From positions 1 to 50,478 of the forward strand of contig CAJAWW010000019.1 of NCBI GenBank assembly GCA_903946745.1: a stretch of DNA of 50,478 nucleotides, read 5' to 3'. The notes under the pieces were generated by a model. The model made no database searches. It saw only the letters and a list, made by a program, of their open reading frames with translations, and was not told where the DNA came from. Made by a program: the position numbers and the translations under genes. The stretch comes from an uncultured beta proteobacterium (GTDB taxonomy: Bacteria > Pseudomonadota > Gammaproteobacteria > Burkholderiales > Rhodocyclaceae). The stretch's first letter is position 1. The number at the start of each line of letters is the position of its first letter. Shown here piece after piece: positions 1 through 50,478 of the stretch.

Positions 1-122
1 AGTCGTAGTGGCGTCAGATCACGGTCAAACACCAGAAGCTCATGCTGAGCCTGAGATAGAACGCGGTCAATTGCAGTACGGAAATCGGTCTCCGCGAAGA
101 GTGGGGTGTAGGAGGTCGTCAC
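1..122 (-). CDS. Partial CDS, N-terminus of an unrecognised protein (PLD-fold-like)
   Basis: An open frame starts at a GTG (122-120) that overlaps the roxA stop codon as GTGA and runs off the left edge of the window without a stop, giving 40 codons. The visible protein contains FRTAIDRVLSQAQHELLVFD, which is consistent with the start of a compact domain. Similar segments occur in betaproteobacterial proteins with a phospholipase-D-like fold of unknown role, but that is recollection and not shown here. The 4-base overlap suggests translation coupled to roxA. Confidence 0.5.
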   Translation of the reverse strand, partial: MTTSYTPLFAETDFRTAIDRVLSQAQHELLVFDRDLTPLR

Positions 123-1261
123 TGTTGAAGATGTAGAAACCCGTCGCAGTAGGCTTTGTGCAAGGGTGACAGAGCAGCATCAGTCGCTGCATCGAAATCA
201 GCCAGCACCGGAGTGCAGCGGCGATCTGCGAGCATTCGTAATAGTGGAAATAGCGGTGCGGCAGGGGGGGGCGCTGGCCATTTTTCACCGTTCAGATAAA
301 AGTGCTTTCCGGAAAATAATAACTGGGTGCGAGCATCCAGCCGTATTCCACGCTTGCGTGCCTGCATCGAAAATTTTGCCAGAGACAGTGGTTGTGATGG
401 CGATTCAAAAATGACATGCGATTTCGGTTCGCTCAGCGATGCGCCGAGAAAATCACGAATGGTCTGCCGATTCCAGCGCACGCCGGTCAGTAGTTCAGTG
501 ACCTGATCGATCATGGCAGCACCGATTTCAGCCGGATGTTTCTGGCGCTTGAGGTCGGGATCGGCATAGCGACCTTGCAGGCAGATGTGATCTTGCAGAA
601 ACATCAGGAACTGTTCCGCCAGTTCTTGTGCGGGCGGTGCGCGAAATCCGACCGATAGTGTCATGCATTCGCCTTCGGCAGTGCCGTCATGCGCCCATTC
701 TGGCGGAAGATAGAGCAGGTCGCCAGGTTCGAGCAACAAATCCTGGGTGGGCCTGAAGTCTTTGAGGATGCGTACCGGTAGCCCCTCGATCAGGGTTTGA
801 TCTTTTTGTTTGCCGATGCGCCAGCGGCGCCGACCCATGCCTTGCAACAGAAATACATCGTAGCTATCGAAGTGCGGGCCCACGCCGCCACCGTCGGTGG
901 CGTAGCTGACCATCAGGTCGTCGAGTCGTGCGTAGGGAATGAAGTCGAAATTTCGCTGGAGTGCATCGCCGGCTTCGAGTGCCAGGTTGACGCTTTGCAC
1001 CAGCACCGTCCAGGGTTTGGCGGAACGTTTCAGTGAATGCGCGCTGAACGGGCCGTGGCGCAGCTGCCAGCCCCCAGTTTGTGAGACAAAGCGTGATTCC
1101 ATGTCGTCACGTGTGGCGAGTTGCAGTAAGGCGTCGCGGGTGAGTAGATGCTCGATGCCGGGCGCGGCACCACGCACCAGCAGAGGTTTTTTTTGCCAGT
1201 AGTCGGCGAGAAATTTTTCCGGTGTCATGCCACCGAGCAGGCGAGTGAGTTCGAGTTTCAT
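119..1261 (-). CDS. roxA: Ribosomal oxygenase RoxA-type (L16 arginine hydroxylase), cupin/JmjC fold
   Basis: A 380-residue Fe(II)/2-oxoglutarate dioxygenase of the YcfD/RoxA family. Known members hydroxylate an arginine of ribosomal protein L16. The start at 1261 (MKLELTRLLGGMTPEKFLAD) gives a length close to the usual 370-380; the frame stays open further upstream but that part has no family character and would run into rlmD. The metal triad is visible as H130 and D132 in GPHFDSYDVFLLQG and a distal H191 in LPPEWAHDG. The C-terminal part would be the winged-helix dimer domain of the family. Divergent from rlmD with about 55 bp between the starts, so the two promoters must lie close together or overlap. 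Confidence 0.9.
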   Translation of the reverse strand: MKLELTRLLGGMTPEKFLADYWQKKPLLVRGAAPGIEHLLTRDALLQLATRDDMESRFVSQTGGWQLRHGPFSAHSLKRSAKPWTVLVQSVNLALEAGDALQRNFDFIPYARLDDLMVSYATDGGGVGPHFDSYDVFLLQGMGRRRWRIGKQKDQTLIEGLPVRILKDFRPTQDLLLEPGDLLYLPPEWAHDGTAEGECMTLSVGFRAPPAQELAEQFLMFLQDHICLQGRYADPDLKRQKHPAEIGAAMIDQVTELLTGVRWNRQTIRDFLGASLSEPKSHVIFESPSQPLSLAKFSMQARKRGIRLDARTQLLFSGKHFYLNGEKWPAPPPAAPLFPLLRMLADRRCTPVLADFDAATDAALSPLHKAYCDGFLHLQQ

Positions 1262-1316
1262 CGGGCGATTATAATCGCGCCCCTTTCCGGTCTCCTTGAT
1301 ACCTACCCCATCTCTC

Positions 1317-2615
1317 ATGCTGCTGGCTACTATTGAATCGCTGGATAACGAAGGGCGCGGCGTGGCGCATGTCGACGGCAAGACGATCTTCATTGAAGGT
1401 GCGCTTCCTGACGAGGTAGTCGAGTACGCGAGCTATCGCCGAAAGCGGAACTTCGAGCAGGCCGAGACAGTGCGTGTGGTGCGCGCATCCAGCCAGCGCG
1501 TGACGCCGCCTTGCCCGCATTACGGAGTTTGTGGCGGGTGTTCGATGCAGCACATGAATCTGTTCGCGCAAACCGCCGCCAAGCAGCGCGTGTTGGAAGA
1601 TGCGCTCTGGCATATTGGGCGCGTGCGCTCGGAACAGTTGCTGCCGGCGATTCGTGGTGAGGGATGGGGCTATCGGCATCGTGCGCGGCTATCGGCACGC
1701 AGTGTGGCCAAAAAAGGCGGTACGCTGATTGGTTTTCGCGAAAAGCACAGCAGTTTTGTGGCGGTGATGGATTCGTGCCCGGTGTTACCGGCACGGGTGT
1801 CGGCGCTGATTCCTGTACTGAAAAATTTGTTTGGCCGCTTGTCAATTCCCGAGCGCTTGCCGCAGATCGAGGTATCAGTCGGCGGTGAGCAGATCGTTTT
1901 GGTGCTCCGGCACCTTGCGCCTTTGACGGCTGCCGACGAAGAACTTCTACGCGATTTTTCTGAGCTGCATGACGTGGTTTGGTATTTACAGGCAAAAGGG
2001 CCGGACAGCGTAACGCTGCTGCATCCGAAAGGGGCTCCGCCGCTGGCCTATGCGCTGCCTGACTTCGGGCTGGAGATGATTTTCCGCCCGATTGATTTCA
2101 CGCAGATTAATCATGGTGTCAATTGCATGCTGGTACGCCGTGCGATGAGTCTGTTGGCACCCGTCGCCGGAGAGCGCATCGGCGATCTGTTTTGCGGGCT
2201 GGGTAATTTTACGTTGCCGATTGCGGTATCCGGTGCGCGCGTTCTGGGTATTGAGGGTAGTGCGCAACTCGTGCAGCGCGCCCGTGAGAATGCCGCGCAC
2301 AATGGATTGAGCGAGCGTTGCGAATTTGCCGTGGCCAATCTGTTTGAAGCCAGCCCAGAGAGTCTGATGGCATGGGGGCATCTGGACAAGTTGTTGATTG
2401 ATCCGCCGCGTGATGGTGCGATGGCGGTTATCAACGCCTTACCGGCCGAGGGCGGGCCGCAGCGGATTGTTTATGTCTCGTGCAGCCCGGCAACGCTGGC
2501 ACGCGATGCGGGTTTGCTGGTGCATGAAAAGGGCTATGCGCTGCGTTCGGTCGGTATTGCCAGTATGTTTCCGCATACATCTCACGTCGAATCAATCGCA
2601 TTATTCGAAAAATAA
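1317..2615 (+). CDS. rlmD: 23S rRNA (uracil-1939-C5)-methyltransferase RlmD
   Basis: An SAM-dependent rRNA methyltransferase of the RlmD/RumA family, which makes 5-methyluridine at position 1939 of 23S rRNA. The order is an N-terminal TRAM domain (about residues 1-55), three cysteines in CPHYGVCGGC and a fourth in DSCPVLP that would hold a 4Fe-4S cluster, then the methyltransferase domain with GDLFCGLGNFTLPI, LIDPPRDGA and the catalytic-cysteine motif YVSCSPATLARD. Starting at ATG 1317 gives 432 residues, matching the usual length. An in-frame ATG at 1296 would add seven residues and cannot be excluded. Confidence 0.95.
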   Translation: MLLATIESLDNEGRGVAHVDGKTIFIEGALPDEVVEYASYRRKRNFEQAETVRVVRASSQRVTPPCPHYGVCGGCSMQHMNLFAQTAAKQRVLEDALWHIGRVRSEQLLPAIRGEGWGYRHRARLSARSVAKKGGTLIGFREKHSSFVAVMDSCPVLPARVSALIPVLKNLFGRLSIPERLPQIEVSVGGEQIVLVLRHLAPLTAADEELLRDFSELHDVVWYLQAKGPDSVTLLHPKGAPPLAYALPDFGLEMIFRPIDFTQINHGVNCMLVRRAMSLLAPVAGERIGDLFCGLGNFTLPIAVSGARVLGIEGSAQLVQRARENAAHNGLSERCEFAVANLFEASPESLMAWGHLDKLLIDPPRDGAMAVINALPAEGGPQRIVYVSCSPATLARDAGLLVHEKGYALRSVGIASMFPHTSHVESIALFEK

Positions 2616-2620
2616 CCGCC

Positions 2621-2658
2621 AAAAAAAAGCGACTCTCGGAGCAGAACTCCGGAGTCGC
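2621..2658 (-). terminator. Rho-independent terminator of the BI-1 family gene
   Basis: The stem GCGACTC(T)CGGAG at 2629-2641 pairs with CTCCGGAGTCGC at 2647-2658 with one bulged base and a 5-base loop. Eight A residues at 2621-2628 become a U run on the minus transcript, so the site ends the minus-strand gene that stops at 2706. It lies directly after the rlmD stop. Confidence 0.8.
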
Positions 2659-2705
2659 TGGTTTGCCGTGGTTTGAGCGTCGACTTTTTACATCAACAAC
2701 TCAAC

Positions 2706-3398
2706 TCAATCACGGTCGCCCGTGAAGGCCATCAGCAGTTGCAGCAGGCTGACGAAAATATTGTAGATGCTCAGATAAACGGATAGCGTGGCCGAAATAT
2801 AGTTGTCTTCGCCGCCATGCACGATGCGATTGATGTCGTACAGAATATAGCCCGAGAACAGCACGATGGCGATCGCCGAAATCGCCAACGACAGGGCGGG
2901 AACCTGGAAGAAGATGTTGGCTGCAGCCGCCAGCAGCAGCAGGATCACGCCGGCAAAGAGAAACTTGCCGATATTCGAGAAATCACGTTTGGTGGTCGAT
3001 GCAACGCCGGCGAGGGCGCAGAAGATCGCCCCGGTGCCGCCTGCCGCCATGGCGATCAATGTGCCGCCGTTGGAGAAGCCCAGCGCCGCTTGCAGAATGC
3101 GTGACAGCATCAGCCCCATGAAGAAGGTAAAGCCGAGCAGCAGCGCAACGCCCATGCCGCTGTTTTTGGTGCGCTCAATGCCGTACATGAAGCCGAACGC
3201 TACGCCCAGAAACAGCAGGAAACCGATGAAGGGGCTGCCGGCAAAGAACGAAAATTTCATCTGAACGCCGAGCAATGCGCCAAGAACGGTTGGAACCATC
3301 GACGCGGCAAGCAGAGCGTAGGTATTACGCAGTACGCGCTGTTGGCGTTCTGCAACATCCTGCGTGGCGGATGGCGTGTAGGTGTTGATGTTTTCCAT
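2706..3398 (-). CDS. Bax inhibitor-1/YccA family inner-membrane protein
   Basis: A 230-residue protein with seven predicted hydrophobic segments after a short polar N-terminus, the plan of the BI-1/YccA/YbhL family (usually 220-240 residues). The C-terminal part (ILYDINRIVHGGEDNYI, then SVYLSIYNIFVSLLQLL) carries the conserved acidic residues of the family. Some members modulate the FtsH protease or act as pH-sensitive cation leaks; which applies here is unknown. The start has a good ribosome binding site (GGAGG 14 bases upstream). It is a single gene ended by the terminator at 2621-2658. Confidence 0.9.
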   Translation of the reverse strand: MENINTYTPSATQDVAERQQRVLRNTYALLAASMVPTVLGALLGVQMKFSFFAGSPFIGFLLFLGVAFGFMYGIERTKNSGMGVALLLGFTFFMGLMLSRILQAALGFSNGGTLIAMAAGGTGAIFCALAGVASTTKRDFSNIGKFLFAGVILLLLAAAANIFFQVPALSLAISAIAIVLFSGYILYDINRIVHGGEDNYISATLSVYLSIYNIFVSLLQLLMAFTGDRD

Positions 3399-3551
3399 GG
3401 TCTTGCATTACCTCCGGATAAAAGACACAACGCTATGACATGCACCGTCCCAGCAAGTTCCGCCAGACAGTTGCACGATTATATAACCGGTTGCGATTGC
3501 GGGTCGTGATGCCCTATGCTTGCGAGTGTGAATAACCTGATTCCGATTGAC

Positions 3552-6194
3552 ATGCAGACCATTTATCTCAAGGATTACACCCCGCCCGCCTTTTTGATCG
3601 ACACAGTCACTCTTGATGTTGATTTCAAGCCGGGTGACACGCGGGTGACCGCATGCATTGCGTTACGGCGTAATGCCGCGTTTGTCGATCCTGCTGCGCC
3701 GTTGGTGCTGGATGGCGAAGAACTCGAAACGCTGCGTGTGGCGATCGACGGGCGCGATTTGCTGCCGACAGAAATGACATTCAGCCCCGGTCAGTTGTCG
3801 CTCACCAATGTGCCGGATGCTTTTGAACTGCGCACGGTGGTACGGATTCATCCGGATGCCAACACGCGGTTGTCGGGTCTGTACCGTTCTGTGGATGGCT
3901 ATTTCACACAATGCGAGGCGCAGGGTTTTCGGCGTATCACCTGGTTTCTTGATCGTCCCGATGTCATGGCGCGTTACCGTGTGACGCTGCATGCTGACCG
4001 CACAACGCTACCCGTGCTGTTGTCCAATGGTAATCCGGTGGGGCAGGGCGATGAATCAGGTGGGCGTCACTGGGCTTCCTGGGAGGATCCATTCCCCAAG
4101 CCCTGCTATTTGTTTGCGTTGGTTGCGGGGCGGTTGGATGTTCTGCGCGACAGTTATCGCACGGTATCCGGGCGCACCGTGCACCTCGCTATCTATGTTG
4201 AGTCGGGCAAGCTTGATCAGTGCGGTCATGCCATGGCCGCACTGAAAAAGTCGATGCGCTGGGACGAAGATCGCTTCGGACTTGAATGTGATCTGGATCA
4301 CTACATGATCGTTGCCGTGGGCGACTTCAATATGGGTGCGATGGAGAACAAAGGCCTCAATATCTTCAATACCAAGTACGTTCTCGCTCGCCCGGATGTA
4401 GCGACTGACGGCGACTACGAAAACATTGATCGCGTGGTCGCACACGAGTATTTCCACAACTGGACTGGTCATCGCGTGACCTGCCGTGACTGGTTTCAGC
4501 TTTCTCTGAAAGAGGGGCTGACCGTCTATCGCGATCAGGAATTCGGTGCCGATATGCACAGCCCGGCAGTCAGCCGCATTCGTGATGTGCGCGGTTTGCG
4601 TGCCGCCCAGTTCCCCGAAGATGCCGGGCCGATGGCGCATCCTGTGCGTCCGGCGTCCTACATGGAGATCAATAATTTTTATACGGCCACCGTGTATGAA
4701 AAAGGTGCCGAAGTGGTGCGCATGATCGAAGTGTTGATTGGTCGTGAAAACTTCCGCCGCGGTATGGATATCTATTTCGCGCGACATGATGGCCAGGCAG
4801 TGACGTGCGATGACTTTGTTGCCGCCATGGCCGATGCCTCCGGTGTTGATCTCACGCAATTCATGCGTTGGTACGCGCAGGCAGGTACGCCGCATTTGAT
4901 GGCTAGCGGTGAATACAATGCCGCCACACGGCGTTATGTGCTGACGGTGAAGCAGGCGTGTGCGCCGTTGGTGGGGCAGGGCGAAAAACTTCCGTATCAC
5001 CTGCCTATCAGAGTGGGGTTGGTCGGTCCGGATGGCGTTGACCTGCCTTGCAACGACACGGTGTTGTCATTCACCGAGGCTGAACAGCATTTCGTTTTCG
5101 AGGGCGTTACTGCCGCGCCCGTGCCTTCTTTGCTGCGGCGGTTTTCTGCCCCCGTGATCCTTGATTACGCTTACAGCGATGACGATCTGGCACTTCTGCT
5201 TGCCAGCGACAGTGACCCGTTCAACCGCTGGGAAGCCGGACAGCGGTTAGCCGGACGACTGATTTTGGCTGCTGCAAAAATCGATACCACAAGGGTACTT
5301 CCTTCGGGGCACGGTGACAACACGTCACCCGCGTACATTTGGCCAGATAGCTTCGCCTGTGCCGTGCAACGGGTGCTCGAACGGGCGGCGGAAGACCCCG
5401 GGTTCGCCGCCGAGGCGCTCACTTTGCCGACAGAAGCCACGCTAGCGGAGCAACTCGACGTGGTTGATCCAGACGCGCTGCACGCTGCACGCAACAGTCT
5501 GCGCCGTTTCATTTCTGCCCAGCTTGGCACGGCGCTGGCGGATTGTTACGCGCGCTTGGCACCGACTACGTCGTATCGTCCTGATTCAGCCGAGGCTGGC
5601 CGCCGCGCCTTGCGCAATCTGTGTCTTTCTTACATGGCCGAAGCCGATACGCCGCAAATTCGCGCGCTGACGTTGCGTCAGTTTGAAACGGCCGACAATA
5701 TGACCGATCAGTATGCAGCATTGCATGTGCTAGCTCAGTGTGATGGCTCGGAGCGCGAAGTTGCGCTGGCGGCATTCCACGCGCGCTGGCAGCACGAGGC
5801 GCTGGTGATCGATAAGTGGCTCCAGGTCCAGGCAGGCAGCCGACGTGCCGGCACGCTGGCTGAAGTTGTGCGTCTGGTCGGCCATCCATCATTCGACATC
5901 CGCAACCCGAACAAGGTGTATGCGCTGCTCAGGGGCTTTGGCGCAAACCATGTGCGCTTTCATGCGGCAGATGGCGCTGGCTATCGATTTATCGCAGACA
6001 AAATTGCGGTGCTGGATTCGATCAACCCGCAAGTCGCGGCACGGTTGGCGCGCTGTTTCGATCGCTGGCGCAGATTCGATACGGCGCGTCAAGCTCACGC
6101 CCGCGCTGTACTTGGCGCATTGCACACGCGTTCAGGGCTATCGCGTGATGTATTCGAAATTGTCGATCGTTCGCTGCAGTGCAGTGTGCTTTAG
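3552..6194 (+). CDS. pepN: Aminopeptidase N (M1 family zinc metallopeptidase)
   Basis: A cytoplasmic broad-specificity aminopeptidase. Using ATG 3552 (MQTIYLKDYTPPAF) the protein has 880 residues, close to the 870 of E. coli PepN, and the zinc ligands fall at H298, H302 and E321 with catalytic E299, nearly identical to the E. coli numbers. The motif HEYFHNWTGHRV and the substrate-anchoring GAMENKGL are both intact. The frame remains open to 3516, twelve codons further upstream, without family similarity. After the M1 catalytic domain come the beta-domain and the helical C-terminal domain. No strong terminator was seen after the stop. Confidence 0.95.
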   Translation: MQTIYLKDYTPPAFLIDTVTLDVDFKPGDTRVTACIALRRNAAFVDPAAPLVLDGEELETLRVAIDGRDLLPTEMTFSPGQLSLTNVPDAFELRTVVRIHPDANTRLSGLYRSVDGYFTQCEAQGFRRITWFLDRPDVMARYRVTLHADRTTLPVLLSNGNPVGQGDESGGRHWASWEDPFPKPCYLFALVAGRLDVLRDSYRTVSGRTVHLAIYVESGKLDQCGHAMAALKKSMRWDEDRFGLECDLDHYMIVAVGDFNMGAMENKGLNIFNTKYVLARPDVATDGDYENIDRVVAHEYFHNWTGHRVTCRDWFQLSLKEGLTVYRDQEFGADMHSPAVSRIRDVRGLRAAQFPEDAGPMAHPVRPASYMEINNFYTATVYEKGAEVVRMIEVLIGRENFRRGMDIYFARHDGQAVTCDDFVAAMADASGVDLTQFMRWYAQAGTPHLMASGEYNAATRRYVLTVKQACAPLVGQGEKLPYHLPIRVGLVGPDGVDLPCNDTVLSFTEAEQHFVFEGVTAAPVPSLLRRFSAPVILDYAYSDDDLALLLASDSDPFNRWEAGQRLAGRLILAAAKIDTTRVLPSGHGDNTSPAYIWPDSFACAVQRVLERAAEDPGFAAEALTLPTEATLAEQLDVVDPDALHAARNSLRRFISAQLGTALADCYARLAPTTSYRPDSAEAGRRALRNLCLSYMAEADTPQIRALTLRQFETADNMTDQYAALHVLAQCDGSEREVALAAFHARWQHEALVIDKWLQVQAGSRRAGTLAEVVRLVGHPSFDIRNPNKVYALLRGFGANHVRFHAADGAGYRFIADKIAVLDSINPQVAARLARCFDRWRRFDTARQAHARAVLGALHTRSGLSRDVFEIVDRSLQCSVL

Positions 6195-6362
6195 TCTGTA
6201 ATTCATTGTAAATAAATTTGTTAAGTTTTTTTGTTCTTATTCCCACTCAACCATCAACGAGCCTTTGAACCCCGCATGAATAATGGGTTCTGCTCATTTT
6301 ACCCCCGCTGATACCGTCAAATCGCCCGAAAACCCTTGCGCTGACTGATTCTCGGCAATTCA

Positions 6363-6671
6363 CTACCCATCTTCCAATCTCTCGGCGTATCCCGCCTCGC
6401 GCTGGCTGCGGATCGCAAGGACAAAGACGATATCCATCTCGGGTACATAACGATAGAGCGCGAGATAGCCTCGGGTACGGCGACCAATGACAAGTTCCCG
6501 TTTGCCATTCGCTACAGGTCGACCGATCAGGGGGTTCTGCTCCAAGACATCCAAAGCGGTGATGATTTCCCCAATACGCTGGCCAGAATTCTCGACCTGA
6601 TAGGTTTCCAGGTGTACAAGGAGGCGATCGAAGTCCTCCGCAACCTCTGGGGACAACTCGATTCTGGCCAT
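6363..6671 (-). CDS. RelE/ParE superfamily toxin
   Basis: A 102-residue basic protein of the ParE/RelE toxin fold. The core (IELSPEVAEDFDRLLVHLE near the start, NPLIGRPVANGKRELVIGR in the middle, YRYVPEMDIVFVLAIRSQRE near the end) follows the plasmid-stabilisation toxin pattern. ParE members inhibit gyrase and RelE members cut mRNA at the ribosome; the sequence does not settle which. It starts one base after the antitoxin stop (TGA-A-ATG), so the two are translationally coupled, antitoxin first. Confidence 0.85.
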   Translation of the reverse strand: MARIELSPEVAEDFDRLLVHLETYQVENSGQRIGEIITALDVLEQNPLIGRPVANGKRELVIGRRTRGYLALYRYVPEMDIVFVLAIRSQREAGYAERLEDG

Positions 6672-6672
6672 T

Positions 6673-6966
6673 TCAGCGTGCCAGTTTTCTGGCTACGGGA
6701 CGCTTGGCAGATTTTCCGGCGACACGGGCTTCGAGATACTTGCGCATCTCTGTCCATGGAATGGTTTTGCCGGAGGCCACAATGTCGGCATAACGCTGTT
6801 CTGCCACCGCATCAAAGTTTGCCCTGAGTTCAGCCTGCTGCGTCTTTTCGGCAATGGCCTCCAGAATGAATCCATGGGCTGTCGTCCCGGAGCGTTTTGC
6901 TGCGGTTGCCACCCGTGCTTTCAGATCTTCGGGCAGGCGAATAGTCGTGGTGGTCATAACAGACAC
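6673..6966 (-). CDS. Ribbon-helix-helix (CopG-type) antitoxin
   Basis: A 97-residue protein. The N-terminal TTTIRLPEDLKARVATAAKR with following TTAHGFILEAI is a typical ribbon-helix-helix DNA-binding domain; the basic, Ala-rich tail after residue 60 would wrap the toxin. The start at 6966 or at the second Met (6957) are both possible. It lies upstream of the ParE-like toxin, as usual for parDE, and just downstream of palindromes that may serve as its operator. The pair sits between pepN and guaA, which points to an acquired module. Confidence 0.85.
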   Translation of the reverse strand: MSVMTTTTIRLPEDLKARVATAAKRSGTTAHGFILEAIAEKTQQAELRANFDAVAEQRYADIVASGKTIPWTEMRKYLEARVAGKSAKRPVARKLAR

Positions 6967-6992
6967 TCCGATTCACAGATTGGAGCCTTATG

Positions 6993-7010
6993 GTAGCACT
7001 TATGTGCTAC
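6993..7010. promoter_or_regulatory. Candidate operator palindrome of the toxin-antitoxin operon
   Basis: The perfect 7-bp inverted repeat GTAGCAC-TTAT-GTGCTAC lies 26 bp upstream of the antitoxin start. Ribbon-helix-helix antitoxins bind such short palindromes to repress their own operon; binding here is inferred from position. Confidence 0.5.
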
Positions 7011-7027
7011 ACCGGGCGACCAGATTT

Positions 7028-7069
7028 TCTCCGCATTATTTGCGGAGATTGATGATGCTTATCTCCGCA
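7028..7069. repeat. TCTCCGCA triple repeat (palindrome plus direct copy)
   Basis: TCTCCGCA (7028-7035) is followed by its perfect inverted copy TGCGGAGA (7041-7048) after five bases, and by a third, direct copy at 7062-7069. On the minus strand no U run follows the hairpin, so it is a poor intrinsic terminator for guaA. It could be a second binding site for the neighbouring antitoxin or a Rho-assisted end of the guaA transcript. Confidence 0.5.
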
Positions 7070-7082
7070 GGACTCATCACAG

Positions 7083-8648
7083 TCACTCCCACTCGATGGT
7101 GGCTGGCGGTTTTCCGGAGATATCGTAAACAACCCGGTTGATGCCGCGCACTTCGTTGATGATCCGGTTGCTGACTTTTCCGAGTAGAGAGTGCGGGAGT
7201 TCGGCCCATTGCGCAGTCATGAAATCTGATGTTTGCACCGCACGCAAGGCGACGACGTATTCGTAAGTGCGACCATCGCCCATGACGCCAACGCTCTTCA
7301 CGGGAAGGAATACGGCAAACGCTTGACTGGTTTTGTCGTACCAGTCTGCTGCGCGCAATTCGTCGATAAAAATGGCATCTGCACGCCGCAGCAGATCAGC
7401 ATAATCTTGCCGCACCTCGCCGAGAATTCGCACGCCAAGACCCGGCCCCGGAAACGGATGACGATAGACCATATCGTGCGGAAGGCCGAGTGCGACACCT
7501 AATTCACGCACCTCATCCTTAAAGAGTTCGCGCAAGGGTTCCAGCAGTTTCAGATTCAGCGTTTCGGGCAAACCGCCGACATTGTGATGGCTTTTGATGG
7601 AGTGCGCTTTCTTTGTTTTTCCACCAGCCGACTCAATGACGTCAGGGTAAATTGTGCCTTGCGCCAACCATTTTGCATTGGGCAATTTTGCGGCTTCCGA
7701 CTGAAATACCTCAACGAACTCGCGACCAATGATCTTGCGCTTCTGTTCCGGATCAGAGATTCCTTTGAGATGTCCCATGAACTGAACGGTAGCATCAACA
7801 TGAATCACCTTGACGCCAAGGCTGCGGGCGAAGGTCTTCATCACCTGCTCGCCCTCGTTCAAACGCAGCAGACCGTTGTCAACAAAGACGCAGGTCAGTT
7901 GGTCGCCGATCGCACGGTGCAGCAGTGCTGCGACGACGCTCGAGTCGACGCCTCCTGACAATCCCAGAATGACTTCTTCGGTACCGACCTGCGCGCGTAC
8001 CCGCGCCACCGCCTCACTCACGTAATCGGGCATATTCCAGTCACGACCGCAGCCACAGATATCCCCTACAAATCGAGCCAGCATTTCGCGGCCTTTGAGG
8101 GTATGCGTGACTTCGGGATGGAACTGCACCGCATAAAAACCGCGCCCCTCATCGGCCATGGCGGCAATCGGCGTGGATTCGTTGCTGGCAATAACACTGA
8201 AACCCGGTGGCAACTCGGTGACTTTGTCGCCGTGACTCATCCAGACTTCAAGCAGGCCGTGCCCCTGTTCGTTGCGACGGTCTTCAATGTCGTTGAACAG
8301 CCTGGAATGCCCACGCGCACGGATTTCAGCGTAGCCAAACTCGCGCTTCCCGGAGTTTTCAACCTTGCCGCCTAGTTGTTGCGCCATGGTTTGCATGCCA
8401 TAACAGATACCCAGTACGGGCACCCCAAGTTCAAATACTACTGATGGTGCGCGCCATTCTTCGGCATCATAGACCGAGTTGGGACCGCCGGAGAGAATGA
8501 TTCCGCATGGATTGAACTCACGAATGAACGCATCAGAGACGTCAAACGGGTGCAACTCGCAATACACCTGCTGCTCGCGTACGCGACGCGCAATGAGTTG
8601 CGCTACCTGGGAACCAAAATCAAGGATGAGAATTTTCTGGCGGGACAT
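7083..8648 (-). CDS. guaA: GMP synthase (glutamine-hydrolysing)
   Basis: Converts XMP to GMP with ATP and glutamine, the last step of guanine nucleotide synthesis. The 521 residues match the usual length. The class I glutaminase domain has nucleophile C82 in GICYGMQ and the His/Glu pair in [10 protein letters not shown]. The ATP-pyrophosphatase domain has the P-loop [17 protein letters not shown], and the C-terminal dimerisation domain ends in the characteristic KPPATIEWE. It lies downstream of guaB on the same strand, separated by a terminator, so part of its expression may come from read-through or its own promoter. Confidence 0.97.
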
Positions 8649-8678
8649 AGGCGGGTCTCAAAAATAATGCTCACAATC

Positions 8679-8712
8679 AAAAAAGGCGGCTACCCTTGAT
8701 GGGTGCCGCCTT
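8679..8712 (-). terminator. Rho-independent terminator between guaB and guaA
   Basis: The stem AAGGCGGC (8683-8690) with ACCC continues into GGGT-GCCGCCTT (8701-8712). The A run at 8679-8684 becomes a U run on the minus transcript. It ends guaB messages or attenuates entry into guaA. Confidence 0.8.
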
Positions 8713-8729
8713 GTCAAAAGGGTTGCCGG

Positions 8730-10196
8730 TCAATCAATATGATAATTAGGCGCTTCTTTCGTAATTTGCACATCATGGACATGCGATTCACGAATGCCGG
8801 CTGAGGTGATTTCGACAAACTCAGCGCGTGCGCGCATTTCGTCGATGGTCGCGCAACCCACATACCCCATCGAGGAACGCAGTCCACCCATTAACTGATG
8901 AATAACGGCTGTGACCGACCCTTTGTAAGGAACGCGGCCTTCAATGCCTTCTGGCACCAGTTTCTCGACGTTGGCATCGGAATCCTGAAAATATCGATCA
9001 GCTGCTCCGTCTTTCATCGCACCCAGGCTGCCCATGCCGCGATAGGATTTGTAGGAGCGCCCCTGATATAAAACGGTCTCCCCCGGAGCCTCTTCCGTAC
9101 CGGCGAACAGGCCACCTAGCATGACGCAGTTGGCACCCGCGGCAATGGCCTTGGAGATATCGCCCGAGTAGCGGATGCCGCCATCAGCAATCAATGGCAC
9201 GCCACAACTCGCCAGCGCATTCGCAACCATGTCGATGGCTGTGATCTGCGGCACTCCGACGCCGGCGACAATCCGCGTGGTGCAAATCGAGCCGGGGCCA
9301 ATGCCCACCTTCACGCCATCGGCACCATGGTCAACCAGTGCCATCGCCGCCGCTGCTGTGGCGATGTTGCCGCCAATGACATCGACCTGCGGAAAGTTCT
9401 TTTTGACCCATTGCACACGCTTTAATACACCTTCCGAGTGACCATGCGCTGTGTCGACAACGATCACATCAACACCTGCTTCGGCCAGTAATGCGGCGCG
9501 CTCTTCGGTGCCTTCGCCTACGCCGATGGCAGCACCGACACGCAAATGCCCCTGATCGTCCTTGGCCGCCAGCGGGTGTTCTGATGATTTGAGAATATCT
9601 TTTACAGTCATCAGGCCGCGCAACTCAAAGTCATCATTGACGACCAGTACGCGTTCAAGGCGATTTTTGTGCATGAGCTCTTTGGCTTCTTCAGGGCTCG
9701 CACCTTCTTTAACCGTGATTAAACGCTCGCGCGGCGTCATGATATTGCCGACCTTCTCATCGAGCCGGGTTTCAAAGCGTAAATCACGGTTGGTAACAAT
9801 GCCCACCACTTTCCGGCCTTCAACGACTGGCAGGCCGGAAATCCGGTGCATCCGGGTGAGGCTGAGCACCTCGCGCACAGTCATGGTCGGCGGGATAACA
9901 ATGGGGTCTTTGAGCACACCGGATTCAAACCGTTTGACCTTGGCGACCTCAGCGGCCTGATCTTTAGGCGTGAGGTTTTTATGCACGATACCAATGCCGC
10001 CTTCCTGTGCCAGCGCGATGGCAAGACGAGCTTCGGTTACCGTATCCATGGCGGCAGAGGCCAGAGGGATGTTGACTGCAATGTTGCGGGTCAGGCGGGT
10101 CGTTAACTGGACGTCACGGGGCAAAATCGCCGAGTGAGCGGGAACCAGGAGGACGTCATCAAACGTCAGCGCCTTCTGGAGGATTCGCATAGTCAT
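8730..10196 (-). CDS. guaB: Inosine-5'-monophosphate dehydrogenase
   Basis: Oxidises IMP to XMP with NAD+, the committed step to GMP. The 488 residues match the family. The N-terminal part of the barrel ([13 protein letters not shown]) is followed by two CBS domains (about residues 95-205), then the catalytic half with [17 protein letters not shown] carrying the nucleophilic cysteine, and the flap region [10 protein letters not shown]. Start at 10196 or at the second Met (10190). It precedes guaA on the same strand with the terminator at 8679-8712 in between. Confidence 0.97.
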
Positions 10197-10298
10197 TTCC
10201 TTGGAGCCAACAAAAAGACATTATACGCGAGCCTGCTATTGGTGCTTCTGGCACTGATGTCACGGAGTGAGATACGCGCTAGCATGCACCAGCGCGTA

Positions 10299-10631
10299 TC
10301 AAGCGCTGTCTTGTTCGCTGCCACCTTTTTTCATGGCCTTGCCTTCGGCCGCGCGTTGTTTGCGAACTTCCTTTGGATCGGCAATCAGCGGGCGATAGAT
10401 TTCCACCCGATCGCGATCGCGCAATATCGAGTCAAGTTTGCTCAGCTTGGCAAAAACCCCCACCTTGTTGCGGGTCAGGTCAATCTCGGGATGTTTTTCA
10501 AGTAAACCTGAGGCCTCGATCGCCTGTTGCACGGTGCTACCCGCAGCCAAATTCAGCGTTGCACGATCTTGCCGTGGCGCAAGCGCGTAGATCACTTCGA
10601 TCTGTATTGAAGCTTGAGTTGCATCAGCCAT
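10299..10631 (-). CDS. rnfH: RnfH family protein (UPF0125)
   Basis: A 110-residue ubiquitin-like (beta-grasp) protein of the RnfH family, with the conserved [14 protein letters not shown] at the start and [17 protein letters not shown] near the end. The start at 10631 overlaps the ratA stop by 8 bases; an in-frame ATG at 10664 would lie deeper inside ratA. RnfH and RatA are paired in many proteobacteria, but the molecular role of RnfH is not settled. The tail beyond PKEVRKQRA is Lys/Ser-rich and variable. Confidence 0.88.
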
Positions 10632-11055
10632 AAACTTTTTGTGCGCGTTTGACGAAAGATTCAACGAATGTGTCAGCGATGTGATTGAACACCGGGCCGA
10701 GCACTTTCTCCAGCAACCGGCCAGAAAATTCGTAGTGCAAGCGGAATTCTATCTTGCAGGCGCTATCGCCGAGCGGAATGAATGCCCAGCGGCCGTCCAT
10801 GTGCTTGAACGGGCCGTCAGTCAGACGAATTTCCATCAAGGCCGGGTATTGCTTGGTGTTGATCGTCGAAAAGTGCGATTTGATTCCGTGATAACTGATC
10901 CGGATCGTCGCGACCGTGCGCGTTTCGGTGCGTTCCTGACACTCGGTGCCGCCACACCATGGAAGAAACAGCGGGTAGTCTTCGACCCGATCAACGAGAT
11001 CGAACATCTGCGCTGGAGTTCGCTCGATAAGTATCAGTTTTTCGACCAGAGCCAT
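10624..11055 (-). CDS. ratA: RatA/Coq10-type START-domain protein
   Basis: A 143-residue protein of the START-like (Coq10) family. The start [19 protein letters not shown] and the pattern [11 protein letters not shown] are typical. E. coli RatA was described as an inhibitor of 70S assembly, while mitochondrial Coq10 binds ubiquinone; the sequence cannot decide between them. It overlaps rnfH and is divergent from smpB, leaving about 50 bp for both promoters. This arrangement is common in betaproteobacteria. Confidence 0.9.
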
Positions 11056-11103
11056 AGTCTTGATGCGGGGTAAAATGTGCCTATTATTTTAGCGCGTCAC
11101 GCC

Positions 11104-11553
11104 ATGAGCATCACCGACAACAAGAAGGCATTCCACGATTACTTCATCGAAGATCGCTACGAGGCGGGACTGGTCCTCGAAGGATGGGAAGTGAAGGCGA
11201 TCCGCGCCGGTCGTGCGCAGATCAAGGAAGCATACGTTGTACTCAAAAATGGCGCGGTATTCTTGATCGGTGCCCATATCACCCCGTTGCTGTCGGCATC
11301 CAGCCATGTACTCCCGGACCCGGTGCGTACCCGCAAGCTGCTATTGCATACTGCGGAAATCAACAAGCTGATCGGCAAGGTGGAGCGCGCCGGCTTTACA
11401 TTGGTGCCGCTCGATTTGCATTTCAGCAAGAGCAGAGTCAAACTTTCCATCGGCTTGGCCAAGGGAAAAAAACAGCACGACAAGCGTGACGCCGAGAAAG
11501 ACCGCGAGTGGGTACGCGAAAAAACGCGCCTGCTACATGACAAGCGTGCATAA
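11104..11553 (+). CDS. smpB: SsrA-binding protein SmpB
   Basis: The tmRNA-binding protein required for trans-translation and rescue of stalled ribosomes. Starting at ATG 11104 ([14 protein letters not shown]) it has 149 residues; a GTG nine codons upstream is also in frame. The OB-fold core ([20 protein letters not shown], then GAHITPL) and the basic C-terminal tail ([20 protein letters not shown]) are complete. No tmRNA gene lies in the window. Confidence 0.96.
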
Positions 11554-11567
11554 ACGGAATTCGTGAA

Positions 11568-11888
11568 TTATTCGCGGCGTGGTGGTCGATCCGGGTACAA
11601 CTCGCGCCCGGCCTGTCGCACATCGCTTCGCAACTGGCGCCGTTCCTCGGGAGACATGCGGCCGCGCTCTTTTGACGCATCGGATGCATCGCCAGCAAGT
11701 GACTGTGACCGTTCTGGCGCAGTCTGGCGCTCCGTTTTTCGCTCTACCCGATCCGTGCGAGCGTCTCTCACTCTGTCCGCCATGCGCCCACGATGTCCGC
11801 CTTGCGCCATTGTGGCGGCCGATAACAGCGTCAAACCGCAGGCCACGCCCACACAAAGCCACCTGCTGAATTTAATCCGTTTGTTCAC
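11568..11888 (-). CDS. Small exported Arg/Glu-rich protein
   Basis: A 106-residue protein beginning at GTG 11888, chosen because a Shine-Dalgarno (ACGGAG) lies eight bases upstream and because it yields a clean signal peptide (KRIKFSRWLCVGVACGLTLL, cleavage probably near TMA-QG). The mature part is highly charged (many RDAR and ERK stretches) and ends with MSPEERRQLRSDVRQAGREL. Such SPEERRQLR-like motifs occur in small betaproteobacterial periplasmic proteins and recall Spy/CpxP-like helical chaperones, but the resemblance is weak. It follows the 44-codon exported peptide and is convergent with smpB. Confidence 0.65.
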   Translation of the reverse strand: MNKRIKFSRWLCVGVACGLTLLSAATMAQGGHRGRMADRVRDARTDRVERKTERQTAPERSQSLAGDASDASKERGRMSPEERRQLRSDVRQAGRELYPDRPPRRE

Positions 11889-11958
11889 CGCTATCTCCGT
11901 GCAGCGCTCATTGCATTCAATGCACTCAATACACGCAATACATGCAAATGAGCAATGA

Positions 11959-12093
11959 TCAATGGAAGATATTGTAAACCTGCTCGCCAGCCACACGGCC
12001 GGCCTCCATGAGACTTTCTACGCCCGCCTGCGGTTCGGTACCCCATAATGCAAGTCCGGCCGTTAAAACCATGCTGATGAAAAGTGCTTTCAT
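11959..12093 (-). CDS. Small exported peptide (44 residues)
   Basis: Starts at ATG 12093 with AGGAG seven bases upstream. The N-terminus (MKALFISMVLTAGLALWG) is a signal peptide or membrane anchor, and the rest (ESLMEAGRVAGEQVYNIFH) is a short amphipathic helix. No family is recognised. It is divergent from ompR with 147 bp between the starts and is followed by the Arg/Glu-rich exported protein, suggesting a small envelope-related pair that the OmpR-type regulator may control. Confidence 0.55.
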   Translation of the reverse strand: MKALFISMVLTAGLALWGTEPQAGVESLMEAGRVAGEQVYNIFH

Positions 12094-12180
12094 GATGCGC
12101 TCCTGTGATCGATGACCCTTTTTTGGGCACAGTCGCATTTTTGATGGCCGCTGTAAGCAGAGTGTTGCGATTGCCGCAGC

Positions 12181-12197
12181 TTTGTAATCGTTTGTAA
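12181..12197. promoter_or_regulatory. Candidate binding site of the OmpR-family regulator
   Basis: The direct repeat TTTGTAA-TCG-TTTGTAA has a 10-bp period. This one-turn tandem spacing is typical of OmpR/PhoB-family dimers, and the GTAA-N6-GTAA form resembles CpxR-like boxes. It lies 44 bp upstream of ompR and 88 bp upstream of the divergent small exported peptide gene, so it could serve both directions. A related CTGTAAG occurs at 12151. Confidence 0.4.
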
Positions 12198-12240
12198 GAG
12201 TGACTGGCGGGACACCGCCGATCCCGTTAGGATTTGCGCC

Positions 12241-12969
12241 ATGAACGAAACAAAAAACCGGATTCTGGTTGTTGATGACGATCTGCGGCTGCGCCAACTG
12301 CTAGAACGTTATCTGGCGGAGCAGGGCTTTACAGTCAAGGCCGTGCCTGACGCTCAGAGCATGGATCGCGCGCTGGAGCGCGAACTCTACGATCTGATTG
12401 TGCTCGATCTCATGCTGCCAGGCGAAGATGGGTTGACGATCTGCCGCCGTCTGCGTGGTGCCGCCAACCCGGTGGCTATCATCATGCTTACCGCCAAGGG
12501 TGACGAAGTGGATCGGATTGTTGGCCTTGAACTTGGCGCTGACGATTACCTGCCAAAACCCTTTAATCCCCGTGAACTGGTGGCACGCATCCATGCCGTG
12601 TTGCGTCGGCGTGGCGCAATGCCGCCCGCCGGTGCACCGGCCACCGTTGAGGAAGTGGTGAGTTTTGGCAAGGTGCGGATCAATCTGGCCACGCGGGAAC
12701 TGGAGCGGGAAGGCGAAGTGACCCTGCTCACCACCGGCGAATTTGGCCTGCTGCGCGTCTTGCTGGAACGTGCGCGCCAACCCTTGAGTCGTGAAAAACT
12801 GATGGAACTGGCGCGGGGGCGAGAATACGAAGTGTTCGACCGTGCCATCGATGTACAGATATCGCGGTTGCGTAAATTGGTCGAAGAAGATCCGACTAAA
12901 CCACGTTACATTCAAACCGTATGGGGCCTGGGCTACGTGTTTGTCCCTGACGGCAACAAGCACGAATGA
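12241..12969 (+). CDS. ompR: OmpR-family response regulator
   Basis: A 242-residue DNA-binding response regulator. The receiver domain (residues 6-120) has the acidic pair after ILVVDDD, phospho-acceptor D56 in YDLIVLDLMLPGEDG, and the conserved Lys in DDYLPKPFNP. A winged-helix effector domain follows (about 140-237), ending in the family signature RKLVEEDPTKPRYIQTVWGL. The whole sequence is close to OmpR proper. Its stop overlaps the kinase start (ATGA), so the two are coupled. Confidence 0.93.
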   Translation: MNETKNRILVVDDDLRLRQLLERYLAEQGFTVKAVPDAQSMDRALERELYDLIVLDLMLPGEDGLTICRRLRGAANPVAIIMLTAKGDEVDRIVGLELGADDYLPKPFNPRELVARIHAVLRRRGAMPPAGAPATVEEVVSFGKVRINLATRELEREGEVTLLTTGEFGLLRVLLERARQPLSREKLMELARGREYEVFDRAIDVQISRLRKLVEEDPTKPRYIQTVWGLGYVFVPDGNKHE

Positions 12970-14339
12970 AATTGGCGCCGCGTTCGTTGCTGTGGCGGAC
13001 GTTTCTGCTGGTCGGTTTGCTGATGGTGCTTTCGGTAGCTGCATGGTTCGCGATTTTCACCACCTACGAACGCGAACCGCGCGCACAGCAACTGGCGCAA
13101 ACGCTGGTCAGCGTTGCCAACCTAACCCGCATGGCGCTCATTACCGCGCGTCCCGAGGCGCGACACGATCTGTTGCGCGAACTGTCGGATCGCGAGGGCA
13201 TCCACATTTATCCGGCAGAGGTTTCAGACAAGGTGAAGCCTCTGCCCAACAGTCCGTTCATCCAGCGTGTGCAGGAGTTGGTGCACCAGCAACTCGGCTC
13301 TGGCGCACGGCTTGCATTGGAACGTGAGGGCGAGCATGCCCTGTTTGTCAGCTTTCGTATTGACGAAGCCAGCACCGGTAATGCGGCCGATGAGGAAGCT
13401 GACTACTGGCTGGCGTTGCCGCGCGAACGTATCGAACGTGTCTTCCCGCTTAGTTGGTTAGGTTGGGGGATTGCGGCGTTGCTGCTGTCGCTGCTGGGTG
13501 CATGGGCGATTGTGTTTCGCATTACCCGGCCATTGAAGCGGCTTGAAGCCGCCGCCCGAAAAGTCGGCGCTGGGGATACGCCACCACCACTGACCGAAGA
13601 AGGCCCCATCGAGATCGCGACCGTCTCGCACGCCTTCAACCAGATGAGTGCCAGTCTCGCGCAACTGGATCAGGATCGCGTATTGATTCTGGCAGGCATT
13701 TCACACGACTTGCGCACACCACTGACGCGCTTGCGCATGGGCATTGAAATGTCTGCCGACGATGATCTGCGCGATGGCATGAATGCTGACGTTGAGGAAA
13801 TGGACAAAACCATTGGCCAGTTTCTCGACTTTGCCCGCTCCGAAGGTGGAGAACCGCCTGTCACACTCAAGCTTGACGAACTGATCGCCGAACTCTCGGC
13901 GCAATATCAGCGCCGCGGCTTTCAAGTCGTTACGGCAGAAAAAAGTGTACGCTCCGCAGTGACCCGCGGCCGACCGCAAGCGCTGCGCCGCGCTATCAGC
14001 AACCTGATCGACAATGCGCTGCGCTACGCAGGTAGCGCTGGCACAGCATCTGGCACAGCATCTGCCATTGAGCTCAGTATTGAGGCCATGCGTGAAAGCA
14101 ACGACACCGCGTGGCGAATTGATGTCCGCGATCGTGGCCCGGGAATTCCGCCGGAAGAAGTGGCGCGCATGAAGCGCCCCTTCACCCGGCTCGATAATGC
14201 GCGCAGCAATGCGCTGGGTGCGGGGCTTGGTTTGGCCATTGTCGAACGCATTGTGCGCTTGCACGATGCCACACTCGATCTGCTACCCCGCGAGGGAGGC
14301 GGTCTGATCGCACGCATCACCCTTCCAGCCCGAACCTAG
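12966..14339 (+). CDS. envZ: EnvZ-type sensor histidine kinase
   Basis: A 457-residue inner-membrane kinase. TM1 is about residues 10-32, then a periplasmic sensor region (33-163), TM2 about 164-184, HAMP (185-237) and a DHp helix with H247 in GISHDLRTPLTRLR, as in EnvZ. The ATPase domain has the N box ISNLIDNALRYAG, G1 DRGPGIPPEE and G2 GAGLGLAIVERIV. A short repeat (GTASGTASA) lies in the loop after the N box. It overlaps ompR by four bases. Its stop (14337-14339) abuts the stop of the convergent gene at 14340. Confidence 0.92.
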   Translation: MKLAPRSLLWRTFLLVGLLMVLSVAAWFAIFTTYEREPRAQQLAQTLVSVANLTRMALITARPEARHDLLRELSDREGIHIYPAEVSDKVKPLPNSPFIQRVQELVHQQLGSGARLALEREGEHALFVSFRIDEASTGNAADEEADYWLALPRERIERVFPLSWLGWGIAALLLSLLGAWAIVFRITRPLKRLEAAARKVGAGDTPPPLTEEGPIEIATVSHAFNQMSASLAQLDQDRVLILAGISHDLRTPLTRLRMGIEMSADDDLRDGMNADVEEMDKTIGQFLDFARSEGGEPPVTLKLDELIAELSAQYQRRGFQVVTAEKSVRSAVTRGRPQALRRAISNLIDNALRYAGSAGTASGTASAIELSIEAMRESNDTAWRIDVRDRGPGIPPEEVARMKRPFTRLDNARSNALGAGLGLAIVERIVRLHDATLDLLPREGGGLIARITLPART

Positions 14340-15485
14340 CTATAAATCAACTGACGCCAGCGCCTTGCGCAATGATCGAGCCTGACGATGGCGCGCCATT
14401 AAGCGCGCATCAGTAACAATGATGCCGGTGGTCTCGCCGATCACCATGACCACACCCAGTACTGGCAGCACCAGCATCAACCCGGAGATACCGGCCACCG
14501 CACCGCCGACAAAAATCATCAGTACTGTCACCAGCGGATGCAACTCCAGACTTTTTCCAATGGTCAGCGGCATATACAGAAAATCATCGAGCAGACGCAC
14601 CACCACGAACAGGGCGACTGCCCAATAAGCCATACCCGGTGCGTCGGGGAAATCGGTTGCCGCAACCAGAACCACCAGCAGGCCGCCGAGGATTGACCCC
14701 ACATAAGGCACCCAGGCCAGCACAGCGCAGATAACCCCAAGCGCCAGCGGCCCCGGAATTCCAAGCACCCAAAGCCCCGCAGCCAGTGTGATGGTATCGA
14801 GTACCGTCAGTTTTATGAGTCCTTGAAAATAGGCGCGTGAAGTGCGGTCAATTTCGTGAAGCAAAAATAACGTGCGCTCAAAAAACGCATTAGGCACGGC
14901 GTTGCCAAGGAAACGTTTGAAGGTGCGGCCATCGCGCAGAAAAAAGAAGGCGAGAAACGGCGCCAGCATCAGCGACGGTGCCCAGGCCATGATGCCGATG
15001 GCGATCGGTTCCAGATGATCGATGAGGCTACCCGAACCATGTTCCAGCCGACTGGTTACGGTATCGGCAAGATGCGCGTTGGCCAGTGTGGGCCAATGGA
15101 CTTCGAGCGCACGCAACGATCGATTGAGTAATTGCATGCCGCCCTGAATGTAGCGGTTGAGCATATCCTGCCAGTCGGCCAGATGCGCCGCTACCCACGG
15201 CATCACGGCAACACCTGCCACGGCGACAAAACCAAGAAAAACTGTGATGACGGTGCTCGCCGCGCCCTCACGGCTCATGCCACGGTATATCAATGCCTGC
15301 ATGGGCGGACACAGGAAGTAATAAAGAATCAATGCCAGCAGAAATGGCACCACCAGCCAGAGAATTTTCTGGAACAAGAACAGCAGCAAACAGGTAACGG
15401 CAATGATGGTCGCCCACACAATCGGGCCGGAACCCGGATTGGTGCCATTGATGCTTTCGGAGTCGGACATATTTGTTTGCGTCAC
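14340..15485 (-). CDS. AI-2E family (PerM/YdiK-like) membrane transporter
   Basis: A 381-residue polytopic protein with about eight membrane segments and the family arrangement: two N-terminal TMs, a long amphipathic region (about 90-160), then clustered TMs with LGIPGPLALGVICAVLAWVPYVG and a final GISGLMLVLPVLGVVMVI segment. The AI-2E name comes from TqsA; most members have no proven substrate. Start at 15485 or at Met6 (15470). It directly follows the cyclic-nucleotide-binding gene (2 bases apart), so the two probably form an operon. Confidence 0.88.
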   Translation of the reverse strand: MTQTNMSDSESINGTNPGSGPIVWATIIAVTCLLLFLFQKILWLVVPFLLALILYYFLCPPMQALIYRGMSREGAASTVITVFLGFVAVAGVAVMPWVAAHLADWQDMLNRYIQGGMQLLNRSLRALEVHWPTLANAHLADTVTSRLEHGSGSLIDHLEPIAIGIMAWAPSLMLAPFLAFFFLRDGRTFKRFLGNAVPNAFFERTLFLLHEIDRTSRAYFQGLIKLTVLDTITLAAGLWVLGIPGPLALGVICAVLAWVPYVGSILGGLLVVLVAATDFPDAPGMAYWAVALFVVVRLLDDFLYMPLTIGKSLELHPLVTVLMIFVGGAVAGISGLMLVLPVLGVVMVIGETTGIIVTDARLMARHRQARSLRKALASVDL

Positions 15486-15487
15486 GC

Positions 15488-15967
15488 TTACAGGTGCTGA
15501 TGCGCGCCGTAAGCCAGCGCCATGTCGCGCATGCGCGCACCGAGGTGACGCGCCAGTTCGCGCGATATTTTCGAGGCAATGCGGGCATGCGTATCGAGCA
15601 AACCAACAAAGTCGTCACGAAAGAATACGATCAGTTGACTGGCGGTCGCCGCACGCGCCTGTGCCGAGCGCGGGGAATTGTCGAGTAGTGCCAGCTCGCC
15701 AAAGAACGTTCCGGCACTCAAATGTGCCACCGCGCCAATTTCGCCCTGCCCCTGACGACAGATCAGCACTTCGCCGGAGGCCACGATGTAAATCGCCTGA
15801 CCTTCTTCGCCCTCATCAAAAATCACCTCGCCGGCAAGATAATCGCGCTCGTGCAGCAAGCCGTCGACGATGCGTAATTCGGGCGGTGTGAGATTAACGA
15901 ACAAACTCAGATTGCGCAGCCGCTCGAGTCGCGGCGTCGTTTTTTTGGGGCGGAACAGGCTAACCAC
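15488..15967 (-). CDS. Cyclic nucleotide-binding domain protein
   Basis: A 159-residue stand-alone cNMP-binding (Crp/cap-like) domain without any helix-turn-helix. The phosphate-binding cassette is visible as FFGELALLDNSPRSAQARA, preceded by the beta-roll (GEVIFDEGEEGQAIYIVASG). The Glu and Arg expected to hold the cyclic phosphate and ribose are present. It is probably a soluble ligand-binding regulator. Upstream of and close to the AI-2E family transporter, it may modulate that protein; this is inference from linkage. Confidence 0.85.
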   Translation of the reverse strand: MVSLFRPKKTTPRLERLRNLSLFVNLTPPELRIVDGLLHERDYLAGEVIFDEGEEGQAIYIVASGEVLICRQGQGEIGAVAHLSAGTFFGELALLDNSPRSAQARAATASQLIVFFRDDFVGLLDTHARIASKISRELARHLGARMRDMALAYGAHQHL

Positions 15968-16023
15968 GAGGGACTCCCTACGAATTACGAATACAAAACA
16001 ACGTGCCAGCAGGCCGACGCATT

Positions 16024-16596
16024 CTAGATGAGACCAACAGGCTCGGACGATGTATCGCGTGGAAATGCATCGAGTTGAAATGTCGCCAACGTCTGATAGC
16101 GCGCGCCGGCATGATGCAAATGTGATTCGATCAGCGAAAACTCATTGACATGCCATCCCAAGGGCGTTGCCAAGCGTGGCAGCGCGGCACAGCGAACTCG
16201 TCGTGCCAGCGTGACATGTGGTACATGTGGCTGCTGATCGACGGCAAAGCCAGCGCCTTGTAACTTGTCCCGCAGCAACTCGAAAAGTCGACGCTCAGCA
16301 TACGGTAATTCCCGGCATCCCGCCCACAGCACACCCCCGCACGGCCAAAATCCGAGCCGGTCGAGACACAAATCGAACGTGCTGGCCTTTACGCGCTCAC
16401 CCACGGCAATCAGTTCATCGATCTGCGTCGAACTCACGCTGCCCACAAACGCCAGCGTCAAGTGCAGAGCCGGCAGGCGCATCATGCGCCCACCCCCGGG
16501 GCCGGCCAGATTATGCCCAAGGGCGATCAGGTGTTCGGCAACTTCCGGCGGCGGGAACAGGGCAAAAAACACCCGCCGCAAACCTGTCCCAGTCAT
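16024..16596 (-). CDS. thpR: RNA 2',3'-cyclic phosphodiesterase (2H family)
   Basis: A 190-residue 2H phosphoesterase of the ThpR/LigT group, which opens 2',3'-cyclic phosphates at RNA ends and can join 2'-5' linked RNA. Both catalytic HxTx motifs are present: H45LT in LHLTLAF and H127VT in HVTLAR. The start overlaps the ispF stop by four bases (ATGA), so it is the third gene of an ispD-ispF-thpR operon. Confidence 0.9.
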
Positions 16597-17087
16597 TCGA
16601 CGAAAATCGGCAACAGCAATGCAATCGCTTCGGCGGCCATCCCCTCACCACGACCCACAAAGCCCAGTCGTTCCGTCGTCTTGCCTTTGATGTTGATCTG
16701 GGCGGAAGTGACCTCGAGAGCCGCCGCGATATTTTCTTGCATCGCATTAACATGGCCGGCAATACGTGGTGCCTGGGCGATGATGGTGGCATCGATGTTT
16801 CCCACGCGCCAACCGGCGGCATGCACCGCCGCCACTGCGCCGCGTAACAAGTTGAGGCTGTCCGCACCCGCCCATTGCGCGTCGGTATCGGGAAACATGC
16901 GACCGATATCGCCCAGCCCTGCCGCGCCGAGAATTGCATCGGTAATGGCATGCAGTAGCACGTCCGCATCCGAATGACCCAGCAAGCCCAGATGAAATGG
17001 AATATTGACACCACCTAGGATTAATTTGCGGCCGGACGTCAATGCATGAACATCAAAGCCCTGACCAATGCGAAATGGTAATTTCAT
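16593..17087 (-). CDS. ispF: 2-C-methyl-D-erythritol 2,4-cyclodiphosphate synthase
   Basis: The fifth enzyme of the MEP isoprenoid pathway. With ATG 17087 ([16 protein letters not shown]), overlapping the ispD stop as ATGA, it has 164 residues, close to the usual 157-160. Zinc ligands D12, H14 and H46 lie in GFDVHAL and DADVLLHAI. The [15 protein letters not shown] motif near the end is conserved. An in-frame ATG at 17114 would extend it into ispD and is less likely. Confidence 0.95.
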
Positions 17088-17779
17088 ACAGCCCTCCGGT
17101 TGGCAAGAATCCACTCGGCCAACTGCAGATCGAGCGGATAGGTCACCTTGAGATTGGTGACATCGGACATCACCAACCGTGGGGAAAGACCGAGCGCCTC
17201 AACTGCGCTGGCCTCGTCGGTCACCTGTGGCGCGAAATCAAGCCCATCGAGCAATAAATGATGGCGAAACATTTGTGGCGTCTGCGCTTGCCAGAGTCCC
17301 TCTCGTGGCACGGTTTCAAGCACCCGCGAACTGTCGTGCGCACGCTTCAGCGTATCTGCCACCGGCACCGCCAACAGGCCGCCAGCGTTATCGTCCGCCA
17401 CTTCAGTAATAAGATTTTCAACCTGTGCAACCGTCAGACACGGGCGTGCAGCGTCGTGCACCAGCACCCAGTCATTGTCAATGTCGCTCAGCATTCCGGT
17501 CATGGCGCGCAGGCCATTTGCAACGCTCAGTGCGCGCAACTCGCCACCACAACGCAAAACGGATAGCTTTGGGCCGAGTGCGTTCATTTCCGTTTCCGGC
17601 CACCAGCGGTCATCGGGCGCAAGCACTACGAACACGCGAGTAATCGCCGGCACCGCACACAGCGTTGCCAACGAATGCCAGATCAAGGGGCGGCCGGCAA
17701 GCGGCAGATATTGTTTGGGCGTTTCCCCGCCCATGCGCGCGCCCGAACCGGCGGCGGGAACCAATGCGTAATAGCTCAT
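17084..17779 (-). CDS. ispD: 2-C-methyl-D-erythritol 4-phosphate cytidylyltransferase
   Basis: The third enzyme of the MEP pathway, transferring CMP from CTP to MEP. The 231 residues match the family. The nucleotide-binding loop [20 protein letters not shown] and [12 protein letters not shown] are typical, and [12 protein letters not shown] marks the substrate-binding region. First gene of the ispD-ispF-thpR operon, with 4-base overlaps between each pair. Divergent from the MgtC/DUF4010 gene. Confidence 0.95.
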
Positions 17780-17834
17780 GCCACAATTCTATACAATCAC
17801 CTCATCGGAATTCGAATCACACGGGGAAAGCGCA

Positions 17835-19100
17835 ATGTTTGCAGTCGACATGGGCTTCGAATCGGTGCAGGCATTTCTGACTGCGCTGGGCGTCGGTCTG
17901 CTGATTGGCCTCGAACGCGAACGCCATCTCGACGTCAAGGCCGGCCTGCGCACCTATGCGCTGGTATGCATTCTGGGCTGCCTTTCGGCACTGCTGGCCC
18001 AGGCCAGCAACAGTGGCTGGATACTCGCAGCAGGCCTGCTGGCGGTCGCCGCCATGATGATCGCCGCCATCGTCTCCGATCCGCTTGATGATGGCGATCC
18101 GGGCACTACCTCGGTGGTTGCACTGATGCTGTGCTACGCCCTGGGTGCGGCAACCTGGTATGGCTATGCCTCGCTGGCCGTGATGCTGGCAATTGCCAGT
18201 ACCGTATTGTTGTACTTCAAGGCGCAACTACACGGCATTTCAAAAAGCCTGACCCACACCGACCTGCTTTCCATATTGCAGTTCGGCGTTCTTTCAATGG
18301 TGATTCTTCCAATCCTGCCGAATCGCGACTTCGGCCCCTACAACGCATTGAATCCCCATCAAATCTGGTGGATGGTGGTACTGATCTCGGGCGTATCACT
18401 CGTTGGCTATGGCGCACTGCGCCTGATCGGTGCCCGGCACGGTGCGTCACTGATCGGCATTTTTGGTGGCATTGCCTCATCGACGGCAACCACCGTGATT
18501 TTTTCTCGTCATGCCCGTAGCGATACCAATCTGGTGCGGACTGCCACGGTAGTCGTATTGCTGGCAAATATTGTCGTCATGCTTCGATTGGGTCTTGTTT
18601 CCGCAGTCGTTGCTCCGTCCATTCTGTTGCCCTTGGCGAGCGTGCTGGGCACCGGCATTGTGCTGGGCTTGCTGGTTACATTGTTCGGGTGGCGCCAACT
18701 CGACAATCATGAAATCCTGCCCATGCCCAAAGTCACCAACCCCACGGAAATTCGTACTGCGCTCACCTTCGGCGCAATCTACGCCATCATCCTTGTGCTT
18801 TCGGCGTGGCTGCAGGATGTTGCCGGCAACAAAGGGCTTTATCTCGTGGCACTGGCCTCCGGTCTTACCGATGTCGACGCCATCACCCTGTCTTCGCTGC
18901 GCCTGTTCGGCATCGAAAAGCTCACCATCGGCGAAACAGTGACAGCCATCAGTCTTGCCACGCTGTCGAATCTGGCGTTCAAAACCGGTCTGGTTGTTGT
19001 CATTGGCGGCCCGGCACTGGCTCGCCGCACGCTCCCGGGTCTGGCCGCAATCGCTGTCGGTATTGGTGGAGGTCTATTCGTTTTTCTGTCCAGTGTTTAA
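17835..19100 (+). CDS. MgtC/SapB family membrane protein with DUF4010 domain
   Basis: A 421-residue polytopic membrane protein. Residues about 10-140 are an MgtC/SapB domain (FLTALGVGLLIGLERERHLD is its signature), and the remaining hydrophobic part is DUF4010, with GIFGGIASSTATTVIFSRHA and SGLTDVDAITLSS. The start at 17835 follows GGGGAAAGCGCA; the frame is open to 17778 but that part would overlap ispD. Function is unknown; MgtC proteins are linked to magnesium stress and growth within hosts. A Ppx/GppA-fold exported protein follows in the same direction. Confidence 0.85.
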   Translation: MFAVDMGFESVQAFLTALGVGLLIGLERERHLDVKAGLRTYALVCILGCLSALLAQASNSGWILAAGLLAVAAMMIAAIVSDPLDDGDPGTTSVVALMLCYALGAATWYGYASLAVMLAIASTVLLYFKAQLHGISKSLTHTDLLSILQFGVLSMVILPILPNRDFGPYNALNPHQIWWMVVLISGVSLVGYGALRLIGARHGASLIGIFGGIASSTATTVIFSRHARSDTNLVRTATVVVLLANIVVMLRLGLVSAVVAPSILLPLASVLGTGIVLGLLVTLFGWRQLDNHEILPMPKVTNPTEIRTALTFGAIYAIILVLSAWLQDVAGNKGLYLVALASGLTDVDAITLSSLRLFGIEKLTIGETVTAISLATLSNLAFKTGLVVVIGGPALARRTLPGLAAIAVGIGGGLFVFLSSV

Positions 19101-19125
19101 CGGCCACTGACGACAGCGGAGATAA

Positions 19126-20232
19126 AACTTCTCACAACAGTGCCGCAAGACCATCGGTCTGCTTCTGGGGCTAGCCTGCTGGCTCGCTTCCTCAGTTGTT
19201 TATGCTGAATCCTGCCGGATTGCGTTCGACATGGGCTCTTCAGGAATCCGTGCGGGCGCATCGCACAGCGACACCACCAAGCGGGTCAATGTGGATTACC
19301 TCACGTCCTTGTGGGCAGGCCGCGGCCTTGACGAAACCATTGCAACAACCATTTCCGCACTGCGTGATCTGCCTGCAAAGGCAGGTTTTGCCGTCGAATG
19401 TGCGCGCGTCGGTGGTGGCTTTTCCGCCTGGCGTCTTGCATTGCAACAGGGGGCAACTGATCTCGCCGCAACCCTGCGCCGCATACAAACCGAGAGTGGT
19501 GTCGCCGTGCTCGTCATTCCACAAGAGCAGGAAGGCGCCTACGGCTATTTCGGTGCGAGGCAATGGCTGGGCAGCAGCCTGACGACCACCCATGTACTCG
19601 ATATCGGCGGTGGCAGTCTGCAAATTTCGGGCGCTCACAGCACGTTTGGCGATGCACTGGGACAAAAAATATGGCACCGAACGCTTTGTGACGAGCTTCG
19701 TGCGACGACATCCACGCCATGCGCACTGCAACCGATGACCGACCAGGAACTCACGCGCGCCCGCACGCTTTTGGCGAAGAAACTCAGCGGCATTGCCACC
19801 ACACTGCCCGCGAATGTGACGATGACCGCCATCAGCCGGCCGGTTAGTCGTGGCGTCATGCCCGCCGTGCAGCATCTGGCCGGAGAAACGGCAGCGACAA
19901 AAGTATTGCAGCGATCAACGTTAACCAAGTCCATACAGCGCATCACCGCAATGACGTCCGAAGAAACAGCAACGCTGTTCGGCAGCACGAAAGCCCACGC
20001 CGCCTATTTGTTGTCCGACATGCTGCTGGTCGAAGGGTTACTGCAGGCCACGAATGCAAACGAACTTCACGTTGCCGAACTCGATCTTACCAACCTGCCA
20101 GGATTACTGGCTGACGACCGCGCATTCTTGTGGAGCGATCGCTATGACTGCTATCTGGAGCGACTGCCCAGCTTGGGTCTGGATGCTTACCACAGCGATC
20201 CGGCTAGCTGCATAATGAAGCCAAAACCCTGA
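19126..20232 (+). CDS. Exported Ppx/GppA-fold (actin-like ATPase) protein, start unresolved
   Basis: The frame opens after a stop at 19123-19125. From 19126 it encodes RKTIGLLLGLACWLASSVVY followed by AES, a textbook signal peptide, then RIAFDMGSSGIRAG, the phosphate-1 motif of the Ppx/GppA family, and HVLDIGGGSLQISG, the phosphate-2 motif. No ATG, GTG or TTG exists in frame before Met at 19231, which lies inside the phosphate-1 motif. Translation must therefore use a rare start (ATC 19153, or a codon just after GGAG at 19118), or the sequence has an error. Ppx/GppA enzymes are normally cytoplasmic, so an exported form is unusual. It may be co-transcribed with the DUF4010 gene. The stop touches the palindromic element. 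Confidence 0.7.
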   Translation, partial: NFSQQCRKTIGLLLGLACWLASSVVYAESCRIAFDMGSSGIRAGASHSDTTKRVNVDYLTSLWAGRGLDETIATTISALRDLPAKAGFAVECARVGGGFSAWRLALQQGATDLAATLRRIQTESGVAVLVIPQEQEGAYGYFGARQWLGSSLTTTHVLDIGGGSLQISGAHSTFGDALGQKIWHRTLCDELRATTSTPCALQPMTDQELTRARTLLAKKLSGIATTLPANVTMTAISRPVSRGVMPAVQHLAGETAATKVLQRSTLTKSIQRITAMTSEETATLFGSTKAHAAYLLSDMLLVEGLLQATNANELHVAELDLTNLPGLLADDRAFLWSDRYDCYLERLPSLGLDAYHSDPASCIMKPKP

Positions 20233-20375
20233 GAACGTGTTTTGAAAGTTACTGCGCGCCCGAATTGCGGCGTTGCGCGGTGCTCAGAATACTCATGTAC
20301 TCAAGTACATTCCGTTTCCTGCGCTCCGTGCGCCTTGCACTTCGGTCTGCTCGCTACACTTTCAAAACACGTTCT
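20232..20375. repeat. 144-bp palindromic (MITE-like) element
   Basis: The 18-bp arms AGAACGTGTTTTGAAAGT (20232-20249) and ACTTTCAAAACACGTTCT (20358-20375) are perfect inverted copies. The interior shows further imperfect pairing (CCGAATTGCGGCG on the left against CGCCTTGCACTTCGG on the right) around a central GTACTCAAGTAC palindrome. The element begins at the last base of the upstream stop codon and ends 14 bases before the next start. It would fold into a long hairpin in RNA. Its shape is that of an intergenic non-autonomous mobile repeat; no transposase is encoded. Confidence 0.75.
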
Positions 20376-20389
20376 GAAGGATTCTGACG

Positions 20390-21517
20390 ATGACCAGCTT
20401 ATTCACCGCGCTTCAAATCGGCAATCTCACACTGCCGAACCGCATTCTGATGGCGCCACTAACGCGCTGCCGCGCAGATGCCGATCATGTGCCAACTCCG
20501 CTGATGGCCGAGCACTATGCCCAGCGCGCCAGCGCAGGCCTCATCATCGCCGAAGCTACCATGGTGATGGAAGGAAATTCAGCGTTTTGGATGGAACCCG
20601 GTATTTACTCGGCAGCGCAGGTTGCGGGGTGGAAGCAGGTCACTGACGCCGTACACGCTGCCGGTGGTCATATCTTCCTTCAGTTGTGGCATGGTGGGCG
20701 CGCTTGCCATCCATTGCTTAACGGCGGTGTGCAACCCGTCGCACCCAGCCCCATTGCCATTTCTGGCGACGAAGTGCTTACCCCAGAGGGCAAAAAGCCC
20801 TACGTCACACCGCGTGAGCTGTGCGACGACGAATTGCCAGAGATTGTCGCCGGATTCAAGAAGGCCGCCGAACATGCCTTGGCAGCGGGGTTTGATGGCG
20901 TCGAGGTCCATGGTGCCAACGGCTATTTGCTCGACGAATTTTTGCGCGACGGAGCCAACAAGCGTGGCGGCGCTTATGGCGGCAGCGTTGAAAACCGTGC
21001 GAGATTGATGTTGGAAGTCATCGCCGCCGTCAGCGGTGTATGGGGTAGCCAGCGTGTCGGACTTCGCATATCCCCGCTCAACAGCTACAACAGCATGATC
21101 GACAGCGCCCCGGTCGGGCTGGCTACATGGCTTGCCAGCCGCCTCAACGCCTGCGACCTGGCCTACCTACACGTCATGCGTGGGGATTTCATGCAACAAC
21201 AATGCGGTGACGTGCTGACGCCGATTCGTGCCCAGTACCAAGGTGTGCTGATCGCCAACATGGGCTACACAAGCGACGAGGCCGACGCAGCCATCGTGGC
21301 CGGAAGTGTCGATGCCGTCGCCTTCGGCACGGGATTTATTGCCAACCCAGATCTGCCGGCTCGCATCAGGGCAGGCGCACCACTGAACCTGTTAAACCCG
21401 GCGACATTTTATTCCCCGGGGCCGGAAGGCTATACCGACTACCCTGCGTTGCCGGCAGCGACTACGCTACCATCATCTGCCGTAGCGGGCTCCAGCGCCG
21501 GGTCAGCCGCAAGCTGA
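20390..21517 (+). CDS. Old Yellow Enzyme family alkene reductase (NemA-like)
   Basis: A 375-residue FMN-dependent reductase of the OYE family, acting with NAD(P)H on activated alkenes, nitro compounds or nitrate esters. T25 in MAPLTRCRA would contact FMN; H174 and N177 in VEVHGANGYLLDEFLRDG bind the substrate carbonyl, with Y179 as the usual proton-donor position. NKRGGAYGGSVENRARLMLE is the family signature. The last 26 residues (Ala/Ser-rich) are an extension that overlaps the convergent small gene. The start has GAAGGA upstream, just after the palindromic element. Confidence 0.93.
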   Translation: MTSLFTALQIGNLTLPNRILMAPLTRCRADADHVPTPLMAEHYAQRASAGLIIAEATMVMEGNSAFWMEPGIYSAAQVAGWKQVTDAVHAAGGHIFLQLWHGGRACHPLLNGGVQPVAPSPIAISGDEVLTPEGKKPYVTPRELCDDELPEIVAGFKKAAEHALAAGFDGVEVHGANGYLLDEFLRDGANKRGGAYGGSVENRARLMLEVIAAVSGVWGSQRVGLRISPLNSYNSMIDSAPVGLATWLASRLNACDLAYLHVMRGDFMQQQCGDVLTPIRAQYQGVLIANMGYTSDEADAAIVAGSVDAVAFGTGFIANPDLPARIRAGAPLNLLNPATFYSPGPEGYTDYPALPAATTLPSSAVAGSSAGSAAS

Positions 21518-21624
21518 TCCTCTCCAGCCTTGGCGGCTACCTTTTGCCGCCGCTTTTCTTCCTGTTTGTTTTTCTTTGCCAGATCTCTCTGACGTTTTTC
21601 GAACTGATAGTTTGGTTTAGCCAA
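21439..21624 (-). CDS. Small basic conserved protein (61 residues), overlaps OYE tail
   Basis: Begins MAKPNYQFEKRQRDLAKKNK, a signature I recognise from short uncharacterised proteobacterial proteins, then QEEKRRQK and an acidic, Ala-rich tail. It is highly charged, probably helical, and may bind nucleic acid, but no function is known. Its last 26 codons lie antisense to the last codons of the OYE gene (21439-21517), so one DNA stretch codes on both strands. Confidence 0.7.
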   Translation of the reverse strand: MAKPNYQFEKRQRDLAKKNKQEEKRRQKVAAKAGEDQLAADPALEPATADDGSVVAAGNAG

Positions 21625-21773
21625 GTGGTTACCTTTTATCGCGGCAAGTTCAGATCGGGAATGCTACAAATACCCGGGCATCCGGTGTGTCTGCATTCTC
21701 CCACGCAATGCGACACCCGCCAACCAGCAATGCAAACTTGGCAACGCAAACTTGGTAACACAAACTCGACAAA

Positions 21774-23606
21774 TCAAGCATCCAATGTTGCTTGCAGCAC
21801 ACCGCGCAACGCATTGCAAACCAGAATTTCATCCGCCCGGTGCAGGTCGGCAGGCGTCACCACGCATTCGCTGGCGTGCAGCGCAGCATCCTCCAGCATC
21901 AAGCCCCGCATGATGCCAGGCAACACCCCGCAGTGCAGGGCTGGCGTGCGCCATTCCCCGTCGATGCGCACAAATACATTGCTGCGCGCACCCTCGGTCA
22001 GTTCGCCTCGCTGATTGAAAAACAGCATATCGAAGGCTCCTTGCTGCTCAGCGAATCTCAGCGCACCTTCGTAATGACATCGCAACGTGGTCTTGTGCCG
22101 CAGTATCAACTGATCGGTATCAAGCGGCACAGACGCCAGTAACAGCCGTACCGGTTCCGTTGGTGGCGAATCCAATGGCGAGATCGAAATCTCGACCCCA
22201 CCGCGCTCCGCCAACGATAAACGCACCCGGTACGGTTGCGCCTCTGGCAGGTGTTCGATTGCATCATCCAGCCTCGTCAGAAGCTCTGCTTGCGGAAAAA
22301 CGAATCCAAGCGATGCCGCAGAGGAGGCAAGACGAGCGAGATGACGCTCACGATGCCGAATTCCGCCATCGCGGGTTGCATACATGGTTTCCAGCAGCGA
22401 GAAACCGGCACCGATGCCAACTAGAAACTGCGCCTTCATTTCACACTCAGCGCGCTCGTCTACGGCATCGCTATCGGCAACAATTCCTGCACCAATACCC
22501 AGCCGCCCCGCACGAAAACCCTCGCTGGCGAGCCCCATGCACAGCGTGCGAATAGCCACCGACAGACAAAAATCACCACACGCGCGCCCGTTTTTTGGTA
22601 CATCGATCCAGCCGATGGTGCCGCAATACAAACCACGCGCATCCGATTCAAGCGCCGCAATCAGCTCCATAGTGTGATGCTTGGGCGCTCCGGTGACAGA
22701 CCCACAAGGAAAAACTGCCCGCAATACATCCGAAAATTCACAATCGTCTCGCAGTTGGGCGGTCACGGTGGATGTCATCTGGAACACGCTCGGGTAGGTT
22801 TCGACAGAAAACAGTTGCGGCACCTTGACGCTGCCAACCTCAGCGATGCGACCCAGATCATTGCGCAAAAGATCTACGATCATGACATTTTCGGCACGGC
22901 ACTTTTCGCCCGCCAGTGAAGCCACCGCACGGGCGTCGACCAACGCATCACCGGTACGTGCGGCGGTTCCTTTCATCGGCTGCGCTGTGAGAACACCATC
23001 GATATTCCGGATCAACAGCTCCGGAGAAAACGACAACACATATTCATGATCGCCCCCCGCAGGCAATGCAATCAACGCACCATAGCCGACGGGCTGGCGC
23101 TGGCGTAACTGGCGATACAGCAGCAGCGGATCGCCGCACGTAGCGAAGTCGAGTCGATAGCTATAGTTAACCTGATAGGTCTCGCCGTCACGAATGGCTT
23201 TGTGTATGCGCTGAATGGCGCTCTCGAAGGCGGTCTCATCGACCGTAGCCCGCACATTCAATACGCCAGCCGCCTCCTGCGGCGCACAAAGCTCTGCGCC
23301 GGCACGTTCCAGCCAGGCATCGACACCGGTTGCATCGAGTTTTTGCAGATGTGTGAACATCAACACACGCAGGCAACCGTCACCATGCGGCGAAGGCAGG
23401 CCGAGAAGGCGCATACCCCACTCGTAATCAGCCATCACCACGGCGTGGTATCCGTCACGCTGTGCCTTTGCAACGGCAACCCAGACGGTGCTCAGTTGCG
23501 CCGGATCATCACACCGCAGCTCGCATAAAAAACCTGTATAGAGCCGACTGGACTGACATGGGGGCGTCGAGGAATAGTCGTCAAGCAACGCAAAGCAATT
23601 CATCAA
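21774..23606 (-). CDS. pabBC: Fused aminodeoxychorismate synthase component I / aminodeoxychorismate lyase
   Basis: A 610-residue fusion for 4-aminobenzoate (folate precursor) synthesis. Residues about 1-375 are a PabB chorismate-binding domain, with ETYQVNYSYRLDF, LTAQPMKGTAARTG and FPCGSVTGAPKHHTMELI. From about 395 (FSLLETMYATRDGGIRHRER) comes a fold-type IV PLP enzyme, PabC, with the catalytic Lys in LILRHKTTLRCHYEGAL and the NQRGELTEGARSNVFV motif. Such fusions are common in betaproteobacteria. The partner glutaminase PabA is not in the window. Start at 23606 or 23603. It stands alone between two small intergenic gaps. Confidence 0.93.
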   Translation of the reverse strand: MMNCFALLDDYSSTPPCQSSRLYTGFLCELRCDDPAQLSTVWVAVAKAQRDGYHAVVMADYEWGMRLLGLPSPHGDGCLRVLMFTHLQKLDATGVDAWLERAGAELCAPQEAAGVLNVRATVDETAFESAIQRIHKAIRDGETYQVNYSYRLDFATCGDPLLLYRQLRQRQPVGYGALIALPAGGDHEYVLSFSPELLIRNIDGVLTAQPMKGTAARTGDALVDARAVASLAGEKCRAENVMIVDLLRNDLGRIAEVGSVKVPQLFSVETYPSVFQMTSTVTAQLRDDCEFSDVLRAVFPCGSVTGAPKHHTMELIAALESDARGLYCGTIGWIDVPKNGRACGDFCLSVAIRTLCMGLASEGFRAGRLGIGAGIVADSDAVDERAECEMKAQFLVGIGAGFSLLETMYATRDGGIRHRERHLARLASSAASLGFVFPQAELLTRLDDAIEHLPEAQPYRVRLSLAERGGVEISISPLDSPPTEPVRLLLASVPLDTDQLILRHKTTLRCHYEGALRFAEQQGAFDMLFFNQRGELTEGARSNVFVRIDGEWRTPALHCGVLPGIMRGLMLEDAALHASECVVTPADLHRADEILVCNALRGVLQATLDA

Positions 23607-23722
23607 CGTAGTCTACCTGTACGCCCCAAACTTTCCTCTGTAAAAAAATGAGCGCGCCGATGGTTCACCGTCGACTTTTTGATAGGCTTTCAGACGTTTT
23701 GAGGTACAGTCGATCCCACAAC

Positions 23723-23748
23723 CGTTGTATGTACAAAGCAATACAACG
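23723..23748. promoter_or_regulatory. Inverted repeat upstream of the soluble kinase gene
   Basis: CGTTGTAT (23723-23730) and ATACAACG (23741-23748) form a perfect 8-bp inverted repeat with a 10-base spacer, 40 bp before the kinase start. It could be a protein-binding site or a hairpin in the 5' leader. No assignment is possible. Confidence 0.4.
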
Positions 23749-23788
23749 TGCCGCACATTGACGGCCATTCGTCAAACAGGAGGTGAGG

Positions 23789-24406
23789 GTGAAAAAAGAA
23801 CTCGACGTACTGGCATCGGCAATTCACGACGCGAAGAACCAGTTGTTTTTTGCCGAAACGGCAGCTGCTGAAATTTCCGCACGCGAAAATATTGACCTGG
23901 GTCAGATCAGATCTGCCATCGAACAGGCCAATTCTAGGCTAATCAATGCCCTGACTTTTTATCGCGTCATGGATGAGGGTCTGGGGGTCGCCATTTCGAT
24001 CGTACCGGTCACCGATGTCATGGAAGACGGATTGGCGCTGTGTGGTGAACAGTTACGGCAACTCGGCATTGATGTACAGATAAATTCCACGACGGATGCG
24101 ATCTGGCCGATTGATCGCGATCTCATCATTGACATGATGAATAACGCCATGCAGAACGCCGGTCGCCATGCACGCCACTCAATTCGAATTTCGGCCAGAG
24201 AAGAAGATGGCTGGTTGGTCATGACTGTGGAGGACGATGGCCCCGGCGTTCCCGTGGGCGATGCATGGAAGGCGCGTGCCGGGATAGGTCTGTTCGTTGC
24301 TGAACGCGTTGCCGCACTGCACCGACGGCACGAACGGGAAGGCAGAATCTGTCTCTACAACGGTGGTGAGCTGGGTGGTGCTGTGTTTGAGTTGTGGTTG
24401 CCATAG
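23789..24406 (+). CDS. Minimal soluble histidine kinase-like protein
   Basis: A 205-residue protein with no signal peptide or membrane segment. GTG 23789 is preferred because AGGAGG ends six bases upstream. A short helical region with H13 in SAIHDAKNQLFF looks like a reduced dimerisation/phosphoacceptor helix. The ATPase domain follows with N box IIDMMNNAMQNAGRHA, G1 VEDDGPGVP and G2 ARAGIGLFVAERVA. The next gene encodes a response regulator and is probably its partner. With no sensor domain, the signal must come from another protein or from the TPR region of the partner. Confidence 0.8.
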   Translation: MKKELDVLASAIHDAKNQLFFAETAAAEISARENIDLGQIRSAIEQANSRLINALTFYRVMDEGLGVAISIVPVTDVMEDGLALCGEQLRQLGIDVQINSTTDAIWPIDRDLIIDMMNNAMQNAGRHARHSIRISAREEDGWLVMTVEDDGPGVPVGDAWKARAGIGLFVAERVAALHRRHEREGRICLYNGGELGGAVFELWLP

Positions 24407-24445
24407 CGCTTTCTGTCGTAGCGTCCCGCTAACGAGCCCGATTAC

Positions 24446-25783
24446 ATGGCCAGTATGATCGATTACAGCAAATACCGTTTTCTGGTCGTTGATGACCAGC
24501 CGATGGTACGTCAGAGCCTGCGTGCATCCATTCAAACCATGGGCGGCTTTGTCGTCGACGTGGCGCAGTCCTACGTCGAGGCCATCCGTCGTATCCGTAC
24601 CGTTACGCCAGAAATTCTGCTGGTCGATTACATGCTCGGTGACGGACGAACCGGCCAACAATTGCTGGAAGAAATCCGTCGTTTCAATCTGCTTCCTGAC
24701 GAAGCCGTCTTCATCATGGTTACCGCCGAGCAGAGCTATGAGCAAGTCGTTTCTGCCGTCGAACTGGTGCCGGATGACTACGTCCTCAAGCCCTTCTCAC
24801 CCGAACTGCTGCATGTCCGGCTCGATCGCCTGATCCGCAAAAAGATGATGCTCTACCCGTTTTTCGTCGCGCGCCGGGAAAGTCGCGTTGACGATGCGCG
24901 TGATTTCATCACACGTAATCTGCTTAATCCGGAATTCGCGCATTACAAAATTGATCTGATGCGTTGCCGCGCCGAACTTGATTTATCGACCGGCAACCAC
25001 TCCGTAGCAGAAGCCTCGTATCAGAGCATTCTCGACATTCATGAATTCCCCTGGGCAAAAATTGGTCTTGCGCAGGCTTTGATCGGTCAAAACAAACTCG
25101 ATCAAGCCAAAGTCTTGGTCGATGCCGTGGTGGCAAGATCGCCGATGTTCTTTGCCGCATTTGATCTCAAGGCCGCCTTGTGTACTCGCCTGGGCGAACA
25201 TGGCGAAGCACAGGATATTCTGGAGCAAACGTCGGGACGCTCTCCGCGCAACTACCTTCGCAAACGGCAACTGGCTCAAGCCGCACGCGCCAACGGCAAC
25301 ACTGGCCGAGCTCAACAGTTGATGGAAGAAATCATCGCCAATGACACCACACCGGGCGCGGTGTTGGTGATCGATCATCTGAATCTGGCACGTAGCGCAT
25401 TCGATGCCGGGGATCCACTCACCGCAGAGCGAGCCGTGCGCCGTGCTGCGACATTCGAGGTCATGGACTTCAGTGATCGCCTGACCTTCACAGCCCTGTT
25501 TGCGCTCATCGTGCCTGATGAGGGTCGCATCGATTTTCACGGACTACGCGATATCTGGCTGACCACACCACTGAGTCCGGAGGGTTTTCTCGACCCCATA
25601 CGCGCTGCGTGCGCCATCAATTCATTTGAACTCGCCGACAACATCGCGTTGCGGCTATTGAATCATCCCGGCGTTAAAACGGTATTCAAGCAAATCCGCG
25701 ACATGTATGTTGGCGGCGGGCGTGAGCTACAGTTTCGCGAAATCCAAAAACGTGCTGCGCTGGAGCGAATCACTACCGAATAA
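24446..25783 (+). CDS. Response regulator with C-terminal TPR domain
   Basis: A 445-residue protein. The receiver domain (residues about 10-130) has D16/D17 in FLVVDDQPM, phospho-acceptor D61 in EILLVDYMLGDGRTG, and the conserved Lys in DDYVLKPFSPE. The remaining ~300 residues are helical repeats of TPR character (ASYQSILDIHEFPWAKIGLA, GEHGEAQDILEQ, GNTGRAQQLMEEI). There is no DNA-binding domain, so output is probably protein-protein contact. It follows the soluble kinase by 39 bases and ends at a strong terminator. Confidence 0.85.
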   Translation: MASMIDYSKYRFLVVDDQPMVRQSLRASIQTMGGFVVDVAQSYVEAIRRIRTVTPEILLVDYMLGDGRTGQQLLEEIRRFNLLPDEAVFIMVTAEQSYEQVVSAVELVPDDYVLKPFSPELLHVRLDRLIRKKMMLYPFFVARRESRVDDARDFITRNLLNPEFAHYKIDLMRCRAELDLSTGNHSVAEASYQSILDIHEFPWAKIGLAQALIGQNKLDQAKVLVDAVVARSPMFFAAFDLKAALCTRLGEHGEAQDILEQTSGRSPRNYLRKRQLAQAARANGNTGRAQQLMEEIIANDTTPGAVLVIDHLNLARSAFDAGDPLTAERAVRRAATFEVMDFSDRLTFTALFALIVPDEGRIDFHGLRDIWLTTPLSPEGFLDPIRAACAINSFELADNIALRLLNHPGVKTVFKQIRDMYVGGGRELQFREIQKRAALERITTE

Positions 25784-25786
25784 AAC

Positions 25787-25826
25787 AAAAAAGGCTTACA
25801 GAGAAAATCTGCAAGCCTTTGTTTTA
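25787..25826. terminator. Bidirectional terminator between the TPR regulator and tRNA-His
   Basis: AAGGCTTACAGA (25791-25802) pairs with TCTGCAAGCCTT (25808-25819) with one mismatch. An A run precedes it and a T-rich run follows, so it can end both the plus-strand regulator gene and the minus-strand tRNA-His transcript. Confidence 0.8.
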
Positions 25827-25827
25827 C

Positions 25828-25904
25828 TGGGGTGACTGATGGGGCTCGAACCCACGACAACCGGAATCACAATCCGGGACTCTACCAACTGAGCTACAGC
25901 CACC
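25828..25904 (-). tRNA. tRNA-His (anticodon GTG)
   Basis: On the minus strand the cloverleaf starts GTGGCTGTAGCTCAGTTGG. The anticodon stem CCGGA/TCCGG holds the loop TTGTGAT, giving anticodon GTG. The T arm is CGTGGGTTCGAGCCCCA and the acceptor end CAGTCAC-C-CCA has an encoded CCA (25830-25828). The extra G at 25904, opposite C73, is the G-1 typical of tRNA-His. Confidence 0.96.
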
Positions 25905-26003
25905 ACTTGAAGCTTTACAACCAGAGGACGAATTATCGGAGAAGGCCGCAAAAGAATCAAGTTCGTTCCGAACTTTTCATCTTGCACGCTCTCTCGTCGC
26001 CAA

Positions 26004-27242
26004 TCACACGGCCTGATCGAGACCGAATACCTTGTGCAACACGCGCACGGCGAGTTCAAGATACTTTTCGTCGACGACAACTGAAATCTTGATTTCAGAG
26101 GTCGAAATCATCTGGATGTTGATGCCTTCTTCCGCGAGCGTGCGAAACATTTTGCTCGCCACGCCGGGGTGAGAACGCATGCCGACACCCACCGCCGAAA
26201 CCTTGCAAATCTTGTTGTCGCCCTCGATCGCACGCGCGCCGATATGTGGCTTGATCTGCTCTTCGAGCATCGCCTTGGTTCGGGCAAACTCGCCACGATT
26301 GACGGTAAAAGAGAAATCCGTCGTGCCATCGTGGCCAACGTTCTGGATAATCATATCGACATCGATATTTGCCTCGGCGATCGGGCCGAGAATCTGGTAG
26401 GCGATACCCGGCCGGTCAGGTACGCCCAGCACGGTAAGTTTGGCTTCGTCGCGATTAAAGGCGATTCCAGAAATAATCGGTTGTTCCATCGTGGTGTCTT
26501 CCTCAAATGTAATGAGCGTACCCATGGTCTCCTGACCCTCTTCCTCGAAGCTGGAGAGTACGCGTAGCTTGACCTTGTATTTGCCGGCGAATTCAACCGA
26601 GCGAATCTGCAAAACCTTGGAGCCGAGGCTGGCCATTTCCAGCATCTCTTCGAAGGTGATGCGATCCAGTTTTCGCGCCTCTGGAACAATACGCGGGTCA
26701 GTCGTATAGACGCCGTCGACGTCAGTATAAATCTGGCATTCTTCTGCGTTCAGGGCAGCCGCCAGCGCGACACCTGACGTATCCGAACCGCCGCGCCCCA
26801 GCGTGGTGATATTACCTTCCTCATCAACACCCTGAAATCCGGCAACGACCACAACCGTATCGTTGTCGAGATCACGGCGCATATTGGTGTCGTTAATGTG
26901 AAGAATGCGCGCCTTGTTAAAGGTGTTATCAGTCAGCACCTTGACCTGTCCACCGGTATAACTCTTTGCCTTGAGACCAAGATCGCGAATGGCCATGGCC
27001 AGCAGTGCAATGGTGACTTGCTCGCCGGTCGAGATCATGACATCAAGTTCGCGCAGGTCGGGTTGCGGCGAAACATCCTTGGCCAGCGCAATCAAACGAT
27101 TGGTTTCGCCACTCATGGCTGAAACCACCACCACCAACTGGTGCCCCTGTGCCTTCCAGCGTGCAACCCGCCGGGCAACGTTGCGAATGCGCTCCGGCGT
27201 GCCCATCGACGTACCGCCATATTTTTGAACGATCAATGCCAT
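26004..27242 (-). CDS. lysC: Aspartate kinase
   Basis: Phosphorylates aspartate, the first step toward lysine, threonine and methionine. The 412 residues match monofunctional class II aspartokinases. The kinase domain begins VQKYGGTSMGTPERIRNVA and contains GRGGSDTSGVALAAAL and QIYTDVDGVYTTDPR. Two ACT domains (about residues 260-410) carry feedback control, with TVLGVPDRPGIAYQIL and VGMRSHPGVASKMF as typical effector loops. It stands alone; tRNA-His lies downstream on the same strand. Confidence 0.96.
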   Translation of the reverse strand: MALIVQKYGGTSMGTPERIRNVARRVARWKAQGHQLVVVVSAMSGETNRLIALAKDVSPQPDLRELDVMISTGEQVTIALLAMAIRDLGLKAKSYTGGQVKVLTDNTFNKARILHINDTNMRRDLDNDTVVVVAGFQGVDEEGNITTLGRGGSDTSGVALAAALNAEECQIYTDVDGVYTTDPRIVPEARKLDRITFEEMLEMASLGSKVLQIRSVEFAGKYKVKLRVLSSFEEEGQETMGTLITFEEDTTMEQPIISGIAFNRDEAKLTVLGVPDRPGIAYQILGPIAEANIDVDMIIQNVGHDGTTDFSFTVNRGEFARTKAMLEEQIKPHIGARAIEGDNKICKVSAVGVGMRSHPGVASKMFRTLAEEGINIQMISTSEIKISVVVDEKYLELAVRVLHKVFGLDQAV

Positions 27243-27516
27243 TGCCGTATCCGTGTATTGGTCAGAAAAATGGAACCCCGGATTTTACCTGATCCGGACA
27301 TAGCAACATCATTCAAACCCGATGCGAAAATGCTTTCGCACGACATGGTGATTAATGGAATGCTAATACATCCGACAAAATGAATATATATTTATGGCAC
27401 GCAGATAATGAGTATGGGTTTTGGTATAGTACGAAGGTTATATGTGCTAGACCGTTTGAATTTATTTAACTACATGCGACGGGCTTACTCGACACGCCCG
27501 CAAGGAGACAGACCAA

Positions 27517-27822
27517 ATGAAATCCACCGGAAATATTGATGTGCGTGAAGTTCGCCGCAAACTCGGCCTCAATCAGCAGCAGTTCTGGTCGCAACTCGGG
27601 GTCACGCAAAGTGGCGGTTCCCGCTACGAAAGTGGGCGCAACATGCCTCGCCCCGTTCAGCAGTTGCTCCGTTTGGTGCATGTCGAGCATATCGACATCA
27701 GCAAAATTCGGCGCGAAGACTACGAAGTGATTGAATTCTTGCGTGCAACCAAGTCCGACCTGTTCAAAGACTTGAAGAAACAAGCGCGCGAGTACGCCAA
27801 GACCGCCGCAAAAAAGGGCTGA
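27517..27822 (+). CDS. Small helix-turn-helix DNA-binding protein
   Basis: A 101-residue protein with an XRE/lambda-type HTH at residues about 8-42 (VREVRRKLGLNQQQFWSQLG followed by VTQSGGSRYESGRNMPRPVQ). The tail is Lys/Ala-rich (LKKQAREYAKTAAKKG). The start has GGAG nine bases upstream. It stands alone, with 274 bp of AT-rich sequence before it that probably holds its promoter. Targets are unknown. Confidence 0.85.
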   Translation: MKSTGNIDVREVRRKLGLNQQQFWSQLGVTQSGGSRYESGRNMPRPVQQLLRLVHVEHIDISKIRREDYEVIEFLRATKSDLFKDLKKQAREYAKTAAKKG

Positions 27823-27853
27823 AACGTCATTTTCGCAACCGGTCTCGCGACAT

Positions 27854-28696
27854 TTACGGACTGACGCTGACCGTCAGTCCGAGTGCGCGGATTTTTACCG
27901 CCACGGTTTCGAGATCATTTGTATCCAAGCGCTCCAATCGGGGCGCTTCCTTTTGTTGCGATGGCCGCGCCAAGCTGTAAAGATGAACTCCCTTGAGCCT
28001 TTTGGCAAGCGGTGCAAGCAACTGCAAATAAGCGGCTAGTTCAGCATCGTCCATCGATGCCTGATCCATACGGAACAGACAGGTCTGCACCCACGTCGGT
28101 GCCAGCTCCGCACAAATTGCCAGCCGGCGCGCCACCAAGTCGGGACGTGCACGGGTGTTGTTGATACGAGCCAGCCCTGTAGCGCTAGACGCATCCAGCT
28201 TGAACCAGACCTCACCCGGCGCTCTGCCCAAAGCCGCCACACCTTGCTGAACGCTGCGGCGATCCATCAGGCTCCCATTAGTGATCAGCCGCAATATGAG
28301 CTTGCCTGTCAGATTGTGTGTGACCAGCACGCGTTGTACCAGTTCAACAGACTGCAAAAACTCCGGCGCGCTGGTTGGTTCCCCGTTTCCGGAAAACGCT
28401 ACATCCACTAGTTGCACCCCTTCCGGTACGCGCTGTGCGATGAAATCCCCACGCTGCGCGGAATCCAGAAAGCCAGACAGTTCCTGCTCAAGCAGGCGCA
28501 GATCAAGAGGCGGCGGCCCACCCCGCTGCAGATCCGGCACTTGGCAATATACGCAGCGCCAGTTGCACGCATTGTTGGGATTAAGATTGATGCCAATAGA
28601 AATGCCGCCGGCTCGCCGTGACATGACTGGATAGATATAGCGCATACCGGCGCTGTCACGCGAATGATCTTCGGTTTTAAGTAGGGTATCAGACAT
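27854..28696 (-). CDS. Radical SAM protein
   Basis: A 280-residue radical SAM enzyme. C44, C48 and C51 in ACNWRCVYCQ would hold the 4Fe-4S cluster, and FSGNGEPTSAPE is the SAM-binding GGE-like motif with the usual following NGS turn (RLITNGSLMDRRSV). It resembles the wybutosine/MoaA-like group of short radical SAM proteins without extra cluster domains. The substrate is unknown. It is divergent from the QueD-like gene with about 110 bp between the starts; a role in tRNA or pterin chemistry would fit but is not shown. Confidence 0.85.
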   Translation of the reverse strand: MSDTLLKTEDHSRDSAGMRYIYPVMSRRAGGISIGINLNPNNACNWRCVYCQVPDLQRGGPPPLDLRLLEQELSGFLDSAQRGDFIAQRVPEGVQLVDVAFSGNGEPTSAPEFLQSVELVQRVLVTHNLTGKLILRLITNGSLMDRRSVQQGVAALGRAPGEVWFKLDASSATGLARINNTRARPDLVARRLAICAELAPTWVQTCLFRMDQASMDDAELAAYLQLLAPLAKRLKGVHLYSLARPSQQKEAPRLERLDTNDLETVAVKIRALGLTVSVSP

Positions 28697-28806
28697 GAGT
28701 TAAGAACCAAAAAGTCGACGCTGGCGCAACGGCGCCGACGGCACCACGCAGCTATAATCCAAGCCCTTCAGTGCACACCACGCACTTTGCCACAGCGACC
28801 GCCATA

Positions 28807-29259
28807 ATGCGCATCACCCGCCGGCTCGAATTCGATGCAGGCCACCGCATCCCCGATCATCAAAGCCAGTGCCGGCATCTGCATGGGCACCGGTATGTAC
28901 TGGAAATTTCACTCGCTGGTGGCGTCATCGATAGTGCCGGGCGCGCCGATCATGGCATGGTCATGGATTTCTCAGAAGTAAAAAGTATCGCCATGGAACA
29001 CATTGTTAGCGTCTGGGACCACGCCTTTCTGGTCTGGCGCGAAGATCATGTCGTACGCGATTTTCTTTCCACCCTGCCGGATCATAAAACCGTCACACTT
29101 GATGTCGTACCGACCGCCGAAAATCTCGCCCGAATTGCATTTGCGATTCTTGACCCGCTGTATCGCGACAACTACGGGAATCATTTGCACCTTGAGCAGG
29201 TCAGGCTTTACGAAACCCCGAACTGCTGGGCCGACGCTACCAACGACGATACGCCCTGA
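28807..29259 (+). CDS. queD: 6-pyruvoyl-tetrahydropterin synthase / QueD family protein
   Basis: A 150-residue enzyme of the PTPS/QueD family, which makes 6-carboxytetrahydropterin on the way to queuosine. ATG 28807 (MRITRRLEFDAGHRI) is chosen; a GTG at 28771 would add twelve atypical residues. Zinc ligands H13, H26 and H28 and catalytic C22 lie in FDAGHRI and CRHLHGHRYVLEI; the conserved Asp/His pair is in WDHAFLV and a Glu in PTAENLAR. A good -10 (TATAAT) lies at 28753-28758. The other queuosine genes are not in the window. Confidence 0.88.
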   Translation: MRITRRLEFDAGHRIPDHQSQCRHLHGHRYVLEISLAGGVIDSAGRADHGMVMDFSEVKSIAMEHIVSVWDHAFLVWREDHVVRDFLSTLPDHKTVTLDVVPTAENLARIAFAILDPLYRDNYGNHLHLEQVRLYETPNCWADATNDDTP

Positions 29260-29306
29260 ATTTACCCCGACCGAAGCAGTGCGGATGATAGAATCCCCGC
29301 CGCAGC

Positions 29307-29396
29307 GGAAGAGTGGGAGAGTGGTTTAATCCAGCGGTCTTGAAAACCGCCGATGTCGCAAGGCATCCGTGAGTTCGAATCTCACCTCTTCCGCCA
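29307..29396 (+). tRNA. tRNA-Ser (anticodon TGA)
   Basis: A class II cloverleaf with acceptor GGAAGAG/CTCTTCC, D arm with GTGGTTTAATCC, anticodon stem GCGGT/ACCGC with loop CTTGAAA (TGA at 29341-29343), a long variable arm, T arm GTGAGTTCGAATCTCAC, and encoded GCCA at the 3' end. The 90-base length fits tRNA-Ser. Confidence 0.96.
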
Positions 29397-29397
29397 A

Positions 29398-29646
29398 AAG
29401 CGAGATATAAGATCACTAACCTTACTCGACGCGCTGCTGTTGGAACACGGGGTGATCTACGTCATGGATCGTGGCCACCTCGACTTTAAACGGCTTTATC
29501 TGATGCATCAGGCGAGGGCTTTCTTCGTCACTCGATTCAAGTCGAACACCAAGTTTCGGCGCGTCTATTTGGCTCCGGTGGATCGAAGTACAGGCATGAT
29601 TTGCGATCAAATTATGACTCTCACTTTACCATTACCCGCCATTTGA
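29398..29646 (+). pseudogene. IS4-family transposase remnant
   Basis: An open frame that continues through the tRNA-Ser 3' end encodes, from about 29398, HGVIYVMDRGHLDFKRLYLM, then HQARAFFVTRFKSN and PVDRSTGMICDQ. This matches the middle of the DDE domain of IS4-type transposases, including the second catalytic Asp in YVMDRG. The flanking parts and terminal repeats are missing, so it is a decayed fragment. It lies immediately after a tRNA, a common insertion site. Confidence 0.7.
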
Positions 29647-29903
29647 TGATTGGGATCGCCTGGTGCAGTTCATGATCAAACGCCCCAATTCAGAGCCGCC
29701 CGATACAGGGTAGTCACCGTCCACCGCATCACATTTAAACGCCTTCAAATTTCAACCTGATTTCAAATTGAGAATTGCTGATTTCGATTGCACCTGATTT
29801 GAATTGAGCAGGCGTTCGTTATGATGAGATAATGTGCTTGGTGAATTTTTCATCAGTCCGCCCGTGATCGGCCGTGTGCAGAATGCTTGGAGAGTACTTG
29901 TAG
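29647..29903. other. Non-coding stretch with near-direct repeats
   Basis: This is AT-richer than its surroundings. It contains ACCTGATTTCAAATTGAG (29755-29772) and a near copy, ACCTGATTTGAATTGAG (29792-29808). A possible promoter for the next gene is TTGAGC, 18 bases, GATAAT (about 29803-29832). No gene is seen. It is probably debris left by the IS fragment plus the leader of the Pro/Gly-rich protein gene. Confidence 0.35.
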
Positions 29904-30491
29904 ATGAATACAGAGGAAAACAACAGCCCTGTTATGTCGGAAAGCGACGAGATGGATGCTCCTGTGCGCGAGAGCGGTTCGTCAAACCAGCCGAATGAGC
30001 AGCGTGAGCACAATGAGTCGATGAGCGATCAAGGAAGTGATGCAGAGAAAGCCACAGAGACCGACGTGGTTGCTGCGGCTCATCAGCGATTTTCTAATGA
30101 TCCAAAGCAGTTTTCTCCGCGCCGCCGAATGCAGGAACTGTTGGCGATTCCCGATAGTCAGCGTAGCGATGCACAGTGGGACGAACTCATCGAACTCGAA
30201 ATTCAGATGGCACCGGGAAACCGGGTCTCTTCTCCCGATCAGTCCATGCGTCAGAATCCTAACCCGTCCACCGGTCGGCAGCCGCGTTCTCAGGGGGCGT
30301 CACGCTCGCCGCAAGGTGGGCCGCGCCCTCAGGGAGGGCAACGCGCATCAGGTCCATCAGGCCCGCCGGGTGCCCCTGGCGCCCCTGGTGGGAAAAAACC
30401 GTTCAAGAAATTCCGCAAGGGTCCGCGTCCGGGTCCCCAGGGCGGTGGATCAGGTGGTGGCGTACCATCAGGCGGATCAACGGGCGAGTAA
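29904..30491 (+). CDS. Unrecognised Pro/Gly-rich low-complexity protein
   Basis: A 195-residue protein with three parts: an acidic, Ser/Asn/Glu-rich N-terminus (1-60), a short well-behaved segment (PRRRMQELLAIPDSQRSD, AQWDELIELEIQMAPG), and a Pro/Gly/Arg-rich tail with collagen-like triplets (GPSGPPGAPGAPGG), a basic patch (KKPFKKFRKGPRPGPQ) and a Gly/Ser end. No signal peptide. GGAGAG lies 12 bases before the start. The family is not recognised; the basic disordered tail would suit RNA or ribosome binding, but that is speculation. Confidence 0.65.
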   Translation: MNTEENNSPVMSESDEMDAPVRESGSSNQPNEQREHNESMSDQGSDAEKATETDVVAAAHQRFSNDPKQFSPRRRMQELLAIPDSQRSDAQWDELIELEIQMAPGNRVSSPDQSMRQNPNPSTGRQPRSQGASRSPQGGPRPQGGQRASGPSGPPGAPGAPGGKKPFKKFRKGPRPGPQGGGSGGGVPSGGSTGE

Positions 30492-30555
30492 CCTCTCTCC
30501 TACACGGGTTGCGCAAGAGTTTGCAGTGTTGGCAATGCGGTGATGGTGATTGGTG

Positions 30556-30822
30556 ATGTGGTTTGTCTACCTCATCGAATGCACAGACGGCAGTATTTAT
30601 ACTGGTATCGCGATTGATGTTGCTGCGCGCTATGCCGCGCATCAGGCCGGAAAAGGTGCTCGCTATACCCGTTCGCATCCGCCTCAGCGCTTGCTCGGTG
30701 CATGCGCGCATTCAGATCGTTCGGCGGCAGCGCGTGCCGAGTACCGCATCAAGCAGTTGAGCCCCGCCGACAAGCGTGCCTACGCTGCGGCGTTGCCGGA
30801 TTTTTCTGCGCCCACTCGGTAG
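30556..30822 (+). CDS. GIY-YIG nuclease family protein (UPF0213)
   Basis: An 88-residue stand-alone GIY-YIG domain. The signature reads WFVYLIECTDGSIYTGIAID, with the usual second half RYAAHQAGKGARYTRSHPP. Such small YhbQ-like proteins are single-domain nucleases of uncertain role. Start at 30556; an ATG at 30550 is also in frame. Confidence 0.85.
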   Translation: MWFVYLIECTDGSIYTGIAIDVAARYAAHQAGKGARYTRSHPPQRLLGACAHSDRSAAARAEYRIKQLSPADKRAYAAALPDFSAPTR

Positions 30823-30906
30823 CCTGTTCAGCCTGCGTTGCCATCTTGTCGATGGCCGAATCGCCCCCATGTATGCATTCATTTCCAGTGACGGGGAGTT
30901 CGTGCC

Positions 30907-31515
30907 ATGAAATTTCGCCTGCTTGCAGTGTTGGCCATTGTTGCCTCGCTCCTCTCGGGGTGTGGGTACAACCAGATTCAGATCAACGACGAGGGCGTGA
31001 ATTCCGCCTGGTCCGAGGTGTTGAATCAATACAAGCGCCGCGCCGATCTGGTGCCCAATTTGGTATCCATCGTTCAGGGCTACGCTGCGCACGAGAAGGA
31101 TGTATTGACCCGTGTCACCGAAGCCCGTGCCAATGTCGCCGGTTTGAAAGCGACGCCGGAACTGGTCAATGATGAGACTGCATTCGCGAAATTTCAGAAG
31201 GCGCAGGGCGAGCTTTCCGGTGCGCTTTCGCGGTTGCTGGTGGTGGCTGAAAACTACCCGCAACTCAAGGCGGATGCCGGCTTTCGCGACCTGCAGGCGC
31301 AGATCGAGGGCACCGAAAACCGCATCGCCGTGGCGCGCAACCGCTACATCAAGAGCGTGCAGACCTACAACATTACGGTGCGTACCTTCCCCAATAATCT
31401 CACGGCCATGATGTTTGGCTACAAGACCAAGGCCAACTTTGCGGTGGACGATGAAAAAGCCGTGAGTACGGCGCCCAAAATCGATTTTGTCGCACCGAAA
31501 CCGGCGACGAAGTAA
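30907..31515 (+). CDS. LemA family lipoprotein
   Basis: A 202-residue LemA family protein. The N-terminus is a lipoprotein signal ending LLSGCGYN, with C19 as the lipidated residue. The long helical body contains the family motifs NSAWSEVLNQYKRRADLVPN and FRDLQAQIEGTENRIAVARN. LemA proteins are tied to envelope integrity but have no defined reaction. First of three genes with the two TPM-domain proteins, an arrangement common in proteobacteria. Confidence 0.92.
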   Translation: MKFRLLAVLAIVASLLSGCGYNQIQINDEGVNSAWSEVLNQYKRRADLVPNLVSIVQGYAAHEKDVLTRVTEARANVAGLKATPELVNDETAFAKFQKAQGELSGALSRLLVVAENYPQLKADAGFRDLQAQIEGTENRIAVARNRYIKSVQTYNITVRTFPNNLTAMMFGYKTKANFAVDDEKAVSTAPKIDFVAPKPATK

Positions 31516-31536
31516 CCTGCTCATAGTCTTGGCGCT

Positions 31537-32388
31537 GTGAGACGCCTAGCTGCCGCACTGCTGTTTGGCCTGTGGGCTGCGCTCGCCGGGGCCGCCGATG
31601 GCCTCGTGCCGCTGCCGCAACTCAATGCGCGGGTGACCGACTTGACGGGGACGCTGGGCAGCGAACAACGGCAGGCGTTGGAAACCCGGTTGGCAGCCTT
31701 TGAATCGCGTAAAGGCAGCCAGATTGCCGTGCTGTTGCTGTCGACCACGCAGCCTGAAGCCATTGAGCAGTTTGGTATTCGTCTGGCCGAGGCGTGGAAG
31801 GTCGGGCGTGCTGGTGTTGACGATGGCGCCATTTTCATCGTGGCAAAAAATGATCGCGCCCTGCGGATTGAGGTGGGCTACGGGCTCGAAGGTGCGTTGA
31901 ACGACGCCACGGCCAAGCGCATCGTTAGCGAAATCATGGTGCCGCGACTGCGCCAGAGCGATTATTTTTCTGCGCTGCAAGCAGGCGTGGATGCCGCGAT
32001 CGGCGTCATCGAAGGGGAGCCTCTGCCTGCTGCGGCATCGGGAGGTCGCGTCCCGGCGGACGGTGACGCGTTTTTTGGTCTTTCGGAAAACTTGTTTTTT
32101 GCCGGTCTGCTGGGCATCGTGATCAGCGGTGCTGTGCTGCGGTTTTTTCTTGGCAATCTGTTGGGATCCGGCATTGTCGGCGGCCTTACCGGGGTGGTTG
32201 GCTGGCTGCTGGCGGGTTCTTTGATGGGCGTGCTGATTGGTCTCGTGGGCGGATTTCTTCTGGCGATGTTTGGTCTCGATATCCTGTTCAGCATTGCGTT
32301 TAATCGCGGCGGCGGCTCCGGTGGCAGCGGCGGCTGGAGCGGCGGTGGTGGTGGATTTGGCGGCGGCGGGGCGTCGGGGAGATGGTGA
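31537..32388 (+). CDS. TPM-domain (YgcG family) membrane protein
   Basis: A 283-residue protein beginning at GTG 31537. Signal peptide (RRLAAALLFGLWAALAGAAD), then an exported TPM domain (about 25-160, with GVDDGAIFIVAKNDRALRIE and VGYGLEGALND), hydrophobic segments (about 188-255) and a Gly/Ser-rich tail. This is the YgcG plan. No clear ribosome binding site was seen, so translation may depend on lemA, whose stop is 21 bases upstream. Confidence 0.88.
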   Translation: MRRLAAALLFGLWAALAGAADGLVPLPQLNARVTDLTGTLGSEQRQALETRLAAFESRKGSQIAVLLLSTTQPEAIEQFGIRLAEAWKVGRAGVDDGAIFIVAKNDRALRIEVGYGLEGALNDATAKRIVSEIMVPRLRQSDYFSALQAGVDAAIGVIEGEPLPAAASGGRVPADGDAFFGLSENLFFAGLLGIVISGAVLRFFLGNLLGSGIVGGLTGVVGWLLAGSLMGVLIGLVGGFLLAMFGLDILFSIAFNRGGGSGGSGGWSGGGGGFGGGGASGRW

Positions 32389-32895
32389 ATGGAACTGACG
32401 CGTCTATTTAAGCACCTGATGACATCGCACTGGCAGATACGCCAGTGCTTCCCGCCGAGCGTGCTGACGGCCATCGAACAGGCGGTCGCAGCATCCGAGC
32501 ATCGGCATCGTGGAGAGTTGCGCGTCGTCGTTGAAGGTTCGCTACCGCTGGGCCTGTTGCTGCGCAATGTGTCGGCGCGGGCGCGAGCTACTGAGTTGTT
32601 TTCGCGTTTGCGGATATGGGATACCGCAGAGAACAGCGGCATCCTGATTTACCTTCAACTCGCCGACCGGCGTGTGGAAATTCTTGCCGACCGGGGCATT
32701 GCGACCAAGGTGCCGCAGGCATATTGGGACGGCCTTTGCCAGGACATGGAGCGGGCCTTCAGCCAGGGAAGTTTCAAAGAGGGGACGCTGGATGCCGTCG
32801 CCAAGGCGGGTGTCTTGCTGATAGAGCACTTCCCCGCCATGGCAAACGGTTCGGACAACCCGGATGAACTCCCCGATCGTCCGCTGATTCTGTGA
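32389..32895 (+). CDS. TPM-domain protein
   Basis: A 168-residue soluble protein with a single TPM domain (AENSGILIYLQLADRRVEIL, ADRGIATKVPQAYWDG). Unlike its upstream neighbour it has no signal peptide, so the domain would be cytoplasmic, or peripheral if exported by another route. Its ATG follows directly on the upstream TGA (TGAATG), so translation is coupled. Third gene of the lemA set. Confidence 0.88.
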   Translation: MELTRLFKHLMTSHWQIRQCFPPSVLTAIEQAVAASEHRHRGELRVVVEGSLPLGLLLRNVSARARATELFSRLRIWDTAENSGILIYLQLADRRVEILADRGIATKVPQAYWDGLCQDMERAFSQGSFKEGTLDAVAKAGVLLIEHFPAMANGSDNPDELPDRPLIL

Positions 32896-32924
32896 GCAGC
32901 AGCCGGCGGTGCTGGCTCGGGCCG

Positions 32925-33329
32925 CTATTTCGCGGGTTTCGCTGCGTCTGGAAGCTTGCAACCCGCATAGACTGTCGCGGTGCCGTCGGACAGTGTGGCT
33001 TCGCTGCCGTTCAGTTCGAGCAGTGTATTGCCGCTGCTGTAGCGGTTTCCGGTATCGCCCTTGTCAAGACGGACTTCCCGTTCAGGCAATACCAGCCATA
33101 CCGCTTTGCCGCCGTCGACAGTTCTCACCGTGAAGCGCTTGCCGGCGTTGCACAGATATTCACCCGGATTGACCGTTGTTGCGTTCGATCGTTCGGTCGA
33201 TTTCTCACCCCCCGTTTTGTCACCACCCAACGGCCAAATGTTCATTTTGCCGCTGCAGCCATTCAGCAGCAGAGCCGTGGCAGCAAGTGCAGCGATGCGA
33301 GAATTTGTGGGATTGCAGCGTAGCGTCAT
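32925..33329 (-). CDS. MliC-like lipoprotein (lysozyme inhibitor family)
   Basis: A 134-residue lipoprotein starting at Met 33329 (MTLRCNPTNSRIAALAATAL), with lipobox LLNGC at about residue 25. The mature domain has the MliC pattern: YLCNAGKRFTVRTVDGGKAV, AVWLVLPEREVRLDKG, GSEATLSDGTATVYAGC, with the two cysteines that form the family disulphide. MliC proteins inhibit C-type lysozyme; the predicted contact residues were not checked. Convergent with the TPM gene and divergent from the MFS gene. Confidence 0.75.
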   Translation of the reverse strand: MTLRCNPTNSRIAALAATALLLNGCSGKMNIWPLGGDKTGGEKSTERSNATTVNPGEYLCNAGKRFTVRTVDGGKAVWLVLPEREVRLDKGDTGNRYSSGNTLLELNGSEATLSDGTATVYAGCKLPDAAKPAK

Positions 33330-33459
33330 GATAGTCACCGAAGTCTGATAGCGCGCTGATTCTATCCGTATGCGACGCGAGATTTCGGCAGAAATCATCA
33401 AGCGCGGCGCTTTCGATGCCAGAATGCTTGCACGTTCCGGCCCGCGTATTTTCATTCCA

Positions 33460-34713
33460 ATGTCCTCTGCTCCATCAGTCGAACCAATTACCCCGTCACG
33501 CGAACGGATTTTGCTGCTGACGCTGGCCGGTATTCAGTTCGCCCATATTCTTGACTTCATGATCATGATGCCGCTGGGGCCGATCCTGATGCAGGCACTC
33601 GGGGTGGGGACGCGGGAGTTCGGTTTGCTGGTGTCCGCCTATACGTTTTCGTCCACCTTCACCGGGGTTCTGGCAGCGGTGTTTGTCGACCGTTTCGAGC
33701 GCAAACGTCTGCTGCTGACTATGTTCGCCCTGTTTGCGCTGGCGACGCTGGCGTGCGGGTTGGCTGCGGACTATTCAACGCTGTTGCTTGCACGCTGCAC
33801 GGCGGGTGCGTTTGGCGGCGTGCTTGGCTCGATGGTGCAGACGATGGTGGGCGACCTGATTCCGTTCGAGCGCAGGGGGCGCGCCAGTGGCACGGTGATG
33901 TCGGCGTTTTCGGTCTCTACGGTCGCCGGCGTTCCGCTGTCATTGTATTTCGCCAACCACTTCGGCTGGCGTTTCCCGTTTTTCTTTATCGCCGTACTGG
34001 TACTTGGTCTTTTGCTCCTGGGCATCCGCATGCTGCCGACGCTGCGCGGCCATCTGCCGACGGTCACGATTAGTGATGTGGGACGTCGACACCCTCTCGC
34101 GGCGATGCATGACGTGGTGCGTGATGGCAATCATTTGCGCGCGCTCATGCTGACGGCATTGATTATGTTCTCCGGCTTCACCGTGATTCCTTACATCACG
34201 ATTTATCTCACCGCGAATGCAGGCATTGCGCAGGCAGATATTCCGCTGATCTATCTGGCGGGCGGCTGCGCCACGCTGTTTACTTCGCGTTTGATCGGAC
34301 GACTGGCCGATGCCTACGGCAAGGTGCGCATTTACCGGTTGGTGGCGTTGATTTCTTTGGCGCCGCTATTTATCCAGACGCATCTGATGCCGGTCCCCTT
34401 GTGGCTGCTACTGGTGTGCACCACGATATTTTTCATTTTTGTGCCGGGGCGGATGGTACCAGCGATGGCGATTGTTACGTCGGCGGCGCAGCCAAATTTG
34501 CGCGGAACGTTTCTTTCCATGAATGGTGCCGTCCAAAGCATGGCATCGGGTGTGGCTTCGTTTCTCGGTGGGGCGATGATTTCGGTCAATGCGGCCGGCA
34601 ACATTGTCGGGTACGACCGGGTTGGCTATCTGGCCATGGTAGCCACGCTGGCGGCCATGGCGTTTGTGGGCACCATTCGCATGCATACCGGTAAGCCTGC
34701 GTCCGCACCATAG
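33460..34713 (+). CDS. MFS transporter
   Basis: A 417-residue polytopic protein with about twelve membrane segments. The first begins at LLLTLAGIQFAHILDFMIMM, and the loop between TM2 and TM3 has the MFS motif FVDRFERKRLL. It resembles the drug/arabinose-efflux type (AraJ/DHA1). The substrate is unknown. ATG 33460 is preferred; the frame is open to 33370. A bidirectional terminator follows. Confidence 0.88.
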   Translation: MSSAPSVEPITPSRERILLLTLAGIQFAHILDFMIMMPLGPILMQALGVGTREFGLLVSAYTFSSTFTGVLAAVFVDRFERKRLLLTMFALFALATLACGLAADYSTLLLARCTAGAFGGVLGSMVQTMVGDLIPFERRGRASGTVMSAFSVSTVAGVPLSLYFANHFGWRFPFFFIAVLVLGLLLLGIRMLPTLRGHLPTVTISDVGRRHPLAAMHDVVRDGNHLRALMLTALIMFSGFTVIPYITIYLTANAGIAQADIPLIYLAGGCATLFTSRLIGRLADAYGKVRIYRLVALISLAPLFIQTHLMPVPLWLLLVCTTIFFIFVPGRMVPAMAIVTSAAQPNLRGTFLSMNGAVQSMASGVASFLGGAMISVNAAGNIVGYDRVGYLAMVATLAAMAFVGTIRMHTGKPASAP

Positions 34714-34727
34714 AGCATTGCAGAAAC

Positions 34728-34756
34728 AAAAAAGCCCGCTGCGAGCGGGCTTTTTT
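34728..34756. terminator. Bidirectional terminator between the MFS and HU genes
   Basis: AAGCCCGCT (34732-34740) and AGCGGGCTT (34744-34752) form a perfect stem with a 3-base loop, flanked by A and T runs, so it works for both convergent genes. Confidence 0.9.
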
Positions 34757-34773
34757 CTTGTGGCGAAAGAAGC

Positions 34774-35070
34774 TTATTTCTTTTTCGCGGCTTTCTTGCC
34801 GGCCACGGCAGCCTTGAAACCGGCACCTGCGGTAAAGCGCGGCACAGTCGTTGCGGCGATCTTCAATTCCTTGCCGGTTTGCGGGTTACGCCCCGTACGC
34901 GCTGCGCGCTTGGACGACTTAAACGTACCAAAACCAATCAGGGTAACAGTGTCGCCCTTGGAAACAGCCTTGACCACGGCGGCCGTAAAGGCATCCAGGG
35001 CATTGCCCGCAGCAACTTTCGAGAGGTCGGTTTCTTTGGCAATGATTTCGATTAGTTCAGACTTGTTCAT
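34774..35070 (-). CDS. hup: HU family nucleoid DNA-binding protein
   Basis: A 98-residue HU protein. The start [20 protein letters not shown], the signature [20 protein letters not shown] with the DNA-intercalating RNP turn, and the [10 protein letters not shown] strand are typical. An Ala/Lys tail (GKKAAKKK) extends the family core. AAGGAG lies nine bases upstream, an efficient site for an abundant protein. Confidence 0.95.
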
Positions 35071-35261
35071 TACGTATATCTCCTTGTTTGAATTTGGTCG
35101 GCGGTCTTAATGAGCCAAAAGAATTGTAGCCCTATTGCATGGCATGTCGAGAGGTGAATGCACAAAAAATAGAAATTTTTTATGAAAAAAACGGGAAAAA
35201 TCAGCCACTCACAAGGCTTTTTCTCAAAATCCAGGTGGATCAGTTGTTTCCGAGGGAACGA

Positions 35262-35417
35262 TTATTCGCCCGCAGAGGCTTTTTCTGGTCGTTTGTAATC
35301 CGGTTTGCTCTCCCGGTGTACGCGCGCATAGTAGGCAATCATCGAGAGGGTAAAGCACACGATCAGCAATCCGACAATGAACGGATGCGAAACGAGGTGA
35401 TAGATAAATTTATCCAT
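35262..35417 (-). CDS. Small single-pass membrane protein (51 residues)
   Basis: The reading frame MDKFIYHLVSHP, then FIVGLLIVCFTLSMIAYYA (one membrane helix), then a basic tail ARVHRESKPDYKRPEK. No good Shine-Dalgarno is visible. The hydrophobic core flanked by charged ends supports a real gene. It is the last gene of the minus-strand cluster, beyond the terminator at 35459-35501, so it needs its own promoter or read-through. Confidence 0.5.
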   Translation of the reverse strand: MDKFIYHLVSHPFIVGLLIVCFTLSMIAYYARVHRESKPDYKRPEKASAGE

Positions 35418-35458
35418 ATTTCGTTGTGTCGGTCAAAAAGAGAGCGGAATTTTGTGTC

Positions 35459-35501
35459 AAAAATGAACCAGAACCCTGCGTAGGCCGCAGCACGGTTCTG
35501 G
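35459..35501 (-). terminator. Terminator after the 51-residue gene at 35530-35685
   Basis: CCAGAACC-CTGCG (35468-35480) pairs with CGCAG (35486-35490) and GGTTCTGG (35494-35501) around the loop TAGGC with a 3-base bulge. The A-rich run at 35459-35467 becomes a U-rich run on the minus transcript. Confidence 0.65.
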
Positions 35502-35529
35502 TAGGGAGGTGCTTGCTACAGTGATTCGG

Positions 35530-35685
35530 CTATGTGGCACGACCCCATAATTCAACCGGAGCGCCAACCGTTCGACGCAGCGCCTCACGGACTTTTGGAG
35601 CGGTGAGGGGGACTTTGAATGTGATGGCTTGAGCAAACAGTTGACCGGTCAGTCGATAGAACCAGGTGCGGTGTCGTACGATCAT
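35530..35685 (-). CDS. Small unrecognised protein (51 residues)
   Basis: Starts at ATG 35685 with GAGGAG seven bases upstream. The protein (MIVRHRTWFYRLTGQLFAQA, ITFKVPLTAPKVREALRRTV, GAPVELWGRAT) is basic and has no membrane helix. No family is recognised. The strong ribosome binding site, the sensible composition and the following terminator support it. It lies downstream of the frame-broken gene on the same strand. Confidence 0.6.
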   Translation of the reverse strand: MIVRHRTWFYRLTGQLFAQAITFKVPLTAPKVREALRRTVGAPVELWGRAT

Positions 35686-35790
35686 GATCTACTCCTCGCG
35701 TTGGTTGCTGTGCAGCTATAAGGATTAACGTCACAATCGCGCAAAGCATTAGCCAACGTGGTCGCTGATTTGTACTTTACTGCGGGCACT

Positions 35791-36022
35791 TTATTTCTTG
35801 TACTTTGCAAATACGCGTTTTGCGTCTTGGTGGGCGCGATCCAAGGTGCAGAGCGATGGATCGTCATCGTGCACACAAAAAAAACTCGTCCGCCTGCGCG
35901 CACATCACTATCTTGATCGCTGTTTCATCATCCATGTCGTATAACTCTGTAATGAGTGTGGTGACCTCGTCAAGGTGTTGCTCATACGTCATCGTGCCAG
36001 CAGAATTGGAATTTGAACCCAT
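35791..36022 (-). pseudogene. Small gene interrupted by a frameshift at a T8 tract
   Basis: From ATG 36022 (GAGGAG upstream) frame 0 encodes MTYEQHLDEVTTLITELYDM and ETAIKIVMCAQADEFF, then reaches TTTTTTTT (plus-strand A8, 35877-35884) and ends two codons later in LCAR-stop (35864). Skipping one T joins it to an open frame of the same character (CVHDDDPSLCTLDRAHQDAK, RVFAKYKK) ending in TAA at 35791-35793. The joined product has 76 residues. This may be a disabled gene, a slippage-regulated gene, or a sequencing error in a homopolymer. Confidence 0.6.
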
Positions 36023-36038
36023 CGGTCACTCTCCTCGG

Positions 36039-36473
36039 TTACTCCTCTGATTTTATGTAGACCTGAGCGAATCGGTGATGTTCTGCGATGCCAAAATCAC
36101 CGTGGCCATATTGCAGTAGCCAGTCTTTTGCATTTCCGTACAAGATATCGCCACCCGCTGAGCGAGCGACTGAAAATGTTTCAGAAATTTGTTTGGCGAA
36201 AATGGGTATGGGTCTGGCTTGGTAGCGGCCATCTTCCCCCTCTCTGGTTGGTGGCACCGCTTCGTACTTCACATCAAAACGATGGCGGGAAACGCTCCAG
36301 CGGCTGCCGGTAGAGCCGGTAATCAGGGCATCTCCGGATTGGTAGCGGTTCAGTCCTTCCAGGCTCATTAGTTCGCCGTCTTCAGATGCAAAGCTTACGG
36401 CAACGATTTCTGTCTTGATGTAGCGCACGGCAGATGGGTCTGTTGTCAGATCGATATGTTGCAGCTTGAGCAT
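36039..36473 (-). CDS. Unrecognised protein, PGDYG-like domain
   Basis: A 144-residue soluble protein. The segments KTEIVAVSFASEDGELMSLE, RYQSGDALITGSTGSRWSVS and DWLLQYGHGDFGIAEHHRFA recall the PGDYG-type domain (gating strand with G-D-Y/F-G), of unknown function. The assignment rests on the pattern only. It precedes the frame-broken gene by 16 bases and follows the 157-residue gene by 13, so all are probably one transcript. Confidence 0.6.
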   Translation of the reverse strand: MLKLQHIDLTTDPSAVRYIKTEIVAVSFASEDGELMSLEGLNRYQSGDALITGSTGSRWSVSRHRFDVKYEAVPPTREGEDGRYQARPIPIFAKQISETFSVARSAGGDILYGNAKDWLLQYGHGDFGIAEHHRFAQVYIKSEE

Positions 36474-36486
36474 GATATGTCTCGAA

Positions 36487-36960
36487 CTATCGTGGCGCGG
36501 GAACCCTGCGCCAACGTCCTTCCGCCTTGAAATGCCGATCAGCCTTGGGCTTTGGCATCAAAAGGTTTTTCCCCCGTTCTTTCCGTGCAGCCTTGTGCGT
36601 CCTGACAGCAGTACTGAGTTGTGCATCGGTCAGTATCACCGGGGAGAATTTTTCTCTTGGGTTGTAGGTAGCAAGAGTGGCTTTTATAACAATGACGGCG
36701 TCTTGCGTCGTGGCTTTTTTGGGCGGCATCGACAAGATTTCCAGTGCTGCATCTGTCAGGGTGAATCTTTCGTCAGCTTCAGTCATCAAGCCATAGATGG
36801 ACAGTCGCTCAATCGCGTCGCCCAGTTTTTCGGGGAAAGGAATGAAGCCTTGAATCAGGTCGGCTGCAGCGATGATCTCAACGAGATCAGCCGGACGCCT
36901 CTTTGATGAAAGCGCTGTGGCCATCAGGATGATGACATCGGTTTCGTAGATCGGGTGCAT
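36487..36960 (-). CDS. Unrecognised protein, winged-helix-like N-terminus
   Basis: A 157-residue protein. Residues 10-80 (SSKRRPADLVEIIAAADLIQ, KLGDAIERLSIYGLMTEADE, RFTLTDAALEILS) have the helix-helix-wing rhythm of a small winged-helix domain. The C-terminal half is basic (TAVRTHKAARKERGKNLLMP, KAEGRWRRVPAPR) and may bind nucleic acid. No family is recognised. Mid-operon in the minus-strand cluster. Confidence 0.6.
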   Translation of the reverse strand: MHPIYETDVIILMATALSSKRRPADLVEIIAAADLIQGFIPFPEKLGDAIERLSIYGLMTEADERFTLTDAALEILSMPPKKATTQDAVIVIKATLATYNPREKFSPVILTDAQLSTAVRTHKAARKERGKNLLMPKPKADRHFKAEGRWRRVPAPR

Positions 36961-37020
36961 TGTGAACCTTTTATCTTGTGTGAAGCTCAGCGAACCAGTT
37001 CAGCACTTAATCAGCACTTA

Positions 37021-37404
37021 TCAGGACTTAACGAACATCGTAATCAGCGGCTGCTCACCGACCTGGCAACTCCAGTGGCCATGCACCCCGGGATCAAACG
37101 TTGCACCTTCTGGCAGAAGATCGGCAGAGTAGAAGTGCTCGCCCGGTTTGAAGGTTCGACTGCTGCCGTCTTGCAGCCCGATTTTCATTTCGCCGCCTAG
37201 TACAACCAGCCATTGTTTCTCGGTCGTGCAGTGGAACTGGCTGCGAAAGCCGACAGGACTTTGGCGGAATTGGCAGCCTGTGGTGGGGATGACTGACGAC
37301 AACATTGACTGTGGAGAGCCCTCGGTCAGTGCGATAGGTTCCTCACGAAATTTTGCACGACCGTCAGTGTCAGTAAAGAGAATGACTTTTGTAAACGTTG
37401 GCAC
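37021..37404 (-). CDS. Cupin-fold protein
   Basis: A 127-residue single cupin domain. The two motifs are degenerate: GFRSQFHCTTEKQWLVVLGG has one His and a Gln where a metal-binding cupin has two His and a Glu, and GEHFYSADLLPEGATFDPGVHGH is the second motif. Similar small cupins act as sensors or as enzyme subunits. Substrate is unknown. It follows the 194-residue gene by 2 bases, so the two are coupled. Confidence 0.65.
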   Translation of the reverse strand: MPTFTKVILFTDTDGRAKFREEPIALTEGSPQSMLSSVIPTTGCQFRQSPVGFRSQFHCTTEKQWLVVLGGEMKIGLQDGSSRTFKPGEHFYSADLLPEGATFDPGVHGHWSCQVGEQPLITMFVKS

Positions 37405-37406
37405 GG

Positions 37407-37991
37407 CTATACGCTATCTGTATGTTTGATTTCGTATCGTTTCCCGGTGCGGTCGACGACATATATTTCACCGATGGTCTTGGTCACGCCGAAGTCGAGC
37501 GGCTCGTTTCCGTAGTACGGATCCAGGAGGGCATAATTTCGCCCCTTGGCCAGCGCAACATGCTCAAGGTCAAAGCTTAGCTTCAGCGGGTCGAAGTTGG
37601 CAATTTCAGCGTTTACAAAATCACCTTGATGCGAAACTTCCAGAATCACACTATAAGTGGCTGGCGGCACGTCATCATAGACGTTGATTGCGGGTGGCAT
37701 CACGTTGCGGCACTGGCCCTTGATGTTGGGCCACGAACTATGAAATTTTTTGCCATCAATGGCGACTGTCGTTTCATCGAGGAATGGCGCGGTGATGTAG
37801 GCACCAGCCTCAATGAGCTGGCTTTTTAAATCCTCGAATATGTCGTCTGATATGCCTGACTGGGTAAAGCATCCGAACGTCTCGTGATCGATATCCAGCA
37901 CATGAAACGAAAGCCCCCGGCCTGAAATAACGACCTTGGTCATCTTGGTCATTGTGGTGCTGGATTTTTTTGCGGGTTTACGTGGTGCCAT
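37407..37991 (-). CDS. Unrecognised protein (194 residues)
   Basis: First gene of the minus-strand cluster. After a basic N-terminus (MAPRKPAKKSSTTMTK) the protein has alternating beta-strand segments (KVVISGRGLSFHVLDIDHET, NVYDDVPPATYSVILEVSHQ, FDLEHVALAKGRNYALLDPY). No signal peptide or membrane segment. No family is recognised. Met14 or Met17 are alternative starts. It is divergent from the bcs locus, with about 90-120 bp before the Cys-rich upstream frame. Confidence 0.6.
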   Translation of the reverse strand: MAPRKPAKKSSTTMTKMTKVVISGRGLSFHVLDIDHETFGCFTQSGISDDIFEDLKSQLIEAGAYITAPFLDETTVAIDGKKFHSSWPNIKGQCRNVMPPAINVYDDVPPATYSVILEVSHQGDFVNAEIANFDPLKLSFDLEHVALAKGRNYALLDPYYGNEPLDFGVTKTIGEIYVVDRTGKRYEIKHTDSV

Positions 37992-38108
37992 TTGATATTC
38001 CTTTAATGTCAGAGTATAGATGCTACCTTAGTCCGTGGTGGCCGTAGCATTCGTGTTTCTTCGATACAATCCGGATCCGACATGAGCGGTACCACAGGAG
38101 TATTTGTG

Positions 38109-38258
38109 ATGCGCAATCAGAGGGTGTGGCGTCAATTTGTCATCCGTATGTCATTTAAGCGACCGCGTGAAACGACCTGTATCACCTGTATCCGTTGTAT
38201 CAGTTGTCGCCAAACTCAGCGTTTCGGTTTTCACTATAGTCAATTGTGCTCCCGGTAA
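38109..38258 (+). CDS. Short Cys-rich upstream reading frame overlapping bcsA
   Basis: ATG 38109 has AGGAG eight bases upstream; an in-frame ATG at 38082 is also possible. The 49-residue product includes RETTCITCIRCISCRQTQRF, with four cysteines in a C-x2-C-x2-C-x2-C pattern made by TGTATC repeats. Its stop (38256-38258) lies beyond the bcsA GTG start (38246), so ribosomes finishing it would sit on the bcsA start, which itself lacks a ribosome binding site. It may be a leader peptide that controls bcsA by coupling. It could also be a chance frame. Confidence 0.4.
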   Translation: MRNQRVWRQFVIRMSFKRPRETTCITCIRCISCRQTQRFGFHYSQLCSR

Positions 38259-40486
38259 TCGCTCCGCCTCCTTCGCTCCTTGATCGTTGGCAAACGCCGA
38301 CGCTAATCATCATTTTTGTGGGGCTTCTGGTCTATCTTGATCGGTTTTCTACCAGTTATCTGGGGCATTTTCACCAAATGGTCATCGGGTGGGGGGCGCT
38401 TGGGATTCTGTATGTAATGTATTTTTTTCGCAAATCGCGTTCGATGCCTTTGCGAATGACGTTTATCTTGATCTCTGCGTTTCTGGCTTTTCGCTACATG
38501 TACTGGCGATCCACTGAAAGCTTGATGTACACCGGGCCGGCTGACTTTATCGGTATGACGGCTCTGTATCTGGCGGAGCTATATGCCTTTGTGATTCATT
38601 TTCTCGGCATGTTGCTGAATGCTTGGCCGCTCAAGCAGCCGCAGATTGATCCCCCGGTCGATCAGAGCACATGGCCGACGGTTGATATTTTCATTCCGAC
38701 CTACAATGAGTCTGATGACATTATTCGCGTCACGACGATTGCCGCGATGCAGATGGACTATCCCAAGGATAAGTTTCATGTGCATATTCTTGATGACGGC
38801 GGAACTATGGCCAAGCGGCAACACTCGGAAAACGGCATGTCGGCGTGGGAGCGTCACTACCGGTTGCGACGGATGGCTGAAGGTCTCGGTGCGCGCTACA
38901 TCACGCGGCCGCTGAATCTCCAGGCCAAGGCGGGCAATGTGAATCATGCCCTGAAGCATACCGATGGCGATCTGGTTTTGATTCTTGACTGCGATCATAT
39001 TCCTACGCGCGATATGCTCAGGCGCACGATTGGGTTTTTCATGGCTGATCCGAAACTCTTTCTGGTGCAAACTCCGCACTTTTTTATTAACCCGACTCCG
39101 GTTGAAAAAAACCTTGGCGGAATATCAAACCCGCCTGGTGAGAACGACATGTTTTATCGTGTCATTCACCCAGGTCTGGATTTCTGGGGTGCCAGCTACT
39201 TCTGTGGGTCCGCGGCCATGCTACGGCGCACCCACGTCATGGAAAACGGTGGGTTGAGCGGGAAAACCATTACCGAGGATGCTGAAACCGCCTTTGCGTT
39301 GCACGGGCGTGGCTATCGAAGCGTTTATTTTGAACGGCCGATGGTGTGCGGCCTGTCGCCGGAAAGCTATGACGACTATGTGATTCAGCGGCAGCGATGG
39401 GCGCAAGGCATGTTGCAGATGTTTCTGTTGAGCAACCCGCTGTTCACCAAGGGGCTCACGTTGGCGCAGCGTGTTTGTTATTTCAACTCATGCTTTTTCT
39501 GGTTTTTCGGCATTGTTCGCTTCATCTATTTCATTGCGCCGGCGACATTCCTGCTCTTTGGGCTGCAGATCTATGCCGCATCGTGGTTGCAGATTCTCGC
39601 GTTTGTGTTGCCTTATGTGCTCAGTGGCTGGATCGTGATGGACTTTTTTTATTCGCGGGCGCGGCAGCCATTTTTTTCAGAGGTGTATGAAAGCGTGCAG
39701 TCGATGTTCCTGATGCCCGCAGTGCTGTCTGTATTTATTAATCCAACCAAGCCAACCTTCAAGGTGACGCCCAAGGGGCAGATGCTGGAGCGCGAGTCGT
39801 TGAATCCGATGTCTGTATCGTTTTTGCTGGTGATCGCGATTAACTTACTGGCGCTGTCAATGGCAATTTACAAGTGGTTCGACTATCCCATGTTGCGGGA
39901 TGTGATCGCGGTAACGGCGGTGTGGTCACTGTATAACCTGTTTCTTGCGCTGGTATCGTTGGGTGCGTTCTGGGAGCGCAAGCAGATTCGCAATCATCAT
40001 CGGATCGGTTCGGATGGGGTGATCAGCGTGACAGTGCCGCGTTTGCGTGAGACGTTTGACGGTGAAATTATGGATGTGTCACTGAAAGGCATCGGCTTTA
40101 AGATTAAAACCGATGCAGTGTTCCAGTCGATGGAACGCGTCACGCTAGATGTCTGTGATAGCGACGGCCACACCTATCAGTTTGATGCACGACTGCAGCG
40201 CGTTGCGGCGAATGGCGGGGATATATTCTGCGGCTCTGAATTCATGCACGCGGATCCCTGTGACCCGCAGGCGATTCGATTCGTGTTTGGTGACAGCGAT
40301 CGCTGGATGCGACTCTGGATGCGCAAGCAGGAAATGAAGGGCACGTTCAGGAATTTGTTGCACTTTATTGGTCTTGGCATGCGGGGGATGAAAGGTAGTG
40401 GGCAGATGCTGGTCGATCGTGTGCTTTATCTGTACCGCATGATTGTTTCCGCGCTGCGTCGCTACGCAGCGACGTATCTCCGCTAA
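38246..40486 (+). CDS. bcsA: Cellulose synthase catalytic subunit BcsA
   Basis: A 746-residue inner-membrane processive glycosyltransferase that makes beta-1,4-glucan from UDP-glucose. TMs precede the GT2 domain (about 145-395), whose motifs are all intact: D183/D184 in ILDDGG, D248-C-D250 in LILDCDHIPT, T343-E-D345 in KTITEDAET, and QRQRW (381-385). After more TMs a PilZ domain follows, with RNHHR (582-586) and DVSLKG (610-615), so it should be activated by c-di-GMP. The N-terminus lacks the extra region of enterobacterial BcsA. Only GTG 38246 (or ATT before it) can start the frame; no Shine-Dalgarno is visible. Confidence 0.95.
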   Translation: MLPVIAPPPSLLDRWQTPTLIIIFVGLLVYLDRFSTSYLGHFHQMVIGWGALGILYVMYFFRKSRSMPLRMTFILISAFLAFRYMYWRSTESLMYTGPADFIGMTALYLAELYAFVIHFLGMLLNAWPLKQPQIDPPVDQSTWPTVDIFIPTYNESDDIIRVTTIAAMQMDYPKDKFHVHILDDGGTMAKRQHSENGMSAWERHYRLRRMAEGLGARYITRPLNLQAKAGNVNHALKHTDGDLVLILDCDHIPTRDMLRRTIGFFMADPKLFLVQTPHFFINPTPVEKNLGGISNPPGENDMFYRVIHPGLDFWGASYFCGSAAMLRRTHVMENGGLSGKTITEDAETAFALHGRGYRSVYFERPMVCGLSPESYDDYVIQRQRWAQGMLQMFLLSNPLFTKGLTLAQRVCYFNSCFFWFFGIVRFIYFIAPATFLLFGLQIYAASWLQILAFVLPYVLSGWIVMDFFYSRARQPFFSEVYESVQSMFLMPAVLSVFINPTKPTFKVTPKGQMLERESLNPMSVSFLLVIAINLLALSMAIYKWFDYPMLRDVIAVTAVWSLYNLFLALVSLGAFWERKQIRNHHRIGSDGVISVTVPRLRETFDGEIMDVSLKGIGFKIKTDAVFQSMERVTLDVCDSDGHTYQFDARLQRVAANGGDIFCGSEFMHADPCDPQAIRFVFGDSDRWMRLWMRKQEMKGTFRNLLHFIGLGMRGMKGSGQMLVDRVLYLYRMIVSALRRYAATYLR

Positions 40487-40540
40487 TTCCGGCTGATTCA
40501 GTCGCACGCAGGTGATGCTGCTTTGCTATTATTCGGATCC

Positions 40541-42712
40541 ATGAAACGCGTGCGGATGTTGTTCCTGCTGATCGCTGCTCTTTTGCCAGCGCTGGCAGGT
40601 GCCGTTGTCACTGAATTTCCACTGACCCGGTTTTTGCCATTCCCCAGTCTGGAATTGCGCTGTGTGGCAGACGAACAGACGATCGAGGTGCCTGTTCCGT
40701 TGCGTTGGAATATTCGCAGTGTGAAGTTGAAGCTTTATTACGCCGTTTCCACTGCGCTGCTGGCCAAAACCTCAAATCTGCTCATCAAGGTGAATGGCAC
40801 ACCCGTCATGCAGACAAAGCTGGTCTCCATCTCTGCGGACGATCCGCTATCGGTCGTCATTCCGGTAGGACTGTTTAAGCCGGGCTACAACAAGCTCACA
40901 TTTGCTGTGTCGCAGCATTATTCCGACAAGGAGTGCGAGTTACCGTGTTCGTCGTCGTTGTGGACCAGTATCAAGATTCCTCTCTCCACGTTGACATTTG
41001 ACTACGAAATGCGCGCGGTGCCGCGGCAACTTTCGAGTGTCAGTGAATACATTTTCGACCCTAAACTGGCTACCGATAACCGGGTTCATCTGGCATTCAA
41101 CACCACCGATGATCAGGTCGCAAGTCTGGCCGCAGTTGCGGCTTCCGGCGTGGCGCGACGTTTTGATTACCGCAAGGTCACCTTTAGCGTTTCCGATATT
41201 CTGGAGTATGGGCGCGACAACGTTGTGATCGGAACGGATGCTTTTGTGCGGCCCCTGTTGGGCAATGCCCTTCCGCCCGCGACGGATGAAAAAGGTGGGC
41301 TGCTCAAAATTCTGCCCATGCGGCGTAGTGATGGAACCATTGACGAGCAGCACGCCCTGATTGTCGTGACTGGCAAGACCATGGAAGAGGTCAAACTGGC
41401 AGCCATGACGCTGGCCAATATTTCGCTTGCCTATCCTGGCTCTGATGAACTGCGTGCGGTGGGTTTTTCGTTGCCGGAAATTTCTGCGTATGGCGGTCGC
41501 AACATTATTTCTTCGGACAAAGTGTATAGCTTCAAGACGCTTGACGCGCCGACCCGAACAATGGCGGGTTTGAATGCACAGGCCATACGCATAAATTTCC
41601 GTTTGCCGGCCGACTTTCTCATCAAGCAGAACCGTACGGTGGAATTGATATTGAATTTTGCCTATGGCGCCGGCATGCGCCCCGATTCTGCGTTGAATGT
41701 CATTGTCAACGATCAGGCGGTGCGCGCCATCCCGCTACAGAATCCGGAAGGCGGTTTTTTTGAGAAGTACAAACTGGACATTCCTACTTATGTGTTCCGG
41801 CCAGGTGACAATTCGATTACCTTTTCACCGGAGTTGCACGTTGCTGGCCGCGAATGCGATGTGGTCCAGCCGGGCAACCTGTTTTTCACGCTGTTCGATA
41901 ACTCGACATTCAAGTTCCCCTACATGCCGCACTTCATCGACATGCCTCGGCTTGAACTATTCATGTTGAACGGATTCCCGTTTACCCGCTGGCCGGATGG
42001 TTTTGAAGGTTCGATCTACATTACGAGGCCGTCTGTCGATTCACTGAGTGCAGCGATGAATCTGGTTGGCCTGATGACGCAAAAGAACGGATTCCCGCTG
42101 CTGAACATGGCGCTGACCTATAAGCCCCCGAGCAATTCCACCGGAGACCTGATTGTGATCGGTGATGTATTCAGTGTGCCGAAAGAGCTTGCAGTTGCAT
42201 CGCCGCTACAGGTGGGGAAAACTGCAAGAATTCCCTATCCCATCATCCGTAGTTGGCAAATGGAAACGAATTTTGCCTTCAGTGACCAAGTCAGCCGCAT
42301 GGGCAGTAATCGCGGATTGATGATGGAATTTGAATCACCGTTCCAGGCGGGTCGCAGTGCGCTGCTGTTCGCCGCGGACGAGCAGGCTGATTTGGTGCGC
42401 TTGTCGGAGCAGTTGCTGGATCCGGAGATCCAGAGCCAGATCAACGGCGACCTGATTATTTTTGAATTTCTCGACCCGAAGACCAAGGTCACGGCATTGT
42501 CGGTCGGTAAACGTTACACGACCGGAAAGCAAGGCAAGGTGGATTGGATCGATACGGGTATGGATCGACTCGATTCTTTGTTGTACGCGAACAAGGCGGT
42601 GTTTTACGGCTTGCTCGTAGTCGCGCTGGCCGGGTTGAGTTGGGTACTGTTTGTGGCTATCCGTCGTTATCGGATTCGCCGGCTTAAAACGGTGGCTGGG
42701 AAGGGCGACTGA
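40541..42712 (+). CDS. bcsB: Cellulose synthase periplasmic subunit BcsB
   Basis: A 723-residue partner of BcsA that guides the glucan through the periplasm and anchors by a C-terminal helix. Signal peptide (MKRVRMLFLLIAALLPALAG), then the repeated carbohydrate-binding and flavodoxin-like domains (KLYYAVSTALLAKTSNLLIK, SLWTSIKIPLSTLTFDYEMR, LELFMLNGFPFTRWPDGFEG), and a final TM helix (AVFYGLLVVALAGLSWVLFV) with a basic tail. Start at ATG 40541; a TTG at 40523 is in frame but would precede the signal peptide. It follows bcsA by 54 bases. Confidence 0.94.
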   Translation: MKRVRMLFLLIAALLPALAGAVVTEFPLTRFLPFPSLELRCVADEQTIEVPVPLRWNIRSVKLKLYYAVSTALLAKTSNLLIKVNGTPVMQTKLVSISADDPLSVVIPVGLFKPGYNKLTFAVSQHYSDKECELPCSSSLWTSIKIPLSTLTFDYEMRAVPRQLSSVSEYIFDPKLATDNRVHLAFNTTDDQVASLAAVAASGVARRFDYRKVTFSVSDILEYGRDNVVIGTDAFVRPLLGNALPPATDEKGGLLKILPMRRSDGTIDEQHALIVVTGKTMEEVKLAAMTLANISLAYPGSDELRAVGFSLPEISAYGGRNIISSDKVYSFKTLDAPTRTMAGLNAQAIRINFRLPADFLIKQNRTVELILNFAYGAGMRPDSALNVIVNDQAVRAIPLQNPEGGFFEKYKLDIPTYVFRPGDNSITFSPELHVAGRECDVVQPGNLFFTLFDNSTFKFPYMPHFIDMPRLELFMLNGFPFTRWPDGFEGSIYITRPSVDSLSAAMNLVGLMTQKNGFPLLNMALTYKPPSNSTGDLIVIGDVFSVPKELAVASPLQVGKTARIPYPIIRSWQMETNFAFSDQVSRMGSNRGLMMEFESPFQAGRSALLFAADEQADLVRLSEQLLDPEIQSQINGDLIIFEFLDPKTKVTALSVGKRYTTGKQGKVDWIDTGMDRLDSLLYANKAVFYGLLVVALAGLSWVLFVAIRRYRIRRLKTVAGKGD

Positions 42713-42740
42713 AACCCGGCAGAGATGTCAGTGCGGGACG

Positions 42741-43595
42741 TCAGCGGCGCAGTGGTGGCAATTCGCTCGGTGTGCTGATTGTCTGGTTGATTGATCGTTT
42801 TTCCTCACCGCCGAGATTGCGGATACGATCACGCATCGCCAGTGCGCCGACCAGCATGATGACAATCGAAAACGCCACCGCATATTTGATCCAGTGGCGG
42901 CGTGTGGCTGACGGGTCGACGGGTTCAACCGGCGCTTTCATGCCGCCTTGCCGGTCGATTTCGATTTCTTCAGGGTTCCAGAATGCCTTGTAGGCGTTAT
43001 ACGGTTCCGTTTTCCCTTTAAGCGTTACTTTCCGCTCAAACCGGCAATAAATTTCCGCCTTGTCGCTCAGGGCGTTGTAGGTATCCTCAGAGAGAAATAT
43101 GTCTCCGGGGTTCGCCGACGATTCAAACCGCGAGGCGGTGTTGACGACGTCGCCAAAAATATCGTTTTGCTCGACGATGCACTTGCCGGTATGCATGCCG
43201 ATACGCATGAGTACGGGCATCGAGAACTTGCCTGAGCGGTTGAGCGCATCCATTCCGGTCTGGATGCGCACCGCAGCACGCACCGCATCCAGCGCGCTTT
43301 CGAAGTGGGAAAGTGTGCCGTCGCCAATTGACTTGACCAGTGTGCCGCGCAGTTCGCTCACCGCCGGAAAAACGATTTCGTTGTGGTGCTGAATCAATTG
43401 CCGACTGACAAGGTCGCCGTGTTTCTCGGCGATGGCTGTAGATCCTTTAAGGTCTGTGAAGACGACGGTCAGTGTTTTTGTGAATTTTTCGTCAAACGCG
43501 GATTCCATCGCTTCGCGCTGACGCAGATAGACCTCGATGTTCGCAGCGTCTTCACTGGAGCCATCAGTTTTTTTGTCGTTTGTATCCACAGCCAA
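42741..43595 (-). CDS. Class III nucleotide cyclase with C-terminal membrane anchor
   Basis: A 284-residue protein. The cyclase domain (about 40-205) has metal-binding D48 in VVFTDLKGSTA and D92 in VKSIGDGTL, and the transition-state residues N152 and R156 in GDVVNTASRFE. K88 and D149 are the usual adenine-specifying pair, so cAMP is the likely product. One membrane helix lies at about 237-254 (YAVAFSIVIMLVGALAM), with the catalytic domain on the N-terminal, presumably cytoplasmic, side. It sits inside the bcs locus, convergent with bcsB, and just downstream of bcsG on the same strand. Confidence 0.88.
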   Translation of the reverse strand: MAVDTNDKKTDGSSEDAANIEVYLRQREAMESAFDEKFTKTLTVVFTDLKGSTAIAEKHGDLVSRQLIQHHNEIVFPAVSELRGTLVKSIGDGTLSHFESALDAVRAAVRIQTGMDALNRSGKFSMPVLMRIGMHTGKCIVEQNDIFGDVVNTASRFESSANPGDIFLSEDTYNALSDKAEIYCRFERKVTLKGKTEPYNAYKAFWNPEEIEIDRQGGMKAPVEPVDPSATRRHWIKYAVAFSIVIMLVGALAMRDRIRNLGGEEKRSINQTISTPSELPPLRR

Positions 43596-43614
43596 TCCAT
43601 CCGGATGAGTTAAA

Positions 43615-45276
43615 TCAACGTGCGTATCTTACACCTTGGGATTCGTTAACAACCTGATAATCGGCCCATGCACCGTTGCCCTGCTTCAGTCGGTAGCGGT
43701 CGCCAATACCGACGATCAGGGTTTCCGCGTTATGTGCGACAAACGGCGTGGTCGGCAGATCACGGCTGTAGTCGGCTGGGGAAAATACGGGAAGCTCGAA
43801 TGGGGAGCGGGCAATTAGCCGGGCGATGATTTCTGACAAGGCGAGGTAGCTCGTCGGATCGTTGACGCGTACCGTGTCACCTTCCCGAAGCGACTGCGGA
43901 CCTATGACCTTGATGCCCACGGGAACCAGCGTGATCGCCGGGCTCGGAATTTCCCGCAGACCGGCGAATTGCATCTTGTCCCCGCGCACGGCGGCGCCGT
44001 GCTCCGGAATTATCGCCACCACGGCGCGGCGCCCGGATTTTTCGATATCCGTCAGAAAACCGTCGATATCGTCGAGCAGCTTTTTCAGACGCGTGCGATA
44101 GGTGTCCATACTGTTTTCGGTGCGCGGTGCGCCGACTAGGCGATTACCGTCATGCAGGCTGATGCTGTTGTAATAGACGGCGGCCCGGCTTTTTGAGGCG
44201 TCTCCACGCGAGGCCATCCAGCGCCGCAAAACATCCATGTCGTCATAGATCGGTGAGCCGTCAAACGAATACATCGCAATCTTGGCACCCTCCAGTGGCA
44301 TGGGGGCTTCGCGCATGCCACCCTGGGTCTGTATGGTCTTGAGGAAATCATCAAAATGGCCGTCGTGATTCAGCACCATGGCCGGCTTAAATCCGGCCTG
44401 ATTCAAGCTTTCCATCAGGTAGCAGTTGGCACGGATGGGATTGTACAAGTCGTCATGTGCCTGCTGGCCGCAGGCGGCGCGCTGGAGACGGATTGCCGCC
44501 GGTCCGCTATACGATGCGGCGCTGTTGAACCGCGTGAGAAGAATGTCGAAACGCCGAAAAAGCGGGTGCCCATCCAGTTCCATGGCGCGCAGATCGTCCC
44601 ACGACAGTGAGCAGATATGCATGAATATGACGTCGAATGGCGTGTCGGTGGCAGCAACTGGCTTAAAGGCGACGGTGCGCTTTGCTTCGTCGGTAAAGAA
44701 TTTGCGCAGATACTGCTCGGGATCGACGTTGCCGACCGATGCGATACCCGTACTAGTAGCCGTGCCATCGGCCGTGGTCGGGTGGGGCTGGGCGGGCGTG
44801 GACGATGGTGTTCCGACGCTCATGGTAATCAGCGCAACCAGCACAAATGCCGTCAGCCGCAGCCATTTTTCAAGCAGCAGATAAATAACGACGACGACGA
44901 CGAGCAGGGATACCGCCGATATGCTGACAAACCGTCCGCCGAGTTCCAGCAGGTAGGTCAGACTGAAATTTGCAACAACGTTAGCCTGTGACAGTGCGCG
45001 TGAGAGCGGGGGCAGCCAGGAGTCGTAATAAAGCAGAGCGATGGCTGCGGGCCACGCGGCGATGGCACGGCCGCGTTGTAACTTGGGCGATTTGAGCGGC
45101 ACCAGCAGCAGCAGGGCAAATGCCAGATTCTCAAGCGGATGTAGGCCGATCAGTTCCTTCCAGTACAGCGCAAATTTGCCGAGGAAGTACAGATTCCAGC
45201 CGCCAAGGTCTGAAATTACGTCCAGGGGCGGACGCCGGATCTCCGATGGCGTTGGATTCTGGTCGGTAACGGGCAT
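43615..45276 (-). CDS. bcsG: Cellulose phosphoethanolamine transferase BcsG
   Basis: A 553-residue membrane enzyme that adds phosphoethanolamine to cellulose. Several N-terminal TMs (about 45-155), a linker, and a periplasmic alkaline-phosphatase-fold domain. Zinc ligands C222 in MHICSLSWDD and E425/H426 in IIPEHGAAVRG are present, as is the nucleophile Ser in NSAASYSGPAAIRLQRA (S255 or S257). With this gene the polymer is probably pEtN-cellulose. BcsE and BcsF partners are not seen in the window. Divergent from the BcsA-like/BcsB fusion with 132 bp between. Confidence 0.93.
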   Translation of the reverse strand: MPVTDQNPTPSEIRRPPLDVISDLGGWNLYFLGKFALYWKELIGLHPLENLAFALLLLVPLKSPKLQRGRAIAAWPAAIALLYYDSWLPPLSRALSQANVVANFSLTYLLELGGRFVSISAVSLLVVVVVIYLLLEKWLRLTAFVLVALITMSVGTPSSTPAQPHPTTADGTATSTGIASVGNVDPEQYLRKFFTDEAKRTVAFKPVAATDTPFDVIFMHICSLSWDDLRAMELDGHPLFRRFDILLTRFNSAASYSGPAAIRLQRAACGQQAHDDLYNPIRANCYLMESLNQAGFKPAMVLNHDGHFDDFLKTIQTQGGMREAPMPLEGAKIAMYSFDGSPIYDDMDVLRRWMASRGDASKSRAAVYYNSISLHDGNRLVGAPRTENSMDTYRTRLKKLLDDIDGFLTDIEKSGRRAVVAIIPEHGAAVRGDKMQFAGLREIPSPAITLVPVGIKVIGPQSLREGDTVRVNDPTSYLALSEIIARLIARSPFELPVFSPADYSRDLPTTPFVAHNAETLIVGIGDRYRLKQGNGAWADYQVVNESQGVRYAR

Positions 45277-45408
45277 ATTGAACGGGCGGGCAGCAGCTGT
45301 TTATGCTGATTATTATCCCCAATCTGGTGCTGACGTGTCAGAATTTATCTGTATGGGTGCCTGTCTTTTTTTTGCGCGCGCTGAGTGTTCAACTGGCCGG
45401 TAAGTTTC
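45277..45408. promoter_or_regulatory. Divergent intergenic region between bcsG and the fusion gene
   Basis: This 132-bp gap must hold both promoters. It contains CTGAC-GT-GTCAG (45331-45342), a short inverted repeat of unknown meaning, and a T-rich run before the fusion start. No clear -35/-10 pair was recognised. Confidence 0.3.
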
Positions 45409-48400
45409 ATGCTTCGTTTGCTTGCATATCGTGTTTTTCAGGCGTTGCTGCGGACTTTTTCGCCGAAAATTCCGCAATCGTGGCACGCTGACCAACAGAT
45501 GTTGCTTTCCATTATTACTTTCGTGCTGTCGCTTATTTTTCGGGCAACGCCGACAGAAATACGCGATGCCGCCACCGATTGGCGACGACGTTGTGCGCCG
45601 TACTTTTGTCATATCGACCTGAATAATCTGGGTCGTGCCGATTGGGTGAGGATTCCTCTGCAGGGAATGGCGCTGCTTGTTCTGCGTCCCAGATACGGTG
45701 ATCGTGGTGCCGGGATGATGGCGTTCATTACGAATGTTGAGCATCGGTTGGTCGGAGTGCTTGTCGGTATCGCCCGGCGCATTGATCGCGGCTGGGCGCA
45801 GTGTCGACTGCATGCGGAATGGTCGTGGAAACCATCACCATCGATGGGCGACAGGCTGATCGATAGTCCAGTTTTTAGCAGCCCGGCACGCCGATGGGCG
45901 ATGATGGGTTTGGGTGGCGTGTCTCTTCTGTTTGCTGCATCGGTTCCCATGAGTCCCGCAGCGCAGGCAATATTCGGTGCTTTCGTGCTGGCGTCGGTCG
46001 TCATGGGGTGTCGTGTTGCGCATCCGCTTGGCCGAACATCGATTGCGCTGCTGACCCTGCTGTTGGGGGTGCGCTACTTTAGTTGGCGAATCGGTGCAAC
46101 GCTCCCGGCCACTGGACAGATTGACCTGACGCTCGGGGTTTTGCTACTGCTGGCAGAACTGGTGCTCTGGTATCCCGGCTTTGTCATGCTGACCGGGTTT
46201 TGTTTTAGCCCGTCGCGGTTGTTAGCCGCCCGTGAAAGCGCTGTCGCACTGCTGCGCAGCATGGCGTGGCTGGTGGTCTGTAGCCTGCCTGCCGTGGCCG
46301 CGATTTCAGGTCGCATCATCATTGACGCGACGTTTGCTGAGTATCTGATCTACGTTTTGCCGTATCTGCTTGGCGGCGAACTGGTTGCCGGAATGGTGCG
46401 ACCGAGTGTGCGCGTCTGGCAGCAGCGCGAGTCCGAGCTGGCGACTCTGTCGCAATCACTGTGCCGTCGTCCGTTCACCGGTTTTTTGCTGAGTCTGGCC
46501 TGGCTGAATGCTGCCGCCCTGTTGTTGCTTGTGGTGCAGAGTCTCGGGGGGGCAGAAAGTGCTGACGGGTTCCAGTCGATAACCTGCGCCTGGGTTGCGG
46601 TGATGTTTCTCATGCTGGTGATGGCCGTTGGATTTGAGCGCGCGCCCGCGGCACAATTTGAAACATTTTCCGGAATCACGTTTGCATTGGCGGGAGGCTT
46701 CCGGTACATGGTCATTTGTCTCGTGACCATCGCTCGCACGGCAACCGGTTCGCTATTTCGTCCGATGGCGCGTTTTGAGCATTGGCTGCCGCGCCGCCCG
46801 GTGTTTGCGTCGTTGCCCTTGATGGCCTGCTTGTTTTTGTTGATCGGAGCCATTCCTGCACAGGTTAATGCGGCTAGGAAGTCCTCCGTAGATGCCATCG
46901 CTGTGGTGGGCGATGACGATGCCAACAAGGTGCGGCGCACTTCACTGAGAGAACTCAGTGGATTCAATACGCTGTCGTTACGCAATACCGATGGAAGTGC
47001 CTCGGCGTATTTTGGGTCGCGTGCCGATGAGCTGATTACGCGCTTGACGTTGGTGATTCGTTATAGCCATTCCCCTGCATTACTGCCCAAGGATTCTCAC
47101 ATCAAGGTGCTGTTGAACGATGAGGTCATTGGCATCATGCCGGTCGATAGCGGTGGGGAAGGGCGGCCGCGGACGAGCACCTTTGAGGTTGATCCGCGTT
47201 TCGTTGCCGACAACAATCACCTCAAGTTTCAGCTTGTCGGCCACTATGCGCAGAGTTGCGAAGACCCGCTGCGTACCAGTTTATGGGCGAGCATCAGCGG
47301 CACTAGTGAAGTTGTGACGGAATACACGGAACTTGCGATCAACAATGATCTTTCCGTATTGCCCGAGCCATTTTTCGACCGGCGTGATCTCAGGCAAATC
47401 ACGGTGCCGATGGTTTTTTCTTCGCAACCAGCGTTGCCGACCGTGAATGCCGCAGGGGTGGTGGCTTCCTGGTTCGGGAAACTCGCTGGAGAGCGTGGTG
47501 CGCGATTCCCGGCCAATACCAATGTAGTTCCACCCGGGCATGGATTGGTGGTTGCCACCAATTCGGATCGCCCCGATTTTCTTCGTGGTCATCCGCGCGT
47601 TGATGGGCCAACGATCGAGATCATGACTAATCCGACCGATGGGCGATCGAAGTTGCTGCTGATTCTTGGCCGTGATGGCAATGACATCATGCTGGCCGCG
47701 CAATCCCTTGCTTTGGGGCATGTCGCAATGACCGGCGGGACGGTAACGATACGTTCGCGTCGCGATAGCGCAGCGCGGCAGCCCTACGATGCGCCAAACT
47801 GGGTGCGCAGTGACCGGCCGACAAGGTTTGCCGAGATTTCGGCCTACCCCCAGCAGTTGCAGGCCAGCGGTCATGCGCCGCCACCGCTCAAGCTCGACTT
47901 GAAAATTCCGCCTGACATCTTCAGCATTGGCGGACGTGGTGTGCCGGTGAGGTTGCGCTACCGCCATAGTCCGCCTGCGCGTGCTGGCGAGTCTTTGCTG
48001 AATGTCAGTGTCAACGGGCAGTTGGTACAGTCGTTGGCACTGACCGCTGGCGCAGGAAACGAAGCGAAGCGGTTTGTGCCGGGCGACAATGCCTTGTCTG
48101 GCGAAGAGCGTAACTTGCGCCTGCCGCTGCACAAATTGCGTGGCGGCAATCAGATGCAGTTTGCATTTGCGTTCGCGCGGGTGCAGGAGGGCGCATGTCC
48201 GGATATTCCGCCGGACGAAGCCCGACGTGCCCTGATCGATCCGGATTCAACGGTGGATCTTTCCAGTTTTTACCATTTTGCGCGCATGCCGAATCTGAAT
48301 CATTTTGCCAGCGTCGGTTTTCCCTTTACCAAGTACGCAGACCTTTCGGAGACCGTGCTGGTTCTGCCGGATCATCCGAAACCGCAGGAGATTGAAGCTG

Positions 48401-49044
48401 CGATGAATTTGCTAGGCTACCTGAGCCGGTCTACGGGCGTGGCCGCAAGCCGCATCCGGATTGCTGGCCCGGGCGAGGAGGCGGTGCTGGAAAATGCCGA
48501 TCTGCTCGTGGTGGGCTCGGCCATCGAGGAAGGTGTCTTCAAGCGCTGGGCCGACTATCTGCCGGCGACCTTGCATGGCGAAGTACGGCGCATCAGTCAC
48601 GCTGCGCGTGCTGAAAATGCGCTGTATGACTGGCTGGGTCTCGGTACGGAGGTTGATACCGAGGTTGTCTCGCAGGAGAAGCTGTCGGCGGAGGGTCCCT
48701 TGGCCATGCTGATGGGCTTTGAGTCGCCCTTCAGTCCGGGGCGCAGCGTTGTCGTTGTGACGGCTAGCGCACCCGACCAGTTGTGGATGGGCGTTGCGGC
48801 GCTGGGAAACCAAAAATTGTCTGATGCGATTCGGGGGAGTGTCAGTTTTGTCCGCGGCGAGCGCGTGGACAGTTTATTGGTGGGCAGCACCTATCTGTCG
48901 GGAGACCTTCCCTGGTGGGTACTGGTTTGGTTGCCGCTGTCGTATCACCCGATGCTGCTTGCGCTGTTGACGATAGCGGTTGTGATAATGCTGTCGCTAC
49001 TTTTCCGGCGTATGCGTTCCACCCAGGATGAGGGGCTGCCATGA
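45409..49044 (+). CDS. Fusion of a BcsA-like membrane scaffold lacking GT and PilZ domains with BcsB
   Basis: One intact 1211-residue frame (ATG 45409; an in-frame GTG at 45385 would add eight residues). The N-terminal half follows enterobacterial BcsA: an N-terminal region (LSLIFRATPTEIRDAATDWR), then TMs with LLGVRYFSWRIGATL and LLLLAELVLWYPGFVMLTGF. Where the glycosyltransferase should start, after about residue 263, the sequence passes in about ten residues to the TMs that follow the catalytic domain (LIYVLPYLLGG). No DDG, DCD, TED or QxxRW motif exists, and no PilZ RxxxR. From about residue 463 (RRPVFASLPLMACLFLLIGA, ending VNA-AR) an internal signal-peptide-like segment leads into a complete BcsB, ending in a TM (YHPMLLALLTIAVVIMLSLL). 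Catalysis is therefore not expected. Its stop overlaps bcsZ (ATGA). Confidence 0.85.
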   Translation: MLRLLAYRVFQALLRTFSPKIPQSWHADQQMLLSIITFVLSLIFRATPTEIRDAATDWRRRCAPYFCHIDLNNLGRADWVRIPLQGMALLVLRPRYGDRGAGMMAFITNVEHRLVGVLVGIARRIDRGWAQCRLHAEWSWKPSPSMGDRLIDSPVFSSPARRWAMMGLGGVSLLFAASVPMSPAAQAIFGAFVLASVVMGCRVAHPLGRTSIALLTLLLGVRYFSWRIGATLPATGQIDLTLGVLLLLAELVLWYPGFVMLTGFCFSPSRLLAARESAVALLRSMAWLVVCSLPAVAAISGRIIIDATFAEYLIYVLPYLLGGELVAGMVRPSVRVWQQRESELATLSQSLCRRPFTGFLLSLAWLNAAALLLLVVQSLGGAESADGFQSITCAWVAVMFLMLVMAVGFERAPAAQFETFSGITFALAGGFRYMVICLVTIARTATGSLFRPMARFEHWLPRRPVFASLPLMACLFLLIGAIPAQVNAARKSSVDAIAVVGDDDANKVRRTSLRELSGFNTLSLRNTDGSASAYFGSRADELITRLTLVIRYSHSPALLPKDSHIKVLLNDEVIGIMPVDSGGEGRPRTSTFEVDPRFVADNNHLKFQLVGHYAQSCEDPLRTSLWASISGTSEVVTEYTELAINNDLSVLPEPFFDRRDLRQITVPMVFSSQPALPTVNAAGVVASWFGKLAGERGARFPANTNVVPPGHGLVVATNSDRPDFLRGHPRVDGPTIEIMTNPTDGRSKLLLILGRDGNDIMLAAQSLALGHVAMTGGTVTIRSRRDSAARQPYDAPNWVRSDRPTRFAEISAYPQQLQASGHAPPPLKLDLKIPPDIFSIGGRGVPVRLRYRHSPPARAGESLLNVSVNGQLVQSLALTAGAGNEAKRFVPGDNALSGEERNLRLPLHKLRGGNQMQFAFAFARVQEGACPDIPPDEARRALIDPDSTVDLSSFYHFARMPNLNHFASVGFPFTKYADLSETVLVLPDHPKPQEIEAAMNLLGYLSRSTGVAASRIRIAGPGEEAVLENADLLVVGSAIEEGVFKRWADYLPATLHGEVRRISHAARAENALYDWLGLGTEVDTEVVSQEKLSAEGPLAMLMGFESPFSPGRSVVVVTASAPDQLWMGVAALGNQKLSDAIRGSVSFVRGERVDSLLVGSTYLSGDLPWWVLVWLPLSYHPMLLALLTIAVVIMLSLLFRRMRSTQDEGLP

Positions 49045-50189
49045 GACGGTTGATTCTTTTGTGTGTGCTGGTGTATTTCCATGCTGCTGGCCTTGCCCAT
49101 GGCGCTACCGATGCTTCAGCGACTGAGTGCCGCCCGTGGCCGGCCTGGGATGGCTTTCGGAAAATATTCATGAATGACGGAGGGCGCATCGTTGATCGTG
49201 GGTCAGTCAATTCCATTACGACCTCCGAAGGGCAGTCATACGGACTGTTTTTTGCACTCGTGGCAAATGACCGGGATAGTTTTGCGCGCATTTTGAAATG
49301 GACCGAGGAAAATCTTGCCGGCGGTGATCTGACTGCCCGGTTGCCCGGTTGGCAGTGGGGCAAGCGCAATGACGATACGTGGGGGCTCATCGATGACAAC
49401 GCGGCGTCGGATTCCGACCTTTGGATTGCGTACAGCCTGATTGAAGCCGGTCGATTGTGGAAAATGCCGCGCTATGCAGCCCTGGGTGAATTACTTGCGG
49501 CGCGTGTATTGCGCGAGGAGACCGAGGTGTTGCCAGAACTGGGGCGTACCCTGCTGCCCGGGCCGAAGGGTTTCAAACCTGAAAAATCCGTATGGCGATT
49601 GAACCCAAGCTATGTGCCGCCACCGTTGATGCAGCGACTGGCCGCCGTGTTCCCGCAAACCGAGTGGCGTCGTATGGTGGCACCGGCGGTTGATCTGATG
49701 GTGCGGTCGTCGCCGCGCGGTTTTGCGCCCGAGTGGATTCTGTACAAAGAAGGCGCGGGATTTTTAGTCGATCCCGAGACGCAAGGTGAGGGCAGCTTCA
49801 ACGCGATCCGTGTTTATCTTTGGAGTGGAATGCTGGCTGCCGATGATCCGCAGCGTGCCTTGCTGGCGAAACGCTATGCGGCGATGGTCGACTATATCGT
49901 CGCCAACGGTGCGCCACCGCTCAAGGTGGACACCCGTAGTGGAAGTGCAGAAGGTGTAGGAACGGTCGGTTTTTCAGCGGCGGTGTTGCCTTTGCTTGCC
50001 GCAGCAAATCAGAACAAGACGGCTGCGGATCAGCGCCTGCGGGTGATTGCACGCGGTACGCTGGAGCGTGACGACAATTATTACGATCAGGTGCTCACTC
50101 TTTTTGGTGTGGGCTGGATGGACGGTCACTATCGCTTCATGCGTAACGGCGCATTGCAACCCAATTGGACATGCGCCGCACCGCGCTGA
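49041..50189 (+). CDS. bcsZ: Cellulase BcsZ (glycoside hydrolase family 8)
   Basis: A 382-residue periplasmic endo-beta-1,4-glucanase, required in many bcs systems for proper cellulose export. Signal peptide (MRRLILLCVLVYFHAAGLAH), then the GH8 barrel with acid E63 in TTSEGQSYGLFFAL and the Asp-rich motif NAASDSDLWIAYSLIEAGRL that supplies the base. YYDQVLTLFGVGW near the end is also conserved. It overlaps the fusion gene by four bases and bcsC by 19, so the three genes are one operon. Confidence 0.95.
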   Translation: MRRLILLCVLVYFHAAGLAHGATDASATECRPWPAWDGFRKIFMNDGGRIVDRGSVNSITTSEGQSYGLFFALVANDRDSFARILKWTEENLAGGDLTARLPGWQWGKRNDDTWGLIDDNAASDSDLWIAYSLIEAGRLWKMPRYAALGELLAARVLREETEVLPELGRTLLPGPKGFKPEKSVWRLNPSYVPPPLMQRLAAVFPQTEWRRMVAPAVDLMVRSSPRGFAPEWILYKEGAGFLVDPETQGEGSFNAIRVYLWSGMLAADDPQRALLAKRYAAMVDYIVANGAPPLKVDTRSGSAEGVGTVGFSAAVLPLLAAANQNKTAADQRLRVIARGTLERDDNYYDQVLTLFGVGWMDGHYRFMRNGALQPNWTCAAPR

Positions 50190-50478
50190 GGCCACGCCAC
50201 TGGTTGGTAGCGGCTGCGATTGTTTGCCACGGAGCCGGAACCGGATGGGTCGTCGCCGCAGAACCTGCGGCGGATGTGGCGATCGCCAGTTTGCTTGAGC
50301 GTGCCAGGCTGTGGGAATCTAGGAATCGTCCGGAACTGGCACGGCAGGCCTTAGACAAAATTTTTCGCATGACGCCCGATCACCCGGATGGACTGGCCGT
50401 GCTTGGATTGCTGGAAGCGCGCGCGGCAAGGCAGGAGCAGGCAAAAACTGCGCTGGCTCGCTTGAAGCGGGTGGCACC
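50171..50478 (+). CDS. bcsC: BcsC, N-terminal part (runs off the right edge)
   Basis: The frame starts at ATG 50171 inside the end of bcsZ and stays open to the window end. It has a signal peptide (RHWLVAAAIVCHGAGTGWVV, then AAEP) and begins a helical TPR region (LLERARLWESRNRPELARQA, TPDHPDGLAVLGLLEARAAR). Position after bcsZ and the TPR start fit BcsC, the periplasmic TPR plus outer-membrane channel subunit. The rest is outside the window. Confidence 0.85.
   Translation, partial: MRRTALRPRHWLVAAAIVCHGAGTGWVVAAEPAADVAIASLLERARLWESRNRPELARQALDKIFRMTPDHPDGLAVLGLLEARAARQEQAKTALARLKRVA

Follow-up and report, generated by a model that had tools for sequence, protein, structure and literature searches.

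A BcsA-derived protein without catalytic and regulatory modules, fused to BcsB: a possible docking platform in a type II cellulose operon

In the window analyzed here, a stretch of DNA of 50,478 nucleotides, a single gene joins a BcsA-derived scaffold that appears to be non-catalytic to a full BcsB, alongside a complete catalytic bcsA-bcsB pair, an arrangement proposed in the initial annotation and supported by the present analysis. The parts that this “pseudo-BcsA-BcsB fusion” has retained and lost suggest that an old synthase has been turned into a docking platform serving another synthase that still works. The fusion had been supposed to anchor an extra BcsB or to hold the complex together; the non-catalytic scaffold stands, and its role is refined here to that of a probable platform for BcsG and BcsB. 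This role is the more specific because an E. coli-type NTD and its PRxP clasp are retained, because bcsG adjoins the fusion gene, and because the catalytic BcsA lacks an NTD, all of which the initial annotation had overlooked. The chances are about even that the protein is a non-catalytic platform holding BcsG and an extra BcsB beside an acquired synthase. It is a variant of a known cellulose secretion system and rests on one genome.

The reading frame runs from a GTG at 45385 (alternative start, ATG at 45409) to the stop at 49044, with 1219 codons, or the 1211 reported earlier when counted from the ATG, and no interruption. The claim that its first part is a TM scaffold derived from BcsA is borne out by profile searches. 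Residues 36-272 match positions 31-251 of NCBIfam PRK11498.1 (E. coli BcsA; E 7e-9), residues 172-262 match positions 12-102 of the BcsA model TIGR03030 (E 8e-10), and a profile made from 86 BcsAs, mostly type II, from loci around related BcsBs gives 61-68 bits over residues 37-272. Residues 273-490, whose order is collinear with the later membrane segments and C-tail of BcsA, score 16.2 bits with the same profile stripped of its GT2 and PilZ columns, the best of 199 shuffles preserving local composition reaching 10.0, and are therefore also likely to derive from BcsA. Sequence comparison thus indicates common descent with the BcsA NTD and TM region, strongly for residues 37-272 and weakly for residues 273-490.

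The second part is, as had been stated, a full BcsB. It covers the whole Pfam BcsB model (645 bits, residues 517-1125), matches the NCBIfam BcsB model (759 bits, residues 517-1211), and has the complete CBD-FD-CBD-FD ectodomain and C-terminal tail anchor of a type II BcsB. Structure prediction, which the initial annotation had recommended, gave a confident model for this half, with a Foldseek match to the E. coli crown BcsB 9fmt (E 2e-72, TM-score 0.89 by target), so that a BcsB of the crown type is predicted. The outcome for the N-terminal half was less decisive. For residues 1-505 the model is of low confidence (pLDDT 61) and scores best in the NTD (pLDDT 83-89 over residues 61-90), and a PDB sequence search with this half gave zero matches. 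The five top Foldseek matches of the model are all chains of E. coli BcsA solved within the cellulose secretion complex, BcsA-BcsG3 assemblies among them; as their E values of 0.15-1.0 are not significant alone and the alignment used for modeling included BcsA sequences, this result is suggestive at most. Between the two halves, residues 474-496 (FASLPLMACLFLLIGAIPAQVNA, followed by A) now form an internal hydrophobic segment that looks like a former BcsB signal peptide and may have originated as one, and the bond between VNA and A at this joint could be a processing site.

Neither GT2 nor PilZ has a Pfam match in the fusion, and a motif search of residues 1-500 recovered none of ILDDG, DCDH, TED, QxxRW, and DxSxxG, in agreement with the earlier report that both domains and the catalytic motifs are absent. 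The protein consequently lacks the GT2 motifs typical of a catalytic BcsA (DDG, DxD, TED, and QxxRW) as well as its regulatory elements, the PilZ c-di-GMP domain and the gating loop F.VT.K. The two losses originally counted must be raised to three, as this loop, which is found in 86 of 86 catalytic BcsAs as well as in the one encoded in the window, is gone from the fusion. The PilZ gap comprises about 110 residues upstream of the C-terminal tail, and the losses follow the limits of GT2, the gating loop, and PilZ. On these features, the BcsA half is expected to be non-catalytic. The argument that clean losses within an intact frame bespeak selection is not supported, however: the BcsB part follows in the same frame and holds it, and stops or frameshifts in the N-terminal half would therefore be eliminated even if only BcsB were under selection. 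The frame of that half could be kept open solely in this way, and the notion that an open frame proves selection was rejected.

How E. coli recruits BcsG gives the retained parts a candidate function. The E. coli BcsA NTD binds a BcsG trimer, whereas Rhodobacter-type BcsA has no NTD; a C-terminal SxxPRxP segment clasps helix 5 of the NTD, likely through R81-S850 and Q85-R854 bonds; the NTD by itself copurifies with BcsG; and NTD residues 1-149 together with C-tail residues 828-872, placed on Rhodobacter BcsA, suffice for BcsG recruitment (PMC11379886). The NTD-BcsG3 assembly has been independently shown (PMC11470070). Both sides of the clasp are retained in the pseudo-BcsA, in which VR89IPLQ93 and WLPRRP match E. 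coli R81/Q85 and SxxPRxP, the R and Q being near-invariant in the BcsA set (75/78 and 74/78). The position of Ser850 is occupied by His, and that of an NTD Trp (position 96), invariant across 27 compared rows, by Ala. Of the residues that at least 70% of BcsAs share, the pseudo-BcsA NTD retains 64%, within the normal range of the comparison set (n = 27; median 86%, lowest five 0.25-0.67), and TM1-4 retain 45%, below all 27 compared BcsAs (minimum 49%). The N-terminal half is 24-32% identical to its relatives, which share 37-55% over the same part, and has diverged beyond what the divergence of its BcsB would lead one to expect; this excess fits either relaxed constraint or an altered role.

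At the locus, a divergent bcsG is followed by the fusion, bcsZ, and bcsC (Table 1). Relatives such as L063 and L064 have bcsG, bcsE, bcsQ, a normal type II bcsA, bcsB, and bcsZ in the equivalent place, so that the fusion stands where a type II operon would have bcsA and bcsB. The bcsG gene, the bcsB-bcsZ-bcsC series, and the NTD-bearing BcsA of a type II (pEtN-cellulose) Bcs operon are all present, with the NTD on a non-catalytic protein that is also the sole NTD-bearing protein detected in the genome. Absent are the cytosolic BcsE and BcsQ of such operons: no BcsE was found in the window's genome, and its best BcsQ candidate scores at the level of a ParA paralogue (36 bits versus 140-171 in relatives). 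BcsG, BcsZ, and BcsC are retained in the genome, the remainder of bcsC probably opening contig C144, and no intact type II BcsA was found elsewhere in it.

Table 1. Features of the fusion gene and its surroundings (positions in the window unless a locus is named)
Feature	Position	Strand	Basis
Catalytic BcsA of another clade (GT2 motifs, gating loop, PilZ; no NTD, no PRxP)	38246..40486	+	model matches, motif search
BcsB partner of catalytic BcsA	40523..42712	+	domain match
Adenylate/guanylate cyclase-domain protein with C-terminal hydrophobic segment	42741..43595	-	domain match
bcsG, phosphoethanolamine transferase, divergent neighbor	43615..45276	-	domain matches, 642-659 bits
Pseudo-BcsA-BcsB fusion gene	45385..49044	+	ORF listing and domain matches
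E. coli-type BcsA NTD	45409..45834	+	profile/model matches, motif alignment; role from PMC11379886
NTD R89 and Q93 (E. coli Arg81/Gln85)	45649-45663	+	motif alignment
BcsA TM1-4 (residues 166-272), RYxxWR and LAE motifs retained	45880..46200	+	profile alignment; helices in model
Junction, ~275-residue GT2 domain missing (BcsA consensus ~256-530)	46198..46260	+	profile alignment, motif search
BcsA TM5-8 remnant (residues ~292-419), gating loop between TM6 and TM7 gone	46258..46641	+	weak homology, collinear
BcsA C-terminal amphipathic tail; PRRP (residues 469-472, 46789-46800) as PRxP clasp	46648..46803	+	profile alignment; motif role PMC11379886
Putative former BcsB signal peptide, now internal hydrophobic segment	46804..46872	+	hydropathy
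Full type II (E. coli-like) BcsB with C-terminal tail anchor	46933..49041	+	Pfam/NCBIfam, model versus 9fmt
bcsZ, GH8 endoglucanase, overlaps stop of fusion	49041..50189	+	domain matches
bcsC (TPR) 5' end, broken at contig end	50154..50478	+	
bcsG beside NTD-less BcsA	L154:13951-15564 and L155:2884-4452		

The genome's sole catalytic BcsA lies upstream in the window and has neither an E. coli-type NTD nor PRxP. The closest relatives of its BcsB partner are 42-46% identical and occur in G397, G167, G117, and others; in G117 the related pair adjoins a cyclase gene similar to that of the window. A nucleotide cyclase-domain gene accompanies this bcsA-bcsB clade (also L152:13358-14176, minus strand) and is perhaps a regulator. 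The catalytic-BcsA relatives at L152:10669-13389 (minus strand), L154:5059-8091, and L155:10562-13738 (minus strand) have lengths of 900-1060 residues and, apparently, a second C-terminal PilZ-like segment, model positions 549-689 being matched twice. In two genomes with relatives of this BcsA (G159 and G197; L154 and L155), bcsG stands beside an NTD-less BcsA, and no NTD could be detected in the rest of the genome. In these genomes BcsG must be recruited by means other than the NTD, and it may therefore not need one.

The proposed explanation is that the fusion represents the original bcsA-bcsB pair of the type II operon, whose genes would have fused while BcsA was pared down to a docking platform, catalysis being taken over by the NTD-less BcsA-BcsB pair of another clade. 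Beside that synthase, the pseudo-BcsA would hold BcsG through its NTD and its own BcsB through TM1-3, and nascent cellulose would receive phosphoethanolamine before the crown passes it on to the only BcsC. BcsA topology would predict eight inherited TM helices ahead of the former signal peptide, which would serve as a further membrane crossing that returns BcsB to the periplasm and may be cut, as in AcsAB of Gluconacetobacter hansenii, which is proteolytically processed into two chains (PMC4877109). In its fullest form this amounts to a two-synthase machine: a dead BcsA-BcsB would work in trans to dock BcsG and to provide a crown subunit for an NTD-less synthase that is its distant relative, and docking and polymerization, which a single BcsA polypeptide normally combines, would be split between two BcsA-derived proteins; this form is put forward tentatively, at somewhat less than an even chance.

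The retained parts would dock subunits still in the genome (BcsG and BcsB, with BcsZ and BcsC present), and the lost parts are those for catalysis, for c-di-GMP control, and for the site of the missing BcsE and BcsQ; the simplest reading is that the platform would serve the NTD-less synthase in trans. In E. coli, BcsR and BcsQ act on the GT-PilZ modules inside a vestibule held by BcsE and BcsF (PMC11470070). A docking platform is accordingly supported by the joint loss of BcsE and BcsQ, which serve the lost GT-PilZ part, while BcsG, BcsZ, and BcsC remain; by the clasp residues R89, Q93, and PRRP together with normal NTD retention; by the sole catalytic BcsA having neither NTD nor PRxP; by the published graft; and, to the limited extent noted, by the Foldseek matches. 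Against it are the single assembly without a second case, the occurrence of bcsG beside an NTD-less BcsA in G159 and G197, the substitutions at Ser850 and Trp 96, and the crowding to be expected in a crown of six BcsBs if each brought a pseudo-BcsA, which cutting of the fusion or a low number of copies would avoid.

The same observations bear on other explanations. The N-terminal half could be a relic, a BcsA made redundant by the arrival of the second synthase and now decaying, with selection acting only on the fused BcsB and the N-terminal half staying in frame for its translation. The excess divergence of that half, a TM retention lower than in any compared BcsA, and the failure of the scans to find a homologue with the same junctions all favor decay, yet it remains unlikely given an NTD that has eroded no more than is normal, a clasp kept on both sides, and losses that coincide with module boundaries. 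Still less likely is a generic anchor or crown extender, whose TM bundle would only tie the extra BcsB into the complex or nucleate the crown, while neither the NTD nor BcsG would play a part. The first BcsB tail anchor of E. coli does sit in the groove of BcsA TM1-3 (PMC11470070), the BcsB half is crown-type, and related operons have extra bcsB copies; however, a BcsB with its own tail anchor would need no TM bundle, and it is the NTD, not the TM groove, that has eroded least. An artifact, with a normal bcsA-bcsB locus misassembled or turned into an in-silico chimera, would be easier to entertain for an assembly as fragmented as this one (332 contigs, the window being one whole contig), with no second genome confirming the gene, but several precise in-frame losses and divergence across the whole N-terminal half are unlike misassembly, and with no intact type II BcsA elsewhere in the genome this explanation is very improbable.

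Comparison with known systems places the fusion among several partial parallels. It shares with E. coli type II BcsA (NF008558/PRK11498; BcsA-BcsG3-BcsB6, PDB 9fmz and 9b8v) an NTD, a TM bundle, and a PRxP tail in the same order, along with bcsG, bcsZ, and bcsC as neighbors, but differs in its three missing modules, in being joined to BcsB, and in a genome without BcsE or a recognizable BcsQ. As in the AcsAB/BcsAB fusions of Komagataeibacter and of L049 and L050, a BcsA-derived half precedes BcsB in one polypeptide, although those fusions retain the complete catalytic domain that the window's fusion lacks. Natural catalytic fusions of this kind, about 1505 residues long, occur in Burkholderiales at L049:1148-5662 (minus strand) and L050:5295-9821; no NTD is detectable in the L049/G072 fusion. 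The engineered Rhodobacter BcsA chimera (PMC11379886) combines two of the segments retained in the pseudo-BcsA, the NTD and the C-tail, but in the chimera the catalytic subunit itself carries the graft, whereas here it would act in trans from a separate, dead scaffold. Hylemonella and Noviherbaspirillum likewise have a second type II bcsB in the same gene cluster, beside bcsG (L065:74-2398, L066:2-2509, and L063:3-956, all minus strand), but it is not fused to a BcsA remnant, and BcsA there is catalytic.

If correct, the docking-platform explanation would make the fusion a natural separation-of-function experiment, dividing the parts of BcsA used for modifying and exporting the polymer from those used for making it. 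It would mirror the chimera engineered in work published in 2024, suggest a route by which a modified-cellulose operon could accept a foreign synthase, and provide the first pseudo-BcsA known to us, none being described in the literature searched.

The initial annotation would have counted a lack of homologues with the same two junctions against its reading, and none was found in GTDB scans, samples of the order, family, and class, or plasmids; in one sparsely sampled lineage, this absence is weak evidence against that reading. Two GTDB scans (about 85,000 species) gave no second pseudo-BcsA-BcsB, 399 + 399 genomes of the order and family no homologue with the same junctions, and GTDB contigs, relatives, plasmids, and viral contigs no homologue of the N-terminal half. 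The genomes covered included no other species of the genus, and a class-level profile search with the N-terminal part likewise gave no second pseudo-BcsA (18 loci, of which L183, L188, and L189 fell outside the motif check). Among the fetched loci, which include the 79 GTDB loci with the closest BcsBs, the set of four GT2 motifs is complete in 85 of 86 recovered BcsAs, and the remaining one, in L051, lacks only the Q..RW pattern; seven loci have no full BcsA, owing to contig ends or a bcsA elsewhere. Tandem type II BcsB copies are present in G385 (L048:7184-9346 and 9577-11721, minus strand), and in two lineages (L054 and L056) bcsA lies apart from bcsB, beyond bcsG.
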